The notes under the pieces were generated by a model that was given only the letters and a program-made list of their open reading frames with translations, was not told the origin of the DNA and searched no databases. The position numbers were made by a program, and so were the translations under genes. A DNA stretch of 64,000 nucleotides from Kiritimatiellia bacterium (lineage in GTDB: Bacteria > Verrucomicrobiota > Kiritimatiellia > RFP12 > UBA3636): assembly GCA_017481725.1 (NCBI GenBank), contig JAFUOX010000055.1, positions 1 to 64,000 of the forward strand, in the 5' to 3' direction. Below are positions 1 to 64,000 of the stretch, piece after piece; position 1 is the stretch's first letter, and each line of letters starts with the position of its first letter.

Positions 1-110
1 AGTGTTACTGTGGCGCGAGGTGAGGAGTTGGAGAGTGGGGAGTGGAGAAGTGGAGGGGAAGTTTGCGAGTTTGACAGTTTGCGAGTTGGGGAGTTTGATA
101 GTTTTACTGT

Positions 111-190
111 GAAGATGAGGGTGGCAGAGCCACCCGGTGTTGCTGGGGCGAGAGGTGGCAAGGTGCCAAACCTTTGCCTCCTCTCGCTTT
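111..190. repeat. Two-hairpin interspersed repeat, copy 1
   Basis: Hairpin 1 is GGGTGGC-AGA-GCCACCC (119-135). A conserved linker (CGGTGTTG then a G run) leads to hairpin 2, arms 148-164 and 171-187, with one T-T mismatch. The second copy is at 26003-26080. In hairpin 2 three adjacent base pairs differ between the copies on both arms so that pairing is kept (GCGAGAGG with CCTCTCGC here, GCTCAAGG with CCTTGAGC there). This points to selection on the folded form. The family is not recognised. Confidence 0.75.
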
Positions 191-266
191 CCATACCCCA
201 TTTAGCTTGCAATTTGCAAAAAAATCAACCAAAACTCCCTTTTTTTGATTTGAATGATTTTTTTTA

Positions 267-295
267 TTGCGTTTTATAGCATTTTAAGGCAAAAT
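267..295 (+). promoter_or_regulatory. Possible promoter of the kds-lpt operon
   Basis: TTGCGT (267-272), a 17-base spacer and CAAAAT (290-295) lie 47 bases before the first operon gene. The -10 context resembles other likely promoters in this window (TAAAAT preceded by GG). A TATAAT at 319-324 is too close to the ribosome binding site (AGGAG at about 329) to be a convincing alternative. Confidence 0.35.
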
Positions 296-341
296 ATTCA
301 TAAAAATTAGGTTCTTTATATAATAGTAGGAGAATTATAGT

Positions 342-1601
342 ATGTTTTATATGCGAAGAGTAAGAAAATTTGTTTGTAGCCTAATTGTAATTTATGCATT
401 AGTGTATTTGATTGGATTTTTCTGCGTGCGTTCTGGCTGGGGCAGAGGATTAGTTTCAGACTATATTAGTTCAAAGACAGGTTGTTTTGTTGAGCTTGAA
501 CGAGCTTCTTTGTGTATTAATTTTAAGATAAATGTTTTTGGTCTTAATGTTTTTGCAGATAAGGAGAAAACAATTAACCTTTTTAGTGCACCAAGCCTAT
601 GCTATGGATGGGGTTCAATAGAGGCTCGTCGCATTAAAGTTTTAGCTGATTTTACAAAAAATGATATTCCTTTTTCCTCTAGTTTACACAAGTTTGAGTC
701 AGAGGAAGACTTTTATAAGGTTGAAAAGTTAAATGCATTTTCATTGGCTTTGTTTGAGTCTCTTAGCGATGTTAAGCTTTATGATATTTCTATAGAGCTT
801 AAGATTGGCGACAAGACAGAAGAGCATTTCTTAACTAAGTTTATTAAAGAGCCAATGGATTTACCAGACGAGAATGAAGTGTTCTATTTTGTTCTAGGTG
901 ATAATTTGCGTTGGATAACAACACGTCATGGAAAGATTATTTCTACGATTAATCGTCAAGCAACAGAAGAATCTAATGTAAAAGCAGAGTCAGACGCTGA
1001 AGCTGAAGCTAAGGCAGACGTAGAGGCAAAGGCTAAAGCAGACGCAGAGGCTAAAGCTAAGGCAGACGCAGAAGCAAAGGCTAAGGCGGAGGCAGAAGCA
1101 AAGGCTAAGGCAGAAGCAGAAGCAAAGGCTAAGGCAGAAGCAGAGGCAAAAGCTAAAGCAGAAGCAGAGGCAAAGGCTAAGGCAGAAGCAGAAGCAAAGG
1201 TTAAGGCAGACGCTGAAGCAAAGGCTAAAGCAGAAGCAGAGGCTAAAGCTAAGGCAGAGGCAGACGCAAAGGCTAAAGCAGAGGCAGACGCAAAGGCAAA
1301 GGCGGAAGCAGAGGCTAAAGCAAAGGCGGAAGCAGAGGCAAAGGCTAAGGCGGAAGCAGAAGCCAAAGCTAAGGTAGAAGCAGAGGCAAAGGCTAAAGCA
1401 GAAGCAGAGGCAAAAGCTAAGGCAGAAGCAGAGGCAAAAGCTAAGGCAGAAGCAGAGGCAAAAGCTAAGGCAGAAGCAGAAGCAAAAGCTAAGGCAGAAG
1501 CAGAAGCAAAAGCTAAGGCAGAAGCAGAAGCAAAAGCTAAGGCAGAAGCAGAGGCAAAAGCTAAGGCAGAAGCAGAGGCTAAGCCTTCAGAGAATAATTA
1601 A
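342..1601 (+). CDS. Membrane-anchored AsmA/TolA-like Lys-Glu-Ala repeat protein
   Basis: 419 residues. An N-terminal transmembrane helix (about residues 9-28) is followed by a small domain to about 200 that resembles the start of AsmA/DUF748-type proteins (a region ending SSKTG, then a V-L-E pattern). Residues about 212-414 are some 25 near-perfect copies of an 8-residue EAKAKAEA-type unit, encoded by a 24-bp tandem repeat, ending in PSENN. Such Lys/Glu/Ala sequence forms a long single helix, as in TolA domain II; 200 residues would extend about 30 nm. No TolA C-terminal domain is present. The start has AGGAG upstream. It heads the KDO/LPS transport operon 26 bases before kdsB, so a role in envelope bridging or lipid transport is a reasonable inference, not shown. 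Repeat copy number may vary between strains. Confidence 0.7.
   Translation: MFYMRRVRKFVCSLIVIYALVYLIGFFCVRSGWGRGLVSDYISSKTGCFVELERASLCINFKINVFGLNVFADKEKTINLFSAPSLCYGWGSIEARRIKVLADFTKNDIPFSSSLHKFESEEDFYKVEKLNAFSLALFESLSDVKLYDISIELKIGDKTEEHFLTKFIKEPMDLPDENEVFYFVLGDNLRWITTRHGKIISTINRQATEESNVKAESDAEAEAKADVEAKAKADAEAKAKADAEAKAKAEAEAKAKAEAEAKAKAEAEAKAKAEAEAKAKAEAEAKVKADAEAKAKAEAEAKAKAEADAKAKAEADAKAKAEAEAKAKAEAEAKAKAEAEAKAKVEAEAKAKAEAEAKAKAEAEAKAKAEAEAKAKAEAEAKAKAEAEAKAKAEAEAKAKAEAEAKAKAEAEAKPSENN
985..1583 (+). repeat. 24-bp coding minisatellite
   Basis: About 25 tandem units of 24 bp with consensus near GCAGAAGCAAAGGCTAAGGC encode the 8-residue Lys/Glu/Ala unit. Units differ mostly at synonymous positions (GCA/GCT, GAA/GAG) with occasional Glu to Asp changes, mainly in the first half. 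The last third is the most uniform, which suggests recent expansion there. The reverse-strand open frame across it is a by-product of the repeat. Confidence 0.9.
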
Positions 1602-1627
1602 TTTGGTTTAGAATAATAGGTGTATTT

Positions 1628-2368
1628 ATGAAAATTATAGGTGTTATTCCATCTCGTTGGGGATCAACTCGTTTCCCTGGAAAAAGCTTGGCTCTAATAT
1701 GTGGCAAACCTCTTGTTTGCTGGGTGGCAGAGTCATGCCTAAAGGCTAAACTGCTTGATGAGGTTGTTGTTGCAACCGATGATACTCGTATTGCAGAGGC
1801 TCTTAAGGATATTAATGTTCGTGTTGCAATGACTCGCCCAGATCATCCATCTGGTACAGATCGTGTCGCAGAAGCAGCAAATGCCTCAGATGATGATATT
1901 ATTATAAATATTCAAGGTGATGAGCCTCTAATTAATCCAGATTTAATTGATGATGTTGCTCGTAAGTTGCGTGATGAGCCTCAATGGCAAATGTCAACTG
2001 CATGTGCTCCAATCAATACAATTGAAGAATTGAATGCTCCAACAATTGTTAAGGTTGTTTTAGATGGCGCAGATGGAGCTCTATATTTTTCTCGTTTGCC
2101 AGTCCCTTATAAACGTGATGGAGAAATAGATATTACATCAGGCTTGTATCAGCGCCATATAGGTATTTATGGTTATCGTGGTGCATTCCTAAAGCGCTTT
2201 ATCTCAGAACCTCAATGCATTCTTGAAAAGACAGAAAGCCTAGAACAACTTCGTGCGATGTATATTGGCGGAAGAATTGGTGTTGTTCGTACAACAGAAA
2301 AGGGTATCGGTGTTGATCGTCCTGAAGATATTGAAGTTGTTGAGCGCATAATTAGAGGAGAAGCTTAA
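1628..2368 (+). CDS. kdsB: 3-deoxy-manno-octulosonate cytidylyltransferase
   Basis: 246 residues, the usual length for CMP-KDO synthetase, which activates KDO with CTP in the cytoplasm for addition to lipid A. Hallmarks are the N-terminal nucleotide-binding IPSRWGSTRFPGKSL and the QGDEPLI motif near residue 97. The stop codon overlaps the kdsA start (TAATG), so the two are translationally coupled. It shows that the organism makes a KDO-containing LPS. Identification is secure. Confidence 0.97.
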   Translation: MKIIGVIPSRWGSTRFPGKSLALICGKPLVCWVAESCLKAKLLDEVVVATDDTRIAEALKDINVRVAMTRPDHPSGTDRVAEAANASDDDIIINIQGDEPLINPDLIDDVARKLRDEPQWQMSTACAPINTIEELNAPTIVKVVLDGADGALYFSRLPVPYKRDGEIDITSGLYQRHIGIYGYRGAFLKRFISEPQCILEKTESLEQLRAMYIGGRIGVVRTTEKGIGVDRPEDIEVVERIIRGEA

Positions 2369-3210
2369 TGATTAAGACAAAGGTTGTTAGCACAGGTGGT
2401 GAATTTGCAGTTAAGGCAGGAGGAAAGAATCCTCTGCTATTAATGGCTGGTCCATGTGTTATTGAAAGCCGTGAAAAATGCTTTAAGCTTGCGGAGAAGC
2501 TTAAAAAATTTGCAGAAAAAAATAACGTTTCCTATATTTTTAAGGCTTCCTTTGATAAGGCTAATCGTTCATCTGTAGATGCATTCCGAGGACCTGGAAT
2601 ACTAGATGGATTAGAGATATTAGGAGAAATTCGTAATACCTTTGGTATGCCTGTTGTGACAGATATCCATGAGCCATGGCAGGCAGAGCTCGCTGCTAAG
2701 TATGTTGATGTATTGCAAATACCTGCATTCTTGTGCCGACAGACAGATTTGCTAATTGCCGCAGGAGAGACTGGTTGTGTTGTAAATGTAAAGAAGATGC
2801 AATGCTTGGCTGCTGAAGATATGTCTCAGGTAATTAAGAAGCTTGAATCTACAGGTAATAAACGCATTATGCTTACAGAACGTGGTGAGTCATTTGGATA
2901 TCGTAATCTTGTAGCTGATATGCGCAATTTGATGATATTGAAGGAATTTGGTTATCCTGTGATTTTTGATGCAACACACTCTGTGCAACGTCCAGGTGCT
3001 CTAGGTACAGGTAGTGGAGGAGATGGGAAATGGGCTCCTGCATTGGCTCGTGCAGCTGTGGCTACAGGTGCTTGTGATGGTGTCTTTATTGAAACCTATG
3101 AGAATCCTGCAGAGGCTCTTTCTGATGGTGCAAATGCTCTCGCATTTAAGGCTTTGCCAGAGCTTTGGTCTCAGCTTATTGCTATTGACTCAATAGCAAA
3201 AGGAAGGTAA
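2368..3210 (+). CDS. kdsA: 3-deoxy-8-phosphooctulonate synthase
   Basis: 280 residues, full length. It condenses phosphoenolpyruvate with arabinose 5-phosphate to give KDO 8-phosphate. Family signatures seen are the MAGPCVIES start of the barrel, FKASFDKANRSS, DIHEP, LQIPAFLCRQTDLL and FDATHSVQ. It overlaps kdsB upstream and the LptC-like gene downstream, each by a TAATG. The phosphatase kdsC and isomerase kdsD are not in the window. Confidence 0.97.
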   Translation: MIKTKVVSTGGEFAVKAGGKNPLLLMAGPCVIESREKCFKLAEKLKKFAEKNNVSYIFKASFDKANRSSVDAFRGPGILDGLEILGEIRNTFGMPVVTDIHEPWQAELAAKYVDVLQIPAFLCRQTDLLIAAGETGCVVNVKKMQCLAAEDMSQVIKKLESTGNKRIMLTERGESFGYRNLVADMRNLMILKEFGYPVIFDATHSVQRPGALGTGSGGDGKWAPALARAAVATGACDGVFIETYENPAEALSDGANALAFKALPELWSQLIAIDSIAKGR

Positions 3211-3827
3211 TGGAATATATGTTCGCTAGGGGATTTGATATTAAAAATTTGCATAGAAGATGCTTTTTCTCATTAGCATTCCAATTCGCTAGTGGTATTT
3301 CACTGCTATTGTTTTTTTATGCTATGTTTTTTGTGCCAAATGTTTGCTTTGCAAATAAACTAGCATCCTCTACGATAATTGATCCATCAAATATAAAGTT
3401 TCCAGAAAGTGTTGAAGGGCAATCTATCATGAATCTGGGGGTGGCTCTTCAACGTCATAAAAATGGACGCATTAAAACATATTTTGAGGCTGGGCGTGCT
3501 TGGCAGGTTGGAACTGCTGCTCTTTCTTTTGCCAATGATTTTACAACTGGTACCTATGCTGCAAAGGGTGGCATTAAGATTACTATGCTTAATGATGTTG
3601 GGGAAAAAGAGTTTTTTGTAGATGCAGAACGTGCTTGTGTGTTACCGGATGAAAAAATTGGAAAGTGTTTTGGTTTTGTAAAGCTAACAAAACTAACTAG
3701 CCCAGAGCTTGAGATGTATGGAACAAATTTAATTTGGAATACAATTTCAACTAATTTGTTTACTATTGAAAAAGGTGTTACCTTAATAATAAAGAATTTA
3801 GATTCAAAAGAACTCGAAGGAAAGTAA
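3210..3827 (+). CDS. lptC: LptC-like LPS export periplasmic protein
   Basis: 205 residues. A hydrophobic signal-anchor (about residues 20-48) precedes a beta-rich domain with the pattern typical of LptC/YrbK: an amphipathic start, an RIKTYFEAGRA-type strand and repeated alternating strands. In the Lpt machine LptC sits in the inner membrane and passes LPS from LptB2FG to LptA. Sequence similarity alone is weak, as usual in this family. The call leans on the position directly before lptA and lptB and on overlap with kdsA. The start ATG overlaps the kdsA stop; a later start is possible, as the first 20 residues precede the membrane segment. Confidence 0.7.
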   Translation: MEYMFARGFDIKNLHRRCFFSLAFQFASGISLLLFFYAMFFVPNVCFANKLASSTIIDPSNIKFPESVEGQSIMNLGVALQRHKNGRIKTYFEAGRAWQVGTAALSFANDFTTGTYAAKGGIKITMLNDVGEKEFFVDAERACVLPDEKIGKCFGFVKLTKLTSPELEMYGTNLIWNTISTNLFTIEKGVTLIIKNLDSKELEGK

Positions 3828-3831
3828 TAAT

Positions 3832-4389
3832 ATGAAAAATATTTTTGTAGTTATATGCTTAATGACAATTTGTGCTATTAGTAGAGCAGATGTCCTTACT
3901 CCTGAGAATTGGAAGCCTCAAGTAACCAATGAGAGCACGATTAATGCGGATCGACTTGATTTTGATTACGAGCAATATATTGCAACATTTACTGGTAATG
4001 TTGTAATCCAACATCCACAATTCACTGCTATAGCAGATAAGATTATTATTGTTTTTGAAAAGAATCCAGAGGAGAATACTAAAGCAATCCAAAAAAAGGA
4101 AGCTAGTGTATTTGGTAAAAAGGTGGGAGAGTCTCAGCAGCATGTTAAAAGTGCTGTAGCAATAGGTAATGTAAAGGCAGTTGGTGAAAATATGCTTATT
4201 ACCTGCGATAGAGCAAATTATTTCAAGGATAATGCAATACTACGTTTAACAGGTATTGATACAGCTCCTGTGGTGCAAAAGGATGGGAGAACAATTTCAG
4301 GAAAAATTATTACCATGTGGTTAAATGATAATCGTGTGGAAACCTCTGGTGATATTAAGGTGCAGATTCCTAGTGATACTTCGCTTTAA
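3832..4389 (+). CDS. lptA: LptA/OstA-like periplasmic LPS transport protein
   Basis: 185 residues with a cleavable signal peptide (about 1-19, ending in ISRAD). The mature part has the OstA/LptA pattern: INADRLDFDYEQYIATFTG followed by NVVIQHPQF and a second repeat ending in ITCDRANYF and an ISG strand. LptA forms the beta-jellyroll bridge carrying LPS across the periplasm. It lies 4 bases after the LptC-like gene and 34 before lptB, the standard lptC-A-B order. The exact start is supported by AAGGAAAG upstream. Confidence 0.85.
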   Translation: MKNIFVVICLMTICAISRADVLTPENWKPQVTNESTINADRLDFDYEQYIATFTGNVVIQHPQFTAIADKIIIVFEKNPEENTKAIQKKEASVFGKKVGESQQHVKSAVAIGNVKAVGENMLITCDRANYFKDNAILRLTGIDTAPVVQKDGRTISGKIITMWLNDNRVETSGDIKVQIPSDTSL

Positions 4390-4423
4390 TAGATTTATTT
4401 ATAAAGATTTAGGGTAGCTTGCT

Positions 4424-5173
4424 ATGGATGAGGAAAATATTCAAGAAACAGAAGAGCTCGTAGCAGAGAATTTGGTAAAGTGTTACAAGGATCGAACTGT
4501 TGTGCGAGGCGTTAATATTCGCATGCGCAAGGGTGAGATTGTTGGTCTATTGGGAAAGAATGGTGCCGGTAAAACCACAACCTTCTACATGATTGTAGGC
4601 TTGGTTCGCCCAAATTCCGGAACAATTCATTTTAAAAATATGAATATAACAGAATATCCTGTATATAAGCGAGCTCGTGCAGGATTGGGTTATTTGGCAC
4701 AAGAGGCATCTATTTTTAGAACAATGACAGTTGAGAATAATCTTTTGGCAATTCTTGAGACAATGAAGCTTACTCGTGCACAACGCAAGGCACGTGCTGC
4801 TGAGCTCCTCGCAAAGTTTGGTTTGTCTCATGTGGCTAAACAAAAAGCAATTACACTTAGTGGTGGTGAGCGCCGCAAGCTTGAGATTGCTCGCTCTCTA
4901 GTGCAAAATCCATCAATCCTATTGCTTGACGAACCATTTGCTGGTGTTGACCCTATCGCTGTAAGTGATATTCAGCAGGTTATTAAGCAGCTTCAAGAGG
5001 ATGGATATGGTATTCTTATTACTGACCATAATGTCCGCGAAACCCTAAATGTTGTTGATAGAGCATACATTATGGCAGATGGTCAGATACTCACTCAAGG
5101 CACAAAGGATGAACTTATAAATGATCCTATTGCCCGTAAGGTATATCTCGGCGAAGATTTTAAGATGGTATAG
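4424..5173 (+). CDS. lptB: LPS export ABC transporter ATPase
   Basis: 249 residues. Walker A GKNGAGKTTT (near residue 43), Q-loop region AQEASIFR, signature LSGGERRKLEIAR, Walker B ILLLDEPFAGVDP and H-loop ITDHNVRE are all present. The DEPFAGVDPIAV stretch is characteristic of LptB. It drives extraction of LPS from the inner membrane with LptF and LptG, which are not in this window. Position after lptA supports the assignment. Confidence 0.95.
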   Translation: MDEENIQETEELVAENLVKCYKDRTVVRGVNIRMRKGEIVGLLGKNGAGKTTTFYMIVGLVRPNSGTIHFKNMNITEYPVYKRARAGLGYLAQEASIFRTMTVENNLLAILETMKLTRAQRKARAAELLAKFGLSHVAKQKAITLSGGERRKLEIARSLVQNPSILLLDEPFAGVDPIAVSDIQQVIKQLQEDGYGILITDHNVRETLNVVDRAYIMADGQILTQGTKDELINDPIARKVYLGEDFKMV

Positions 5174-5236
5174 ACATTTTTTACAGAAAATGCTATCATT
5201 ATAAGCAATAAAAACACGAACGAAAGGAGACATGCT

Positions 5237-5533
5237 ATGTCAGTAGAATTAACAGTACGTCATACGGAAGTTAAGGAAAAGGTTCATGCTTTTGCAATTG
5301 AAAAAGGCGAAATGCTAATCCAGGAGTTTCCTTACATTGAGCACGTAAAAGTAGTTCTTGATATGGATGGGCCTCTTTGTTTGGCTACATTCAACATTCA
5401 AGGCGGTCAGGCCACAACAGTTGAAAGCGATGCACGTGGGGAGGATTTTATCCCTGCAATTACCTCTGCTGCGGAGAAGGCTTATACACAGCTTCGCAAG
5501 CACGCTCAAAAGCGTCAAGAGGTTAGATCATAG
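5237..5533 (+). CDS. hpf: Ribosome hibernation promoting factor
   Basis: 98 residues, short HPF/YfiA type. It has the family pattern of an early amphipathic helix (KEKVHAFAIEKGE), a central strand and a final Lys/Arg-rich helix (LRKHAQKRQE). Such proteins bind the 30S subunit and silence ribosomes in stationary phase. A strong AAAGGAG precedes the start. Its place between lptB and an HPr gene matches the proteobacterial lptB-rpoN-hpf order with rpoN missing. Confidence 0.85.
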   Translation: MSVELTVRHTEVKEKVHAFAIEKGEMLIQEFPYIEHVKVVLDMDGPLCLATFNIQGGQATTVESDARGEDFIPAITSAAEKAYTQLRKHAQKRQEVRS

Positions 5534-5542
5534 GAGGAAATA

Positions 5543-5818
5543 GTGACAATAACAAAAGAGCTTGAATTAGTAAATAAGTATGGTATGCATGTTCGCCCAG
5601 CAGGTTCCTTGGCAAAGGTATGCCAGAAGTATGAGTCAGAGATAACAATAGACAATGCCGGAAATGCTGTATCGGGAAAGAGTGTGCTAGGTTTGATGAC
5701 TTTAGAAGCACCAATGGGTACAATCTTGAAGGTTACAGTAACAGGTAGTGATGCGGATAAAGCTATGGCAGAAATTGAGGAGCTTATTGCAAATCACTTT
5801 GGAATTGCTGATGAATAG
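5543..5818 (+). CDS. ptsH: HPr phosphocarrier protein
   Basis: 91 residues starting at GTG with a good TAGGAGG upstream. The active-site GMHVRPAG gives His16 as the phosphorylated residue, and SGKSVLGLMTL contains a serine (Ser47) at the HPr-kinase site. It takes phosphate from enzyme I and passes it to EIIA proteins. Neither enzyme I nor HPr kinase is here; a PtsN-like EIIA is at 41722. Given its place after hpf it probably corresponds to NPr of the nitrogen-type PTS, acting in regulation rather than sugar import. That role is inferred. Confidence 0.93.
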   Translation: MTITKELELVNKYGMHVRPAGSLAKVCQKYESEITIDNAGNAVSGKSVLGLMTLEAPMGTILKVTVTGSDADKAMAEIEELIANHFGIADE

Positions 5819-5841
5819 TATTTATTAATTGGGCTGCAATT

Positions 5842-5877
5842 GCGGTGCGGATTATCTGCGCCGCCTTTGCTATTTTT
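5842..5877 (+). terminator. Possible terminator after HPr gene
   Basis: GCGGTGCG (5842-5849) pairs with TGCGCCGC (5857-5864), with G-T wobbles and a 7-base loop. It is followed after a short gap by TATTTTT. It would end the kds-lpt-hpf-HPr operon. The U tract is displaced, so confidence is modest. Confidence 0.4.
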
Positions 5878-5902
5878 AGATGGTTTATTTTGGTGGACAA
5901 TA

Positions 5903-5999
5903 ATGCCAATTTATGAGTGTATTTTGCGATAATTGTGGTAATGCTTTTGAGTGTTTAGCAAGTACATATATAGTCCCAGTAAAAGAAATTTATAGTTAA
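5903..5999 (+). pseudogene. Frameshifted, truncated FmdB-type zinc-ribbon remnant
   Basis: The reading frame opens MPIYEC and then stops. If one T is removed from the TTTT run at 5922-5925 it continues CDNCGNAFECLAST and ends at 5997-5999. MPIYEY-x-C-xx-CG-xx-FE is the hallmark of the FmdB family of small zinc-ribbon regulatory proteins. The second half of the domain (the second CxxCG pair) is missing, so this appears to be a decayed gene with both a homopolymer frameshift and a truncation. A sequencing error could explain the frameshift but not the truncation. Confidence 0.55.
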
Positions 6000-6029
6000 G
6001 TAATAAAAATAAAGTAAAGGGTAAAATAA

Positions 6030-6353
6030 ATGAAATTATTCAAGGTTCTTGCATTAGCTGTCATGGCAGTGCTTATGACAACAGGTTGTGCGACTAAGGT
6101 GCAATTTACTTCAGAGCCAGAAGGTGCTGTAATTCGTTACCGTGGAGCAGGTCGTGCTGCATATCGTTGGAAAATGGCTTCAAAGCGCACACCAGCAGAT
6201 GTTGAGGTTTATTATGGTAAAATTACCGCCTATGCTGTTTGGACAGATAAGGATGGTAAACATGTTTATTCCGAACCAAAGGATGTTTCTCTTTCAAATT
6301 GGAGAGATGTTGAAACAGTTCATTTCAACAAGGCAACAGACGCTAGAAAATAA
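6030..6353 (+). CDS. Small PEGA-like lipoprotein
   Basis: 107 residues. The lipoprotein signal ends in a lipobox, LMTTGC, so the mature protein begins at Cys20. The rest (VQFTSEPEGAVIRYRG, then KRTPADVEVYYG) resembles a single PEGA domain, a beta-sandwich common on bacterial surface lipoproteins. Its function is not known. It stands alone between the HPr operon and an acyltransferase gene, with 41 bases before the next start. Confidence 0.75.
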   Translation: MKLFKVLALAVMAVLMTTGCATKVQFTSEPEGAVIRYRGAGRAAYRWKMASKRTPADVEVYYGKITAYAVWTDKDGKHVYSEPKDVSLSNWRDVETVHFNKATDARK

Positions 6354-6394
6354 TTTTTTTTTGTTTTCATAGTCACCATAGGGTAAAGTAAATT

Positions 6395-7297
6395 ATGGCT
6401 AAAAAAAAGCGTAATAAATTTACTAACATCATTGAGTATGTTCCATTACGTATAGCGGTATGGTTCATTGATGCCATACCACTTAAGGTCTCATTGGCTT
6501 TAAGTAAGAGCTTTGGTTTGCTTGTTTGGTGGCTATTGCCTAGTCGTAGAAAGCTCGCTATAAATAATGTTTTGCTAGCAAGCATAACAACGGATAAAAA
6601 AGAAGCAGTTCGCATAGCAAAGCAGTCCTTCATAAGCTTTTCTATGCTTACAATTGAGTCGCTTGCCGCCTCTAAGCTAATCACGCCAGATACATTTGAT
6701 AAATATATTGATGTCTCTGAGGTTTCCCCTGAGGTTGAGAAAGTCTTGAAGTCACCTGATAATGGGGTGATTCTTTGTTCTGCCCACCTTGGGAATTGGG
6801 AAATAAGCGGTCATGCAATTTCATTTTGGAAGCGATTAATAGCAGTTGCACGTACACTTGATAATCCATATGCACAGCGTTTGTTAGAAAAGCGCAACCC
6901 TCGCCGAAATATTGAAATTGTAGCAAAGCATTCTGCGGATAAAGGAGCGCTGTTACGTCCATTGCGTAAAGGCATGTTGCTTGGACTTATTTCTGATCAG
7001 CATGCAACATCCCATCGAGTTCTTGTGGATTTTATGGGTCATCCAGCATGGACACTAACTTCAACAGCTCGCTTACACCTTGCCACACGCTGCCCAATTG
7101 TTTGTGGCGTTGCCATCCGCACAGGTTTTATGAAAATTAAAATAATAACAACAGGTCCATTTGAGTTTGAGCCAACTCTTGATAGAGAGGCAGATATCAT
7201 AAAGATTACTCAAACGATGAATAAGGAACTAGAAAAATTTATCCGCCAGTACCCTGAGCAGTATCTTTGGGCTCACAAAAGATGGCGTAAAAAATAA
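6395..7297 (+). CDS. LpxL/HtrB-family lipid A acyltransferase
   Basis: 300 residues. The lysophospholipid acyltransferase motif AHLGNWE supplies His131 and Glu136, the expected HX4E catalytic pair. Other family blocks are DQHATSHRVLVDFMG (in place of the usual DQ...GVFVPFFG) and RTGFMKIKI. A membrane-associated N-terminus (PLRIAVWFIDAIP) is present. It probably adds a secondary acyl chain to KDO-lipid A, consistent with the KDO/LPS genes upstream. Whether it is lauroyl- or myristoyl-specific cannot be told. Confidence 0.88.
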   Translation: MAKKKRNKFTNIIEYVPLRIAVWFIDAIPLKVSLALSKSFGLLVWWLLPSRRKLAINNVLLASITTDKKEAVRIAKQSFISFSMLTIESLAASKLITPDTFDKYIDVSEVSPEVEKVLKSPDNGVILCSAHLGNWEISGHAISFWKRLIAVARTLDNPYAQRLLEKRNPRRNIEIVAKHSADKGALLRPLRKGMLLGLISDQHATSHRVLVDFMGHPAWTLTSTARLHLATRCPIVCGVAIRTGFMKIKIITTGPFEFEPTLDREADIIKITQTMNKELEKFIRQYPEQYLWAHKRWRKK

Positions 7298-7313
7298 AAT
7301 AGGGTTTATTGTT

Positions 7314-8603
7314 ATGCAAGAAGATATAATTATGCAGCTGCACCGTGGAGGAAAGGTTGGTACAGCTATTCCTAAACCAATAAAAACGGTGGATGATTTG
7401 TGTGTTGCCTACACACCAGGTGTTGCATTGCCAGTGAAGAAAATTGCACAAGATGAGGCACTGGCTTTTGATTACACAGCAAAGGGAGGTGTTGTTGCTG
7501 TGGTTTCTGATGGTACAGCGATTTTAGGTCTTGGAGATTTGGGGGCAACTGCATCAATTCCAGTTATGGAGGGTAAGGCAGTGTTGTTTAAAACCTTTGC
7601 TGATGTTAATGCATGGCCAGTTGTTTTAAATCATTGCCGTGAGAATGGAGAAAATACCGGTAAGACAGATCCTCAGCGTGTGATTGATGCGGTTATGGCG
7701 ATTGCACCAATGTATGGAGGCATCAATCTTGAGGATATAGCTTCTCCAGCATGCTTTGAGATAGAGGACCGTTTAAGCGAGCTATTAGATATTCCTGTAT
7801 TTCATGATGACCAGTGGGGTACAGCAGTAATTGTTAGTGCGGCTGTACGAAATTATGCGATTTATAGTGGTAAGGCACTAGAGGAATTGAAGGTGGTAAT
7901 CAGTGGTGCTGGTGCCGCTGGTACACGCATTCGTGATGTTCTTAAAGCTGCAGGTGTGAAAAGCGTAACAATGAGTGATATTGATGGCGTTATTTATAAG
8001 GGACGCCCATGCAATACAGAGCATCACGAACGCATCGCTGTTGATACAGAGGCACGAGTAATTTCTGAGGCACTCGTTGGTGCAGATGTTTTAATAGGTG
8101 TTTCTGCAGCAAATTGTATTAAGCCAGAGTGGGTGCTTGCAATGGCAGAAAATCCAGCAATTTTTGCAATGGCAAATCCAGATCCCGAGATTCGCCCAGA
8201 GGTAGTCGCAGAGGCTTTTGGTAATCGCCCTTATGTAATGGCAACTGGTCGCTCTGATTATCCAAATCAAATTAATAATGTTCTTTGTTTCCCATTTCTT
8301 TTCAGAGGAGCATTAGATGTTCGTGCTCGTAAGATTACTATGGGTATGAAGCTTGCTGCGTCTAAGGCTCTAGCTGAGGCAGCACATCGCCCTGTAGGAG
8401 AAGCAACAAAGGCATTATATCCAAATGAAATATTGGAGTTTGGGCGTAATTATATTATTCCAAAGCCATTTGATAAGGATATTTTGGTAGATGTCTCAGC
8501 TGCAGTGGCTCAAGCAGCAGTTGATGAGGGTGTTGCTAGGGTTGAGTCCTTTGATATTGAGGCATATAAACAACAGCTTCGTGATCGACAGAAAAACATG
8601 TAA
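7314..8603 (+). CDS. Malic enzyme (malate dehydrogenase, decarboxylating)
   Basis: 429 residues, the short bacterial form without a phosphotransacetylase domain. Motifs are [34 protein letters not shown] (metal ligands) and a Rossmann segment [13 protein letters not shown]. It converts malate to pyruvate and CO2 with NAD(P) reduction. The nicotinamide preference is not clear from sequence. It lies 16 bases after the acyltransferase gene and 17 before argS, so it is probably co-transcribed. Confidence 0.93.
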
Positions 8604-8620
8604 TTTTAAAGGAGTTATTT

Positions 8621-10366
8621 ATGGTAGCTACAGAATATAAACAAATTGATGAAGTACTTTCTACGTGGTTAAATGCACGCTTTCGTGAGGTTTTCCCAGA
8701 GACAGAAATTGGTGAAAATATTGGTCGTGTAATCCCATCTGCAAATGCAGCATTTGGTGATTTTCAGTGCAATGATGCGATGGCTCTTTCAAAGGTTTTG
8801 AAGCAGCCTCCACGCAATATTGCTACAAAGGTTGTTGAAGGGCTTGAATTGCCATCAATGATTTCAAAGCTTGAGATTGCTGGTCCAGGTTTTATAAATA
8901 TAACAATTTCTTCTGATTTTATTGCAGAGAGCTTGCTTGCAATGGCAGCAGCTGACAAGTGCGGCATCCCACAATGTGGTGTTGGCCACACCGTGGTTAT
9001 TGACTATTCAAGCCCTAATGTGGCAAAACCAATGCACATTGGTCACATCCGTTCAACAGTAATTGGCTCTGCAATTGATAAATTGCATCGAGCACTAGGC
9101 TATAACGTAATTGCCGATAATCATCTAGGCGACTGGGGAACACAGTTCGGCATTATCATTATGGGTTATCGTAACTTTGTTGACAAAGAGAAGCTTGCAT
9201 CTGAGCCAGCAACAGAGCTAGAGCGCTGCTATGTGCAGAGCTATGCCCGCGCAAAGGATGATGAAGAGTGGATGAATCGGTGCCGTGAGGAGCTGGTGAA
9301 GCTTCAGCAGGGCGATGAAGAGAATCTTGCTCTTTGGAAGGAATTTATCCGTCTTTCAATGATTGAGTTTAATCGCGTTTTTGCACGTCTTGGTGTAAAC
9401 TTTGATTTAACTCGTGGTGAGAGCTACTACCAGCCAGTATTGAAGAGCGTTGTTGACCGCCTAGAGGAGGCTGGTCTTGCTAAGGATAGCGAGGGAGCAA
9501 AGATTGTAGATCTTGAGGCAGAGAAGCTTGGCGTATGTATTGTGCGCAAGAGTGATGGTGGCTTTAACTATGCCACAACAGACATTGCCACAGTTGAGTC
9601 TCGTGTAACAGAGTTTAATCCAGAGAAGATTATCTACGTCACTGACGAGCGCCAGCAGCTACACTTTAAGCAGTTCTTTAATATCTGCCGCAAGATGAAT
9701 ATCGCACCTGAGAGCACAGCACTTGAGCATGTTTGGTTTGGCTTAATGCGTTTGCCAGAGGGCACATTCTCCACACGTCAGGGTAATGTAATCAAGCTAG
9801 AGGCTTTACTTGATGAAGCAGAGAGTCGTGCTCGTAAGATTATCTCAGAATCTCGCCCAGATATGCCAGAGGATGAGGCTGCTAAGCTTGCTGCTAAGAT
9901 TGGTATTGGTGCAGTAAAGTATTCAGATTTAAGCCAAGATCCTCGTACTATGATCACATTTACTTGGGATAAGGCACTTTCTCTTGATGGCAATTCTGGC
10001 CCATATTTGCAGTACGCACATGCTCGTATTCGTAGTGTGCTAGAGAAGTACAAGGCACAGTTCCCTGAGCTTGATTATGAGAGCTATCCAATTGTGCTTA
10101 ATGAGGATATTGAGCGTAGCCTAGCATTGAAGCTTGCAATGTATCCATCTGCAGTTAAGAAGGCAGCTCAAAGCTATCGCCCATGCGTGCTAGCGGATTA
10201 CCTCTATGAGCTTTCTCAACTCTATAGTAGCTTCTATCAGCGTGTGCCATTCCTTAAGGCAGATGAGGGCGTACGTGAGAGTCGCATCCGCATTTGCTCG
10301 ATTGTGGCAAAGGTTCTTTCTCAAGGACTTGGTATCCTTGGAATCGAAGCACCTGAGCGCATCTAA
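8621..10366 (+). CDS. argS: Arginyl-tRNA synthetase
   Basis: 581 residues, class I synthetase. The HIGH motif appears in SSPNVAKPMHIGHIRS (about residues 125-140), and the KMSK-equivalent is FSTRQGN. The N-terminal ArgRS additional domain and the C-terminal DALR anticodon-binding domain (HARIRSVLEKY onward) are in place. Ribosome binding site AAAGGAG. It is followed by a strong terminator. Confidence 0.97.
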   Translation: MVATEYKQIDEVLSTWLNARFREVFPETEIGENIGRVIPSANAAFGDFQCNDAMALSKVLKQPPRNIATKVVEGLELPSMISKLEIAGPGFINITISSDFIAESLLAMAAADKCGIPQCGVGHTVVIDYSSPNVAKPMHIGHIRSTVIGSAIDKLHRALGYNVIADNHLGDWGTQFGIIIMGYRNFVDKEKLASEPATELERCYVQSYARAKDDEEWMNRCREELVKLQQGDEENLALWKEFIRLSMIEFNRVFARLGVNFDLTRGESYYQPVLKSVVDRLEEAGLAKDSEGAKIVDLEAEKLGVCIVRKSDGGFNYATTDIATVESRVTEFNPEKIIYVTDERQQLHFKQFFNICRKMNIAPESTALEHVWFGLMRLPEGTFSTRQGNVIKLEALLDEAESRARKIISESRPDMPEDEAAKLAAKIGIGAVKYSDLSQDPRTMITFTWDKALSLDGNSGPYLQYAHARIRSVLEKYKAQFPELDYESYPIVLNEDIERSLALKLAMYPSAVKKAAQSYRPCVLADYLYELSQLYSSFYQRVPFLKADEGVRESRIRICSIVAKVLSQGLGILGIEAPERI

Positions 10367-10371
10367 ATTAC

Positions 10372-10406
10372 AAAAGGCTGAATGGCAAAAACCATTCAGC
10401 CTTTTT
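10372..10406 (+). terminator. Strong intrinsic terminator after argS
   Basis: A perfect 14-base stem, AAAAGGCTGAATGG (10372-10385), pairs with CCATTCAGCCTTTT. The loop is CAAAAA and the stem ends in a T run. It should end transcription of the lpxL-like, malic enzyme and argS unit. Confidence 0.92.
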
Positions 10407-10438
10407 AAGTATATGTGCTGCTTCGTCCACCATTTAAA

Positions 10439-10477
10439 TTATTGCACGACTAAATCCACCAAAAGAGGTGCATTTAC
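10439..10477. repeat. Palindromic element related to 53062-53087
   Basis: TAAATCCACC (10451-10460) faces GGTGCATTTA (10467-10476) around AAAAGA. The same right arm, and the left arm with one change, occur at 53062-53087 around CAATGA. The adjoining ATTGCACGACTAA (10441-10453) also occurs at 16372-16384 in front of clpC. Its role is unknown. Confidence 0.5.
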
Positions 10478-10527
10478 TTTTGCAAATTACACAATTTTTT
10501 CATTTTAGTGTGAATAAAAAATGTGTA

Positions 10528-10556
10528 TAGACACCATTCTTATTATTTGGTAAAAT
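10528..10556 (+). promoter_or_regulatory. Promoter of the CoA-transferase gene
   Basis: TAGACA (10528-10533), a 17-base spacer and TAAAAT (10551-10556), preceded by TGG (an extended -10). It lies 25 bases upstream of the start codon and downstream of the argS terminator. Confidence 0.65.
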
Positions 10557-10581
10557 ATAAGTTTAAATTTCAAGGTTTTTT

Positions 10582-12165
10582 ATGCTTACTTCATTAACTA
10601 ATAAGAAAAACAAAATATTTTCAATAGCAGATGCCATGCTATTAATTAAGGATGGTGATACTATTGTAACTAGTGGCTTTACGGGTACTGGCTCTCCAGA
10701 AACTCTCTTTCGCGGTTTGGCAAGAAGGTTTAAAGAGACAGGTTCTCCTCGTAATTTGACATATACATTTCCAGCAGCACCAGGCGATGGTAACCAGCGT
10801 GGTGTTAATAGCATTGCCCTTGAAGGTTTAGTTAAGCGTGTGATTTTTGGTCACATAGGAATGATTCCTGCACTGCAAAAGCTTATCGTTGAAAATAAGG
10901 CAGAGGGGTATAATCTTCCTCTTGGTGTTATTGCACAGCTATATCGTGATATTGCTGCAGGTAAGCCTGGTACTCTTACTTCTGTTGGTTTGGGAACCTT
11001 TGCTGACCCAGATTTTGGTGGTGGCAAAATGAATGCTTCCTCCACAGATGATTTAGTGAAGAAAATAGATATAGAAGGTCAGCAATATTTGCTTTATAAA
11101 TGCTTCCCTCTTAATATTGCTCTTGTTCGTGGAACAACTGCTGACCCAGATGGTAATGTTTCTTTGGAGCATGAGGCTCTAAACCATGGTTTGCGTGCAA
11201 TAGCAGCCGCCGTACATAATTCAGGCGGTAAGGTAATTGTACAAGTGAAGAAGATTGTTGAAAATGGCATGCTAACTGGTCGCCAAATTCATCTTCCTGC
11301 TTGCTTGGTAGATGCAGTTGTAATTTCAGAAGAGCGTGGTGATGACGCACAGACATATCTTGATTATTTCAATCCAACCTTCTGCGGTGATATGCGTGTG
11401 CCAATGAATGAAATACCAATGATGCCACTTACAGAGCGCAAGGTTATCGCTCGTCGTGGAGCAATGGAGCTTTCTACTGATGCACTAGTAAATCTAGGTA
11501 TTGGTATACCAGAGGGTGTTGCTTCTGTAGCTGCAGAGGAGGGATTGAGCAAAACCTTTACTCTAACAACAGAGGCTGGTGTAATTGGTGGTGTGCCATG
11601 TGGTGGCTTAAACTTTGGTGTTTCCTATAACCCAGAGGCATTCTTTGCTATTGGTGACCAATTTGATTTGTATGATGGCGGTGGTATTGATGCCGCATTC
11701 TTGGGCTTGGCACAGGTAGATGAAGAAGGGAATATCAACGTAAGTAAATTTGGAACAAAGATTCCAGGCTTTGGAGGTTTTATTAATATTAGCCAAAATT
11801 CCAAGAAGGTGGTATTTATGGGAACCTTCACAGCTGGTGGGCTTGAGGTGAAGATTGACGATGGTAAGCTAACTATTGTTAAAGAGGGTAAAGCACGTAA
11901 GTTCGTTAGAAATTTAGAACAGCGTACCTTCAATGGTAAGCTTGCAGCAAAGAAAAATGCAAATGTTCTTTATGTTACAGAACGTTGTGTTTTTAAATTG
12001 ACAATTGATGGACTTGAGTTAATTGAGGTTGCTCCTGGAATTGATATTGAACGCGACATTATTGCGAATATGGATTTCCGTCCAATTATAAAAAATCCTC
12101 GACCTATGGATGAACGCATATTTATGAATCAGCCAATGGGTTTAAAGGCAGATGAATTGTATTAA
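10582..12165 (+). CDS. Acyl-CoA:acetate/propionate CoA-transferase
   Basis: 527 residues, a fused alpha+beta class I CoA-transferase like propionate CoA-transferase or E. coli YdiF. The catalytic glutamate is Glu331 in TLTTEAGVIGG. An N-terminal glycine-rich block (SGFTGTGSPETL) matches the CoA-transferase alpha half. It moves CoA between short-chain acyl-CoA and a carboxylate, typically in propionate, acetate or butyrate fermentation. It has its own promoter and terminator-bounded position. The substrate cannot be fixed from sequence. Confidence 0.9.
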   Translation: MLTSLTNKKNKIFSIADAMLLIKDGDTIVTSGFTGTGSPETLFRGLARRFKETGSPRNLTYTFPAAPGDGNQRGVNSIALEGLVKRVIFGHIGMIPALQKLIVENKAEGYNLPLGVIAQLYRDIAAGKPGTLTSVGLGTFADPDFGGGKMNASSTDDLVKKIDIEGQQYLLYKCFPLNIALVRGTTADPDGNVSLEHEALNHGLRAIAAAVHNSGGKVIVQVKKIVENGMLTGRQIHLPACLVDAVVISEERGDDAQTYLDYFNPTFCGDMRVPMNEIPMMPLTERKVIARRGAMELSTDALVNLGIGIPEGVASVAAEEGLSKTFTLTTEAGVIGGVPCGGLNFGVSYNPEAFFAIGDQFDLYDGGGIDAAFLGLAQVDEEGNINVSKFGTKIPGFGGFINISQNSKKVVFMGTFTAGGLEVKIDDGKLTIVKEGKARKFVRNLEQRTFNGKLAAKKNANVLYVTERCVFKLTIDGLELIEVAPGIDIERDIIANMDFRPIIKNPRPMDERIFMNQPMGLKADELY

Positions 12166-12203
12166 AATGCTTTTGCCTAAGAATTTAAGGTTTGTGAGAA
12201 GAT

Positions 12204-13004
12204 ATGTATAAGGTTACCGTAATTACACCAAGCTATAATTCAGCAAAATTTATCGAAATTTGCATTAAGAGTATTGCAGCACAGCGTAGTGATACATTTA
12301 AGGTGCGTCACATTATTATGGATGGCGGAAGCACAGATGAAACAGCAGAGGTTGTTAAACAATATCTTGGTGAGGATACTGAATTTATTTCTAAGCGCGA
12401 TAAAGGTCCAGCAGATGCTATTAATCAAGGCTTTGCTCTTTCAAATAGTGATTATGTGTGTTGGTTAAACGCAGATGATGTTTATGAGCCTGGTGCTTTA
12501 GAGCGTGCAGCATCTGTTTTAGATGCTAATAAAAAAGCATCTTTTTGCTTTGGAAATTGTCCTATCATCAACGAACATGGAAATGAGATTCGCAAGTTTA
12601 TAACTAGATTTAAAGAGTTCTTTTTTCCAATTTCTTCAAAGGTTGTAATCCAAACTCTTAACTATATTTCACAACCTTCTGTTCTTTTTAGAACATCAGC
12701 TGTGCGTGAGGTAGGTGATCTTCGCTTAGATTTAACAGCTGCATGGGATTATGATTTCTTACTCCGTTTGTGGAATATAGGCCCAGCTGTTAGAATAAAG
12801 GCAACACAAGCATATTTTAGATGGACCCCACATTCTATTAGTGGACAAAATTTTGAGCGTCAATTTAAAGAAGAATTTGATTCTGCGGTCCGTCAGGCAG
12901 GGTATTGGAAGCCATGGATTTGGATTCATTGGTTCTGTATTAAGTTTATAATTCTATTGTACACTATAATGACTTTAAAGCATAGAAAGGCTGTAAAAGC
13001 ATGA
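12204..13004 (+). CDS. Family 2 glycosyltransferase
   Basis: 266 residues, GT-A fold. Seen are the VITPSYNSAKFIE start, MDGGSTDET and the LNADDVY metal-binding motif near residue 92, followed by a W-D-YDFLLRLW block. The C-terminus carries a hydrophobic helix (WFCIKFIILLYTIM), so it probably sits at the inner membrane. Its last 4 bases overlap the next glycosyltransferase (ATGA). The two probably act in sequence on one glycan; the acceptor is unknown. Confidence 0.9.
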   Translation: MYKVTVITPSYNSAKFIEICIKSIAAQRSDTFKVRHIIMDGGSTDETAEVVKQYLGEDTEFISKRDKGPADAINQGFALSNSDYVCWLNADDVYEPGALERAASVLDANKKASFCFGNCPIINEHGNEIRKFITRFKEFFFPISSKVVIQTLNYISQPSVLFRTSAVREVGDLRLDLTAAWDYDFLLRLWNIGPAVRIKATQAYFRWTPHSISGQNFERQFKEEFDSAVRQAGYWKPWIWIHWFCIKFIILLYTIMTLKHRKAVKA

Positions 13005-14230
13005 AGATAGGTGTTAATGCTTTATTTTTGATTCCTGGAGAGGTTGGCGGAACAGAAACATATTTAAGAAAAATACTTTCAAAGCTACCTCAATTAGCAC
13101 CAGAGCATGAATTTGTTGTTTTTGCAAATGAAGAAAATCGCAATATGCTTGCACGCGATTTGTCTGAGTATTCTAATGTATCAATAATAGATACACGCAT
13201 TAAAGCAACCTCTCGTTTGAGAAGAGTTTTGCATGAGCAGTTTGTTTTACCGAAGGTGGTTGCTTCACAGAATCTAGATGTTCTTTGGAATCCTGGTAAT
13301 GTTTGCCCATTGTATAAGCATGTTTGTCCATATGTGACAACAATTCATGATATGCAATATGTGACTCATCCAGAGGATTTTACTAAGGCTGGTCTATTCT
13401 TTATGAAGCATTTTACTCCGAAGGCAATTTCTAAGAGTGATGCGATAATAACAATTTCTGAATTTTCTCGTCAGGAAATAGTAAAGCACTCAAAAGTAAA
13501 GGTCGATAGAGTACACGTCGTGCTTTCAGCAGTAGCAAAGAATTTTTCTAATTCAATGGATTTAGATTTTATTAAGGAGCGCAAGCTGGCACTTCTTCAT
13601 TCAACAGATCCTTATTTGTTGGTTGTTGCAAATAGCTATCCACATAAGAGTATTGAGACAGCAATCGAAGCCTTTGGAAAATTAAATGCTGCTGGCACGA
13701 TGAATCTAGTAATTCTTGGTCGCCCTAGACTTGGCGAGCCAGCGGTTCAAGCAGCTATTGATGCTTTACCAGACCCAAGCCGCGTAATTCGCTTACATTA
13801 TGTTGTTGAGAGCGATTTGCGTGCATTGTATCAAGGTGCTGCTGTATTTGTTTTCCCTTCGAAATATGAGGGCTTTGGATTGCCTGTGTTAGAGGGTATG
13901 CAAGCAGGAGTTCCTGTTGTTGCTGCAAAGATTGCTTCTGTGCCAGAGGTTGGTGGAGATGTAATTGAGTATTTTAAGCCAAGTGATTCTGATGATTTGG
14001 TTGTAGCTATTAATAAGGTGTTCAATAAAAGCGATGCTCAACGAGAAGCACAAATTTTGGCACAAAAGCAACGTGCGGAGCGCTTTACTTGGGAAGAGTC
14101 AGCAAAGAATACACTTGCGGTTATTTTAGATGCTGCAGCATTGGGTTCTGCTGCTAATAAGGCTAAAAAAACGAAAAAGTCAAACCATAAGGATAGCAGT
14201 GTTCCTTTGATTGGTACCCTTGAAAATTAA
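13001..14230 (+). CDS. Family 4 glycosyltransferase
   Basis: 409 residues, GT-B fold. The N-terminal GVNALFLIPGEVGGTETYL and the C-terminal donor-site block FVFPSKYEGFGLPVLEGMQAG with its E-x7-E pattern are typical of GT4 mannosyl/glucosyl transferases. The last 30 residues are Lys-rich. Translationally coupled to the GT2 gene before it. Confidence 0.93.
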   Translation: MKIGVNALFLIPGEVGGTETYLRKILSKLPQLAPEHEFVVFANEENRNMLARDLSEYSNVSIIDTRIKATSRLRRVLHEQFVLPKVVASQNLDVLWNPGNVCPLYKHVCPYVTTIHDMQYVTHPEDFTKAGLFFMKHFTPKAISKSDAIITISEFSRQEIVKHSKVKVDRVHVVLSAVAKNFSNSMDLDFIKERKLALLHSTDPYLLVVANSYPHKSIETAIEAFGKLNAAGTMNLVILGRPRLGEPAVQAAIDALPDPSRVIRLHYVVESDLRALYQGAAVFVFPSKYEGFGLPVLEGMQAGVPVVAAKIASVPEVGGDVIEYFKPSDSDDLVVAINKVFNKSDAQREAQILAQKQRAERFTWEESAKNTLAVILDAAALGSAANKAKKTKKSNHKDSSVPLIGTLEN

Positions 14231-14260
14231 TTTATAGTATAGAAGCTTTTGGAGCAAGTT

Positions 14261-14845
14261 ATGGAAAAAAAGGTTTACATTATTAGTGTTTTAATTCAAG
14301 ACCGAATTGGTATTATTCGTGATGTAACAGGCTGCGTAACTGAGCTTGGCGGAAACCTCACTGATTTAAACCAAATCGTTATGGGTGGCGTTTTTTCTCT
14401 AAATTGTTTGGCTGAATTTGAGGGCGAAATAGAGGTCTTTGTTATTCAAGAAAAATTAAACCAATTTTTCTCTGACACACCTGATGCTGTTAGAATTACT
14501 GCTGCAAATTCAAAGGCCGTTTCTTCTGCTCACAAGCTTGATAATAGTAAGTATTATGTTGCTGCTATTTCAGGACCAGACCAGCCAGGACGTATTTATT
14601 TGATTACAAAGTTATTTGCTTCTTATGGTGTTAATGTTGAGGATTGGCGCCACGATTTGTCTGATAAGAATAACGCTTTAACTATTGGACTTATCACAAT
14701 TCCAGAGAATTGTAACCTAACTCAGCTCCAAGCAGAGCTTCGTGAAATTATGTCACCATTTGGTGTAAGCTGTAGCATTCGCCATGAAAATATCTTTAGA
14801 GCAACTAATGAGGTTGGTCCTATTAGTGCTTTGCTAACTCGCTAA
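14261..14845 (+). CDS. Double ACT-domain regulatory protein
   Basis: 194 residues from the ATG at 14261, which has GGAG six bases upstream; the frame also opens at a TTG at 14249, which is less likely. Two ACT domains (about 1-85 and 95-180) start YIISVLIQDRIGIIRDVTG and YVAAISGPDQPGRIYLITK. It resembles GcvR/UPF0237 proteins. The ACT fold binds small ligands such as amino acids. It is paired with a UPF0210 gene 28 bases downstream, a well-known conserved pair of unknown function. Confidence 0.85.
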   Translation: MEKKVYIISVLIQDRIGIIRDVTGCVTELGGNLTDLNQIVMGGVFSLNCLAEFEGEIEVFVIQEKLNQFFSDTPDAVRITAANSKAVSSAHKLDNSKYYVAAISGPDQPGRIYLITKLFASYGVNVEDWRHDLSDKNNALTIGLITIPENCNLTQLQAELREIMSPFGVSCSIRHENIFRATNEVGPISALLTR

Positions 14846-14873
14846 TATCCATTTTTTAAGGAGAGTATTTGAA

Positions 14874-16247
14874 ATGAGAAGTACTTCAGATTTGTCTGCC
14901 ACATTAAGAATGATTGGCGAAGAGAATTTAGACGTTAGAACAGTTACACTTGGAGTCAATCTTAACGTTTGTGCTGATAGTGACCCAAAGAAGATGACTG
15001 AGGCTGTGTATGAGCGCATTTGCCGTAATGCTGAGAAGCTTGTTTCTACAGCAGATGAGGTTGGTGCACAATATGGTGTTGAGATTGTAAATAAGCGCCT
15101 TGCTATTTCTCCTGCATCTGTTCTTTTGGAAAGACATGACCATGCCACAGCTGTTGAGCTTGCAAAGGCACTTGATCGTGCTTGTGAGACAGTTGGTATC
15201 AACCTACTCGGTGGCTTTACCGCTCTTGTACAAAAGGGTATGACAAGAGGAGAGCGCATTCTTATTGAGTCACTACCAGCTGCACTTGCTGCTACAAAGC
15301 ATGTTTGTGCATCAGTTAATATTGGCACAACAAAGGCAGGTATTAATGTAGATGCAGTTTACCTAGTTGCTAAGCAGATTGTAGAGGTAGCACAGGCAAC
15401 GAAATCAGATAATGGCTTTGGTGCCGCAAAGCTTGTTGTTTTTGCAAATCAGCCAGAGGATAATCCTTTTATGGCAGGAGCTTTACTTGGTCCAGGTGAG
15501 CCAGAGACTGTAATTAACGTTGGTGTAAGCGGTCCTGGTGTTGTTAAGCGTGCTTTGGATCGATTGTTTGCTAGAAAGCCAAACGCAACCTTTGATGAGA
15601 TTGCTGAGGAGGCAAAGCACACTGCTTATCGTGTAACCCGCGTTGGTGAGCTAGTTGGTCACGAGGTTGCTGCACGCTTGGGTGTTCGCTTTGGTGTTGT
15701 TGATTTGGCTCTTGCACCTACACCAAAGGTTGGTGATTCAGTAGGCGAAATCTATCAAGCAATGGGTCTAAGCAAAATTGGTGCTCCTGGCACAACAGCT
15801 GCTGTTATGATGCTTAACGATGCTGTGAAGAAGGGTGGCTCTTTTGCTTCTGTTGCAGTAGGTGGATTGTCTGGAGCATTTATTCCTGTGATGGAGGATC
15901 ATGCTCTATCACAGGCAGTTACAGATGGAACTCTTACACTTGAGAAGCTTGAGGCAATGACAGCAGTTTGCTCTGTTGGTCTAGATATGATTATGCTTCC
16001 TGGTGATACAACACCAGAGACAATTGCTGGCATTATCCTTGATGAGGCTGCAATTGGTGTTACAAACCGTAAGACAACTGCTGTTCGTGTAATCCCTGTT
16101 CCTGGTGCAAAGGTTGGTGATTCATTTGATTTTGGTGGCCTATTTGGCGGTGGAACTGTAACGGCTCCTGTTTGCCAAGATGGGAATGCTGCATTTGTTA
16201 AGCGAGGTGGACATATTCCTGCACCAATTCATAGCCTAAGTAATTAG
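14874..16247 (+). CDS. UPF0210/DUF711 family protein
   Basis: 457 residues, full length for UPF0210 (PFL family). Typical segments include TLRMIGEENLDVRTVTLG, NIGTTKAGINVDAV and GLDMIMLPGDT. Structures in the family resemble glycyl-radical (PFL-like) barrels, but no glycyl-radical motif is visible and the activity is unknown. AAGGAGAG precedes the start. It probably works with the ACT protein before it. Confidence 0.92.
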   Translation: MRSTSDLSATLRMIGEENLDVRTVTLGVNLNVCADSDPKKMTEAVYERICRNAEKLVSTADEVGAQYGVEIVNKRLAISPASVLLERHDHATAVELAKALDRACETVGINLLGGFTALVQKGMTRGERILIESLPAALAATKHVCASVNIGTTKAGINVDAVYLVAKQIVEVAQATKSDNGFGAAKLVVFANQPEDNPFMAGALLGPGEPETVINVGVSGPGVVKRALDRLFARKPNATFDEIAEEAKHTAYRVTRVGELVGHEVAARLGVRFGVVDLALAPTPKVGDSVGEIYQAMGLSKIGAPGTTAAVMMLNDAVKKGGSFASVAVGGLSGAFIPVMEDHALSQAVTDGTLTLEKLEAMTAVCSVGLDMIMLPGDTTPETIAGIILDEAAIGVTNRKTTAVRVIPVPGAKVGDSFDFGGLFGGGTVTAPVCQDGNAAFVKRGGHIPAPIHSLSN

Positions 16248-16278
16248 AATATTAGTGTTTTCTCCAATTGACTAGGTG

Positions 16279-16318
16279 TTAGGGTGTGATGATAAAAGCA
16301 TTACACCCTAAATATTTT
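16279..16318 (+). terminator. Terminator after UPF0210 gene
   Basis: TTAGGGTGTGATG (16279-16291) pairs with CATTACACCCTAA (16299-16311), with one G-T pair and a 7-base loop. It is followed by ATATTTTC. The stem is strong and the U tract is short. Confidence 0.6.
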
Positions 16319-16413
16319 CAGTAGTGGTATAATTAACCAAATTTTTTTGATAATCATGCATTATAATGCCGATTGCACGACTAAGTTGGAGCATTGAGGC
16401 ATAATTTAGGTTC

Positions 16414-16450
16414 TTGTATTTGGTTTTTGGGTTTGTTATAATATAACAAA
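16414..16450 (+). promoter_or_regulatory. clpC promoter with palindromic operator on the -10 box
   Basis: TTGTAT (16414-16419), 17 bases and TATAAT (16437-16442). The -10 box lies inside a perfect palindrome, TTTGTTATAATATAACAAA (16432-16450; 9-base arms around a central A). A repressor bound there would block RNA polymerase. Genes of this class are stress-regulated (CtsR or HrcA in Gram-positives), but this palindrome matches neither known site. Confidence 0.6.
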
Positions 16451-16473
16451 AAAGAATTTGTAGAGGGAAAAAT

Positions 16474-19164
16474 ATGGATTTTGATTTATTTACACCAAAC
16501 GCTAAGAAAGCTATACAGATAGCAAATCGAGAAGCAATAGGATATAGTCATGATGCTATTGGTTCTGAGCATATTATTATTGGATTAGTGTCCCTTACAG
16601 AGGGTATAATTGTAGATGTATTTGCAGCTTTAAATATTACTGTAGAGCAAGTCCGCCGTGGTGTTGATTCTGTTGTTTCTCATGGTGATGCAAATATTGC
16701 GGTTGCAGGAATCCTCCCACTTACACCACGTACAAAAAAGATTCTTCAATGTGCAGCAGGTGAAGCACGTGCTTTAGGTGCTTCAATGGTGGATGCAGAG
16801 CATATCCTTATTGCTATACTCCGTGAGGGCGAAGGAGTTGGTGCAAAGGTTTTGGAAGGCTTAGGTGTAACTGTTGACTCCGTTGTAACCATCGTTAAGA
16901 AAATTATTGATGATTTCCGAGCTGCTCAAAATGAGGAAGATAAGGCATCAAATCCGTTTGGCTTAGATACAGATGATATGGAACAAATGCCGCCACCAGG
17001 AGAAGATTCTCTAGGAGATTTCCTCCGCTCATTAGGTTCAAATATTGGTGATGCATCCAGAGCTCCACGCTTCCCATTAGGGAGAAAACTCCCTCCTAGT
17101 GCAAAGGTTGTGCCAGCAAAGCTTACTTATGATGCAAATCCTAATTCAATAAATGGAGGAAACCAACCTAAGCGCCCACCAACACCAGCTCTTGATGCCT
17201 TTGGCCGCAATCTTACAGTTTTGGCTTCAAATGGTCAAATGGATCCAGTTGTTGGCAGAAAAGAAGAGCTTGCTCGTGTGATGCAGGTGCTTTCTCGTCG
17301 CACAAAAAATAATGTTGCATTGCTTGGTGAGGCAGGTGTTGGTAAAACAGCAGTAGCAGAAGGCCTAGCTCAAGCAATTGTTTCTGGCGAGGTTCCAGAT
17401 AAACTTTTGAATAAACAAGTGATTGCGTTGGATATGACATTGCTTGTTGCTGGTACAAAGTATCGCGGACAATTTGAAGAACGCATTAAGGCAATTGTTG
17501 ATGAAATTAAGCGCGTGAAGGATGTAATTCTATTTATTGATGAATTGCATAGTATTGTTGGTGCAGGTGATAATACAGGCTCTATGGATGCAGCAAATAT
17601 TTTCAAACCAGCTATGGCACGCGGCGAGCTACAATGCATTGGTGCAACTACTCTAAAGGAATACCATAAGTTTATTGAAAAGGATGCTGCTTTGGAACGC
17701 CGTTTCCAAATGGTTAAGCTTGATGAGCCTTCAGTAGAGGAAGCAATTCAAATTCTTCAAGGAATTAAATCTAAGTATGAAGAGTTTCATCAAGTCACTT
17801 ATACGGATGATGCTATTGAAGCAGCTGTGCGCTTGAGTGCACGCTATCAAATTGGGCGTATGCTACCAGATAAGGCTATTGATGTTCTTGATGAGGCTGG
17901 TGCTCGCATTCAGATAGAAAATAATACAAGCCCAGAAAGCATTCGAAATCTTAAGAGGAGCATTGCTGAGTTTGTTGCAAAGAAAAATGCAGCAGTTGAA
18001 TTGCAAAATTTTGAAGAAGCTGCAGAACATAGAAATAAGGTTGAGGAGCTTAAAACAGCACTTCAATCAGAACAAGCTCTATGGGAAAAACGTAAGGGCG
18101 TAAGTGGCTCTGTGGTTACTGCGGAGGATATGGCAGAAACAATCTCAAGTATTACAGGTGTCCCTGTTTCTCGCATGACAGAAGAGGAAAAGCAACAACT
18201 GTTTACACTTGAGGATGAGCTTCGTAAAACTGTTGTTGGTCAGGAGCAAGCAATTAGTGTTGTTTGCCGTGCGTTGCGCCGTGCACGTGCTGGCTTAAAG
18301 AATCCACGTCGCCCAATAGGCTCCTTCCTGTTCCTTGGCCCTACAGGTGTTGGTAAAACACTTCTTGCAAAAACAATAGCCAAGGAATTCTTTGCAGATG
18401 AGAAAGCCCTTATTCAGCTTGATATGTCTGAATATATGGAGAAATTTAATGTCTCCCGCTTAGTTGGCTCTCCTCCAGGTTATGTTGGCTTTGAAGAGGG
18501 TGGTCAGCTTACTGAACAAGTGCGCCGCCGCCCTTATAGTGTTGTTCTATTTGATGAGGTAGAGAAAGCACACCCAGATGTAATGCATGTATTGCTACAG
18601 CTTCTAGAAGAGGGGCGCTTGACAGATAGCACAGGTCGAGAGGTGGACTTTAAGAATACAATTGTTATTCTAACTTCAAATCTTGGTGTAGATACTGGTA
18701 AGAGCTCACGTGCATTTGGCTTTGGTATGGCTGGTACAAACTCTCAGCTCGCTATGGAACAGGAGCACCTAAATAAGCGTATGCTTGAGGCTGCTAAGCT
18801 TGTATTTAAACCTGAGTTAATGAATCGCTTTGATGAAACAATTTATTTCCGTAAGCTAGGTATAGATGACTTGAGAGTGATTATCAATAGCGAGCTAGAG
18901 TCTGTTCGAGCAAATTTGCGTGAAAAGCAGTTAGAGCTACAGCTTTCCAAGGCAGCAGAGGAGTTTATTATCAATCACGGAAATGATTCTGAGCTTGGTG
19001 CACGCCCTCTTCGTAGAGCAGTTGAACGCTTAATTGAGGATCCTCTTGCAGAAGAAATTTTAAAAGGTAATTTTGAGCCTCCATGCACAATCAAGGTTGA
19101 TGTACAAAAGGATGGCGATAAATTGAAGTTTACAAAAGCAGTAGCTAAAAAGTCTAAGAAGTAA
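16474..19164 (+). CDS. clpC: ClpC-type AAA+ unfoldase subunit
   Basis: 896 residues. Order: two Clp N-terminal repeats (about 1-150); AAA module 1 with Walker A GEAGVGKT near residue 285; a UVR-type segment ([20 protein letters not shown]) near 507, which marks ClpC rather than ClpB or ClpA; AAA module 2 with Walker A GPTGVGKT near 622; and the Clp C-terminal domain. It unfolds proteins for ClpP, which is not in the window. A possible ClpP-docking loop is GFGM near residue 750. It is translationally coupled to a DUF58 gene (TAATG). Confidence 0.95.
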
Positions 19165-20051
19165 TGATTGATACAGCTGAACTCATGAAAAAAGTCGGGA
19201 GGATAAAAATTTTGACCTCCCGCTTAGTTGATGAACGCCTCACAGGTGATTATCACTCTTCCTTTAAAGGTCAGGGCGTTGAATTTGATGAGGTGCGCGA
19301 ATATAACGTTGGTGATGATATTCGTAGTATTGATTGGAATGTTACTGCACGTACAGGCTTCCCTTTTGTTAAGCGCTATTGTGAGGAGCGTGAGCTGACA
19401 GTTATCTTTTTGGTTGATGTTTCTGGCTCTCAGGCATATGGTTCTGGGGAGAAAACAAAGGCAGAGCGTGCTGCAGAGCTCACATGCCTACTTGCTATGA
19501 CATCAATTCAGAACCAAGACAACATTGGCTTAATTCTTTTCTCTGATAAAATTTTAAAGACAATTCCTCCTCGGAAGGGGCGTACAGCAGTGATGCGCTT
19601 GGTGCGTGAGGTGCTCGCTGCCGATGAGTCTGTTGGTGGTACTGATATTGCAGGAGCATTGCAATATCTTTGTCAGGTGCAGAAGCGTAAGTCTGTTGTT
19701 TTTCTAGTTTCTGATTTTCAAGCAGAGGGTTGGGAACAACAATTGGCGGTTGCCTCTCGTAAGCATGATGTTATTTGCTGTAGGCTAGTGGATAAATGTG
19801 AACAGGAGCTACCTAATGCAGGATTGCTTGAATTAGAAGATCCAGAAACTGGTGAGCTTATTTGGATAGATACAGGTTCTCGCGAAATTAGAGCTGCTTT
19901 TGCAAAAGCCGCAGAAGAGCGTACCAGACAATTAAATACCACCTTTAGACGCAATAAGGCAGATTCAATAACCTTTTTCACTGATGAAGACCCAATTGAT
20001 AAGGTGCGTCAATTCTTTAGAAAGCGCATAAAAAAGCATGGTGTTAGATAG
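19164..20051 (+). CDS. DUF58 / von Willebrand-like protein
   Basis: 295 residues. The N-terminal DUF58 signature (GVEFDEVREYNVGDDIRSID, then WNVTARTG) is followed by a vWA-like domain with a degenerate MIDAS (VDVSGS, near residue 90) and a TDIAGAL segment. DUF58 proteins normally sit beside a MoxR AAA+ ATPase and act in metal-centre or protein-complex assembly. Here the partner ATPase gene directly upstream is clpC, overlapping by TAATG. There is no membrane helix. Confidence 0.88.
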   Translation: MIDTAELMKKVGRIKILTSRLVDERLTGDYHSSFKGQGVEFDEVREYNVGDDIRSIDWNVTARTGFPFVKRYCEERELTVIFLVDVSGSQAYGSGEKTKAERAAELTCLLAMTSIQNQDNIGLILFSDKILKTIPPRKGRTAVMRLVREVLAADESVGGTDIAGALQYLCQVQKRKSVVFLVSDFQAEGWEQQLAVASRKHDVICCRLVDKCEQELPNAGLLELEDPETGELIWIDTGSREIRAAFAKAAEERTRQLNTTFRRNKADSITFFTDEDPIDKVRQFFRKRIKKHGVR

Positions 20052-20077
20052 GCTTGTAATAAATTAATGGGGATTTT

Positions 20078-20962
20078 ATGAGAAGTTTTATTTTAGGTTC
20101 AGATTGGTGCACTGATTGTGATGATGTGGTTGCTATGCGTGTATTGTGTAGAGCACATAAGGCTGGAGAGATTAACCTACTTGGTGTTGGTATTAACACC
20201 TGCGTAGATGTTAGTGTTGCTTCTCTTTATGGCTTCTTGGCAACTGAAGGTGTTACCGATGTTGCTGTTGGTATTGATATGAAATCTGCTGATGCTCGCA
20301 GGTTTGAGCCAAAATATCAGCCACGTCTTGCCAATTATGCTCCCGATAAAACAAATGCTGATGCCGAGGATGCCGTCCGCATGTATCGTAGACTAATTGC
20401 GAACTCTCCAACCCGTGTTGAGATTTTGGAAATAGGCTTTACACAAGTTATAGCAGGTGCTTTGATGAGCCAGCCTGATGATATTTCTCCTCTATCTGGT
20501 ATTGAGCTCTTTAGGCAAAAGGTTGCAAAGGTATGGATGATGGCAGGTAAGTGGGATGAAGAGGGGGGCAAAGAATATAATTTCTGCTGTCATCAGTTGA
20601 CCTCAACCAATGCAACAACCTTCTGTGATAATTGTCCAATTCCTGTTACATTCCTAGGTTGGGAGGTTGGAAATACAGTGATTTCTGGTAATGAGCTTCC
20701 TGATGACGATGTTCTTAAGCAAGCACTTATTGATCATGGAAGCCCTAATGGTCGCTCATCATGGGATCCAATGCTTGTTGTGCTAGCAATTATTGGTAAT
20801 GAAAAAGCTGCTGGATATTCTGTAACTCGTGGCCGCGCTAGAGTTGATGCCTCTGATGGAAGTAATTATTTTACAGAGAATGCTGCAGGACCTCATCAGT
20901 ATGTGACAAAGCTCTTTGATGATTCCTATTATCAGAAGCAAATTAATGATAGAATTTCTTAA
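20078..20962 (+). CDS. Nucleoside hydrolase-like protein
   Basis: 294 residues. The start ILGSDWCTDCDDVVAMRVL corresponds to the calcium-binding DTDPGxDDAxA block of inosine-uridine hydrolases, with an insertion/variation but Asp residues kept. A later Asn-rich region and a final metal-type Asp (SWDPMLVVLAI) match the family. It probably cleaves an N-glycosidic bond in the cytosol. The true substrate is uncertain because the first motif is atypical. Together with the next three genes it forms a cytosolic hydrolase group. Confidence 0.75.
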   Translation: MRSFILGSDWCTDCDDVVAMRVLCRAHKAGEINLLGVGINTCVDVSVASLYGFLATEGVTDVAVGIDMKSADARRFEPKYQPRLANYAPDKTNADAEDAVRMYRRLIANSPTRVEILEIGFTQVIAGALMSQPDDISPLSGIELFRQKVAKVWMMAGKWDEEGGKEYNFCCHQLTSTNATTFCDNCPIPVTFLGWEVGNTVISGNELPDDDVLKQALIDHGSPNGRSSWDPMLVVLAIIGNEKAAGYSVTRGRARVDASDGSNYFTENAAGPHQYVTKLFDDSYYQKQINDRIS

Positions 20963-20980
20963 TCAACTATGGAGAGCTTT

Positions 20981-21988
20981 ATGAATAAAGATCCACAAGT
21001 ATTACATAATAAACTTTTAAGAGAAATAAAGCCCGCTTATCGTTATGACGGAAAAGAGGATTTCTCTGTATGGCAAAATCGAGCTCGCTCAAGACTTGCC
21101 TCATTATTGGGTATAGATAAACTCGTCCCAGCTAATGATGATTGCTTCACAATTGAATACGAAAATGATTGTGGAGATTTTACCGATTACCGTATAACAT
21201 TCCAGAGCGAGGAAGGCTACTTTGTTGTTTGCTCACTTTGGAAGCCAAACAATAAAGTAGGCAAAATTCCTATGGTAGTTTGTGTGCAGGGTCATTCAAA
21301 GGGCTACCATATTTCCTTAGGTAGACCAATCTATGAAAGTGATGAAAGAGCAATCTCATGTGGAGACCGTGATTTTGCAGTACAGATTGTGAAGCAGGGC
21401 TATTGTGCTCTCGCTATTGAACAGCGTGCATTTGGTGAGTGTGGTGGAACACCAGAAGGACCAAATTGTCCGCTCCCTACTCTTGATGCTCTTTTGATGG
21501 GTAGAACAATGATTGGAGAAAGAGTTTTTGATATCTCCCGCACAATTGATGTTGTTCTTGCTCACTTTGATTTTATTGATGAAAAATGCATTGGCTTGAT
21601 GGGTAATTCAGGTGGTGGCACAGCAACAACCTATGCATCAGCTATTGATGAGCGAATCAAGGTTGCCATGCCATCATGTGCGGTTTGCACATATAAAGCT
21701 TCTATTGGTGCAATGAAGCATTGTACTTGCAATTATGTGCCAAATATCGCATTAGATTTTGATATGGGAGATTTGTGTGGCTTGATTGCTCCACGCAAGC
21801 TTGTTATTGTTTCTGGTGCTGAGGATCCTATTTTCCCTCGCGATGGAGTAGTAGAGTGCTTTGAGGTTGCTAAGACATATTTTGCAGCTGCTGGAGTCCC
21901 AGATGACGTGCAATGGGTTGAGGGCCCAGAGGGGCATCGCTTCTATGCCGCACTAGCATGGCCAGTATTTAATAAGATGTTTTTATAA
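20981..21988 (+). CDS. Alpha/beta hydrolase, acetyl-xylan-esterase-like
   Basis: 335 residues from the ATG at 20981 (GGAGAG four bases upstream); an ATG at 20969 is also in frame. The nucleophile elbow GNSGGG gives Ser210, and VSGAEDPIFP and EGPEGHRFY supply the likely Asp and His. It resembles the large bacterial alpha/beta hydrolases grouped with acetyl xylan esterases. There is no signal peptide, so it acts inside the cell. Six bases separate the upstream stop from its ribosome binding site region. Confidence 0.8.
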   Translation: MNKDPQVLHNKLLREIKPAYRYDGKEDFSVWQNRARSRLASLLGIDKLVPANDDCFTIEYENDCGDFTDYRITFQSEEGYFVVCSLWKPNNKVGKIPMVVCVQGHSKGYHISLGRPIYESDERAISCGDRDFAVQIVKQGYCALAIEQRAFGECGGTPEGPNCPLPTLDALLMGRTMIGERVFDISRTIDVVLAHFDFIDEKCIGLMGNSGGGTATTYASAIDERIKVAMPSCAVCTYKASIGAMKHCTCNYVPNIALDFDMGDLCGLIAPRKLVIVSGAEDPIFPRDGVVECFEVAKTYFAAAGVPDDVQWVEGPEGHRFYAALAWPVFNKMFL

Positions 21989-22025
21989 AGAAGGGTTGCA
22001 AAATTAAGGTATCTCCCTTTTTAGT

Positions 22026-22055
22026 TTGAATACTCATTAATGTTTGTGATACAAT
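22026..22055 (+). promoter_or_regulatory. Promoter of the six-hairpin glycosidase gene
   Basis: TTGAAT (22026-22031), an 18-base spacer and TACAAT (22050-22055), 52 bases before the start codon. Confidence 0.55.
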
Positions 22056-22107
22056 TATAAATATAAGGTTAAAACTAACACTTCCACATTTTACGGAGTA
22101 ATTTTTT

Positions 22108-24045
22108 ATGGAGTATATTAATAAACCAAAATACCATTGCTATAATGGTACATATATCGGTTTCGCAGTTCAAAAGGAAACTGGAAAAATTGGCTATTTA
22201 GGTATTGATGCAGGTGGACGCGACTTGTTTCGTAAAAACACATATAATTTGCTAAAGCCTGGCTTTGGTGCATGGGCTCCTTGCTTCACAAAGAAGGGCG
22301 TTACTCCTGTTGTAGAAGCAGATGAAAAGCAAATTAAGGCTGCAACAGACACAAATACCCTTATAATTAAGCCAGAAGAAAAGACGATTTCTTTTGATTT
22401 AAGCTCTTCCTCTCCAATGAAGGGTACTGCATTTGAATTTTGTTTGGCAATTGAGGTTGCACCACCTTCTATTTGGGCAAAGACAAATTTTCCTAAGGAA
22501 GGAGAGGAACCACTAAAAACATCTAAGGATCCTTTGGTACATGCAGAGCGCAATTATCAGCTCCCAATGTATATTCACTTCCCAGACTATGGTACTGTGA
22601 AGATTGAGGCAGAGGGTGCTCCTGTATATTGCCATGAGGAGCTAACACGTTCATCTGAGATGAATGGTCTATGCTTGGGTCTTTTAAATCATGGTGGTCA
22701 CGTGCCAGAGCGTCAGCTACACAGTGGCTATAGCAAGCTTTCTTTTAAGCTTCGTAAGGCAACAGATAAGGTTTCTTTGAAGATAACTGTGCTAGAAGAA
22801 CAGTATCCAAAAATTAATGGCATCGATTTTAATGATCCAGCTTGGAATGGCTTTAAGCGCTGCTGGTTAAATAACTTTACATTTAATCGTCAGACCTGCT
22901 CAATGGGTGATAATATCTACTTGCATGGAATGTCTCATCTTGTTATGCATAACCGAGCAGATACTCTCGCTGTAATGGATCCAAAGGATGAAATTACAAA
23001 GCTTATTCGCGGAGTGTTTGAATATACTCTTGATACTTCATGGGATCGCGGTCAGGCAGAGGATGGTGAAGTGAATATGGCTTACTTCGATAAGTGCAAG
23101 AAGGAAGGTCCATGTGCTGGCTTTATTGATTCTACTCCTGCTGCACTTATCTCATCTTGTGTTATTTCAACTTGGAAGCCATCACATGCAAAGAAGAATA
23201 TCGATAAGATGCTAAAGGCTTGCGACTTCTTGATGGGCTTAGATTCTGATGGCGATGGTATTATTGAGCTACCATTCTCTGGAAATAGCATGGATGCTGA
23301 ATATCCACATAAGGGTGCTCGCCCTCGTATTTGGTGGGATAACTTTGCTTGCGGTCATAAGGATATTTTCTTCAACTGCTTGTCACATCGTGCACTTCGT
23401 GGTACAGAGAAGCTTGCTCGTAAGCTTGGCCGCATAGACGGAGCAAATAAGGTGGCAGCTTTCCTAGAGAAGATGAATAAGAATTTCTTTGATACCTTCT
23501 ATAACCCAGAGACAGGTGTTATGGCTGGATGGATTAGTGCTGATGGCAATGTACATGATTATATGTTTACATATGCAACAGCTAACTCTATCGATGAAGG
23601 TCTTGTAGATAAGGTGCGTGGTCGCAAAATGATGGATATCTTGCTTGCTAAGCTTGATGAGCAAGGCTTTGGTAGCTATCGCTATGGTGTTCCTGGTCCA
23701 GTAATTCCAGTTGATGTATCAAAGGATACATTTGGTGGATTTATGGGAGATTGGCCTCTATATGAGAATGGCGGTCTATGCGGTATGACAGCATATCACT
23801 TTATTAATGCATTGTGCTATGTTGGCTTGAAGGACAAAGCAGAGTTTATTCTTAAGACAATGCTTAATACCTTTGATAAGGGCTTGACACATTCAGGTTT
23901 GATGCCTGGTTATACACATAGTATCGATTGGCGAACAAAGGATGGTGTTGCCTGCGGTTACAACTATTTGGCAGATAACTATCTATTCTTGTTGTCTCTA
24001 TCAACTGGTATTGCTGGAAATAAGCATCCAGGTGTTGTTCGATAA
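22108..24045 (+). CDS. Six-hairpin (alpha/alpha-barrel) glycosidase-like protein
   Basis: 645 residues. The N-terminal third is beta-rich. From about residue 290 it has the repeated helical pattern of (alpha/alpha)6-barrel glycosidases, with acidic candidates in DTSWDRGQAEDGEVN, LDSDGDGIIELPFSG and WPLYENGGLCG. It cannot be placed in a numbered GH family with confidence. No signal peptide, so it is probably cytoplasmic. It has its own promoter and ends in a strong terminator, followed by a GH5 gene. It may act on oligosaccharides imported by a transporter located elsewhere. Confidence 0.7.
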   Translation: MEYINKPKYHCYNGTYIGFAVQKETGKIGYLGIDAGGRDLFRKNTYNLLKPGFGAWAPCFTKKGVTPVVEADEKQIKAATDTNTLIIKPEEKTISFDLSSSSPMKGTAFEFCLAIEVAPPSIWAKTNFPKEGEEPLKTSKDPLVHAERNYQLPMYIHFPDYGTVKIEAEGAPVYCHEELTRSSEMNGLCLGLLNHGGHVPERQLHSGYSKLSFKLRKATDKVSLKITVLEEQYPKINGIDFNDPAWNGFKRCWLNNFTFNRQTCSMGDNIYLHGMSHLVMHNRADTLAVMDPKDEITKLIRGVFEYTLDTSWDRGQAEDGEVNMAYFDKCKKEGPCAGFIDSTPAALISSCVISTWKPSHAKKNIDKMLKACDFLMGLDSDGDGIIELPFSGNSMDAEYPHKGARPRIWWDNFACGHKDIFFNCLSHRALRGTEKLARKLGRIDGANKVAAFLEKMNKNFFDTFYNPETGVMAGWISADGNVHDYMFTYATANSIDEGLVDKVRGRKMMDILLAKLDEQGFGSYRYGVPGPVIPVDVSKDTFGGFMGDWPLYENGGLCGMTAYHFINALCYVGLKDKAEFILKTMLNTFDKGLTHSGLMPGYTHSIDWRTKDGVACGYNYLADNYLFLLSLSTGIAGNKHPGVVR

Positions 24046-24051
24046 AATAAG

Positions 24052-24095
24052 AAAAAAATTAGGTGTGAGTGTTTATAACTTACACCTAATTTTTT
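24052..24095 (+). terminator. Strong terminator after six-hairpin glycosidase gene
   Basis: AAAAATTAGGTGTGAG pairs with CTTACACCTAATTTTT across a 9-base loop, A-rich before and T-rich after. The ATG at 24096 abuts the T run, which argues against that codon as the start of the next gene. Confidence 0.88.
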
Positions 24096-24122
24096 ATGAA
24101 TACTATTGCTCGGAAATATGCT

Positions 24123-25211
24123 ATGAAATTTAAAAGTTTAACCTTTGGTATGGGTGTTGGTGGCTGGCTAACAAATTATAAACGATTTAATGTCCTCCCC
24201 AAAGAATGGCGTACACCAATAACAATCGGTGATTTAGAGCATTTCGAAAGCTATATTACCGAGGAAGATATAAAATATATTGCAAGTCTTGGTGTTGATC
24301 ATATAAGGTTAGGCTTTGACCAAATTGTTTTAGAAGAAAAACCACGAGTGTATCGTGAAGAGGTTTTTAGACATATTGATAATTTCATTTCTTGGTGTGA
24401 AGCTGTAAATGTATTCCCAATTCTCAATATGCATAAGGCTATTGGCAATTATTGTGATATTAATGAGGAGGTCACTCTTTTTGATTCACCAGAATTACAG
24501 CAGGGCTTTGTTGATTTTTGGGCTGATTTTGAAAAGCGCTATGCTCATAAGCCTAATGTAGCATTTGAACTTTTGAATGAGGTACGAGATGTTCCTCCTG
24601 AGCAATGGAATGATTTGGCAGATCGCACAATTTCTGCTATCCGTGCAATAAATAAGGATAGAATAATAATTCTTGGTAGCTGCCGTTGGGGTCATTGTGG
24701 ATTGTTGAAGGCGCTTAAAATATATGATGACCCAAATATTATTTACACCTATCATTTTTATGAACCTCACGAATTTACACACCAACGTGGTGTACTTCAA
24801 GCATCTGCACTTTACTACAACAGGGTAATGCCATATCCATGTGATGATATTGAAAAATATAGAGAGTTCTATAGGCTAGTTTATAATAGACAAGATGCAT
24901 ACAAAGAATACCAAAGAATAGATAAGCAATATTTGCGAGATTTGATGCAGCCTGCATTTGATTGGGCGGCTGAGCATCCAGATAAGGTGCTTTGGCTTGG
25001 CGAGTTTGGCTCAATTCGTCATGCTAAATTAGAGTGGCGTATAAACTATATGCAGGATGTTATTAGCCTTGCAAAGGAGCATGATATTGGATACTGTGTT
25101 TGGAATTACCTTAGCACACCAAATGATGGGAATCGGTTTAGTCTTGTAGATGATGATACAAGAAAAATTCTTGATATGCGCCTAATTGGAGTCTCTGATT
25201 CTAAACGGTAA
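24123..25211 (+). CDS. Glycoside hydrolase family 5 endoglucanase-like enzyme
   Basis: 362 residues from ATG 24123 (MKFKSLTFGMGVGGWL); an in-frame ATG at 24096 lies on the preceding terminator. GH5 hallmarks: acid/base Glu153 in LLNEVRD and nucleophile Glu294 in LGEFGS, with HIRLGFD early in the barrel. These enzymes cleave beta-1,4-glucans or mannans. No signal peptide is seen, which is unusual for a cellulase and suggests action on short imported oligosaccharides. Confidence 0.85.
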   Translation: MKFKSLTFGMGVGGWLTNYKRFNVLPKEWRTPITIGDLEHFESYITEEDIKYIASLGVDHIRLGFDQIVLEEKPRVYREEVFRHIDNFISWCEAVNVFPILNMHKAIGNYCDINEEVTLFDSPELQQGFVDFWADFEKRYAHKPNVAFELLNEVRDVPPEQWNDLADRTISAIRAINKDRIIILGSCRWGHCGLLKALKIYDDPNIIYTYHFYEPHEFTHQRGVLQASALYYNRVMPYPCDDIEKYREFYRLVYNRQDAYKEYQRIDKQYLRDLMQPAFDWAAEHPDKVLWLGEFGSIRHAKLEWRINYMQDVISLAKEHDIGYCVWNYLSTPNDGNRFSLVDDDTRKILDMRLIGVSDSKR

Positions 25212-25218
25212 TGTTTTA

Positions 25219-25944
25219 ATGAATATAATATTAGTAAGCAAAGAAGAAGTTGGTCAAGATCAGTCTATTCTGCTTGAAGGAAGAAGGTTTGAGCATATAA
25301 AAAATGTGCTTAAACCTGCCGTTGGAGATTTTCTTCGTGTGGGGGTTATTGGAGAGGACCGTTATCAAGCAGAGCTTGTTGATATTTCTAATTCTCAATG
25401 TAATCTTAGACTTGTTGATAGGCTTCAACCATTTTCCGAGCCATCACTTGATTTGATATTGGCGTTGCCACGACCTAAATGTATGAAGAGGCTTTGGGCA
25501 CAGCTTTCTGCAGTGGGCTTTAAACGAATTTTTATAGTAAATGCTGAAAAGGTAGAAAAAGTCTATTGGGGAAGTACAACCCTTTTGGAAGAGGTTTATA
25601 AACCATTATTGCTTGAAGGTTTGGAGCAGTGCGGTGATACAATTCTGCCAGAGGTGCGTTTTGTTAAGCGTCTACGTCCTTTTTTAGAGGATGAAGTGCC
25701 TACTCTTTTTGCAAATCAACAAAAGGTAATTGCTCATCCGTATAATAATGGAGTAGAAGAAGCTATACTGGCAGATGTGGCGTCAATAAATTCTCGAAAA
25801 GTAATTGCCGTGGGACCAGAGGGCGGATGGAATGATTTTGAAATATCGCTATTTGCTAAGGCTGGCTTTAAATCATTTTCATTGGGTGAGAGAATCCTGC
25901 GGACAGATACCGCGGTAATCGCTCTTGCTGCATTGCTAAAATAA
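25219..25944 (+). CDS. rsmE: 16S rRNA m3U1498 methyltransferase
   Basis: 241 residues from the ATG at 25219; the frame also opens upstream at a TTG inside the GH5 gene. SPOUT fold signatures are GPEGGWNDFEI and LGERILRTDTA, the knotted SAM site. It methylates U1498 of 16S rRNA. The start lies 7 bases after the GH5 stop. Confidence 0.93.
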   Translation: MNIILVSKEEVGQDQSILLEGRRFEHIKNVLKPAVGDFLRVGVIGEDRYQAELVDISNSQCNLRLVDRLQPFSEPSLDLILALPRPKCMKRLWAQLSAVGFKRIFIVNAEKVEKVYWGSTTLLEEVYKPLLLEGLEQCGDTILPEVRFVKRLRPFLEDEVPTLFANQQKVIAHPYNNGVEEAILADVASINSRKVIAVGPEGGWNDFEISLFAKAGFKSFSLGERILRTDTAVIALAALLK

Positions 25945-26002
25945 GCATTTGAATATTCTTGTGTGGTGGCGTGCAAGCGATTGATGGAGATAGTTAGATA
26001 AT

Positions 26003-26080
26003 GAAGATGAGGGTGGCTATGCCACCCGGTGTTGTTGGGGCTCAAGGAGGCAAAGTGTCAAAACTTTGCCTCCTTGAGCA
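26003..26080. repeat. Two-hairpin interspersed repeat, copy 2
   Basis: Hairpin 1 is GGGTGGC-TAT-GCCACCC (26011-26027). Hairpin 2 has perfect 17-base arms (26040-26056 and 26063-26079) around GTCAAA. It is the second copy of the element at 111-190. Compared with copy 1, three adjacent pairs in hairpin 2 have changed on both sides and the 26021-26040 linker is nearly identical. It sits between rsmE and the V-ATPase genes. Confidence 0.8.
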
Positions 26081-26105
26081 TCTAATCGGTTGAAAAAAAT
26101 AGTTT

Positions 26106-26173
26106 AATATGCTAAAATATTTTTTGTTTTTTAGGTGTACTGTCGGTATAAAATATGCTAAAATTTAGACAGT
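26106..26173 (+). promoter_or_regulatory. Tandem extended -10 elements and inverted repeat before atpB
   Basis: AATATGCTAAAAT occurs exactly at 26106-26118 and 26152-26164, each containing an extended -10 (TGCTAAAAT). The second lies inside an inverted repeat, ACTGTC (26139-26144) and GACAGT (26168-26173), just before the ribosome binding site. This suggests two start points or a bound regulator; no clear -35 boxes are seen. Confidence 0.45.
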
Positions 26174-26186
26174 AAAGGAAATTAGT

Positions 26187-27485
26187 ATGAATAAGGTATA
26201 TCATCGAATAGATAATAGCTCAGGTAGTGTTATTAATTTACGCGCTCAAGGAGTGCAATATAATGAGCTAGCAGAGGTTTCTTCTCGTGGAAATACATCC
26301 CTTGCACAGGTTATTAAAATTGATGGGGATAGTGTTTCTTTGCAGGTGTTTGCAGGTGCTCGTGGCATTGCAACAGATGCACGCGTGCGTTTTTTGGGCC
26401 ACCCAATGCAAGTGCCTTTCTCTAGCAATTTGTTAGGTCGAATTTTTGATGGCGGTGCACGCCCAAGAGATAATTCTCCAGAGCTTACCGAGAATATGAT
26501 TAATATCGGTGGTCCATCAGTAAATCCAGCAAAGCGTATTATTCCTCGCAATATGGTGCGCACAGGTATCCCAATGATTGATGTTTTCAATACATTGGTT
26601 GAAAGCCAGAAGCTGCCAGTTTTTGCAAAGGCAGGTGAGCCATATAATGAGCTTCTTGCGCGTATTGCTCTTCAGGCAGAGGTTGATATTATTATTCTTG
26701 GTGGTATGGGCTTAAAGCATGACGATTATCTCTATTTTAAGGATACACTAGATAAGAGTGGTGCACTTTCTCGTACAGTAATGTTTGTTCATACAGCTGC
26801 CGATCCTGTGGTAGAGTGCTTGCTTGTTCCAGATTTATCCCTAGCTGTTGCTGAGCAGTTTGCTATTGCGGGCAAGAAGGTGCTTGTGCTTTTGACTGAT
26901 ATGACATCTTTCTCAGATGCACTAAAAGAAATCGCAATTACTATGGAGCAGATTCCTTCAAACCGTGGTTATCCTGGTGACTTGTATTCTCAGCTTGCAT
27001 CACGATATGAGAAGGCTGTTGACTTTGAGGGTGCTGGCTCAATTACAATTCTTGCTGTTACAACAATGCCAGGTGGAGATGTAACTCACCCAGTACCTGA
27101 TAATACAGGCTACATTACAGAGGGTCAGTTCTATTTGAGTGGAGGACGCATTGAGCCATTTGGTTCATTGTCTCGCCTAAAGCAGCAGGTTAATAAGACA
27201 ACTCGTGATGATCATAGAACTATTATGGATACTATGATTCAGCTGTTCTCTCAATATCGCTCTACACTTGAGAAGCAGTCAATGGGCTTCCGTATGAGTG
27301 CATGGGATAATAAACTCCTAAAGTATGGCGAGCGCTTTGAAAAGGAAATGATGGATATTACAGTTAATATCCCTCTTGAGAAGGCCCTTGATTTGGGTTG
27401 GGAGATTTTGGCAGATTGCTTTGACCCAGTAGAAACAGGTGTTCGCTCAGAGATTATTGAGAAATTCTGGCCTAAAAAGGGTTAA
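26187..27485 (+). CDS. atpB: V/A-type ATPase subunit B
   Basis: 432 residues, regulatory (non-catalytic) B subunit of the V1/A1 head. Characteristic stretches are GLPVF-type [20 protein letters not shown] and [14 protein letters not shown]; there is no Walker A, as expected for B. The usual partner gene for the catalytic A subunit is not upstream: rsmE and a repeat are there instead. It starts the B-D-I-K cluster. Confidence 0.95.
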
Positions 27486-27507
27486 TTTATCAATTGGGTG
27501 TTAGCGT

Positions 27508-28152
27508 ATGGCTAAGGTAAAATTAACAAAAACAGAGCTTAAAGCCCAAAAAGAAGCACTTTCTCGCTATCAGCGCTTTCTGCCGATGCTTCAGCTGAAA
27601 AAGCAGCAGCTACAGATGGAAATTGCTGGTATTAGAGCAAAGGCAGAGGAGGCAATAGAGCAGCGTGATAAGGTGCTTGCAGATGTGTCTCCATGGATTG
27701 GTTTGTTTTCTACAGATTCTGTTGAACTGCCAGTTGTTTTTGATGGAATTATAGAGAAAACTGGTAATATAGCTGGTGTCACAATTCCACTTTATGCTGG
27801 TATTAAAACACATCGTCCAGAAATAGATTTATTTTCTACACCTGCTTGGATTGATGAAGCAGCGGAAATAGCTATTAATTTAATGGAATTTAATGCACAG
27901 GTAGAAATTTATTCAAAGCAGCTTGAATTGATTACAGAAGAGCTCCGCACAACTTCTCAGAGAGTAAACCTTTTTGAAAAAGTAAAAATTCCTGAGTGCA
28001 AAGAGAATATTCGTGTGATTGGTATTGCATTAGGCGATGAACAAACATCTGCTGTCGCCCGAGGTAAAATTGCAAAGGGACGCGGTAAGAATGATGCAGT
28101 AGCAGCGGAAGATTTGCCTGAGGCAATTGTAACAGAGGAGGAATGGGTATGA
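27508..28152 (+). CDS. atpD: V/A-type ATPase subunit D
   Basis: 214 residues, the central-shaft subunit. It has the typical long N-terminal helix starting KVKLTKTELKAQKEALSRY and a second long helix near the end (RVNLFEKVKIPECKENIRVI). The stop overlaps the subunit I start as ATGA. Confidence 0.92.
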   Translation: MAKVKLTKTELKAQKEALSRYQRFLPMLQLKKQQLQMEIAGIRAKAEEAIEQRDKVLADVSPWIGLFSTDSVELPVVFDGIIEKTGNIAGVTIPLYAGIKTHRPEIDLFSTPAWIDEAAEIAINLMEFNAQVEIYSKQLELITEELRTTSQRVNLFEKVKIPECKENIRVIGIALGDEQTSAVARGKIAKGRGKNDAVAAEDLPEAIVTEEEWV

Positions 28153-29987
28153 TAGTTCCGATGAAGCATGTTACAGTACTTTGCCTTGAATCAGAGAAAA
28201 ATGATGCAATTGTTAAACTTTCAGATGCTGGTGTATTACATGTTAATGTAAGCGTAACAGATAGTGACTCTATTCAAAAATCAACTCATGATGAGGAGCT
28301 TGCAAAGCGAGCAATTTCTTGTATTAAGCTTGCTGCTTCAGCAAATGATGATTCTCGCTTTAAGCTTGAGTTCCCTCCTGCTATTTCTGGTGCAACTGAC
28401 TTAAACGATTCAAATAGTGTGACAATTTCTATCTCTGTTGCCAATGCTATGGCTGATAATTATATTGCAGCAGCTGTAGAGAAACAGTCTTTAGATCAAG
28501 TTATCGCTAAATATTTGCCATTCGGTGATTTTAATCCAGAATCAGCAACTGAGTTAATAGCAAAAGGAGTTAAGATTCGCTTGTTTTCTGCTCCTGCAAA
28601 AACAATTGTTGAAGGGATAAATAGTGATGCTATCTGCAATATACTACAAAGTGATGCAGAGGGTGTTTTTGGTGTGCTAATAGGCGATGGAGACCTTCCA
28701 CAGGGTGCAATTGAGGTTCCTCTTCCTGTTGAAACACTTGCTAGAACAATTGAACGAGTTGATGCTTGTGTCGGCCGTATGAGCCAAGCTGTAAACAAAT
28801 TAGTGGAGCTACAGCGTCATTTGGCTGGTATTGAAAATGAGCTTAAGAGCCGCGCTCAATCAACAGAATCTGTGGTTGTTTTGGAAAATATGCAAAATCT
28901 TGGTGAAGGGGTTGTATATTTGACAGGCTTTATTCCTGCACGCCGTAATGACTTGATTGTTGGCATTGCAAAACAAAATGGATGGGGTGTCGTGATTCGC
29001 AATCCTGAGGAAGGTGAAATGGTTCCAACATTACTTGAACCACCAAAGCTTTTCCGTCCAATTACAAAGCTATTTGGTATGCTAGGTATTTTGCCAGCAT
29101 ATAATGAGACAGATGTTAGTGTCCCATTCTTTATTTTCTTCTCATTGTTTTTTGCAATGCTTATAGGTGATGCAGGTTATGGTTTAATAATTCTCTTGTT
29201 AGCCTTGTTTGCAAATAAAAAGCTAAAGAAAGCTGACAAATTAACGCCATATGTAAAATCAGTGCTTACAATGATGTATGTATTTGCTGGTTCAACAGTT
29301 TTTTATGGTGTCTTGAGCGGTACTTATTTTGGTATTCCTCAGACTGCATTACCTGAGGTGCTTAAATTTAAGTCTGTTAGCTGGCTAGGAAAACAAGATA
29401 ATATCATGCAACTTTGCTTGACAATTGGTGCTTTGCATCTTGTTATTGCAAGAGCTTGGAATGCGGTTGTCCTATTCCCATCAAAGAAGCTACTTGCCGA
29501 GGTTGGTTGGTGCGGTGTGATTGTGTCTATGTATTGTCTTGTTTGTGGAATCATTATTCAGGGCTTTACAACACCAAGCTGGAATACATATCTTCTCATC
29601 GTTTCTGCTTTGTTAATCTTATTCTTTATGCTAGATAAGTCTGAACTAAAGGAGAATGGTGTATCCTTGGGTATGCTTCCTCTTAATATTATCAGCTGTA
29701 TGGGTGATATAATTTCATATATCCGCTTATTTGCTGTGGGCTTGGCATCAGTAAAGGTGGCAGAAAATTTCAATCTTATTGCTTCAGGGCTTGAAATGAG
29801 CCTCATTATTAAAATTCCAGCAATGATTTTGATCTTACTCCTTGGTCATGGCGTAAACTTTATTATGGGAGCATTGAGTGTGCTTGTTCATGCTGTGCGC
29901 TTGAATACACTTGAGTTTTCCTCTGCAAAGGGTGTCTCATGGTCAGGTGTGGCATATAAACCTTTTCGTATAGACAAGAAAAAATAA
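28149..29987 (+). CDS. atpI: V/A-type ATPase subunit I (a-subunit)
   Basis: 612 residues from ATG 28149, which gives a classic ATGA overlap with atpD and a proper spacing from GAGGAGG. The cytosolic N-terminal half (to about 320) is followed by about seven membrane helices, including the CMGDIISYIRLFAVGLASV segment that carries the essential Arg facing the rotor. It forms the ion half-channels. Confidence 0.93.
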   Translation: MIVPMKHVTVLCLESEKNDAIVKLSDAGVLHVNVSVTDSDSIQKSTHDEELAKRAISCIKLAASANDDSRFKLEFPPAISGATDLNDSNSVTISISVANAMADNYIAAAVEKQSLDQVIAKYLPFGDFNPESATELIAKGVKIRLFSAPAKTIVEGINSDAICNILQSDAEGVFGVLIGDGDLPQGAIEVPLPVETLARTIERVDACVGRMSQAVNKLVELQRHLAGIENELKSRAQSTESVVVLENMQNLGEGVVYLTGFIPARRNDLIVGIAKQNGWGVVIRNPEEGEMVPTLLEPPKLFRPITKLFGMLGILPAYNETDVSVPFFIFFSLFFAMLIGDAGYGLIILLLALFANKKLKKADKLTPYVKSVLTMMYVFAGSTVFYGVLSGTYFGIPQTALPEVLKFKSVSWLGKQDNIMQLCLTIGALHLVIARAWNAVVLFPSKKLLAEVGWCGVIVSMYCLVCGIIIQGFTTPSWNTYLLIVSALLILFFMLDKSELKENGVSLGMLPLNIISCMGDIISYIRLFAVGLASVKVAENFNLIASGLEMSLIIKIPAMILILLLGHGVNFIMGALSVLVHAVRLNTLEFSSAKGVSWSGVAYKPFRIDKKK

Positions 29988-30067
29988 TTTAATAAATCGA
30001 ACGTTTAATTTAAAAATACAATAACTTAATTGGCAAAGCCAATAATAAAAGAAAGTAGGAAAATATT

Positions 30068-30655
30068 ATGAATCCAGAAGTAGCATTAGGTGTCGCAGGA
30101 GCAATTGCAGCAATTAGCTTTAGTGCTGTAGGTTCAGCAATTGGTACAGGAAAGGCAGCTTCAGCTGCAATCGGAGCTTGGAAGAAATGCTATGCACAAA
30201 ATAAGCCAGCACCTTTCCAGCTATTGTCTTTCGTAGGTGCTCCTATCACACAGACTCTATATGGTATGATTTTGATGTTCTCTATGATTGGTGTCGCTAA
30301 GGGTAATCCTGTTCCTGGTGCAGGCGTTGCAATGCTTATCATTGGTATTGTCGCAGGTATCGGTATTGGTGCTTCTGCTGTATTTCAGGGCATTGCTGGT
30401 GCCGGTGCTTCCAATGCACAGGCAGAGACAGGTAAGGGCTTTACAAACTATCTAGCATCTATCGGTATCGTTGAAACTGTTGCTATTTTCGTAATGGTTT
30501 TCGCACTCATCGGTGCTGGTAATCTTTCTCAGGAAGAGGTTGAAGCTCCAGCTCCAGCAGCAGTAGAAGCTCCAGTAGCAGCAGAAGAAGCTCCAGCAGC
30601 AGTAGAAACTCCAGCAGCAGTAGAAGCTCCAGTAGCAGTAGAAGCTGCTGAATAA
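30068..30655 (+). CDS. atpK: V/A-type ATPase proteolipid subunit K with Ala/Pro/Glu tail
   Basis: 195 residues. Four membrane helices form two c-subunit hairpins. The second ion-binding helix has Glu136 (GIVETVAIF); the equivalent place in the first hairpin is Gln (PITQTLYGM), so there is one carboxylate per four helices as in V-type K subunits. Unusually, the last 40 residues form an Ala/Pro/Glu/Val repeat (EAPAPAAVEAPVAAEEAPAA and onward), a tail not expected in K subunits. It closes the B-D-I-K set and is followed by a terminator. Subunits A, C, E and F are absent from the window. Confidence 0.93.
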   Translation: MNPEVALGVAGAIAAISFSAVGSAIGTGKAASAAIGAWKKCYAQNKPAPFQLLSFVGAPITQTLYGMILMFSMIGVAKGNPVPGAGVAMLIIGIVAGIGIGASAVFQGIAGAGASNAQAETGKGFTNYLASIGIVETVAIFVMVFALIGAGNLSQEEVEAPAPAAVEAPVAAEEAPAAVETPAAVEAPVAVEAAE

Positions 30656-30679
30656 TTGTTTTAATTCTAAATTATTCTT

Positions 30680-30712
30680 AATAGGCGGTATTTTTTTATG
30701 CCGCCTATTTGT
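30680..30712 (+). terminator. Terminator after V-ATPase K gene
   Basis: AATAGGCGG (30680-30688) pairs with CCGCCTATT (30701-30709), with extra weak pairs toward a T-rich loop. It is followed by TGTATT. Confidence 0.6.
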
Positions 30713-30740
30713 ATTATAATTATTTTAGGAGTTCAACCTA

Positions 30741-31739
30741 ATGGACGAAGCAAAGAAGATTGGTAAAGCATTGTGTATGTATTCAGGCGGCCTAGATAGC
30801 CAGCTTGCTATTTGTGTACTCAAGGAACAAGGAATAGAAGCCACTGCACTAATATTTACAAGTCCTTTTTTTGCTGATTCTAATCAAGCTAAAAGATCTG
30901 CAGAGGCCCTTGGCGTTCCTGTAATGCTTGTCGATTTTACAGATGATTTGGTTGAGCTTATTAAAGCACCAAAGCATGGTTTTGGTTCATGTATGAATCC
31001 ATGCATTGATTGCCACGCTCGTATGATGACGCGTGCTGGTGAAATTATGGAAGAGCAGGGCTTTGATTTTGTGGCTACTGGCGAGGTTATGGGTCAGCGC
31101 CCTATGTCGCAGCAAAAGCATGCACTTATTGAGGTCCAAAAGACCTCTGGCATTGGTGACCGTGTTTTGCGCCCTCTATCTGCTAAATTCCTAGAACCAA
31201 CAGCACCAGAGCGCGATGGAATTGTTGATAGAGAGCGCTTGCTTGCTCTAGAAGGCCGTAATCGTAAGCCACAAATAGAGCTTGCTAAGAAATATGGCAT
31301 TAAGAATTATCCGTCACCAGCTGGTGGATGCAAGCTTACTGAGCCACAATATTCTGCTCGTCTCCGCAATCTTATGAACAATGAAGGTCTTGATGATAAA
31401 CGTTTAATCCGTTTATTGAACCATGGGCGTGTCTTCCGTCTTCCTGGTGGGACTCTTGTTTTTGCAGGACGCAATAAGTCCGATAATGAGGCAATACGTG
31501 CAGGTCTACGTGGTCCAGATATCCTTTTCCGCTCTTTTACAGTGGTTGGTCCTTCTGTTCTTGTTGTTTCACCAAAATGTGAAGGGGATATTGTTTTGGC
31601 GCAGCAAATTTGTGCCGCTTATGCAGATCATAAGGGCGCTACTGAGGTGGGTGTGCGTTGCTTCAAGCCAGCCCGCAAGCCTGAGGATTTGCAAATAGGT
31701 GTTGTGGATCGTGAACAGCTTATTCCTTATATGATTTAG
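30741..31739 (+). CDS. ThiI-like PP-loop thiouridine-type protein
   Basis: 332 residues. The PP-loop ATP-binding motif YSGGLDSQLA is near residue 16, followed by a cysteine group (CMNPCIDCH, near 92). These features are shared with tRNA thiolation enzymes (ThiI/MnmA-like). Proteins of this layout are usually annotated as ThiI-related or thiouridylase-like and lack the THUMP domain of true ThiI. It probably adenylates and thiolates tRNA or a related substrate; which position is not known. Confidence 0.72.
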   Translation: MDEAKKIGKALCMYSGGLDSQLAICVLKEQGIEATALIFTSPFFADSNQAKRSAEALGVPVMLVDFTDDLVELIKAPKHGFGSCMNPCIDCHARMMTRAGEIMEEQGFDFVATGEVMGQRPMSQQKHALIEVQKTSGIGDRVLRPLSAKFLEPTAPERDGIVDRERLLALEGRNRKPQIELAKKYGIKNYPSPAGGCKLTEPQYSARLRNLMNNEGLDDKRLIRLLNHGRVFRLPGGTLVFAGRNKSDNEAIRAGLRGPDILFRSFTVVGPSVLVVSPKCEGDIVLAQQICAAYADHKGATEVGVRCFKPARKPEDLQIGVVDREQLIPYMI

Positions 31740-31762
31740 TCATTACAAGAGGCAATAAGATT

Positions 31763-32305
31763 ATGCATGATTTCTTGGAAGCATCATTTTACGGAATAAG
31801 CCTTGCAATGGATGCTATGGCTGTCGCTGTGGGAATGTTTTCTGTACGTCATACTTGCTCAGCTATTTGGCAAGCAATTGCTGTTTCTTTTGTGTTTGCC
31901 TTTTTCCAGTTTCTAATGCCTGTAATTGGTTATGGTTGCTGTAATATTCTTCCTCTTGCTTCAATTCAAACGGTTGGCAAATTTATTGCCTGTGCTTTGC
32001 TGCTCTTTTTAGGTATACGTATGGTGCTTGCAAAGGAGGAATGCACCGTGCCACAGTTCGGTGTTGTTTCGGTGTTGTCTCTTGCCGTAGCAACAAGCAT
32101 TGATGCTCTGATTGTTGGTGTTGGGTTTGCCGTTACAGCTAATGCGGAGTATCTCTATTTTTCCACTATAATTGGTGTTGTAACTTTTTTTATTGCTCTT
32201 TTTGGTTGTTTCTTGGGCAGTGTACTCGGTGTTCATTGTCTCAGTAAAAGCACTCTTATAGGTGGCGTAGTGCTTATAGGTATTGCAATTAAGCAGCTCT
32301 TTTAA
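31763..32305 (+). CDS. mntP: Putative manganese efflux pump MntP
   Basis: 180 residues, six membrane helices in two repeated halves. Each half carries the conserved Asp-Ala motif: AMDAMAVAVGMF near the start and SIDALIVGVGF in the middle. MntP exports Mn2+ from the cytoplasm. No room for a yybP-ykoY riboswitch: only 23 bases separate it from the upstream gene. Confidence 0.88.
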   Translation: MHDFLEASFYGISLAMDAMAVAVGMFSVRHTCSAIWQAIAVSFVFAFFQFLMPVIGYGCCNILPLASIQTVGKFIACALLLFLGIRMVLAKEECTVPQFGVVSVLSLAVATSIDALIVGVGFAVTANAEYLYFSTIIGVVTFFIALFGCFLGSVLGVHCLSKSTLIGGVVLIGIAIKQLF

Positions 32306-32328
32306 TTGTTCTTCAGGAAGAAGGTTTT

Positions 32329-33510
32329 ATGAATATAGCTCCAAATAGCGAAAGAGTTCGTATATCAATTTTTGGTCGACGTAATGCAGGTAAGTCGTCA
32401 CTTCTAAATGCTATTCTTGGTCAGGACGTTGCCACGGTTTCTCCTGTTCCAGGAACAACTACAGATGCTGTATTTAAGGCAATGGAGCTTTTACCATTAG
32501 GCCCTGTTTTGTTGGTTGATACACCAGGAATTGATGATGATCAAGCTGAGATTGGTGCTTTGAGAATTAAGCGAACACAGGAGGAGCTTCGCCGCGTCGA
32601 TATTGCGATTGTGGTTACTTCTCCAAAGATTGGCCTTGGTGAGTTTGAGGCAAATTTAATCTCTGATTTGCGAGCAAAGGGCATTGCATTTGTCGTTGCG
32701 GTTAATAAGCTTGATGAAGAACCTTTATCTGCAGAACGCACGAATGAATTAGAACGAGCATTTGCAGCTCCTATTTATCCAGTCTCTGCAAAGACAGGAG
32801 AGGGCATTAACGAATTTAAGGAAGCTCTTGCCAAATTAAAGCCTGATGAGCCAGTAAGTCAGCATATCATTGGAGATAGATTGTCTCCCGGTGATATAGC
32901 TATTCTTGTTGTACCTATAGATAAGGCAGCACCAAAGGGACGTCTAATTCTTCCTCAGCAGCAGACCATCCGTGATTTGCTTGATTGTGGCTGCAATGCT
33001 TTGGTTTGTCAGGTTCCAGAGCTGGAGCATATGCTTTCTTCGCTCACAACACCTCCTGCAATAGTTATTACAGATTCTCAGGTGTTTGCAGAGGTTCGTA
33101 AGCTTGTCCCTCCTACTATTAAGTTGACTTCATTCTCAATTCTAATGGCTCAATATAAGGGCAATTATGAATTACAGAAGCGTGGAGCAGCAAAGCTTGA
33201 TTCTCTAAAGGATGGCGATACTATACTCATTGCTGAGGGTTGTACACATCATCGTCAGTGTAATGATATAGGAACTGTGAAGCTGCCTAATTGGATAAAG
33301 AAATACACAGGCAAAGAGATTAATTTTGAATTTACATCTGGGCAAGGCTGGAAGGAAGATTTAAGCAAATATGCTCTTATAGTTCATTGCGGTGCTTGTA
33401 TGCTTAACCGCAAGGAGATGCGTAACCGCCTAGCTGATGCGGAGGCTGCGGGCATCCCAATCACCAATTATGGCATTGCTATAGCTAAACTGCAGGGTGT
33501 AGAGCTGTAA
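32329..33510 (+). CDS. hydF: [FeFe]-hydrogenase maturation GTPase HydF
   Basis: 393 residues. The GTPase domain has G1 GRRNAGKSS, G3 DTPG and G4 NKLD. The C-terminal half holds the iron-sulfur ligands in EGCTHHRQC and HCGACML. HydF is the scaffold on which the 2Fe subcluster of [FeFe]-hydrogenase is built by HydE and HydG. Neither of these nor hydA is in the window. Its presence indicates an anaerobe able to make or use H2. Confidence 0.95.
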   Translation: MNIAPNSERVRISIFGRRNAGKSSLLNAILGQDVATVSPVPGTTTDAVFKAMELLPLGPVLLVDTPGIDDDQAEIGALRIKRTQEELRRVDIAIVVTSPKIGLGEFEANLISDLRAKGIAFVVAVNKLDEEPLSAERTNELERAFAAPIYPVSAKTGEGINEFKEALAKLKPDEPVSQHIIGDRLSPGDIAILVVPIDKAAPKGRLILPQQQTIRDLLDCGCNALVCQVPELEHMLSSLTTPPAIVITDSQVFAEVRKLVPPTIKLTSFSILMAQYKGNYELQKRGAAKLDSLKDGDTILIAEGCTHHRQCNDIGTVKLPNWIKKYTGKEINFEFTSGQGWKEDLSKYALIVHCGACMLNRKEMRNRLADAEAAGIPITNYGIAIAKLQGVEL

Positions 33511-33593
33511 TTTGAGCGTGACTTTGTCATCGCAAAGAGTTTCACACTAAACACGTTCGTTAGAGAGTTCTCCATTAAACTATCGCATTATGA

Positions 33594-33633
33594 GCGGGTG
33601 AATTAAGTCTTAAACCCGCCCAATCTCTTTTTG
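33594..33633 (+). terminator. Probable terminator downstream of hydF
   Basis: Stem GCGGGT / ACCCGC with an inner TTAA-GTC-TTAA hairpin, then CAATCTCTTTTT. It lies 84 bases after the hydF stop. Confidence 0.45.
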
Positions 33634-33776
33634 CTCTTCAGTCACAATTACCAGTGCCAAGTCTATAATAGGTGATAATCTATGAAAATTTGTGTTTCCA
33701 ACATAGACATAAATCGTTATGGCTCGGTTATTCCGTTTACAATCTCATTTTAATTGTTGAATTAAGGTTAATATAA

Positions 33777-33806
33777 TTGACTTTTTGATTGTGAAAAAGG
33801 TAAAAT
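33777..33806 (+). promoter_or_regulatory. Promoter of the exported glycosidase-like gene
   Basis: TTGACT (33777-33782), an 18-base spacer and TAAAAT (33801-33806), 40 bases before the start codon. It is one of the closest matches to the sigma-70 consensus in the window. Confidence 0.7.
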
Positions 33807-33846
33807 ATTATCCATAAAATGTAAATTAGTACTAAAGGATATTTAT

Positions 33847-36162
33847 ATGAAATTAAAGTTTATTTTTTGGGGCATGTTAGCACTAGCTATACCAATGTTT
33901 TTGCAAGCAGAAATTATTAGACCATTTGGTAATGTTACTCTTGTAGATGAAATTGATTGCACTCAGGATACTCATGATATGGAGGTATATCCAAAAGGGG
34001 CATCAAGAATTGAAAATATTTTAGGCGTTCCTCATCGCGTGCTTGAAGTACAGGCTGAGGAAGGCTCTTATATCAAATTTAGAGTAGGTAAGGGTAAAAA
34101 CCTAAAGCCACATGGCTCTTATGTGCTTGTAATCGATTATCCAGATGATTTGCCTCGTAACTATTTAGTTCGTAATAACGCAATGGAATCAAAGCGTTCT
34201 TTTTATACCGGACGTAATGGCGGCGACTGCTTTGGTGCTCACTATGTAGATCATAATATTGAATCCTTAAATATCCCTCAATCTGGAAAAATTGAAAAAT
34301 GGACAGCATATATGTCTATCATGGATTATACAATTGACAAGGATGAGGATGGAAAGAATCTCCGCTCTACAGCGAAAAATGACGGCTTTGATTTAATTAT
34401 TGCACAATACAATCGCAAGCAAGACCCAAATACTCAAGGTGTTGCATTAAGCAAGATTTATCTATATGAAATTCCTAATGAAGAGCAGGTTTATGCAAAA
34501 ATCCATCTTCCTCCAAAAGGTTTACCACGTCGCCACCTATTTTGGCGTGAAGAAATGTCAGATGGTGCGATGGCTAGAAATGATCCTAAAATTGGATACT
34601 ATCGCCATAAGTTCCGTCAGCTTAAAATGATGGGTATGGACACATATTGTAAGGACTTGTTTGAGTTTGGTCATGTTCAGCACTGGAATCCAGGAAAGGC
34701 TGGATTATACATGTGGGATAGTGATGACCGAGATGTTTGGGATTCTATCGTTAAGGAAGCAGCAGATTATGGGCTAAACATTCTTCCTTATTACGAATAT
34801 GCTGGTGCAAACTATATGGATAGAAATGGTAAGCCATCTTTAGGTCGCCAACTAAAGGCTGAGCCATTGAATAAGGATATTTGGACAGATACAAAGAATT
34901 GCTATACTCATATTTGGTGGTCAGAAAAGCTTCGTGTTGATATCACAGATGAGGATACCTATGAGGAGTTTAGAAAGGTTATCTATGGCACAATCCTTAG
35001 ATATACTGACCAAAAGGACAATATGCTAGGTGTGTGGATTCGCCCACGCCCAGCACAGATGGCAGTTGGCTTTGCAGATGCTACACGTGCACGCTTTGCA
35101 AAGGAGGCAAACAATGGTGTAGCTGTTTCTCGTGAGGATTTGCGCAAAAATAAGGCACTATACGATAAATACATTAAATGGTGGGGTAGAAAGCGTGCAG
35201 AATTCCTTGTTGGTATGCGTGATTATATGGCTCAAAATGGCATTAAGAACCCTATTGCAATTATTGATGGTGATACATCAGAGCCTGGTGATGGTATGGA
35301 TAATCAGCGTGGTATTATTACTGATGACCCAGATTATTGGAGAGAGATTTTTAGAAAGCCACCTTTCAATAAGTCTAATCCAGATGATTCCATTACAGAT
35401 ATAACAAACAAGAGATTTATAAATCAGCATTGGTTCTTGAGCGGTCTAAAGCGTCCAAGTGGCACTTGGGGTCATTGGGAATGGCATCATGCATGCCCTG
35501 GTGCCGATCCAGAGAATTATCATGATTTGAAAAATGTGTGGATAACAATGACATTCCATCGTGCATATTCAGTGATGGATCCATACTGCTTGGAAATGTT
35601 TAGTAATGCTAATGGCGGACAGACTCTTATTCGTCACTATGGCTTGAATGAAAACAATCTTGTTAAGTTTACTCGTGATGCAAATGGTACCCCACAGAAG
35701 GATGAAAAGGGTAACTACAAGTTTGAGCGCCTTTGTGGTTATGCAATTCATGACTCAGAGCGTGCAGGCCGTGCTTGTATGCAGTCTGAGGTTTTAGCTA
35801 TGGCAAATGGTAACCCATACAATATTGGTTATTTGATTGGCTCAACCTTTACTCGTGGCTTCCCTGTGGCTGTTCGTGAATTTAATACAAATTATCTGGC
35901 ACTCCCAGCTGTTCCTTCTGAGATTGTTAAAGGTGCATGTGCAGATCCAGAGGTTGTTGTTCGTCGCTATAGAACACCAAATAATGGCACTTACTATGCA
36001 ATTATTCATACAGGCTATGTACACAAGAAGCATGTAAAAATCACCTTCCCAGAGGATATTCAAAATTTAACAATTATCAACTCTGGGCGTAAAATTTCAA
36101 GAAACAAGATTGCAATTGATTTGAAGCCATGGCAGCTATTGTCATTGCATTCAGATAAGTAA
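33847..36162 (+). CDS. Exported glycoside-hydrolase-like protein
   Basis: 771 residues with a signal peptide (about 1-21, ending LQAEI). A beta-rich N-terminal region (to about 215) resembles a carbohydrate-binding sandwich. The middle (about 225-520) has the layout of a TIM-barrel glycosidase (WREEMSDGA, MGMDTYCKDLFEFGH, YYEYAGANYMDRNG). A C-terminal beta domain ends the protein. I cannot name the family or the catalytic pair. Secretion and strong promoter suggest breakdown of an external glycan. Confidence 0.65.
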   Translation: MKLKFIFWGMLALAIPMFLQAEIIRPFGNVTLVDEIDCTQDTHDMEVYPKGASRIENILGVPHRVLEVQAEEGSYIKFRVGKGKNLKPHGSYVLVIDYPDDLPRNYLVRNNAMESKRSFYTGRNGGDCFGAHYVDHNIESLNIPQSGKIEKWTAYMSIMDYTIDKDEDGKNLRSTAKNDGFDLIIAQYNRKQDPNTQGVALSKIYLYEIPNEEQVYAKIHLPPKGLPRRHLFWREEMSDGAMARNDPKIGYYRHKFRQLKMMGMDTYCKDLFEFGHVQHWNPGKAGLYMWDSDDRDVWDSIVKEAADYGLNILPYYEYAGANYMDRNGKPSLGRQLKAEPLNKDIWTDTKNCYTHIWWSEKLRVDITDEDTYEEFRKVIYGTILRYTDQKDNMLGVWIRPRPAQMAVGFADATRARFAKEANNGVAVSREDLRKNKALYDKYIKWWGRKRAEFLVGMRDYMAQNGIKNPIAIIDGDTSEPGDGMDNQRGIITDDPDYWREIFRKPPFNKSNPDDSITDITNKRFINQHWFLSGLKRPSGTWGHWEWHHACPGADPENYHDLKNVWITMTFHRAYSVMDPYCLEMFSNANGGQTLIRHYGLNENNLVKFTRDANGTPQKDEKGNYKFERLCGYAIHDSERAGRACMQSEVLAMANGNPYNIGYLIGSTFTRGFPVAVREFNTNYLALPAVPSEIVKGACADPEVVVRRYRTPNNGTYYAIIHTGYVHKKHVKITFPEDIQNLTIINSGRKISRNKIAIDLKPWQLLSLHSDK

Positions 36163-36220
36163 TCCAGTAACAATATTTTTCACAAAAATTTGATGGAATA
36201 TTGTAAAAAAAAGAGGTTGT

Positions 36221-37060
36221 ATGAAAATTAAATTTACGAAAATGCATGGAGCTGGGAATGATTTTATTATTATCGATGACCGTGCTCAAAAATTTGATTT
36301 AACTGCGACCTCTTTGATTGCCAAGATATCAGCACGCGACAAAGGGATTGGCTGCGAGGGTGTGTTAATAATTCGAATGGCAGAGACTTTTTCTGGCAAT
36401 GATTTCAGAATGATATTTTTTAATCCAGATGGTTCTCGAGTTGGAATGTGTGGCAATGCAGCACGTTGTGTGGCATTATATGCATACAATAATGGCATAG
36501 CTGGTGAGTCTCAGCATATTTTAACAGATAGCGGAGTAATCATTGCAACGATTAAATCTGCTGAGTCGGGTGCTGAGGTTGTATCAATAAAAATGCCACA
36601 GCCTTCTGCAATAACTGAGTATGAAATTGATGGAATGAAATTTAATTGCATCAATACAGGTGTACCTCACGCAGTAACATTTTCTGAAAAGACATATACT
36701 CATGCAGAAGTTTATAGCATAGGTCGTTCTGTGCGTTATAATTCAAAGCTATTCCCAGAAGGAACAAATGTTGATTTTGTTTCTGCTGTAAATCAAAGCT
36801 TTTCAAGATATTCTTTGCATACATATGAGCGTGGAGTAGAGGCAGAGACAGGTGCTTGTGGAACTGGGGCCACTGCTTCTGCATTGGTTATGATTGCAAG
36901 GTTTGGTGCAATTTCTCCTGTTCGTTTTGATGTTCTATCAGGTGATGTTCTTGAGGTTTCTGCAGATTATGATGCAGCGAATGATGTTTTTTCTAATGTG
37001 TGTCTCACAGGGCCCGCTCGCATTGTTTCTGAAGGATTCTTTGATACTAATTGGTTTTAA
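36221..37060 (+). CDS. dapF: Diaminopimelate epimerase
   Basis: 279 residues. The two catalytic cysteines are Cys77 in GMCGNAARC and Cys213 in TGACGTGATAS. Other family motifs are MHGAGNDF and NPDGS. It converts LL- to meso-diaminopimelate for peptidoglycan and lysine. AAGAGG precedes the start. This shows that the organism makes DAP, hence probably a peptidoglycan wall. Confidence 0.96.
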   Translation: MKIKFTKMHGAGNDFIIIDDRAQKFDLTATSLIAKISARDKGIGCEGVLIIRMAETFSGNDFRMIFFNPDGSRVGMCGNAARCVALYAYNNGIAGESQHILTDSGVIIATIKSAESGAEVVSIKMPQPSAITEYEIDGMKFNCINTGVPHAVTFSEKTYTHAEVYSIGRSVRYNSKLFPEGTNVDFVSAVNQSFSRYSLHTYERGVEAETGACGTGATASALVMIARFGAISPVRFDVLSGDVLEVSADYDAANDVFSNVCLTGPARIVSEGFFDTNWF

Positions 37061-37120
37061 TTAATGTGTAATAAATTGGTTTTGTACTGAAAAACAAAAA
37101 CGTTAAATTTGGATATTAAT

Positions 37121-38317
37121 ATGAAAAAAACAACAGCTGTTAATATGGTTATTGCTCAGAGTGGTGGCCCTTCAATGGTTATTAATCAAAGCCTTGTTGG
37201 TGCTGTGGTTACAGCCTTGAACCAAAAGAAAATTGGCAAGATTTATGGTGCAGTACATGGAATTGATGGCATTTTAAATGAGAATTTCTTAGACATGCGT
37301 GCATATGATGAGGCAACTCTGCTTGGTGTAGCACAAACTCCATCATCTGCTTTAGGAAGTGTTCGCAAAAAACCTACAGAGGAAGATTGTAAAAAAATAT
37401 TTGAGGTACTTAAGAAATACGAGATTGGTTATTTTTTCTATATAGGTGGAAATGATTCTGCTGAAACAGCATATATTGTTAGTGAGATGGCAAAAAAACA
37501 CTCCTTCCCATTGAAGTGCTTTCATATTCCAAAGACAATTGATAATGATCTAAGAGAGAATGATCACACACCAGGCTATGGTAGTGCAGCTCGCTATGTT
37601 GCTATGGCTTTTATGGGAGATAATCTTGATAATGTTGCTCTTGGAGGAGTAAAAATCAACATTGTTATGGGTAGGCACGCAGGCTTTCTCACCGCAGCAT
37701 CTGCATTGGCTCGTCAGCACGATGATGATGGCCCTCATCTCGTTTATTTGCCAGAGGTGCCATTTTCAATGGATAAGTTTTTAAAGGATATAGCTGCTAT
37801 GATGAAAAAGTTTGGTCGCTGTGTTGTGGCAGTGTCAGAGGGTATAGCAGATAAATCTGGCAAGCCAATAGCAACCTTGTTGGGTGGCACTGAGAAGGAT
37901 TCTCATGGAAATGTTCAGCTTAGTGGCACAGGTGCTTTGGGTGATATGCTTGCTCGTGAGATTAAAGCAAAGCTTGGTATTAAGCGTGTTCGTGCAGATA
38001 CATTTGGTTATATTCAGCGCTCTTTCCCGGGTGCTCCTTCGTATCCTGATAGAGCAGATGCTTTTGCAGTAGGTGAGACTGCTGTTAAGCTTGCTGTTGG
38101 TGGAAGGTTTGATTGTGGCTCTATTGCGATTAAGCGCTTGGCTGGCAAAAAGTATAAAGCAAAGTATGAGTGCGTGCCTTTAAAGAGTGTGGCTGGAAAA
38201 ACAAAGACAATGCCACGTAGCTTTATTAATCGAGCTGGAAATAATGTGACACAAGCATTTATTGATTATGCTGCACCTTTAGTTGGCGAGTTGCCAAAGA
38301 TGGAAAGACTAATCTAA
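37121..38317 (+). CDS. Pyrophosphate-dependent phosphofructokinase-type enzyme
   Basis: 398 residues from ATG 37121 (the frame also opens at TTG 37109). PFK fold: the start MVIAQSGGPSMVINQSL, then YIGGNDSAETA with Asp112 where ATP-dependent enzymes have Gly, and PKTIDNDL. The GGxD variant and PKTIDND are typical of PPi-dependent enzymes, which phosphorylate fructose 6-phosphate reversibly with pyrophosphate. Biochemical phosphodonor is inferred. Confidence 0.88.
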   Translation: MKKTTAVNMVIAQSGGPSMVINQSLVGAVVTALNQKKIGKIYGAVHGIDGILNENFLDMRAYDEATLLGVAQTPSSALGSVRKKPTEEDCKKIFEVLKKYEIGYFFYIGGNDSAETAYIVSEMAKKHSFPLKCFHIPKTIDNDLRENDHTPGYGSAARYVAMAFMGDNLDNVALGGVKINIVMGRHAGFLTAASALARQHDDDGPHLVYLPEVPFSMDKFLKDIAAMMKKFGRCVVAVSEGIADKSGKPIATLLGGTEKDSHGNVQLSGTGALGDMLAREIKAKLGIKRVRADTFGYIQRSFPGAPSYPDRADAFAVGETAVKLAVGGRFDCGSIAIKRLAGKKYKAKYECVPLKSVAGKTKTMPRSFINRAGNNVTQAFIDYAAPLVGELPKMERLI

Positions 38318-38343
38318 ATCTCATCTCAATTTAAATTTATAAA

Positions 38344-40173
38344 ATGGTGTCGCTATCAACAAAAGAATGTCTCGGCAAAAATGGCCGTTTGAGTGTTATA
38401 TTGCCAGCCTATAATTTAGGCTCGTGCATATATGACAATATTCTTGCAGTTGCTAAAGAATTAAATGACATTCCTTTTGAGCTGGTGCCAGTTGATGATG
38501 GAAGCACTGATAATACAGCACTTGAAATAGAGCGTGCAATGTCAGCATTGCCAGATGGCGTAGTAGTTCCAGTAGTGCTTAAAAAGAATAAAGGCAAGGG
38601 TGCTGCTTTGACTGCCGGCTTGCGGGCTTCAAGTGGTTCGCATATTATGCTTCTTGATGGCGATTTGGATTTGAACCCAAATCATGTTTGGGGCTTCTTT
38701 GATGTGATGAAAGAAGCCAATGCAGATGTGGTTATTGGCTCAAAGCTCCATAAGAAATCAAATATAAAATATCCTTTTCGTAGGCGCGTTGCAAGCTTTG
38801 TATATTATAGCTTGGTGCGTTTGTTAGTTAAGCTTCCTGTGCATGACACGCAAACTGGAGCTAAACTTTTTAAGAGGGAAGCTCTACAATATGCCTTTGA
38901 CCGTATGCTAGCAAAGCGCTTTGCTTTTGATTTTGAGGTTTTGACAATTCTTTATAACAAGGGGTATAAGATTGCAGAGGCTCCTGTTGAATTTGATTTT
39001 GGCGAGAAAATGGGGTGCTTGACGGCATCAAATGTAAAAAATGTAATGCTCGACACTCTAGGCGTTTTCTATAGGCAAAGACTTTTGCATTATTATGATT
39101 CGGTAGAGGTTTGCCCAATGCCTAAACCAGTTCCAGGTGTTTCTATTATCATTGCTTGCCCAAATCATGCGTCGTGCTTAGATGAATGCATTGAAAAAAT
39201 CTCTTTACAGGATTGGGGTCGTGAGCTTGAGGTAATTATTCTTCCAAATGAAGCTTTTCCTATGCCAAAAGAATATCCTGAATTTGTGAGAATTGTCCCA
39301 ACAGGAAAAATTCGCCCTGCAGAGAAGCGTAATATTGGTATAAAAGAAGCTAAATACGAGCTTTTGGCTTTTGTCGATGATGATGCTGCACCTCTCGATG
39401 GTTGGTTGGAGCATGCTGTCCCATATTTTTCAGATGACACAGTTGTAGGTGTTGGAGGCCCTGCATTGACGCCTTCTACTGATAGCTTCCTTTCAGCAGC
39501 TGGTGGCAGGGTCTATGCAAATATTTTTGTTTCAGGAGGCTATCGGAGACGTTATATTCCAACTCGAGTATGCAACGATGATGATTTGCCAAGCTGTAAT
39601 TTGTTTGTGCGCAAAGCTGCGGTAGAGTCAGTTGGTGGTTATGATGTCCGATATTGGCCCGGTGAGGATACTCAGCTATGCATGGCACTTACAGAAAACA
39701 CAGGAAAGCGTATTGTATATGATCCGTGGGTTCAGGTTACCCACCATAGACGTTCGTTGTTCTTGCCGCATTTGCGTCAGGTGTCTAGGTATGCACGTCA
39801 TAGAGGACATTTTGCACGTCGAGGCTTCAGCACCTCTTTCCGCCTCTGCTATATGGTGCCAACAGCGTTTGTGATTGGTGTTTTGCTTGGAGGTATTGTT
39901 GTAACCATTGCAAATGCTTCGTGGCTAACATGGCTTTATATGATTTGTTGCGGTGCGTATTTGTTTCTTACTCTAATTAGCTCTTTCTCATTAAATTTAT
40001 TTATGTGGATTGTGACATGGTTAGGTGTTGTCGCCACACATTTTGCTTATGGTATTAATTTTGCCTATGGATGGTTTGCTCCAAGAATGGAAACAAAGGT
40101 GAAATCCTTTGATCATTTTGGAGATAAAGCACCATCGTCAAATTCTTCAAATAATGATAGGAACAAAGACTAA
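38344..40173 (+). CDS. Double family 2 glycosyltransferase with membrane tail
   Basis: 609 residues. Domain 1 (about 15-235) has LSVILPAYNLGS, VDDGSTDNT and LLDGDLDL, like polyprenyl-phosphate glucosyl/mannosyl transferases. Domain 2 (about 260-480) starts GVSIIIACPNHASC and has FVDDDAAP and WPGEDTQLC. Two to three membrane helices follow (about 505-590). A fusion of two GT-A domains suggests that two sequential sugars are added, or that a lipid-linked sugar is made and used. The stop overlaps the next gene (TAATG). Confidence 0.85.
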   Translation: MVSLSTKECLGKNGRLSVILPAYNLGSCIYDNILAVAKELNDIPFELVPVDDGSTDNTALEIERAMSALPDGVVVPVVLKKNKGKGAALTAGLRASSGSHIMLLDGDLDLNPNHVWGFFDVMKEANADVVIGSKLHKKSNIKYPFRRRVASFVYYSLVRLLVKLPVHDTQTGAKLFKREALQYAFDRMLAKRFAFDFEVLTILYNKGYKIAEAPVEFDFGEKMGCLTASNVKNVMLDTLGVFYRQRLLHYYDSVEVCPMPKPVPGVSIIIACPNHASCLDECIEKISLQDWGRELEVIILPNEAFPMPKEYPEFVRIVPTGKIRPAEKRNIGIKEAKYELLAFVDDDAAPLDGWLEHAVPYFSDDTVVGVGGPALTPSTDSFLSAAGGRVYANIFVSGGYRRRYIPTRVCNDDDLPSCNLFVRKAAVESVGGYDVRYWPGEDTQLCMALTENTGKRIVYDPWVQVTHHRRSLFLPHLRQVSRYARHRGHFARRGFSTSFRLCYMVPTAFVIGVLLGGIVVTIANASWLTWLYMICCGAYLFLTLISSFSLNLFMWIVTWLGVVATHFAYGINFAYGWFAPRMETKVKSFDHFGDKAPSSNSSNNDRNKD

Positions 40174-41630
40174 TGAAGCTACTAATCGGATATGTCCCAT
40201 TGATTTCTGAAAAGGGTGTTCCTTTGCTATCACAGAATCGTCAATTCCAATGGTTTTCAAAACCAACCTATGTTTATCCTATGGTGCCGGCCTCTGCTGC
40301 AACACTGCTTAAAAGCTTAGGACATGATGTCTATTGGCTTGATGGTATTGCAGAAAATCTTTCGGAAGAACAGTTTTTATCTCGTTATCTAGAGATTGGT
40401 GCAGATTTGTTTCTTTTAGAAACTAAGACACCTGTGATTAAGCAAACATGGGCTGCAATTGATAAGCTTAAAGAATTGGCTCCTTCTACACGTATAGTCA
40501 TTTGTGGTGACCATGTTACAGCAATGCCGGAGGAGACACTTAAAAATTGTAAAGTTGATTATGTGCTTTTAGGTGGCGATTATGATTTCTCTTTGAGAGC
40601 ATTGGTTGATTCTATTGAAGTTGGGGCTATGCCTCCAAGTGGCTTTATGTGGCATGGTGCTGATGGAGAAATTTGTGGAGAAAAGTCCTTTTGTATTGCT
40701 AATAATGATTTAAATACCCTGCCACTAATTGATAGAGAGCTAACAAAATGGGAGCTTTATAGCAAGGAAAATGGTAACTTTCGTTATACTCCAGGCACTT
40801 ATACAATGGTAGGTCGCGATTGCTGGTGGGGTAAATGTAAATTTTGCTCATGGACTACAATTTATCCAGAATGGCGCACACGTACCCCACAAAGTCTCCT
40901 TGATGAAATAGGGGAGATTATTGAAAAATATTATGTAAAGGAAATTTTTGATGATACTGGATGTTTTCCTGCGGGTGCATGGCTAAGGGAATTTTGTGAG
41001 GGGATGATTTCTCGCGGCTACAATAAAAAGGTAATTCTTGGTTGCAATATGATACCTGGTGCCGTAGATTTTGAGCTTTATAAGCTTATGGCAAAGGCAG
41101 GCTTCAGGTTTGTGCTTTTTGGATTGGAATCCGCATCAGAAGCAACTCTTGATCGTATTCGCAAATGTCCTAAGGCTAAGGCCATCGAAGAGTCTATGGC
41201 GATGGCTCACAAAGCAGGCTTGCGCCCTCATGTGACTTGTATGGTTGGTTATCCATGGGAAACGCTTGAGGAGGCAAAGCAAACTATTGCAATGACAAAG
41301 CGCATGTTTGATAATGGTAGTATTGATACTCTTCAAGGAACAATTGTTATGCCTTATCCTGGCACTCCTCTGTTTAGAGAATGTGAAGAAAATGGATGGC
41401 TTAAAACTCGTGATTGGGAACGCTATGATATGCGTGAACCAATTATGAAGTGTGAAATACCGGATGAAGAGCTATTTTCTTTAATCCGCGGACTTTATAC
41501 CTCATTTATTTCTCCAAAATTTATTTGGCGACAGCTAGTTTCTATAAGAAATTGGCGGGATTTTGTATTTCTTTGGCGTGCAGGCCTTAGAGTATTAGGG
41601 CATTTACTTGACTTTAAGTCAAAAAAATAG
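40173..41630 (+). CDS. B12-binding-type radical SAM protein with CX4CX2C motif
   Basis: 485 residues. The N-terminal part (about 1-150) has the Rossmann layout of cobalamin-binding domains, without the DxHxxG motif. The radical SAM domain begins near residue 215 with RDCWWGKCKFCSW. The cysteines are spaced CX4CX2C, one more than the standard CX3CX2C; the codons read clearly. The downstream barrel includes FDDTGCFPAG, FGLESASEATLDRI and a GYPWETLEEA block typical of this class. Translational coupling to a double glycosyltransferase suggests modification of a glycolipid or lipid head group; that is inference. Confidence 0.8.
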   Translation: MKLLIGYVPLISEKGVPLLSQNRQFQWFSKPTYVYPMVPASAATLLKSLGHDVYWLDGIAENLSEEQFLSRYLEIGADLFLLETKTPVIKQTWAAIDKLKELAPSTRIVICGDHVTAMPEETLKNCKVDYVLLGGDYDFSLRALVDSIEVGAMPPSGFMWHGADGEICGEKSFCIANNDLNTLPLIDRELTKWELYSKENGNFRYTPGTYTMVGRDCWWGKCKFCSWTTIYPEWRTRTPQSLLDEIGEIIEKYYVKEIFDDTGCFPAGAWLREFCEGMISRGYNKKVILGCNMIPGAVDFELYKLMAKAGFRFVLFGLESASEATLDRIRKCPKAKAIEESMAMAHKAGLRPHVTCMVGYPWETLEEAKQTIAMTKRMFDNGSIDTLQGTIVMPYPGTPLFRECEENGWLKTRDWERYDMREPIMKCEIPDEELFSLIRGLYTSFISPKFIWRQLVSIRNWRDFVFLWRAGLRVLGHLLDFKSKK

Positions 41631-41721
41631 CAAAATATTGGTTGTAAATATTTGTTTTAGTGATTTGGATTATATTGATTTATAGAAAAAGTATCCAAAT
41701 TGATAAAAAAAAGGATAAAAA

Positions 41722-42192
41722 GTGAACGAAGAAGTTAAAGAGCTACCAGAGATACTTGAAAATACAATTTTCATTCCTGCTCTAAAGGCGACAACAAAAG
41801 AGGATGTGTTAGCTGAGCTTTCAGATACATTAGTTGAGCGTGGAGCAATTTCTAAAGAAGCCCGCAATTCTATTTGTGCAGCCTTGAAGGAACGTGAAGA
41901 AAAAATGTCAACAGGTATGCAATATGGAATAGCAATACCTCATGCAAAGTCAGATCTTGTATCCAGCTTAATTACGATGATTGCAATCTCTCCTAATGGA
42001 GTTGATTTTGATTCTTTGGATGGCGATTTATCTACTATTTTCGTTGCCACATTAAGTCCTACTGCCGATACAAATTCGCATATCAAGTTTTTGGCAGAGG
42101 TTAGTAGAAATCTCTCTAGCAAGAAGATCCGTGAAATGCTTTTGTCAGCAAAAAATCTTCAAGAGATGAAAGCTGCAATCTGTGGTGAATAA
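41722..42192 (+). CDS. PTS fructose/nitrogen-type EIIA protein
   Basis: 156 residues, GTG start. One EIIA domain of the fructose/mannitol-PtsN family with the phosphorylation site IAIPHAKS (His74). There is no fused EIIB or EIIC, so it is probably regulatory like PtsN. It would accept phosphate from the HPr encoded at 5543. It stands alone, with its own terminator. Confidence 0.88.
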   Translation: MNEEVKELPEILENTIFIPALKATTKEDVLAELSDTLVERGAISKEARNSICAALKEREEKMSTGMQYGIAIPHAKSDLVSSLITMIAISPNGVDFDSLDGDLSTIFVATLSPTADTNSHIKFLAEVSRNLSSKKIREMLLSAKNLQEMKAAICGE

Positions 42193-42202
42193 CAAAAAAA
42201 AC

Positions 42203-42227
42203 GTGGGCAGTTTGTTCACACTTTTTT
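42203..42227 (+). terminator. Terminator after EIIA gene
   Basis: GTGGGCA (42203-42209) pairs with TGTTCAC (42213-42219), with two G-T pairs, followed by ACTTTTTT. Confidence 0.55.
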
Positions 42228-42264
42228 CACTTTTACAAAATGCAAAAAAATATTAAAGTTATAG

Positions 42265-42293
42265 TTGATTATTTGTCAAAAAAGGCTTACAAT
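42265..42293 (+). promoter_or_regulatory. Promoter of exported-protein gene
   Basis: TTGATT (42265-42270), a 17-base spacer and TACAAT (42288-42293), 43 bases before the ATG at 42337. Confidence 0.6.
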
Positions 42294-42336
42294 ACCGAGC
42301 CAATTTTTTAAGCAAGTAAAGGAGAAAAAACATAAT

Positions 42337-43410
42337 ATGAAAAATGTATTATTTATTATATTGTGCTTAATATCTGTAATTTCATTAGCAGAAACAAAGT
42401 TTGATTCACTTTCTTATTGGACAAACTTTGATGATGAAGATGTAAAGGACGATTTCGTTCCTTGTAGTGTTGCTGAAGACAAGTATCCTGGTCCATCAAC
42501 AAATGCTAGACATTCTTTTGAGGACGGAGTTTTATTGATGGAGTCTGCTTACGATAAGAAGGTTGCTGTTGCTCTTATTGAGGGTGGTGCTCAGTCAGAA
42601 GAAGAGGTACTCATTCAACACGTTCATGAGATGGTAGATGGTAAGGAAGTAGAAAAATCTATCATAGGTAAACCATTTGGAGTTTATACAAATACAGTTA
42701 TCCAAATGAGCTATGAGCTTACAATACCTAATACATATCTACATACGAATCATTTGGTTTATGTTGTGTCAAGAAAAGGTTCTTCTGTTGAAAATCCTTT
42801 GGCAAAAGATCAGTATGATGGACCACATAGTTATCGTGTTCCATTCTATAGAGCACAATATAATGGAAAAACATTATCTATTTGTGAATACACATTTTTT
42901 AATTATGCAGATAACCCAGCATTTGAAGGGAATGTCCGTGTTTTAGCTAGTGCACCTGCGACTACAGAAACCGCTGATGGTACATATACAATTAAGTTTA
43001 CTACAATGGGTGGCTATGATGGTGATAACAATGGTATAGGTGGTCAGCCTTGCAATCTATATGCAGAGCTACGTTATGCAGGTAAATTGATAGCAAAGGT
43101 TTCTGCTGTTGATTATCCATTCAATTGGAATAGTGGACCAGAAGTTTCTGGTGACTATGTTCCACAGTTTGATCCAACAGGTGATTCAGGAACTTATCCA
43201 ATTTGGACTCATGCAGGAGGAGAGTGGGAGAGAAGAACTGCACGTGATGTTCAACACCCTAATACAGATATTCGCATTCCAGGATGGACAACAATCGGTA
43301 TTATTCCTATAACAAAAATTGGCGGAACAAAGCATGGTATTAAGGTTACAAACTTCTCTGTTTCTAACATTGACAGAAGTGCCTTTGAGAATGTCCTGAT
43401 TATCCGTTAG
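42337..43410 (+). CDS. Exported protein of unknown function
   Basis: 357 residues from ATG 42337 (AAAGGAG upstream; the frame opens earlier at a TTG, which would hide the signal peptide). The signal peptide MKNVLFIILCLISVISLA is followed by a beta-rich, Tyr/Trp/Asp/Gly-rich sequence with no family recognised; the alternating pattern is like a lectin or jelly-roll carbohydrate-binding protein. It has its own promoter and a strong terminator, so it is a single-gene unit. Confidence 0.75.
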   Translation: MKNVLFIILCLISVISLAETKFDSLSYWTNFDDEDVKDDFVPCSVAEDKYPGPSTNARHSFEDGVLLMESAYDKKVAVALIEGGAQSEEEVLIQHVHEMVDGKEVEKSIIGKPFGVYTNTVIQMSYELTIPNTYLHTNHLVYVVSRKGSSVENPLAKDQYDGPHSYRVPFYRAQYNGKTLSICEYTFFNYADNPAFEGNVRVLASAPATTETADGTYTIKFTTMGGYDGDNNGIGGQPCNLYAELRYAGKLIAKVSAVDYPFNWNSGPEVSGDYVPQFDPTGDSGTYPIWTHAGGEWERRTARDVQHPNTDIRIPGWTTIGIIPITKIGGTKHGIKVTNFSVSNIDRSAFENVLIIR

Positions 43411-43442
43411 TTTTGATTAAGACAACAGTTTTATGAGTTGGT

Positions 43443-43480
43443 GAGCATCCTTTATAAAGAGGGTGCTCATTTCTTTTTTT
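43443..43480 (+). terminator. Strong terminator after exported-protein gene
   Basis: GAGCATCC (43443-43450) pairs with GGGTGCTC (43461-43468), one G-T pair, loop of 10, then ATTTCTTTTTTT. Confidence 0.82.
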
Positions 43481-43570
43481 CTGGTGGCGTGATGGATAGC
43501 TGAAAGATAGATTTTGGCTTTTGTTGTCGTTTTTTATTAAATATAAATTTAATGATTTGATATGTTATAT

Positions 43571-43794
43571 TTTCTTTTGCATTGAAGGTCTAATTATCAT
43601 ATAATTAGAGCGTGCTTTTTTAAGAATTTCGCTTGATATTATAAGTGAAAGAATAATGTTATACAAAATACTTGAAAGGTAAGTAAAATGATTATCGCAA
43701 TTGGTTCAGATCATGGTAGATTTGTTCAGAAGGAAGCAGTAAAGAAATTGCTTGAAGCAAAAGGATATGAGGTTGTAGATTTTGGTTGTTATAG
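43571..43794 (+). repeat. Direct repeat copy 1: rpiB-glyA promoter and 5' end
   Basis: Matches 44681-44895. Both have TTGCAT, 17 bases, TATAAT (43577-43605 here) with the -10 box inside a palindrome (43590-43608). The last 62 bases (43733-43794) are identical to 44834-44895. A different leader hairpin occupies the middle of each copy. Confidence 0.9.
43577..43608 (+). promoter_or_regulatory. Duplicated rpiB promoter, copy 1
   Basis: TTGCAT (43577-43582), 17 bases, TATAAT (43600-43605). The palindrome CTAATTAT-CAT-ATAATTAG (43590-43608) covers the -10 box. It may now drive the acetyltransferase gene downstream. Confidence 0.6.
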
Positions 43795-43831
43795 GCATGA
43801 AGAATTTAGGTGCATCACGTGTGCTAGTTAA
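43688..43831 (+). pseudogene. Truncated RpiB remnant
   Basis: A 47-codon frame. The first 36 residues match the RpiB part of the fusion gene at 44789 (SDHG start, then the [12 protein letters not shown] stretch). It then reads RHEEFRCITCAS and stops. The RHEE-R end resembles the RHxRR segment near the C-terminus of RpiB, so the gene may have lost its middle by deletion. It cannot encode a working isomerase. Confidence 0.75.
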
Positions 43832-43893
43832 GTAATCAAGACCAGAAGAAAAGTAGACGATATTTGAATTAAAAAGATATTAGGGGTGAGTTT

Positions 43894-44532
43894 ATGTCAG
43901 AGATGCGAGAAAAATTGCATACCACAGAGCTGTATTTCCCAGAGGACGAGGAGATAATGGCGGAGCAGCTTCAATGTCTTGATAGGCTTTATGATTATAA
44001 TCAGACGCGACCCACTCAGTTGGGGAAAAGAGTTGAGATGCTCAAGGAAATGTTTGCGGAAATCGGGGAAGGAAGCTACATTGAGCCACCTTTACATGCT
44101 AATTGGGGCGGTAAATTTGTTCATTTTGGCAGAAATGTTTATGCTAATTTTAATTTAACACTTGTGGATGATACGCATATTTTTGTTGGTGATTGTACAT
44201 TGTTAGGACCCAATGTGGTGTTAGCGACGGCAGGTCATCCATTGGTGCCGGAGCTTCGTGAAAAGGCATATCAATTTAATGCACCAATACGGATTGGACG
44301 CAACTGTTGGTTGGGGGCAGGAGTTATTGTGTTACCAGGAATGACGATTGGAGACAATGTTGTTGTGGGAGCCGGTGCCGTTGTAACAAAGGATTTGCCA
44401 GATGGAGTTGTTGCGGTAGGTAATCCTTGTCGCATTTTGCGTGAGATTGGGCAACAAGATAGAGAAACCTATTTTAAGGGGCGTAAGATAGACGAATCTG
44501 TATTTGAGAAGGCAAAATCGATTCAGCGATAG
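43894..44532 (+). CDS. Maltose/galactoside-type O-acetyltransferase
   Basis: 212 residues. The N-terminal Maa domain is followed by left-handed beta-helix hexapeptide repeats (IGRNCWLGAGVIVLPG, VVVGAGAVV). The His of ATAGHPLVPE is the expected catalytic base of this family. It moves acetyl from acetyl-CoA to a sugar hydroxyl. It lies between the two copies of the rpiB promoter region, so it was probably inserted or captured by the duplication. Confidence 0.9.
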   Translation: MSEMREKLHTTELYFPEDEEIMAEQLQCLDRLYDYNQTRPTQLGKRVEMLKEMFAEIGEGSYIEPPLHANWGGKFVHFGRNVYANFNLTLVDDTHIFVGDCTLLGPNVVLATAGHPLVPELREKAYQFNAPIRIGRNCWLGAGVIVLPGMTIGDNVVVGAGAVVTKDLPDGVVAVGNPCRILREIGQQDRETYFKGRKIDESVFEKAKSIQR

Positions 44533-44680
44533 GGTAATAATGCAGGTATATGGCAGCCTACGAATAGTGAGGGGTAAACCGTAGTGTTAACTCCAGTATA
44601 TTTGGAAAAATGAGCTGTATTTGTGTTTTTACTGGCGAATATAATGATAATTATGTTGGATAAGGCTCAATAGGTAACAT

Positions 44681-44895
44681 TTTCCTTTGCATTGGGATGC
44701 TAATTATTATATAATTAAAGCGTGTTTTTTATTAGCATTTGCCCTATATTGTTAGGGCAGATATTTGTAATTGAGTGAAAGGTATTTTATGAAAATAGCA
44801 GTTGGTTCAGACCATGGTGGATATGCACAAAAAGAAGCAGTAAAGAAATTGCTTGAAGCAAAAGGATATGAGGTTGTAGATTTTGGTTGTTATAG
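44681..44895 (+). repeat. Direct repeat copy 2: rpiB-glyA promoter and 5' end
   Basis: The intact partner of 43571-43794. It holds TTGCAT (44687-44692), TATAAT (44710-44715) and a leader hairpin TGCCCTA...TAGGGCA, then the first 35 codons of rpiB-glyA. Confidence 0.9.
44687..44717 (+). promoter_or_regulatory. rpiB-glyA promoter with palindrome on the -10 box
   Basis: TTGCAT (44687-44692), 17 bases, TATAAT (44710-44715). TAATTAT-TAT-ATAATTA (44701-44717) is palindromic and covers the -10 box. The promoter is conserved in the duplicate at 43577. Confidence 0.65.
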
Positions 44896-46459
44896 TGCAG
44901 AATCATGCGATTATCCTATTTATGCGGATAAGGTTGCTGGTGCAGTTGAGACAGACAAGGTAGATTGTGGTGTATTAGTTTGTACCTCTGGCATAGGTAT
45001 GTCAATTGCAGCAAACCGCTATCCTCATGTACGAGCAGCACTTTGTGCAGATGCAAATCTTGCAAAGATGTCCCGTGAGCATAATGCTGCCAATGTGCTT
45101 GTTCTTTCAAGCACAGCTCCTGCTGCAGAAATTATTGATGCGTGGTTTGAAACACCAGTAGCAAGTGCAGAACGTCATGTTCGCCGTGTAGCAGAGACTG
45201 CAACAGTAGGTAATCGTATTACAGAGGTTTCTTTCCTTAAGGACTATGATCGTGATGTCTATGATTCAATTATGAAGCACGAGGCACAGGAGGCTGCTTG
45301 CGTAAATCTTATCGCTTCTGAAAATTTGACCTCACGTGCAGTTCGTGCTGCTCAGGGCTCTGTGCTAACAAACAAGTATGCAGAGGGCTATCCTGGTAAG
45401 CGCTGGTACAGTGGCTGCAAGTACGTTGATGAGGTTGAGACAATGGCTATTGAGCGCGCAAAGGAGCTATTTGGTGCTGAGGCAGCAAATGTTCAGCCTC
45501 ACTGTGGCTCTTCTGCAAATATGGCAGTTTATTTGGCAGTGCTAAATCCAGGTGATACAATTATGTCAATGAGTTTGGATCAGGGTGGACACCTTTCTCA
45601 TGGTTCTCCTGTAAACTTCTCTGGTAGATTGTACAACATTGTTCCTTACACAGTAAATCCAGAAACAGAGGTTCTTGATTATGATCAGCTTGAGGAGCAG
45701 GCAATGCAGGTTAAGCCAAAGCTAATCGTTGCTGGTGCTAGTGCATATCCTCGCCGCATAGATTTTGCTCGCTGGCGCAAGATTGCTGATGCTTGCGGAG
45801 CAATGCTTCTTGTAGATATGGCTCATATTGCTGGCCTAGTTGCTGGTGGTTCACATGAGAGCCCAGTTCCTTATGCAGAGTTTGTGACAACAACAACTCA
45901 TAAGACACTTCGTGGCCCTCGCAGTGGTCTTGTTCTATGCCGCAAGGAGTTTGAGGCTGCAATTAATAAGGCAGTTTTCCCTGGTATGCAGGGCGGTCCT
46001 CTAATGCAGGTTACAGCAGCAAAGGCTATTTGCTTCAAGGAGGCAATGAGCCAAGAGTTTAAGGATTATGCTCATCAGATTGTTAAGAATTGTAAGACAC
46101 TTGCTGATGTTATCATGAAGCGTGGCTTCCGCCTAGTTTCTGGTGGCACAGATAACCACCTACTTCTAGTTGACGTAGCAGCAGCTGGTTTAACAGGTAA
46201 GGTTGCAGCAGCTGCCCTCGATGAGACTGGTATTATCGTGAATAAGAATACAATTCCATTCGATAAGAACAGCCCATTCGTCACATCTGGTATTCGTATC
46301 GGTACAGCAACAGCTGCAACTCGTGGCATGAAGGAAGCAGATATGGAATTTATCGGCGACAAGATTTGCACCGTTCTTGAGAATATCGACGATGTTGAGC
46401 TACGCACAAAGATTCGTGCTGAGGTTGCTGAGTTCGCATCTAAGTTTATGGTTCCATAA
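44789..46459 (+). CDS. RpiB-GlyA fusion: ribose-5-phosphate isomerase B / serine hydroxymethyltransferase
   Basis: 556 residues from ATG 44789 (GAAAGG upstream; an in-frame TTG at 44771 is unlikely). Residues 1-150 are a complete RpiB: GSDHGG start, [13 protein letters not shown] with the catalytic Cys, [11 protein letters not shown] and an RHVRRV end. Residues about 155-556 are a complete serine hydroxymethyltransferase: [35 protein letters not shown] and the PLP lysine near 372 in [13 protein letters not shown]. The fusion joins pentose-phosphate interconversion with one-carbon supply, both needed for purine synthesis. There is no stop or frame change at the junction. Confidence 0.93.
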
Positions 46460-46509
46460 TTCTTTCAATTAGGTGCTACTGTTAGGTGTTAAAATTGGAA
46501 TTTGACAAA

Positions 46510-47775
46510 ATGAATATTATTGATACATTAAAAGAACGTGGTCTATTTGATAATTGGACAAACCCAGCAGTCTATGAAGAGCTAAATAAGCCAATGACTG
46601 TTTATTGCGGCTTTGACCCTTCTGCAGATAGCCTCCAGGCAGGAAACTTTGTTGCTATTCAGACACTCTGCCACTTCCAGCGTGCAGGCCATAAGGTTGT
46701 TGCTCTAGTTGGTGGTGCAACAGGTCTAATCGGTGACCCATCTGGCAAGACCTCTGAGCGTAAGCTTCTTTCTGAAGAGATGGTAAATCACAATATCGAG
46801 GGAATTAAGGAAAATCTTTCTCGCTTCCTAGATTTTGGTGATGGTCCAAATCAAGCAATCCTAGTTAATAACTACGATTGGCACAAGAATTTTACTTTTA
46901 TCTCATACTTGCGTGATGTTGGCCGCTACTTCCGCATGGGCACAATGCTTGGAAAGGAGAGCGTAAAGCAGCGCCTTGCTTCTGAGAATGGCATGAGCTT
47001 TACTGAGTTCTGCTATCAGACACTTCAGGGCTATGATTTTATGCATTTATATGATAATTATGGCTGTCGTATTGAGGTAGGTGGTTCAGATCAGTGGGGC
47101 AATATTACTGCTGGTACAGATTTGATTCATCGTCATCGTGATCAAGAGGCTTATGGAGTGACAATTCCTCTAATTACAGATAGCCAAGGCAGAAAGTTCG
47201 GTAAGTCTGAGGGTAATGCGATGTATCTTGATAAGAACAAAACATCAATTTACAGCTTCTACCAGTTCTTTATGCGCTCAGAGGATGCTGATGTAATTCG
47301 CTATTTGAAGGCATTTACATTCTTGCCATTGGATCAGATTGCAGAGCTAGAGGAGCAGGTAAGGATTGCTCCAGAGAAGCGTGAGGCACAGCGTGTGCTT
47401 GCTGCAGATGTTGTCCGCCGCGTACATGGTGAAGAGGGCTTGCGTCAGGCTGTTCAGGCTTCTGAGGTGCTTTTTGGTGGCTCTATTGACGGAATGTCCG
47501 CTGCAGATTTGATACCTATTTTCGCTGATGCACCATCCGCAGAGGTTCCAGCAGCAGAGGTTTTAAATAATCCTCTTTCTAAGCTTGCTGTGGCGTCAGG
47601 TCTTTGCAAGAGCGTTGGCGAGGTTCGTCGCCTAGCAGATGGCGGTGGCTTCTATGTAAACAACAAGCGTGCCAGCGGTCAGGATGTTCTAACAGAGGAT
47701 ATGCTTGTAGATGGTGAGGTGCTTGTTCTTCGTTCTGGTAAGAAAAACTATCGTCTAGTAAAGCTACAAAAATAA
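46510..47775 (+). CDS. tyrS: Tyrosyl-tRNA synthetase
   Basis: 421 residues from ATG 46510, the usual TyrRS length (an upstream in-frame GTG at 46486 is less likely). Class I: the KMSKS loop is KFGKSEGN, the tyrosine-site block is GYDFMHLYDNYGCRIEVGGSDQWGN, and a C-terminal S4 domain (SKLAVASGLCKSVGEVRRLADGG) is present. The HIGH motif reads QAGN (SLQAGNFVAI), so both histidines are replaced. All other signatures are intact, so it is presumably active. Confidence 0.95.
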   Translation: MNIIDTLKERGLFDNWTNPAVYEELNKPMTVYCGFDPSADSLQAGNFVAIQTLCHFQRAGHKVVALVGGATGLIGDPSGKTSERKLLSEEMVNHNIEGIKENLSRFLDFGDGPNQAILVNNYDWHKNFTFISYLRDVGRYFRMGTMLGKESVKQRLASENGMSFTEFCYQTLQGYDFMHLYDNYGCRIEVGGSDQWGNITAGTDLIHRHRDQEAYGVTIPLITDSQGRKFGKSEGNAMYLDKNKTSIYSFYQFFMRSEDADVIRYLKAFTFLPLDQIAELEEQVRIAPEKREAQRVLAADVVRRVHGEEGLRQAVQASEVLFGGSIDGMSAADLIPIFADAPSAEVPAAEVLNNPLSKLAVASGLCKSVGEVRRLADGGGFYVNNKRASGQDVLTEDMLVDGEVLVLRSGKKNYRLVKLQK

Positions 47776-47785
47776 GTAAAATCTG

Positions 47786-47829
47786 TCTTGGGTGATAAAT
47801 TAATTTTTTTATATAATCATCACCCAAGA
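47786..47829 (+). terminator. Hairpin between tyrS and panD
   Basis: TCTTGGGTGAT (47786-47796) pairs perfectly with ATCACCCAAGA (47819-47829) around an AT-rich loop. There is no T run after it, so it may be a weak terminator or a leader structure for panD. Confidence 0.4.
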
Positions 47830-47868
47830 AATTGGCTTGAATATATATCATCGTAAAAGGAGAGAGCA

Positions 47869-48231
47869 ATGCTATCATTCTTTTTGAAAGCAAAATTACA
47901 TCATCTAACAGTGACCGCTGCTGAATTACATTATCAGGGCAGCATGACACTTGATGTAGATTTTATGGAGGCAGTTGGTCTTCAACCATTTGAAAAGATA
48001 CTTGTTGCTAATGTTGAAAATGGTGAGCGTTTTGAAACATATGCTATTCCAGGTGAACGTGGTTCAAAGGTTTGCTGCTTAAATGGTGCAACTGCACATA
48101 AAGGAAAACCTGGCGATAAAGTTATTGTTTTCTCTTTTTGTATGCTTTCTAATGATGAAATTGCTACTCATAAGCCACGTGTTTTGATTTTCGGCGAAAA
48201 TAATGAGCCTGTTCGCGAAAGCAAAATCTAA
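47869..48231 (+). CDS. panD: Aspartate 1-decarboxylase
   Basis: 120 residues. The self-cleavage site is Gly24-Ser25 in HYQGSMTLD, where Ser25 becomes the pyruvoyl group. Cleavage gives the beta and alpha chains. It makes beta-alanine for pantothenate and CoA. AAGGAGAG precedes the start. panB and panC are not here. Confidence 0.96.
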   Translation: MLSFFLKAKLHHLTVTAAELHYQGSMTLDVDFMEAVGLQPFEKILVANVENGERFETYAIPGERGSKVCCLNGATAHKGKPGDKVIVFSFCMLSNDEIATHKPRVLIFGENNEPVRESKI

Positions 48232-48264
48232 TTTTGTTAAGTGGGGAAAAAAAAGGAGGCGGAT

Positions 48265-48753
48265 ATGCAAGTGCTAGTTGATTCAATAAAGGTCTCTGAC
48301 CGAGTACGTAAGGATTTGGGAAATTTAAATAGCCTTATGGAAAGCTTAAAGACATGTGGTCAGCTTAATCCAATTACAGTAACACGTGATATGTGCCTTG
48401 TTGCTGGATTTCGTCGCTTAGCTGCAGCAAAAGCCCTTGGCTGGAAAATGATTAATGCCAATGTTGTAGATGCTGCAGATGCCGCCCGTATCCTTCAAAT
48501 GGAAATGGAAGAAAATTTCTGCAGAAAGGATTTTACTCCAGAGGAGCTACTTGCAGGCTATAAGCGACTTGAGGAGCTTAGAAACCCAAAGCTTTCAAAG
48601 CGGATTGTTGATGTTTTAAAGAAATTTGCTGGAAAGCTTGCTTTTTGGAAGTGGTTTAAGAAGGATAAAAAAAAGAGTAATCTTCCTTCTACGGCAATTG
48701 ATTTTGTGCCTCAGGCTTCTGAGGATATAGACACATCTGAGCTTGGTATTTAA
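48265..48753 (+). CDS. Stand-alone ParB N-domain-like protein
   Basis: 162 residues from ATG 48265 (AAAGGAGG upstream). A ParB/sulfiredoxin-type nuclease-like domain (about 1-110) has the LMESLKTCGQLNPITVTR and VAGFRRLAAAKALG motifs (the latter the GxRR box). The region after it (about 115-145) is a Lys/Trp/Phe amphipathic stretch (LAFWKWFKKDKKK) that could bind membrane or nucleic acid. There is no ParA neighbour and no helix-turn-helix domain, so a role in partition is doubtful. Confidence 0.75.
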   Translation: MQVLVDSIKVSDRVRKDLGNLNSLMESLKTCGQLNPITVTRDMCLVAGFRRLAAAKALGWKMINANVVDAADAARILQMEMEENFCRKDFTPEELLAGYKRLEELRNPKLSKRIVDVLKKFAGKLAFWKWFKKDKKKSNLPSTAIDFVPQASEDIDTSELGI

Positions 48754-48767
48754 GTCCCTTGTTGCAA

Positions 48768-49517
48768 ATGAATAAGGAAGCTTCTGCACGTACCCGAAGG
48801 CTTATTGGAGAGCAAGCACAGGAGGCTCTTGAGTCCTCTTCTGTGCTAATTGTTGGACTAGGAGGCGTTGGTGCTTTTGCAGCAGAGGCGATTGCTCGTG
48901 CAGGGGTTGGAAAAATCGGACTTCTCGATTTTGATTCTGTTTCTATTTCAAATATAAATCGTCAACTTCTAGCCACACATTCAACAGTTGGCAAGCCAAA
49001 GGTTGAAGTAATGAAGGCTCGTATCCTTGATATCAACCCACAGGCAGAGGTGTGTTGTTATAATCTTAAATATACTGTTGATTCAGCTGATAGCATTCCA
49101 TTGTCTGAGTATAACTATATTGTTGATGCTATTGATACAGTTAAGTGTAAGGTGGAATTGATTGTTCGTGCAAAGCATAGTGGTGTACCAATAATTAGTG
49201 CAATGGGAACAGGTAATAAGCTTGCAGCAGAGCGTTTTGAACTAACAGATTTATTCTCCACGGACAAATGTCATCTTGCACGCATAATGCGTAAGCGTTT
49301 ACGAAAATTTGATATTACATCTCTTCCTGTTGTTTTCTCCAGTGAACATGTGCTTGATCCAATCGAGGAAGATGAAAATGCAGAGATTGGTCGTCATGTA
49401 GATCCAGGAAGTATTTCTTATATGCCAGGCACTGCGGGGCTGTTGATGGCTTCCTATGTTATTCGAGAACTAATAAAGCCATATTTACCTATGCAAGGGG
49501 GTAAGCATGAAGCATAA
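48768..49517 (+). CDS. tcdA: tRNA threonylcarbamoyladenosine dehydratase (TcdA/ThiF-like)
   Basis: 249 residues from ATG 48768 (a TTG at 48759 is in frame). An E1-like Rossmann fold with VLIVGLGGVGAFAAEAIARAG, the DFDSVSISNINRQ adenylation segment and an AMGTG loop. It cyclises t6A37 to ct6A in ANN-decoding tRNAs. It overlaps the next gene by 11 bases. Confidence 0.88.
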   Translation: MNKEASARTRRLIGEQAQEALESSSVLIVGLGGVGAFAAEAIARAGVGKIGLLDFDSVSISNINRQLLATHSTVGKPKVEVMKARILDINPQAEVCCYNLKYTVDSADSIPLSEYNYIVDAIDTVKCKVELIVRAKHSGVPIISAMGTGNKLAAERFELTDLFSTDKCHLARIMRKRLRKFDITSLPVVFSSEHVLDPIEEDENAEIGRHVDPGSISYMPGTAGLLMASYVIRELIKPYLPMQGGKHEA

Positions 49518-50238
49518 AGCAGGGTGGCTAACTTTGTTTTTTGCCGCTATTGCAGCAGCAACTCTCTTTCAAGGCTTTATTTGTCGCTTGGTTTCTGGTG
49601 ATTTTTTTTGTGGTGTTTTATTAATTACAGCTTTGTTTTTACCAAAGCTTTTAGACTGGATATGGCACTTACCTTTAAGACCAATAGATATCTCAATCTC
49701 ATGTGATCCACTAAAACCTAACGCGTCAGAGCTTTGTCAGCATGTTCGCGAGATTTTTCGTCGTGTATATTCTGATGGTGGTAATTATTTGGTGTATATA
49801 GCACCAATGCCTAATACGGGTATGCGTATTGCATTTAATTTAGTGAAGCAACGAATAGAAGCCAAATGTGGTTCTGAATGCTTTGGTTTGGGTGAGAGCA
49901 ATTATCAATTGCCTCCATTTGCCTTTGATGAGAGTCCTGTTGTGTATCGACTCAGTGGGAGAGAAGGGGAACATACGGATGGAGTATATTTGTATTTGTC
50001 TGCTGAGCGAGGAAAACGAATTCAGGTATCTAAGTTAAGAGTTAACAAGCATGCAATAACCATAGCAGATATTTCACTAATAGGAATTGCGGCTTTGTTA
50101 GATGTTTGGCCAATGATTTTATGTGCTATTATTTTGCGAAAATCAAATATTTCAAACGCAACGGGCTACTGGCGTTTTATTTTTTTTATTGTGTCAATAG
50201 CTGTGGTAGTGTGGCAAATGTATTCATTTAACTGGTAG
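49507..50238 (+). CDS. Membrane protein of unknown function
   Basis: 243 residues. Two hydrophobic helices at the start (about 7-28 and 34-55), a soluble middle (about 60-190) and two helices at the end (about 192-215 and 220-240). No family recognised. The start overlaps the end of tcdA, with GGGGG nearby as a ribosome binding site. It is the last backbone-like gene before the REP zone. Confidence 0.65.
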   Translation: MKHKAGWLTLFFAAIAAATLFQGFICRLVSGDFFCGVLLITALFLPKLLDWIWHLPLRPIDISISCDPLKPNASELCQHVREIFRRVYSDGGNYLVYIAPMPNTGMRIAFNLVKQRIEAKCGSECFGLGESNYQLPPFAFDESPVVYRLSGREGEHTDGVYLYLSAERGKRIQVSKLRVNKHAITIADISLIGIAALLDVWPMILCAIILRKSNISNATGYWRFIFFIVSIAVVVWQMYSFNW

Positions 50239-50355
50239 AGGCGAGCACTAAAATACAACATAGTGCGATAAATCATACCATATCATCTATTGTTGTATTA
50301 TAATGTTAATCTAAATTTGAATGAAGCGATTTATGGAGAAGCGACTTAAATAGTA

Positions 50356-50405
50356 TGGAGAAGCGACTTCCAGTCGCTTTAAAGCGGCAGGATGCCGCTT
50401 CTCCA
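50356..50405. repeat. REP-like element, copy 1
   Basis: A 50-base cloverleaf-type palindrome. Outer arms are TGGAGAA and TTCTCCA. Inside are two hairpins, GCGACT-TCC-AGTCGC and GCGGCA-GGA-TGCCGC, joined by TTTAAA. Identical at 49 of 50 bases to 51212-51261. The repeat extends on both sides: to the left it includes an extra half-copy (from about 50330), and to the right CATTTATTATTGAGAATAAA. Confidence 0.9.
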
Positions 50406-50468
50406 CACATTTATTATTGAGAATAAAAAAGAGAGTTGTAATAACCTAATAGAAGTAATTCATTTTAT

Positions 50469-51209
50469 ATGAAAGAAAATCTAAATTTGAATGATGATGC
50501 GATTTATGGAGAAGTGACTTCCAGTCGCTTTGATAATAAGAAAATTAAGCTGCAGAATGCCGCTTCTCCTCGTTATATGTCTGATACTCCTATGGAGCAG
50601 ACTCGTGCAAATCTTCCGCATTGGAGTCAAGGGGAAACATGTATCTTTGTCACATTCAGACTTGCAGATTCGATACCGAAAGAGAATCGGATTCAATGGG
50701 GAGCGGAACGAGACGAATGGATGGACAAACATCCGCAACCGTGGGATGAAAATACGTCAATTGAATATAATGAACGCTTTGGAGGCAAATTAGAACAATG
50801 GCTTGATGATGGGTTTGGTTCTTGTGTATTAAAAGATTCCTGTTGTCGTGAAATTATTGAAAGAGCTCTTAGTTATTTTGACGGACAACGATATATTCTT
50901 TATGCATTTGTTGTTATGCCGAATCATGTTCACGTTTTGTTTGCACCATTGGCACCTCACACAATGTCAACAATTATTCAATCGTGGAAGAGTTTTACGG
51001 CTAGGATTATGAGAAAACGAATTGGAGGGATAGGTCCTTTTTGGCAGAAAGAGTCGTGGGATCGTCTAATACGTAGTGAATCGCATTTCCGATATGTAGC
51101 CAATTACATTCGTAATAATCCAGGAAAAAGTAATATACCTGTTTATGCTTCAGAAACTTGTGCGAAAATATGTAATTGGGATGACAGTATGGAGAAGCAA
51201 CTTAAATAG
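50469..51209 (+). CDS. REP-associated tyrosine transposase (RAYT)
   Basis: 246 residues as an open frame. Y1-transposase/HUH family: the metal-binding HxH is His153 and His155 in MPNHVHVLF, and the catalytic Tyr lies in RYVANYIRNNPGKS near residue 220. RAYTs process single-stranded REP sequences. The first about 36 codons lie on a degenerate REP copy and the last 8 codons (through the stop) are REP sequence too. The working start is therefore uncertain: ATG 50577 (MSDTPMEQT) lies just after the REP copy and is near where homologous sequence should begin. No clear ribosome binding site at either. Confidence 0.85.
   Translation: MKENLNLNDDAIYGEVTSSRFDNKKIKLQNAASPRYMSDTPMEQTRANLPHWSQGETCIFVTFRLADSIPKENRIQWGAERDEWMDKHPQPWDENTSIEYNERFGGKLEQWLDDGFGSCVLKDSCCREIIERALSYFDGQRYILYAFVVMPNHVHVLFAPLAPHTMSTIIQSWKSFTARIMRKRIGGIGPFWQKESWDRLIRSESHFRYVANYIRNNPGKSNIPVYASETCAKICNWDDSMEKQLK
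50507..50569. repeat. Diverged REP-like element within the RAYT gene start
   Basis: Same outer arms (TGGAGAA, TTCTCC) and hairpins (GTGACT-TCC-AGTCGC; GCTGCA-GAA-TGCCGC), with a longer middle. The 30 bases before it (AATCTAAATTTGAATG and onward) also match those before copy 1 (from about 50310). Confidence 0.75.
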
Positions 51210-51510
51210 TATGGAGAAGCGACTTTCAGTCGCTTTAAAGCGGCAGGATGCCGCTTCTCCACACCTTTTCCACCCCTTCATCCAACATTTATTATTGAGA
51301 ATAAAATGTGTGAAAAAATATTGTTGATAAACAAAACAACCCTAATTCTGTCTATAGTTCCCCTGCAAATTGCAAGCTAAATGAGTATAGCAATTTCAAA
51401 TTAATATGCAATTTTTCAAGTTTATTTTGCCTTGATTTGTGGTGTCTGATTTGGTTTAATTTGTGTGTGAGAATTTATTTATGTAATTTGTGATAATATG
51501 GTTATTTATA
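51210..51510. other. Intergenic region between RAYT and GT39-like gene
   Basis: 300 bases. The first 100 are REP-derived. The rest is AT-rich with no gene. TGCAAATTGCAAGCTAAATG at 51364-51383 is the exact reverse complement of 199-218. A promoter for the next gene is expected but no good match was found. Confidence 0.6.
51212..51261. repeat. REP-like element, copy 2
   Basis: 49 of 50 bases identical to 50356-50405, in direct orientation; the one change is in the loop of hairpin 1. A half-copy precedes it and supplies the RAYT stop codon. CATTTATTATTGAGAATAAA follows at about 51286 as after copy 1. Confidence 0.9.
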
Positions 51511-52965
51511 ATGAAAAATTGGTTTTCGAAGAATAAAGATTGTTTTTGGTTGTTGTCGATCGTTGTTGTTTCTGTTGTATTACATTTTTGGGAGTTAGGT
51601 AAGCAGTCGGTATGGATTGATGAAATATTTACGCTTCGTAATATAGAATGCAAATGGTCAGAAGTCTTGCATACATCTATTTCACTTAATAATTCTCCGC
51701 CATTATATTATTATTGCAATAAATTATTTTGCTCAGTATTTGGGTATAGCGAGATAGCGTTGCGTTTTTTGTCGGCATTGTTTGCTACACTAAGTGTTGT
51801 AATGCTTTATTTTTTCACAAAGGAAGTTTTTTCAAAGAAAATAGCCTTATTGTCGGCATTTTTGTTAGCGATAAATCCTTTGGCATTGTGGTTTGCACAT
51901 GAGGCGAGAAACTACACAATGGTTGTATTTCTTTTGTTATTTTCCTTGTTGTTTGCTTTAAAATACTGGAAAACAAAAGAAATAAAGCATTTATTACTTT
52001 TTGCTTTGAGTGCAGTGATGTGTACCATAACATCGGTTCAAGGGATGACTATTTTCCCTTTGTGTATATTATTTTATTTTTATTCTCATAGAGAGAAAAA
52101 AATAGATTATGTATTTTGGGGAGTTTATTCTTTTTTGTTAATAATAGCACTGACTGTTTTTGTAGTGTTGTTTTCTGTGAAAGGGCCACTTCCTCCAGCA
52201 CGAAATTTTACGGGCTTGGAAATATTCTATACATTTTACTGTTATATTTTTGGGTATAGCTTTGGTCCATCAATATCTGAGTTGCAGCTATCCGCTAAGA
52301 ATGCTTTATTTGCAAATAAAGGAGCAATAGTATTAGCTATTTTGTCTTTAGGCACTTTTGTCATATTTTCTGTTAGAAAACTTGATTGGAAGAAGTTACT
52401 CCCCTCTATATTCTTTGTCTCGGTTTTTATAGGTTATGCTATTTGTATAGAGATGTTTACTGAGCATAGCTATAATGTTAGATATGCATTTCCAGGAATC
52501 ATTGGTGTTATTATTGGTGTATCCATATTATTCAACAATGCGTTAGAACGGGAACCGAAGGTTTTTTCGAAAAATGGTCTTATGTTATCAATGGGTTTGT
52601 TTGTGATGTTATCTTTGTTGGCTTGTTATAATTTCTTATGCGATACAAAATATTCCAAAGAGATGGTTCGTGAGGCAGCAAAAGAGATAGTAGAGCAGGA
52701 TGTTGAAGTTCTTTATATAGCACCGCGTTATATGGATAGGGTATTCCTTTATTATTTACAACAATCAGATATAGAGATACTTCCATTAACTTATGAATCT
52801 GATTTTGATCAAATAGATTTTAGTAATAAGAATTTTGCAATAGCCACTACCCGTACCCACCATATTCCATTTTACAAGCAGATGATGGAAAAACTCAAAG
52901 AAGAAGCTTTTTCATCGAACCAACAACGAAAGCTTCAAAATATTTCCATTTTCTATTCCAAATAA
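51511..52965 (+). CDS. GT39/ArnT-like membrane glycosyltransferase
   Basis: 484 residues from ATG 51511 (a GTG at 51490 is also in frame). About ten to twelve membrane helices. After the first helix comes SVWIDEIFTLRN, the Asp-Glu loop typical of dolichyl/undecaprenyl-phosphate-mannose transferases, then YSEIALRFLSALFAT. It uses a lipid-linked sugar to glycosylate a lipid or protein on the outer face of the inner membrane. It is the first gene of the glycan region and is visibly more AT-rich than the backbone genes. Confidence 0.85.
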   Translation: MKNWFSKNKDCFWLLSIVVVSVVLHFWELGKQSVWIDEIFTLRNIECKWSEVLHTSISLNNSPPLYYYCNKLFCSVFGYSEIALRFLSALFATLSVVMLYFFTKEVFSKKIALLSAFLLAINPLALWFAHEARNYTMVVFLLLFSLLFALKYWKTKEIKHLLLFALSAVMCTITSVQGMTIFPLCILFYFYSHREKKIDYVFWGVYSFLLIIALTVFVVLFSVKGPLPPARNFTGLEIFYTFYCYIFGYSFGPSISELQLSAKNALFANKGAIVLAILSLGTFVIFSVRKLDWKKLLPSIFFVSVFIGYAICIEMFTEHSYNVRYAFPGIIGVIIGVSILFNNALEREPKVFSKNGLMLSMGLFVMLSLLACYNFLCDTKYSKEMVREAAKEIVEQDVEVLYIAPRYMDRVFLYYLQQSDIEILPLTYESDFDQIDFSNKNFAIATTRTHHIPFYKQMMEKLKEEAFSSNQQRKLQNISIFYSK

Positions 52966-53061
52966 AATCAATTCAGCGGGTTTGTGATATTCATATTTGA
53001 AATGCTACATCGCCCATAATTTTTAGTTGAATCTCATAAACTAGAACGCCATAGATGCTGC

Positions 53062-53087
53062 TAAATGCACCCAATGAGGTGCATTTA
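53062..53087. repeat. Palindromic element related to 10451-10476
   Basis: TAAATGCACC / GGTGCATTTA, perfect 10-base arms, loop CAATGA. The copy at 10451 has one changed base in the left arm and loop AAAAGA. Confidence 0.6.
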
Positions 53088-53130
53088 TTTTCGAAAACAG
53101 TTGTAAAATAAACAAGAATATCTGTCAATA

Positions 53131-53208
53131 GACAAAGTAAATGCAACTAGCCAGTTCGACAGACTAAATGCAACGCATAACTTCAGAGGTAGTTGCATTT
53201 AGTTTGTC
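53131..53208. repeat. Direct and inverted 17-base repeats
   Basis: GACAAAGTAAATGCAAC (53131-53147), GACAGACTAAATGCAAC (53158-53174) and the inverse GTTGCATTTAGTTTGTC (53192-53208). Units 2 and 3 can form a 17-base stem with one mismatch. Confidence 0.7.
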
Positions 53209-53220
53209 TTTTCACCCACT

Positions 53221-53260
53221 AAATATGAGAACACACGAATATTTGCGTGTTCTCATATTT
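53221..53260. repeat. Long hairpin between convergent genes
   Basis: AAATATGAGAACAC (53221-53234) pairs perfectly with GTGTTCTCATATTT (53247-53260). It could end transcription from both sides, though it lacks a T run. Confidence 0.65.
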
Positions 53261-53282
53261 ATATGCTATAATGTTGCAAAAG

Positions 53283-54146
53283 TTATTTGTGTTTTTTTAA
53301 AATGTTACAAATCTTTTTTTTACAACAATGTTTGCATTTTGTTCTTAATACAAGTTTATTTAAAAGGAATGAGTTATCTACGGTGTTGTGCTTTTCAAAA
53401 TCTAACGTTATAGTATCAGGATGGTTTTTATAAAAAGAATTCATCTTTTTTATAAAATCCTCTTTTGGGAGACACGGGCCACAAAGGATTTTAGCACTTT
53501 TCCAAAGTGGCATAACATCTATATCAATTTTTTGGGGTGGATTTGTAGATGTTATATCTAATTCCACAAGAATGCGGACTTCTGTTTCGTATTCCCATGC
53601 AATATTTTTTATTGCCCCAGTGAAATCACCATCTTCACAAATATGTTTTAAATTAGAGCATTTGTTGGTAGTAAGAAGAGATCTATTCCATCTAATGGAA
53701 TTAGTTTTGTCGTTAAAATAAGTAATGTCAACTAGTTTAATATTTTTTATTTTATATTTTTCCCGAGTTTCTGGATCATGACAGCATACAGTGTTTTTAA
53801 TGGTTTTTAAAATGGATGCTTTTGTAAATTTGATACGGATGGCCTTGTTAAGACTACTATTATATATACTCCAAAGTGCAACGCTTTCATGACTGCTAAA
53901 TGAGAAGCTCCCTACATATAAATTCTTTAAATCATTATTATGATTAAATCCTTCTGTAAGATCGTTCAATTTTGTTATATGTGATAAACGTAATGTTTTG
54001 CTTTGTAGCATACTTTTTAATGCGTCAATACTAGTGTAATGATAGTAGTAACTATGCCTTTCTGCTCTATCAATTAAAAATTCTTTTATCTCTTTTAAAG
54101 TTGTTAAATTTTTAAATTCATTTCTAATGTTATCTATTGTTGCCAT
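53283..54146 (-). CDS. DUF2971 family protein
   Basis: 287 residues, start preceded by GGGAGGAG on the minus strand. Early YYYHYTSIDALKSMLQSKTL and the KLNDLTEG block match DUF2971, as does the SFSSHESVALWSIYNSS segment. The HYTS...L..ML pattern recalls ADP-ribosyltransferase-like folds (DarT/DUF4433), but this is only a resemblance. The C-terminus has a Cys cluster (TKCKHCCKKKIC). DUF2971 genes are often found in accessory and defence regions. It stands alone at the junction of backbone and glycan locus. Confidence 0.72.
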   Translation of the reverse strand: MATIDNIRNEFKNLTTLKEIKEFLIDRAERHSYYYHYTSIDALKSMLQSKTLRLSHITKLNDLTEGFNHNNDLKNLYVGSFSFSSHESVALWSIYNSSLNKAIRIKFTKASILKTIKNTVCCHDPETREKYKIKNIKLVDITYFNDKTNSIRWNRSLLTTNKCSNLKHICEDGDFTGAIKNIAWEYETEVRILVELDITSTNPPQKIDIDVMPLWKSAKILCGPCLPKEDFIKKMNSFYKNHPDTITLDFEKHNTVDNSFLLNKLVLRTKCKHCCKKKICNILKKHK

Positions 54147-54296
54147 TTTATCTCCTCCCTAAATGCTATATCGCTCATAATTTTGAATATTTGTAAATTA
54201 CTTAAATATTATATTGATATGTAGTTTGCAAAGGTAATAGCTGAAATTTTATATTCTAATGATACTATAATTAACAATACATTAATCTGTATTTTT
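54147..54296. other. AT-rich gap between DUF2971 gene and glycan operon end
   Basis: 150 bases; it should contain the DUF2971 promoter on the minus strand. No clear -35/-10 pair or terminator was found. Confidence 0.4.
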
Positions 54297-55517
54297 TTAT
54301 TTTAGATTGTTGAATTTATGAGAAATAATCTTGTCTGTCAGTTGTAAAACAATATTTTCCCAAAGAAGTTTTTTGTTGAATAATGGCTTAGGTGGAGGTG
54401 ATTTTATAACCTCAATCATTTTTTCTGAGAAGGAAGAAATAGATTCTTCTTCTGTGTCTTTCACAGGAACAGCAGTTCCGTTGTTTTCTGTAATAATACC
54501 AGGGCCACCCCAATCCCAACAAATAACTGGTGTACCAAGAGCTTGAGCTTCAACGCAAACTTGTCCAAATGCCTCATGTAAGGCCGGATGTAATAATGCC
54601 GTTGATTTTGCTATCTCTGTGTATACTTCTTCAAGAGTGTCTAATCTATTTATGAATGTTATATTATTAGATATTTGAAGCCTATTTGCTAAATCAATAA
54701 GATTCCTTTTCTCCGGACCATCACCAATTACTTCAAGTCTAGCATTGGGATAGTCTTGAAGTATGTTTTTAAACGCTTTTATGGCTAAATGTACTGCTTT
54801 CCAATGTTCTAATCTACATGCTGTAACAAAAAGGGGGTAGTTTTCTTTTTGTGTTGAATTTGATATGTTTTCTAATGCGATAAGTTGTTCTTGATTTAGC
54901 CCTGATTGGGGAATGATTTCAATAGTAGATATATCAACGAATTTGGATAGTTTTGATGCTGTTTCTTTTGTTGCTGCAAATGATAGTGTGATATGGTTAT
55001 ATGCAGATTTGAATAATGGGAGTCTTGGAATTAAGTATGAAAATAGATTTTTTATGTTCTCTTTTGTTTTACCGGATATAGAATAAGATTTTTTAAAACA
55101 AGGAGGAGTAGTGTCTCCACCACCAACAGGACCAAAAAATGTAGGGATACCAGTCTTGCCAAGAAAAGTTGGAACCCAATATTTACCGAATGTGATGTGG
55201 TGAATACAATCTGGTGATAGATTTTTAAGATTTTTCTTTATATATTTAAGGGCAGAAATTTGCCATATTATGTAAAAAAGTTGTACACCAAATCCTTTTC
55301 TTTTCCAAAAAGTCAAATATTTTGGTGGATCAAAAAATAACCATTGAACATTTGTAACCCAGATTTCGTTGCTGTTTAAAATATTATCCTTGTTGTTTTT
55401 TCATGTAAGAACTGTAACATTATGTTTTTTTGCAAGTTCATTGACAAAAGACCACCCAACACCAGGCTCTGAACCTTTCCCTGGTTCACATGCATAAGCT
55501 GATACTAAAATTTTCAT
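54297..55517 (-). pseudogene. Family 4 glycosyltransferase with in-frame TGA
   Basis: The gene runs from ATG at 55517 (MKILVSAYACEPGKGS, a typical GT4 start) to 54297, 406 residues, in a single frame apart from a TGA at codon 39 (55403-55401), which reads VTVLT-stop-KNNKDN. Relatives usually have Arg here (LTR), so a CGA or AGA to TGA change is likely. The remainder has the GT4 donor block ALLHPALHEAFGQVCVEAQALG and WGGPGII. TGA is a normal stop elsewhere in the window, so genome-wide recoding is excluded. It may be a recent nonsense mutation, a sequencing error or readthrough. An internal TTG at 55316 could give a 339-residue product lacking the first domain strand. Confidence 0.85.
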
Positions 55518-55574
55518 ATAAAATGTAAAGAATGCGTTTTGTTTAATTATAATTTAATTTTCTATTATTAGTAA

Positions 55575-56516
55575 TTATTTAGTTATTTCGAATAATGTAG
55601 AATTCATTTTTTTTGTGAGAACATCATCGGGAAAATAAATTATTAGAGGCTTGATAAAAAAACTTTTAATCCATAATTGTTTAGGTTGAACATGAATAAT
55701 GGTTGCTCTTTGTCTTCCTTGCATTTGTCTACGCTTGATACAAGAAAATAACAAAGATAACTTTTTTTTCTTTCGGAAATCCATATAGGATAATTTTGTA
55801 AGAACACCCTTTTTAGACGAAATATTAGTAGTAAAATCTTTATAGTTATAATCCCCCAAAGCTAATACTATTATTCCGCAAGGAGCAAAAAACATCCAAA
55901 AAAAAGTTTGCACTTTTCTAAAGAGATATCTTAAAAAAGAAAATGGGTGTTTGTATGTGTTTTGTATGATTTTTTGCTTTAAAAAAATATGGGCATCTAG
56001 GATTTTATTATTTTTAATAAAATTTAAAAAAGTTTCAAACTCTATTTTGTTGAGTATTTTTCTTTCTGTATTTAGATGAATATATAAATTGTTTATGTCT
56101 TCGTTAGTTAAAGGATTAGTATTTAATTCCTCATAAATTTTTACTATGTTTTTTGCTAATAATGGCATTGTAAATCTTTTATGAGTACTAAATGATGAAC
56201 TAAGTTTCGGAGGGGGTAAATAAAACCAGTTGAGGTAACTTACAATGTGTAACTCAAAAAAACCACATTGGGTATCGTTTTCTTTAAAAAAAAGGTATCG
56301 TAGGCCAAATGGAGAATTAACAATTGATAATAAGAAGTTGAGTTTTTCTGATATTAGTTTAATTGGTTTTTTTGTTTTTCCCCAGTCTGTTTTCTTTATC
56401 CAAACATCAACATCCCTACCGATGTTTCCATTATGGTTCCCATGAAGAATTGTTACTTCTATATTGTTAATATGTAATATATTTATGATTTTGTTAAATA
56501 ATTCTAATTTTTCCAT
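55575..56516 (-). CDS. Nucleotidyltransferase-like protein of unknown function
   Basis: 313 residues. The N-terminal part has LHGNHNGNIGRDVDVWI, which resembles the G-x(n)-DxD core of minimal nucleotidyltransferases, and a following F-x-L-H-I strand. The C-terminal half is Lys-rich with one hydrophobic stretch (FFAPCGIIVLALGDY). In some glycan loci such a domain is fused to a thymidylate-kinase-like domain; here that kinase is a separate gene two genes away. Function unknown. It follows the GT2 gene by 4 bases in the minus-strand operon. Confidence 0.6.
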   Translation of the reverse strand: MEKLELFNKIINILHINNIEVTILHGNHNGNIGRDVDVWIKKTDWGKTKKPIKLISEKLNFLLSIVNSPFGLRYLFFKENDTQCGFFELHIVSYLNWFYLPPPKLSSSFSTHKRFTMPLLAKNIVKIYEELNTNPLTNEDINNLYIHLNTERKILNKIEFETFLNFIKNNKILDAHIFLKQKIIQNTYKHPFSFLRYLFRKVQTFFWMFFAPCGIIVLALGDYNYKDFTTNISSKKGVLTKLSYMDFRKKKKLSLLFSCIKRRQMQGRQRATIIHVQPKQLWIKSFFIKPLIIYFPDDVLTKKMNSTLFEITK

Positions 56517-56520
56517 GTTT

Positions 56521-57456
56521 TTAAATTTTTGATTTTATTTTATGAAGAAAGAATTTTGGTCGAATTACAAATGCAAAAAAAATAAAAATAATAGTTTGTA
56601 TATATTTTTTTTCAGCAATTAAATAGCCTATATCATGAAATAATTTTTTGCTTAAAACTTTTCTATAATCTTTTATTTTTATTAAAATTGGTCTGTTTTT
56701 TTCTAAAGTTTCAAATTCTTCTAAGGATAATTCTTTTTTGTTGTTCCTTCTACGCACTATGCAGTTTTTTATATATTTTAAATAAAATTGAGAACGGAAG
56801 AATTTAGTTGTAGTGACAGACCCAGAGTGAATTCTATATCTAGTTAAAAATTCGGGTTGTGCTATAACTACATATTTTTCGCTGATTCTATTCCACAAAT
56901 CAATATCTTGAGCTTGTTTAAATTGTGGACGAAATCTTAAGTTACTTTCATTAAGCATTGACATTCTAACAATAGAGGCCGGAGAATATAATCCAATGAT
57001 TTCGTTTGTTCTCATATATTCTGTATAGATTTCTCTTGTTAATACATCTAGTTTCCCTTTCCCAAAAATATCTCCTTTTGAATTTATGTATTTAACAAAC
57101 GAAGATGAGGCACAAACATCTTTGTTTTGATCCATAAATTGAACTTGTTTTTCCAGTCTGTTTGGTTCTGCGATATCATCTGCATCTATCATTAAACAGT
57201 AATCTGTTTTTACAATATCTAGTGCAGAGTTGCAGGCCATAGATCTACCTAAATTTTCTTTGTGTTTAATTATTGTTATTAATTTAGGATGTTGTTTCTT
57301 ATATTCTTCTAGGATGAAAATTGTTCTATCTGTAGAACAGTCGTCAACAATGATAATTTGCTCAGGTAAAACAGTTTGGGATAGAATACTATCAATAGTT
57401 TTTGCAATTAATTTCTCACCATTATAAACTGGAATTATAAAAGTTGCTGTAGACAT
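56521..57456 (-). CDS. Family 2 glycosyltransferase
   Basis: 311 residues. GT-A motifs: TFIIPVYNGEKLI, VDDCSTDRT and MIDADDIAEPNR, then a QDIDLWNR block. The C-terminus has a hydrophobic helix (TIIFIFFAFVI). Its start overlaps the stop of the acyltransferase gene upstream by one base. Confidence 0.92.
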   Translation of the reverse strand: MSTATFIIPVYNGEKLIAKTIDSILSQTVLPEQIIIVDDCSTDRTIFILEEYKKQHPKLITIIKHKENLGRSMACNSALDIVKTDYCLMIDADDIAEPNRLEKQVQFMDQNKDVCASSSFVKYINSKGDIFGKGKLDVLTREIYTEYMRTNEIIGLYSPASIVRMSMLNESNLRFRPQFKQAQDIDLWNRISEKYVVIAQPEFLTRYRIHSGSVTTTKFFRSQFYLKYIKNCIVRRRNNKKELSLEEFETLEKNRPILIKIKDYRKVLSKKLFHDIGYLIAEKKYIQTIIFIFFAFVIRPKFFLHKIKSKI

Positions 57457-58550
57457 TATGATTTTCCTTTTCTATTGAATGGATTAATAGCTAACATTTT
57501 TTCTTGAAAAAATGCCGAAATATGTGTTTTATATAAATAACAAAACAATATTAGGAAAAAAAACAAAACAATTATTGCGATAATGTTGATTAGGCAATGT
57601 TCTTGTAGATTAAAAAAAAGAAGAACAAAACGTAGGGTTCTAAGAGAAATTTGATGTAAAAGGAAAAATGGCAAAGAAATAGAGCTTAAGAAAACAATAA
57701 TTTTGTGTTGACTAAGGTTATAAAATAAACCTTTTCTAGTTATTGCAAGGAGATAAACAACGAATGCCGTAAATGGTGTAAACATTGTTTTTGTTGCAAC
57801 TATCATATATAAAAATGGAAATTGAGTTTTTAAAATAACAATACAAAAAATTAGTAAAAAAGAAGTGAAAATCAAAATATCAATATTGTGTGACTTCGTT
57901 TTTCCGTATGGTAATAAATAGATTGCTATATATATGCCTAATAAAAATTCATAAACACGATAAAGAGGAAATGAATAGAAAAAAGTATAAAGGAAGTCGG
58001 AATAAAAAAATGGCGAAAAGAAAAATGGTATAAGATACATAATAAAGATAAAAAGTAAAGAATATGTTTTCCCAAGAGTATTTATTAAATTTAATAATAA
58101 AGGGAAAAATAAATAGGCAAAACACAATGTAGAAAGGAACCAGCACACGCCTGAGAAATTTGATAAAGGGAAGTAGCTTTGAAGCAAAAGTAAATTTATA
58201 GGTACAGAAAACCAATTTACTCTGTCACTTAAAGATCCTAACAAAGCAAACGGAATCCCAATAATTGTTATTAATAGTGCAAGAGGATAAAATTTAGCAA
58301 GTCTTATCCAAAAAGAATAAAGATGAAATAGTAACCCTCTCTTTGTAGCGTTTTTATGATTGTGAGCCATAACAAGGCCTGAAATAATAAAGAAAATACT
58401 TACAGGTATAGCACCAATATCAGTAAAAACACCACTTATTTTATAGTAATCTCTGAAATTTTTTATACTAGGAACAATAGGGGTATGGCAAATAAAAACC
58501 ATAATCATTGATATTGCTCTTAAAAGATTTAAGCCGTGTAATTTATTCAT
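57456..58550 (-). CDS. Acyltransferase 3 family membrane protein (OafA-like)
   Basis: 364 residues with about ten membrane helices. The N-terminal block LNLLRAISMIMVFICHTPI has the conserved R-x(n)-H of the family, and FFIISGLVMAHN follows. Such proteins acetylate (or otherwise acylate) surface sugars. It lies in the middle of the minus-strand glycan operon. Confidence 0.9.
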   Translation of the reverse strand: MNKLHGLNLLRAISMIMVFICHTPIVPSIKNFRDYYKISGVFTDIGAIPVSIFFIISGLVMAHNHKNATKRGLLFHLYSFWIRLAKFYPLALLITIIGIPFALLGSLSDRVNWFSVPINLLLLQSYFPLSNFSGVCWFLSTLCFAYLFFPLLLNLINTLGKTYSLLFIFIMYLIPFFFSPFFYSDFLYTFFYSFPLYRVYEFLLGIYIAIYLLPYGKTKSHNIDILIFTSFLLIFCIVILKTQFPFLYMIVATKTMFTPFTAFVVYLLAITRKGLFYNLSQHKIIVFLSSISLPFFLLHQISLRTLRFVLLFFNLQEHCLINIIAIIVLFFFLILFCYLYKTHISAFFQEKMLAINPFNRKGKS

Positions 58551-58557
58551 ATTTAAT

Positions 58558-59184
58558 TCATCTAGGTATATCGGTTGTTGAAATATTTATATTTTTTAAA
58601 AGCTGATTAATAATCTCATCTGGCGAGGCTTCTGCATTTTGAATAATTAGCCTTTTAATGAGATTATGTTTGGTTAGTAAATCTTGGTATTGTTCAATTT
58701 CCGTTTTTGAAAGTTCTGGCTTTCGAGAAATAATTACCTCAGGTGCAGCAACTAACGCAATTGTTGTATGTGGCAGAGGAGTCATTCCAATAAAAAGTTT
58801 TAATATCCATTTAGGAAGTTTTAGTCGAAAGCGAGTAGGATCGAGAAAAATGTCATATGCATACCGATCTGCAATTACTAGACGATTTTTTCTTAAATTT
58901 GGCTTAATTATAAAGATGTAGCCGTATATGTAACATAAATAATGATAAAAAAGAAATGCGAGGCTTGCAATAGGATTTCTTATTGATTTTCCTCTTGGAT
59001 TTTGTGCAGCAGAAGAAGGGACACGATTAAAACAAATTTCTTTTTTTATTGGTTTCCAATGGAAATATAGATATTCATGGAAGTTATTTTCTTCCATAAG
59101 TTTAGGAATTGTTTTATTTATAATTGTACTTTTCCCAACGCCATCAGCGCCTTCAAAACAAATAAATAGTCCTTTTTTATTCAT
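58558..59184 (-). CDS. Thymidylate-kinase-like P-loop protein
   Basis: 208 residues. P-loop FEGADGVGKSTI (residues about 8-19), ADRYAYD in the DR(Y/H) position of dTMP kinases and a C-terminal adenine-loop region. The middle departs from housekeeping Tmk, and the place inside a glycan operon suggests a specialised kinase acting on a sugar or nucleotide-sugar precursor rather than dTMP. That is inference. An ordinary tmk is expected elsewhere. Confidence 0.8.
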   Translation of the reverse strand: MNKKGLFICFEGADGVGKSTIINKTIPKLMEENNFHEYLYFHWKPIKKEICFNRVPSSAAQNPRGKSIRNPIASLAFLFYHYLCYIYGYIFIIKPNLRKNRLVIADRYAYDIFLDPTRFRLKLPKWILKLFIGMTPLPHTTIALVAAPEVIISRKPELSKTEIEQYQDLLTKHNLIKRLIIQNAEASPDEIINQLLKNINISTTDIPR

Positions 59185-59250
59185 GTCGTAATTGTAATAA
59201 AATGATTCGTATTATGTCAATTTAAATGGTCTAGATGTAGAAGAATAAGT

Positions 59251-60021
59251 TTATTCATTGGAAACAAAATCTTGCATCCATTTACATTTTGATATGGTTG
59301 TTTTTACAAATTCATCAATCCTGTCCTCAGGAATTTTGTTAACCAATGTTCCAATGCGTTTAATTGCATATATTAAATCGTATGAAGAATCGTCTTTTTC
59401 TTCTGCCCATTCCCAGTCGATGGCAACTAATTCTCCAAAATCGGTTTCTCTAAGATTCCACGGAGCAAAATCGCCATGAATAATCTTATGTTTTCGCCAT
59501 TCAAGAAGTAATTCGTGAATTCGCTTGTCTTCGATAGATATGTTTTTTGCTTTTTTGTAATAAGGCATTTCAAAATAAAAAACTTTATCTATTTCTGCAG
59601 AAGATATAACTTTAGGGATACCTAGAATCCCATTAAATTTGGAAATATTATCAAATTCTTTCTGAATAGATGTTTTCTTATCAATAGTTGTGGCTTTAAT
59701 TATTGAGAACTTTGAGCCATCTCGTTTTACTGCAATAACTCTATCTCCATGATCTGGATTACATACTAAAAATCCTAAACAGCCTTTCTGAAAATCTTTA
59801 TTAAATATTTTGCAAAGCTCTGCAGCAACACCACTTAGAGTGTGTTGCTTTAATAGTGGTTTAACAAAATTTAATCGAATGGCTATGCTTAAAATGTGGT
59901 ATACAAGCTTAGCCTTAGTTGTTTGAGGGAGATATGTTTGTAGTGTTTTTAATGCTACTTTTTTGTCTGTTGGCAAAAGAAGTAGTGGAACCCCATGTCT
60001 TTTAAATACGTACAGATTCAT
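59251..60021 (-). CDS. Kinase-fold protein of the APH/WaaP type
   Basis: 256 residues. The catalytic loop is HGDFAPWNL (near residue 184) and the metal-binding motif is AIDWEWA, as in aminoglycoside phosphotransferase/LPS-kinase folds. A hinge-like EMPYYKKAKN lies before it. It probably phosphorylates a sugar in the surface glycan, or a small molecule. It lies between a GT2 gene and the thymidylate-kinase-like gene. Confidence 0.75.
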   Translation of the reverse strand: MNLYVFKRHGVPLLLLPTDKKVALKTLQTYLPQTTKAKLVYHILSIAIRLNFVKPLLKQHTLSGVAAELCKIFNKDFQKGCLGFLVCNPDHGDRVIAVKRDGSKFSIIKATTIDKKTSIQKEFDNISKFNGILGIPKVISSAEIDKVFYFEMPYYKKAKNISIEDKRIHELLLEWRKHKIIHGDFAPWNLRETDFGELVAIDWEWAEEKDDSSYDLIYAIKRIGTLVNKIPEDRIDEFVKTTISKCKWMQDFVSNE

Positions 60022-60028
60022 ACTCTTC

Positions 60029-60865
60029 CTATTTGTAGAATATTCTGCGTATGATTTTAAAAAATTGTCTCAAAAAGTACCTGGCAAAGTTTTTATGTAT
60101 ATTTACATACAATAGCCAAAATTTTTCTCCAAATGGAATTTTGGGAGCATATAGGTGCTGAACGCGTAGGCGTTCTTGATAGCGTCGTTCTGCAAATACT
60201 TCTGATACATTGTTTTCGTGCCATGCAAAACAAGCTAGCGTTTTTGGTATAAAGCCAAATTTGCAACCAAGCTTATAAAATCTACACCAATATTCAAAGT
60301 CCATTGTTACCTTGTAATGGATATCAAGTGGACCGACTTTTTCAAAGGCATTTCTTGCCCAAAATGTGCCAGCTGATGGAATATAGCATCCATGATATAG
60401 TAAAATATATCCGCAAAATATGTGATTATATTTCTTTTTTATGAATTTACCATCTTTATCAACAAATTCAATCTCTCCATATACGATATCTTTTTTAGGA
60501 TGAGACGTGAAATAATCAGATATGGTTTTCAATGTGCCTTCTTTATATATTTCATCTGCATTGAGCCAACACATAATTTCACCAGTGGAGCGTAATAGTC
60601 CTTTATTGATAGCATCAGTTTGTCCGCGATCCTTTTCGGATACCCAAGAAAAAGAGTAGCGAGCTTTTCTTTCTTCTGGAATTGTGGCAATAAAGTTATC
60701 CCACTCCTGCATGTATTTGACGCTATTGTCTGTTGAACCACCATCAATTACAATGTGTTCTACAATAGGAGAGTCCTCTGCCTCTGTTTGGGCAAAAACA
60801 TTCTTTATGGCTTTGATTAAAAAATCGCCGTAGTTATAGTTAGGAGTTACAATTGAAATTTTCAT
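60029..60865 (-). CDS. Family 2 glycosyltransferase
   Basis: 278 residues. IVTPNYNYGDFLI, IDGGSTDNS, SEKDRGQTDAINKG and LNADEIYKEG place it with the GT2 gene at 12204, although it is not a recent copy. It is first in the minus-strand glycan operon and is divergent from the polymerase gene at 61035. Confidence 0.92.
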   Translation of the reverse strand: MKISIVTPNYNYGDFLIKAIKNVFAQTEAEDSPIVEHIVIDGGSTDNSVKYMQEWDNFIATIPEERKARYSFSWVSEKDRGQTDAINKGLLRSTGEIMCWLNADEIYKEGTLKTISDYFTSHPKKDIVYGEIEFVDKDGKFIKKKYNHIFCGYILLYHGCYIPSAGTFWARNAFEKVGPLDIHYKVTMDFEYWCRFYKLGCKFGFIPKTLACFAWHENNVSEVFAERRYQERLRVQHLYAPKIPFGEKFWLLYVNIHKNFARYFLRQFFKIIRRIFYK

Positions 60866-60959
60866 AAAATGGATTAAAAGATAATATGTGTTTTTAGAAA
60901 TTTTATTTTTAACATCATTATATTAAAAAATTGGTCTTTGGTCAAACGATAATTGCTTG

Positions 60960-60988
60960 TTGAAAAAAAAATACAGATTTGGTAATAT
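60960..60988 (+). promoter_or_regulatory. Promoter of the O-antigen polymerase-like gene
   Basis: TTGAAA (60960-60965), a 17-base spacer, then TAATAT (60983-60988) preceded by TGG. It lies 46 bases before the ATG at 61035 in the divergent intergenic region. Confidence 0.6.
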
Positions 60989-61034
60989 TTTGCTAAAAAT
61001 CATTAGTTAACTCTTATTTCGGTTGCAAACTACA

Positions 61035-62432
61035 ATGAAAGCAAATTTATCCTCCATTCAGACAAAAATAATGCCAATTATTTTTGGATTGGCATTATTT
61101 GCCATCGCTTTTTTAGCTGTCAAGGGAATGGTATATGGCAATGTTACAAATGTTAAATTGCTAGTAGCAATGGTTGTTGCTATAGGTGTGGTATTACTGC
61201 TTGATAAAAATTATTGGATGCTATGTCCGATATTGGTGGTTGTTTCACTTAGAATACCTGGATTGCCTTTTTCTTCTGCGGAATTAGGGTGTCTTGCTCT
61301 AATAGGAATGTTTCTTTTACGTTCCTCAATGCATATGGATCGAGTGACTCCACTAAAAAAAGAAGTTATTTTTGCTGCCCCGTATTTTTTTTGGGTGTGT
61401 GTAGTTTGGTGCTTGAACCCTACGGGAATGCATATCTTTGGCTCAAATACAATTGGAGGTAGGTTCTATTTTAAAATAGTATTAGCATTTGCTACTCTTT
61501 GTGTTTTATCTCGAATTATAACATCAGAACGACAATGTAAAGTTATATTTTGGTCAATAATAATTGGAAATTTTATTAGTATTTTGTTTAGTTTGAGTTC
61601 TTTCGGTGTAGATGCACTTCAAGAGTCAATTGAAACGGATGCAAATACAAAGTATTATTTGGAAACTTTTGGGAATATTTTGTTGCTTTTACTTTGTCAT
61701 TACAGAATAGGCGAATTTATAAAATTAAGTTGGAAATTTTTTGTTGCAGTAATTTTATTTCTCACTGTCGCATATGCTGGACGTAGAACAATGATGGGGC
61801 GTGTCCTTATAACGCCATTTATTCTAATGTTTTTCAAGGGTAAGGATAAAATTAAAACAATCGTAATTGCACTATTTGCATGTTTTATTCTTGGTTTTGT
61901 ACTAGTTGGACAGGGTAGAGTATATGAGTTGCCATATTCTATGCAACGTGCGATGAGTTTTTTGCCTGCGAAATGGGATTCTAGATTTGATAACTACGGA
62001 ACAAAAGATTTGTTTAGAGAGGAGTTGCATAAACGAGCAAAAGAAAGAATTAAAGAAAGTCCGTTGTTCGGCAGGAAAGGTTTTTCGATGGATTTAAGGG
62101 ATACGCTATGGATTAATTCACGAGATGTAGCAGTAAACTATGAGGGACATGAATATGCAGGCAATTGGCACAATAAATTTTGGGGGATGGGTGCAGATTT
62201 TGGACTTCCAGCGTCTTTTGCTTGGTACTTTTTCTCTATTTCCACTGTTTTAATTTGTTGGAAACGACGCTATTGGACAAAATTTGGAACATTTCGAAAT
62301 ACGTTGTTTTTGTATTATTCTTTATTTATGGTTTATGATTTAATTTTTGCCTATGGTCATAGTGCAGTAACACCTTTTGGTCAATGGATTAATTTTGCAA
62401 TGTTGTTAGCATTATTTAATAAGAATGATTAA
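61035..62432 (+). CDS. O-antigen ligase/polymerase-like membrane protein
   Basis: 465 residues from ATG 61035 (a TTG at 61023 is also in frame). About ten to twelve membrane helices. A large periplasmic loop (about 300-390) holds RAMSFLPAKWDSRF and EGHEYAGNWHNKFWGMGADFG, the layout of Wzy/WaaL-type proteins with a conserved His in the H-N segment. It polymerises repeat units or ligates glycan to a carrier. It starts the + strand arm of the glycan locus. Confidence 0.82.
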   Translation: MKANLSSIQTKIMPIIFGLALFAIAFLAVKGMVYGNVTNVKLLVAMVVAIGVVLLLDKNYWMLCPILVVVSLRIPGLPFSSAELGCLALIGMFLLRSSMHMDRVTPLKKEVIFAAPYFFWVCVVWCLNPTGMHIFGSNTIGGRFYFKIVLAFATLCVLSRIITSERQCKVIFWSIIIGNFISILFSLSSFGVDALQESIETDANTKYYLETFGNILLLLLCHYRIGEFIKLSWKFFVAVILFLTVAYAGRRTMMGRVLITPFILMFFKGKDKIKTIVIALFACFILGFVLVGQGRVYELPYSMQRAMSFLPAKWDSRFDNYGTKDLFREELHKRAKERIKESPLFGRKGFSMDLRDTLWINSRDVAVNYEGHEYAGNWHNKFWGMGADFGLPASFAWYFFSISTVLICWKRRYWTKFGTFRNTLFLYYSLFMVYDLIFAYGHSAVTPFGQWINFAMLLALFNKND

Positions 62433-62456
62433 TTTTAAAAAGAGGATTTGTAATTC

Positions 62457-63659
62457 ATGAAAGTTTTATGGTTTTCTCCAACACCATCATGTTATATGAA
62501 AAATGCAAGAGGTTATAATGGTGGTGGGTGGATTAGTTCACTGGAAAAGCAAATTAAGAGTAAAGATGGTATTAAATTAGCAATTGCTTTTTTTCATAAT
62601 GATGAAGCATTTAAAATAGAAAAAGAAGGAGTAGTATATTATCCAATTAGGCGAAATAAATCTTTTGTTTCACGGTTGTTACGCTTTTCCTTTTTTAAAA
62701 GGGAAGATAAAAAAGATTTAGAACTATTGAAAAAAATAGTTGACGACTTCAATCCAGATTTGATTCATATCTGGGGAACCGAAAACTCTTTAGGATTAGT
62801 CGCTTCGTATAAACAAATACCAACAATATTTCATTTACAAGGTTTAATGTCTCCTTGTCTTAATGCTTGGTTACCTCCAAATTATTCTCTTTTTGATTAT
62901 TTTATTTCTCAGGGGTTATCACCAATAAAGATTTTGTTTCGTATTCGTGCTTATTTGTTTAATAAGCATGCTGCAAAAAGGGAAATAGAGATACTAAAAA
63001 AGGCAAACGCAATAATGGGAAGAACGGAATGGGATAAGGCTTATTCATCTTTATATGCTCCGCAAGCTATGTATTTCCATTGTCAAGAAATACTACGTGA
63101 TATTTTTTATAAAAAGGAAGAAAGAAAACTTGGGAAGAAACCTATAATTGTTTCAACATTATCTGGCCCCTTGTATAAAGGACATGATATGGTTTTAAAA
63201 ACGGCTAAGGTTTTAAAAGAAATCGGTCTAACAGATTTTGAATGGAGAGTTTTTGGCGTTAATAATCTCCGTTTTGCAGAGAAAAAAACAAAAATAAAGA
63301 CTCAAGACGTTAATGTTAAGGCATGTGGAGTTGTTTCTGCAGAATCACTGAAGCAAGAACTGTTACAAAGCACTGCTTATGTTCATACTTCTTACATTGA
63401 CAACAGTCCTAATAGTGTTTGTGAAGCCTTGCTAGTTGGAGTTCCTGTTGTTGCTACAAATGTTGGAGGAGTTTCTTCAATCGTGAAAGATAAACATAAT
63501 GGTTTCTTAGTGCCAGCTAATGATCCATTTGCAGCAGCTTCAAAAATACTAAAAATTATAAATAATGATTTTAATTTTGATTTTACAAATAACATAAAAA
63601 AAGTCAATGAAATAGCTGAAAATGTGCTTTCTATTTATAAATCATTAATTTCTATTTAA
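62457..63659 (+). CDS. Family 4 glycosyltransferase
   Basis: 400 residues, GT-B fold. The N-terminal VLWFSPTPSCYMKNARGYNGGGW and the donor-site AYVHTSYIDNSPNSVCEALLVG-type block are typical of GT4. It lies 24 bases after the polymerase gene and 12 before the next. Confidence 0.92.
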   Translation: MKVLWFSPTPSCYMKNARGYNGGGWISSLEKQIKSKDGIKLAIAFFHNDEAFKIEKEGVVYYPIRRNKSFVSRLLRFSFFKREDKKDLELLKKIVDDFNPDLIHIWGTENSLGLVASYKQIPTIFHLQGLMSPCLNAWLPPNYSLFDYFISQGLSPIKILFRIRAYLFNKHAAKREIEILKKANAIMGRTEWDKAYSSLYAPQAMYFHCQEILRDIFYKKEERKLGKKPIIVSTLSGPLYKGHDMVLKTAKVLKEIGLTDFEWRVFGVNNLRFAEKKTKIKTQDVNVKACGVVSAESLKQELLQSTAYVHTSYIDNSPNSVCEALLVGVPVVATNVGGVSSIVKDKHNGFLVPANDPFAAASKILKIINNDFNFDFTNNIKKVNEIAENVLSIYKSLISI

Positions 63660-63671
63660 TAAGGAAAGTTT

Positions 63672-64000
63672 ATGTCTCAAAATAAAAAAGTACCACGAAA
63701 AATGTTTCTTTATCTCAATGTTTTATTCAAAATATTTTTCCGAATAAAACCTTGTGCATATTTCATCGCAGCAACTTCAAATAATAATTTAGGGGATAAT
63801 GCTCAATTAATGTGCATAGAAAAATGGATTAAAGAAAACTATCCACCATTAAAAATTATACGCATACCAATATCTGTAATGGGATGTGACGTTGCCCTTG
63901 TTAGGGGATGGTTGAGAAACGCTTTAATATCGTGGATTTTGATTAATTGTATTAGAATTACACAAAGAAAAGGTGATGTTTTCTTTGGTAATAGTGGGTA
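63672..64000 (+). CDS. Polysaccharide pyruvyl transferase-like protein (partial)
   Basis: The first 109 codons; the gene runs off the end of the window. ATG 63672 with AAGGAA upstream. The ATSNNNLGDNAQLMC segment matches the GN-x-GD start of polysaccharide pyruvyl transferases (CsaB/WcaK), and FFGNSG near the cut continues the pattern. Such enzymes add a pyruvate ketal to surface sugars. Confidence 0.75.
   Translation, partial: MSQNKKVPRKMFLYLNVLFKIFFRIKPCAYFIAATSNNNLGDNAQLMCIEKWIKENYPPLKIIRIPISVMGCDVALVRGWLRNALISWILINCIRITQRKGDVFFGNSG

What the first reader, a model, noticed from the sequence alone, without database searches (positions are those of the whole stretch)
50310..51306. RAYT gene whose two ends are made of REP sequence
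Two 50-base cloverleaf REP elements (49/50 identical) flank the gene in direct orientation, a third diverged copy lies under the first 36 codons, and a half-copy provides the last codons and stop. The flanks also share the 3' CATTTATTATTGAGAATAAA. The unit looks like a self-contained mobile cassette; the coding use of REP DNA at both ends is striking.
Basis: seen in the sequence. Interest (0 to 1): 0.6.

Follow-up and report, generated by a model that had tools for sequence, protein, structure and literature searches.

The report
Transposase gene ended by its repeats
A bacterial gene for an enzyme that handles short DNA hairpins (REP repeats) is bordered by those hairpins and uses hairpin DNA to code its own protein ends; the gene family is known, but in related bacteria the same gene turned out to sit, without breaking the reading frame, in the middle of unrelated enzymes.

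Summary
At 50308-51305, in a MAG whose order also holds Lentisphaerae/Verrucomicrobia MAGs, lies a single-copy RAYT (PF01797; motifs NHVH, WQ, YIRNNP; best PDB fold match is the RAYT-REP complex 4er8). It is flanked by two 48-nt GGAG...CTCC REP doublets (47/48 identical, cloverleaf fold, z about -6 to -7). A diverged doublet lies under codons 13-34 and a half REP codes the last residues. The genome holds 41 copies of the REP hairpin; two sibling species without the RAYT hold 2 and 0. New here: the upstream REP block is a collapsed RAYT copy, equal to the unit with 683 nt removed between two half REPs. The REP-coded ends are predicted disordered, but the edge of the N-terminal REP supplies a conserved proline. 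The start codon is unproven. This is a REPtron resembling TnpA-REP subclass 2.4; REPs overlapping RAYT genes and in-frame REP insertions are already published. Beyond the window, RAYTs of the same order sit in frame inside host enzymes, joined by REP-coded linkers, while orthologues in the same genus lack them. That argues against the published view that RAYTs do not move. Autonomous mobility of the window copy is not shown.

The parts
50308..50427 (+). Collapsed (internally deleted) RAYT copy: codons 4-18 of the RAYT, half REP, AAATAG, full REP doublet, tail CATTTATTATTGAGAATAAA
   Evidence: aligns end to end with the downstream unit after removal of 683 nt between half REPs 50505 and 51188 (score 95.0 against 77.5 for the 3' part alone)
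50357..50404 (.). Upstream REP doublet (double foot GGAG...CTCC, cloverleaf)
50469..51209 (+). RAYT gene (Y1/HUH transposase-like, 246 aa from ATG1, TAG stop)
   Evidence: Pfam PF01797 35 bits over cut-off 23; NCBIfam NF047646 RAYT 63 bits, below its cut-off of 80; Foldseek 4er8 E 4e-7
50508..50569 (.). Diverged REP doublet under codons 13/14-34, lengthened in the middle; its 3' edge gives 2 nt of the conserved Pro34 codon
50922..50933 (+). HUH motif Asn-His-Val-His (residues 152-155)
   Evidence: alignments A1 and A2
51042..51047 (+). Trp-Gln (residues 192-193); with Arg202 it has the spacing of the E. coli foot-reading residues W94, Q95, R104
   Evidence: invariant in 14 sequences; E. coli residues from PMC6006769
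51105..51122 (+). Catalytic Tyr213 motif YIRNNP
   Evidence: invariant Y213 and N217
51188..51203 (+). Half REP coding for the C-terminal residues (MEKQL), followed by AAATAG with the stop
51213..51260 (.). Downstream REP doublet (double foot GGAG...CTCC, cloverleaf)
51286..51305 (+). Shared tail CATTTATTATTGAGAATAAA, right end of the unit
   Evidence: family D4

Best explanation
This is a REPtron: a single-copy, apparently intact RAYT (TnpA-REP, subclass 2.4-like) with its cognate double-foot REPs. The protein probably binds single-stranded REP hairpins and cuts next to them, and so spread the ~40 REPs in this genome (inferred from homology, not shown). The gene has grown into its own REPs: it reads through a diverged REP doublet at its start and into a half REP at its end, giving floppy tails outside the catalytic fold. 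The REPs around it are recombination and processing hot spots. The 120-nt block upstream is a second copy of the unit that lost 683 nt between its N-terminal and C-terminal half REPs (or, read backwards, the REP-only state of the site).
For: PF01797 and RAYT family hits; fold match to 4er8; invariant HUH, Tyr, WQ and Arg202. 41 REP hairpin copies on both strands, 0 for the reversed control pattern, against 2 in G001, 0 in G002 and 0 in 16 other relatives. Compensatory pair changes at two of eight stem positions, 94.8% of cells paired against at most 45% when slid. Cloverleaf folding. Collapsed copy alignment. pLDDT below 50 exactly at residues 1-30 and 237-246, about 80 for residues 31-40. Pro34 invariant in 8 sequences of 38-52% identity, PR[FY] in eight loci, which argues for translation upstream of Met37. 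REP coding of the C-terminus is commoner in RAYTs of the order than in neighbouring ORFs: 12/34 against 6/68, P 0.002.
Against: No functional data. Dispersed REPs share only the left hairpin with the RAYT flanks; their second hairpin is different (GCGTGCGGTAGCACGC), so they may belong to a REP subfamily not made by this RAYT. G001, without a detected RAYT, keeps two REPs at a site orthologous to one in G000, so REPs there persist or predate. The genomes are incomplete (78-88%). With conservative start codons the N-terminal REP coding is not enriched in relatives (6/34 against 7/68, P 0.35). NCBIfam RAYT score is below cut-off.
Confidence: 0.8

Rival explanations
1. The unit is an autonomously mobile IS-like cassette (REP-RAYT-REP) that recently jumped here; REP-coded ends are its functional termini.
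For: Clean direct flanks with a shared tail; RAYT absent from both siblings; in relatives RAYTs sit inside genes whose same-genus orthologues lack them.
Against: Only one copy in the genome; the downstream neighbour is also not shared with siblings, so no exact empty site; the tandem collapsed copy is explained by REP-REP recombination.
Confidence: 0.25
2. The N-terminal REP is an untranslated leader: translation starts at Met37 and REP hairpins in the 5' leader regulate RAYT expression; only the C-terminal half REP is coding.
For: Met37 follows directly after the REP and two nearest relatives also have Met at this place (PRFMS); Di Nocera and colleagues warn that many 5' REP overlaps may not be coding (PMC3733652); residues 1-30 are unstructured; conservative starts remove the N-terminal enrichment.
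Against: PR[FY] before this position is conserved in relatives that have no Met there (L042, L056, L064, L123, L158), Pro34 is invariant in A2 and residues 31-40 are confidently folded. The other in-frame starts, ATG1, TTG7 and GTG16, all lie before the REP or inside it.
Confidence: 0.3
3. The RAYT is a decaying relic and its REP-coded ends are read-through junk.
For: Single copy, disordered tails, one stem mismatch in the REP under the gene (G-A pair).
Against: All catalytic and foot-reading positions invariant; frame intact across 246 codons; flanking REPs nearly identical.
Confidence: 0.1

Closest known systems
TnpA-REP subclass 2.4 (Bertels group 4), described in PMC6006769
   Same: NH[IFV]H, WQ and YIxNNP motifs; double-foot REPs; REPs inserted in frame in RAYT genes, in several relatives between HUH and Tyr
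   Different: Foot is GGAG/CTCC, not GT[AG]G; REP coding is at the two ends, not between HUH and Tyr; subclass profile not available to score
REPtrons with overlapping REPs (5'ov and 3'ov, PMC3733652) and RAYT stop codons touching REPs (PMC2817692)
   Same: REP overlaps gene ends
   Different: Here both ends at once, and a collapsed tandem copy beside it
REPINs (PMC3116915)
   Same: Two inverted REPs form the dispersal unit; single-copy RAYT
   Different: Dispersed copies in this genome are not the same doublet as at the RAYT; the second hairpin differs
Rickettsia palindromic elements and REPs in coding genes (discussed in PMC3733652)
   Same: Palindromic repeats read in frame inside proteins
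   Different: In the relatives found here a whole RAYT, not only a short repeat, is in frame inside the host protein

Membership tests
RAYT / TnpA-REP (class 2) | Y1 HUH domain with Y---NP signature | tested here: met
   PF01797 over cut-off; Y213-I-R-N-N-P
RAYT / TnpA-REP (class 2) | NCBIfam equivalog NF047646 at curated cut-off | tested here: not met
   63.1 bits against cut-off 80; close relatives also below, so the model does not cover this branch
RAYT / TnpA-REP (class 2) | Gene flanked by REPs that are dispersed in the genome | tested here: met
   41 hairpin copies, though with a different second hairpin
RAYT / TnpA-REP (class 2) | Fold of the REP-bound RAYT | tested here: met
   4er8 top PDB match, E 4e-7, TM 0.57 by target
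RAYT / TnpA-REP (class 2) | Low copy number per genome | tested here: met
   one copy
Subclass 2.4 (group 4) | NH[IFV]H / WQ / YIxNNP motifs | tested here: met
   against table in PMC6006769
Subclass 2.4 (group 4) | Long or double-foot REP with 5' GT[AG]G | tested here: inconclusive
   double foot met, tetranucleotide GGAG instead of GT[AG]G
Subclass 2.4 (group 4) | Best score with the subclass HMM | not testable with these tools
   profile not held
Autonomous insertion sequence (IS200/IS605) | Several near-identical copies | tested here: not met
   single copy
Autonomous insertion sequence (IS200/IS605) | Precise empty site in a relative | tested here: inconclusive
   not for the window locus; orthologues lacking the RAYT exist for relatives
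RAYT / TnpA-REP (class 2) | Single-strand REP binding and cleavage | not testable with these tools
   needs biochemistry

The most novel reading that the evidence does not exclude
In this order RAYT units do move, and REP DNA that stays open as protein code is what makes it tolerable: in-frame REPs in surface loops of enzymes act as landing pads, and whole RAYT genes enter there without breaking the host reading frame. The window RAYT, with REP-coded ends and a REP-only twin beside it, is a free-standing form of the same element.
Probability: 0.5. Interest if true: 0.72.

Novelty: new variant of a known kind. Interest (0 to 1): 0.5.

Why it matters
Published work holds that RAYTs are domesticated, single copy and incapable of moving themselves (PMC3116915, PMC2817692). 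RAYTs found in frame inside FAD oxidoreductase and glucuronate isomerase genes, with same-genus orthologues lacking them, make that question testable in sequence data. They also suggest a route by which palindromic repeats add domains to proteins. The window copy itself would be only a further REPtron in a little-sampled group.

Tried and rejected
Exact empty site of the window unit: left gene conserved in G001 and G002 (58% and 52% aa) but the right neighbour is not, so no junction could be read. Statistical claim that REP coding of the N-terminus is general in the order: dropped, because with the nearest start codon it is not enriched; an earlier looser count used the farthest ATG and overstated it. 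REPs inside genes of the window's own genome: none convincing, only short ORFs. Paper searches for RAYTs inside host enzymes gave nothing relevant; the libraries exclude most subscription papers, including Bertels 2017, so absence is weak. The idea that the upstream block is just a REP array was rejected by its match to RAYT codons 4-18.

Full report
Observation. The window holds an intact RAYT gene at 50469-51209. An 81-nt direct repeat (50332-50412 and 51188-51268, 96% identical) carries a half REP, AAATAG and a full 48-nt REP doublet on each side. The doublet is GGAG-hairpin-TA-hairpin-CTCC; both copies fold as single-strand DNA cloverleaves with z-scores of -6.1 and -7.2, and no match of the arms is expected by chance in the window. 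A diverged, lengthened doublet lies under codons 13/14-34, and the gene's last codons come from the downstream half REP; the stop is in the AAATAG behind it.

The upstream block is more than a flank. It begins with a copy of RAYT codons 4-18, then continues from the half REP as the 3' end of the gene does. Removing 683 nt from the downstream unit between its two half REPs gives a sequence that aligns end to end with 50308-50427, apart from a 3-nt and a 22-nt gap. So the locus is a tandem pair: one complete unit and one collapsed unit. The direction (deletion, or the REP-only state being older) is not determined.

Genome context. The RAYT is single copy; two further Y1-like proteins in the genome are distant. 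The hairpin GGAGAAGCGACTNNCAGTCGCTT occurs 41 times with up to two mismatches, on both strands, and the reversed control pattern never; sibling G001 has 2, G002 none, and 16 other relatives none. The two in G001 sit behind the same ribosomal protein operon as two in G000 (95% identical DNA). The dispersed copies share TATGGAGAAGCGACTTCCAGTCGCTTT with the RAYT flanks but have another second hairpin. Across 12 distinct hairpin variants, two stem pairs change on both sides and 94.8% of cells pair, against at most 45% in slid controls. The variants include arms chosen from the doublets, so this is modest evidence.

Protein. HUH (152-155), Trp192-Gln193, Arg202 and Tyr213 are invariant or nearly so in 14 relatives; W/Q/R have the spacing of the E. 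coli residues that read the GTAG foot (W94, Q95, R104; PMC6006769). AlphaFold2 with eight sequences gives mean pLDDT 73; only residues 1-30 and 237-246 are below 50, close to the REP-coded parts. The best PDB match is 4er8, the RAYT bound to a REP hairpin. Start codon: ATG1, TTG7 and GTG16 lie before or inside the REP, Met37 right behind it. Pro34, whose first two bases are the last two of the REP, is invariant in alignment A2, and PR[FY] is found in relatives that have no Met after it. I therefore favour a start before Met37, but it is not proven.

Relatives. In 162 genomes of the order, 40 carry RAYTs. Among 34 free-standing RAYTs, REP-like local repeats cover part of the C-terminal coding end in 12, against 6 of 68 neighbouring ORFs (P 0.002); the N-terminal figure is 6 against 7 of 68 and not significant. 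The controls come from the same loci and related genes were not thinned, so the P values are approximate.

RAYTs inside other genes. At least eleven RAYT cores lie within long open frames (539-1648 aa) with another protein family recognised: Eco57I-type methylases (three genomes), an FAD_binding_2 oxidoreductase (two), UxaC (two), EcoEI-type and SNF2-type helicases, a PFL-like enzyme, a DUF1156 protein; a CinA-RAYT end fusion is a separate case. For UxaC, four homologues in the same genus are uninterrupted at this loop or carry only short inserts, while G087 and G092 carry about 300 extra residues with REP-coded linkers; these genomes also have a second, ordinary UxaC. For the FAD enzyme, G084 and G086 (about 90% aa identity next to the site) have a short palindromic stretch in the same loop where G087 has a REP-RAYT-REP insert of about 820 nt. 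A tree of 47 cores needs 8 changes of the embedded/free label, at least 5 on well supported branches; gains and losses are not separated. The window RAYT falls with free-standing ones only.

Known versus new. RAYTs flanked by REPs (PMC2817692), REPs overlapping RAYT gene ends (PMC3733652) and REPs inserted in frame in subclass 2.4 tnpA-REP genes (PMC6006769) are published. The window unit is therefore a REPtron close to subclass 2.4, with a GGAG foot and a collapsed twin. I found no report, in the open library searched, of whole RAYTs in frame inside host enzymes; PMC6006769 set aside 'gene fusions or annotation errors'. Mechanism (landing on in-frame REPs by RAYT action, or homologous recombination between REPs) is inference; the host enzymes' activity is untested.

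Noticed in passing
L142 (G083), L143/L193 (G087); orthologues L195, L197: RAYT in frame inside an FAD_binding_2 oxidoreductase; same-genus orthologues hold only a short palindromic insert in the same loop.
   Followed up: yes
L144 (G087), L145 (G092); homologues L179-L182: RAYT in frame inside a second glucuronate isomerase gene, plus smaller REP-coded inserts at other loops (GQDARCPS / ATGETPVVPV peptides).
   Followed up: yes
L138, L147, L149: RAYT in frame inside Eco57I-like methylases, between the YTPREIV and DPACGSGAF motifs, in three genera; RAYTs form one clade.
   Followed up: partly
L148, L154: RAYT segments in permuted order within one open frame (C-terminal part before N-terminal part); partial tandem copies or a circular permutation.
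   Followed up: no
G000 contigs, e.g. L004-L030: Dispersed REPs sit in larger mosaics with further repeats (GGACGCAGAGACGCGGAGG type), and many lie within 450 nt of contig ends, so the assembly breaks there and copies are undercounted.
   Followed up: no
L097/L098 (G000:C71) and L078 (G001:C129): Two REPs conserved at the same place behind a ribosomal protein operon in two species, one without a detected RAYT.
   Followed up: partly
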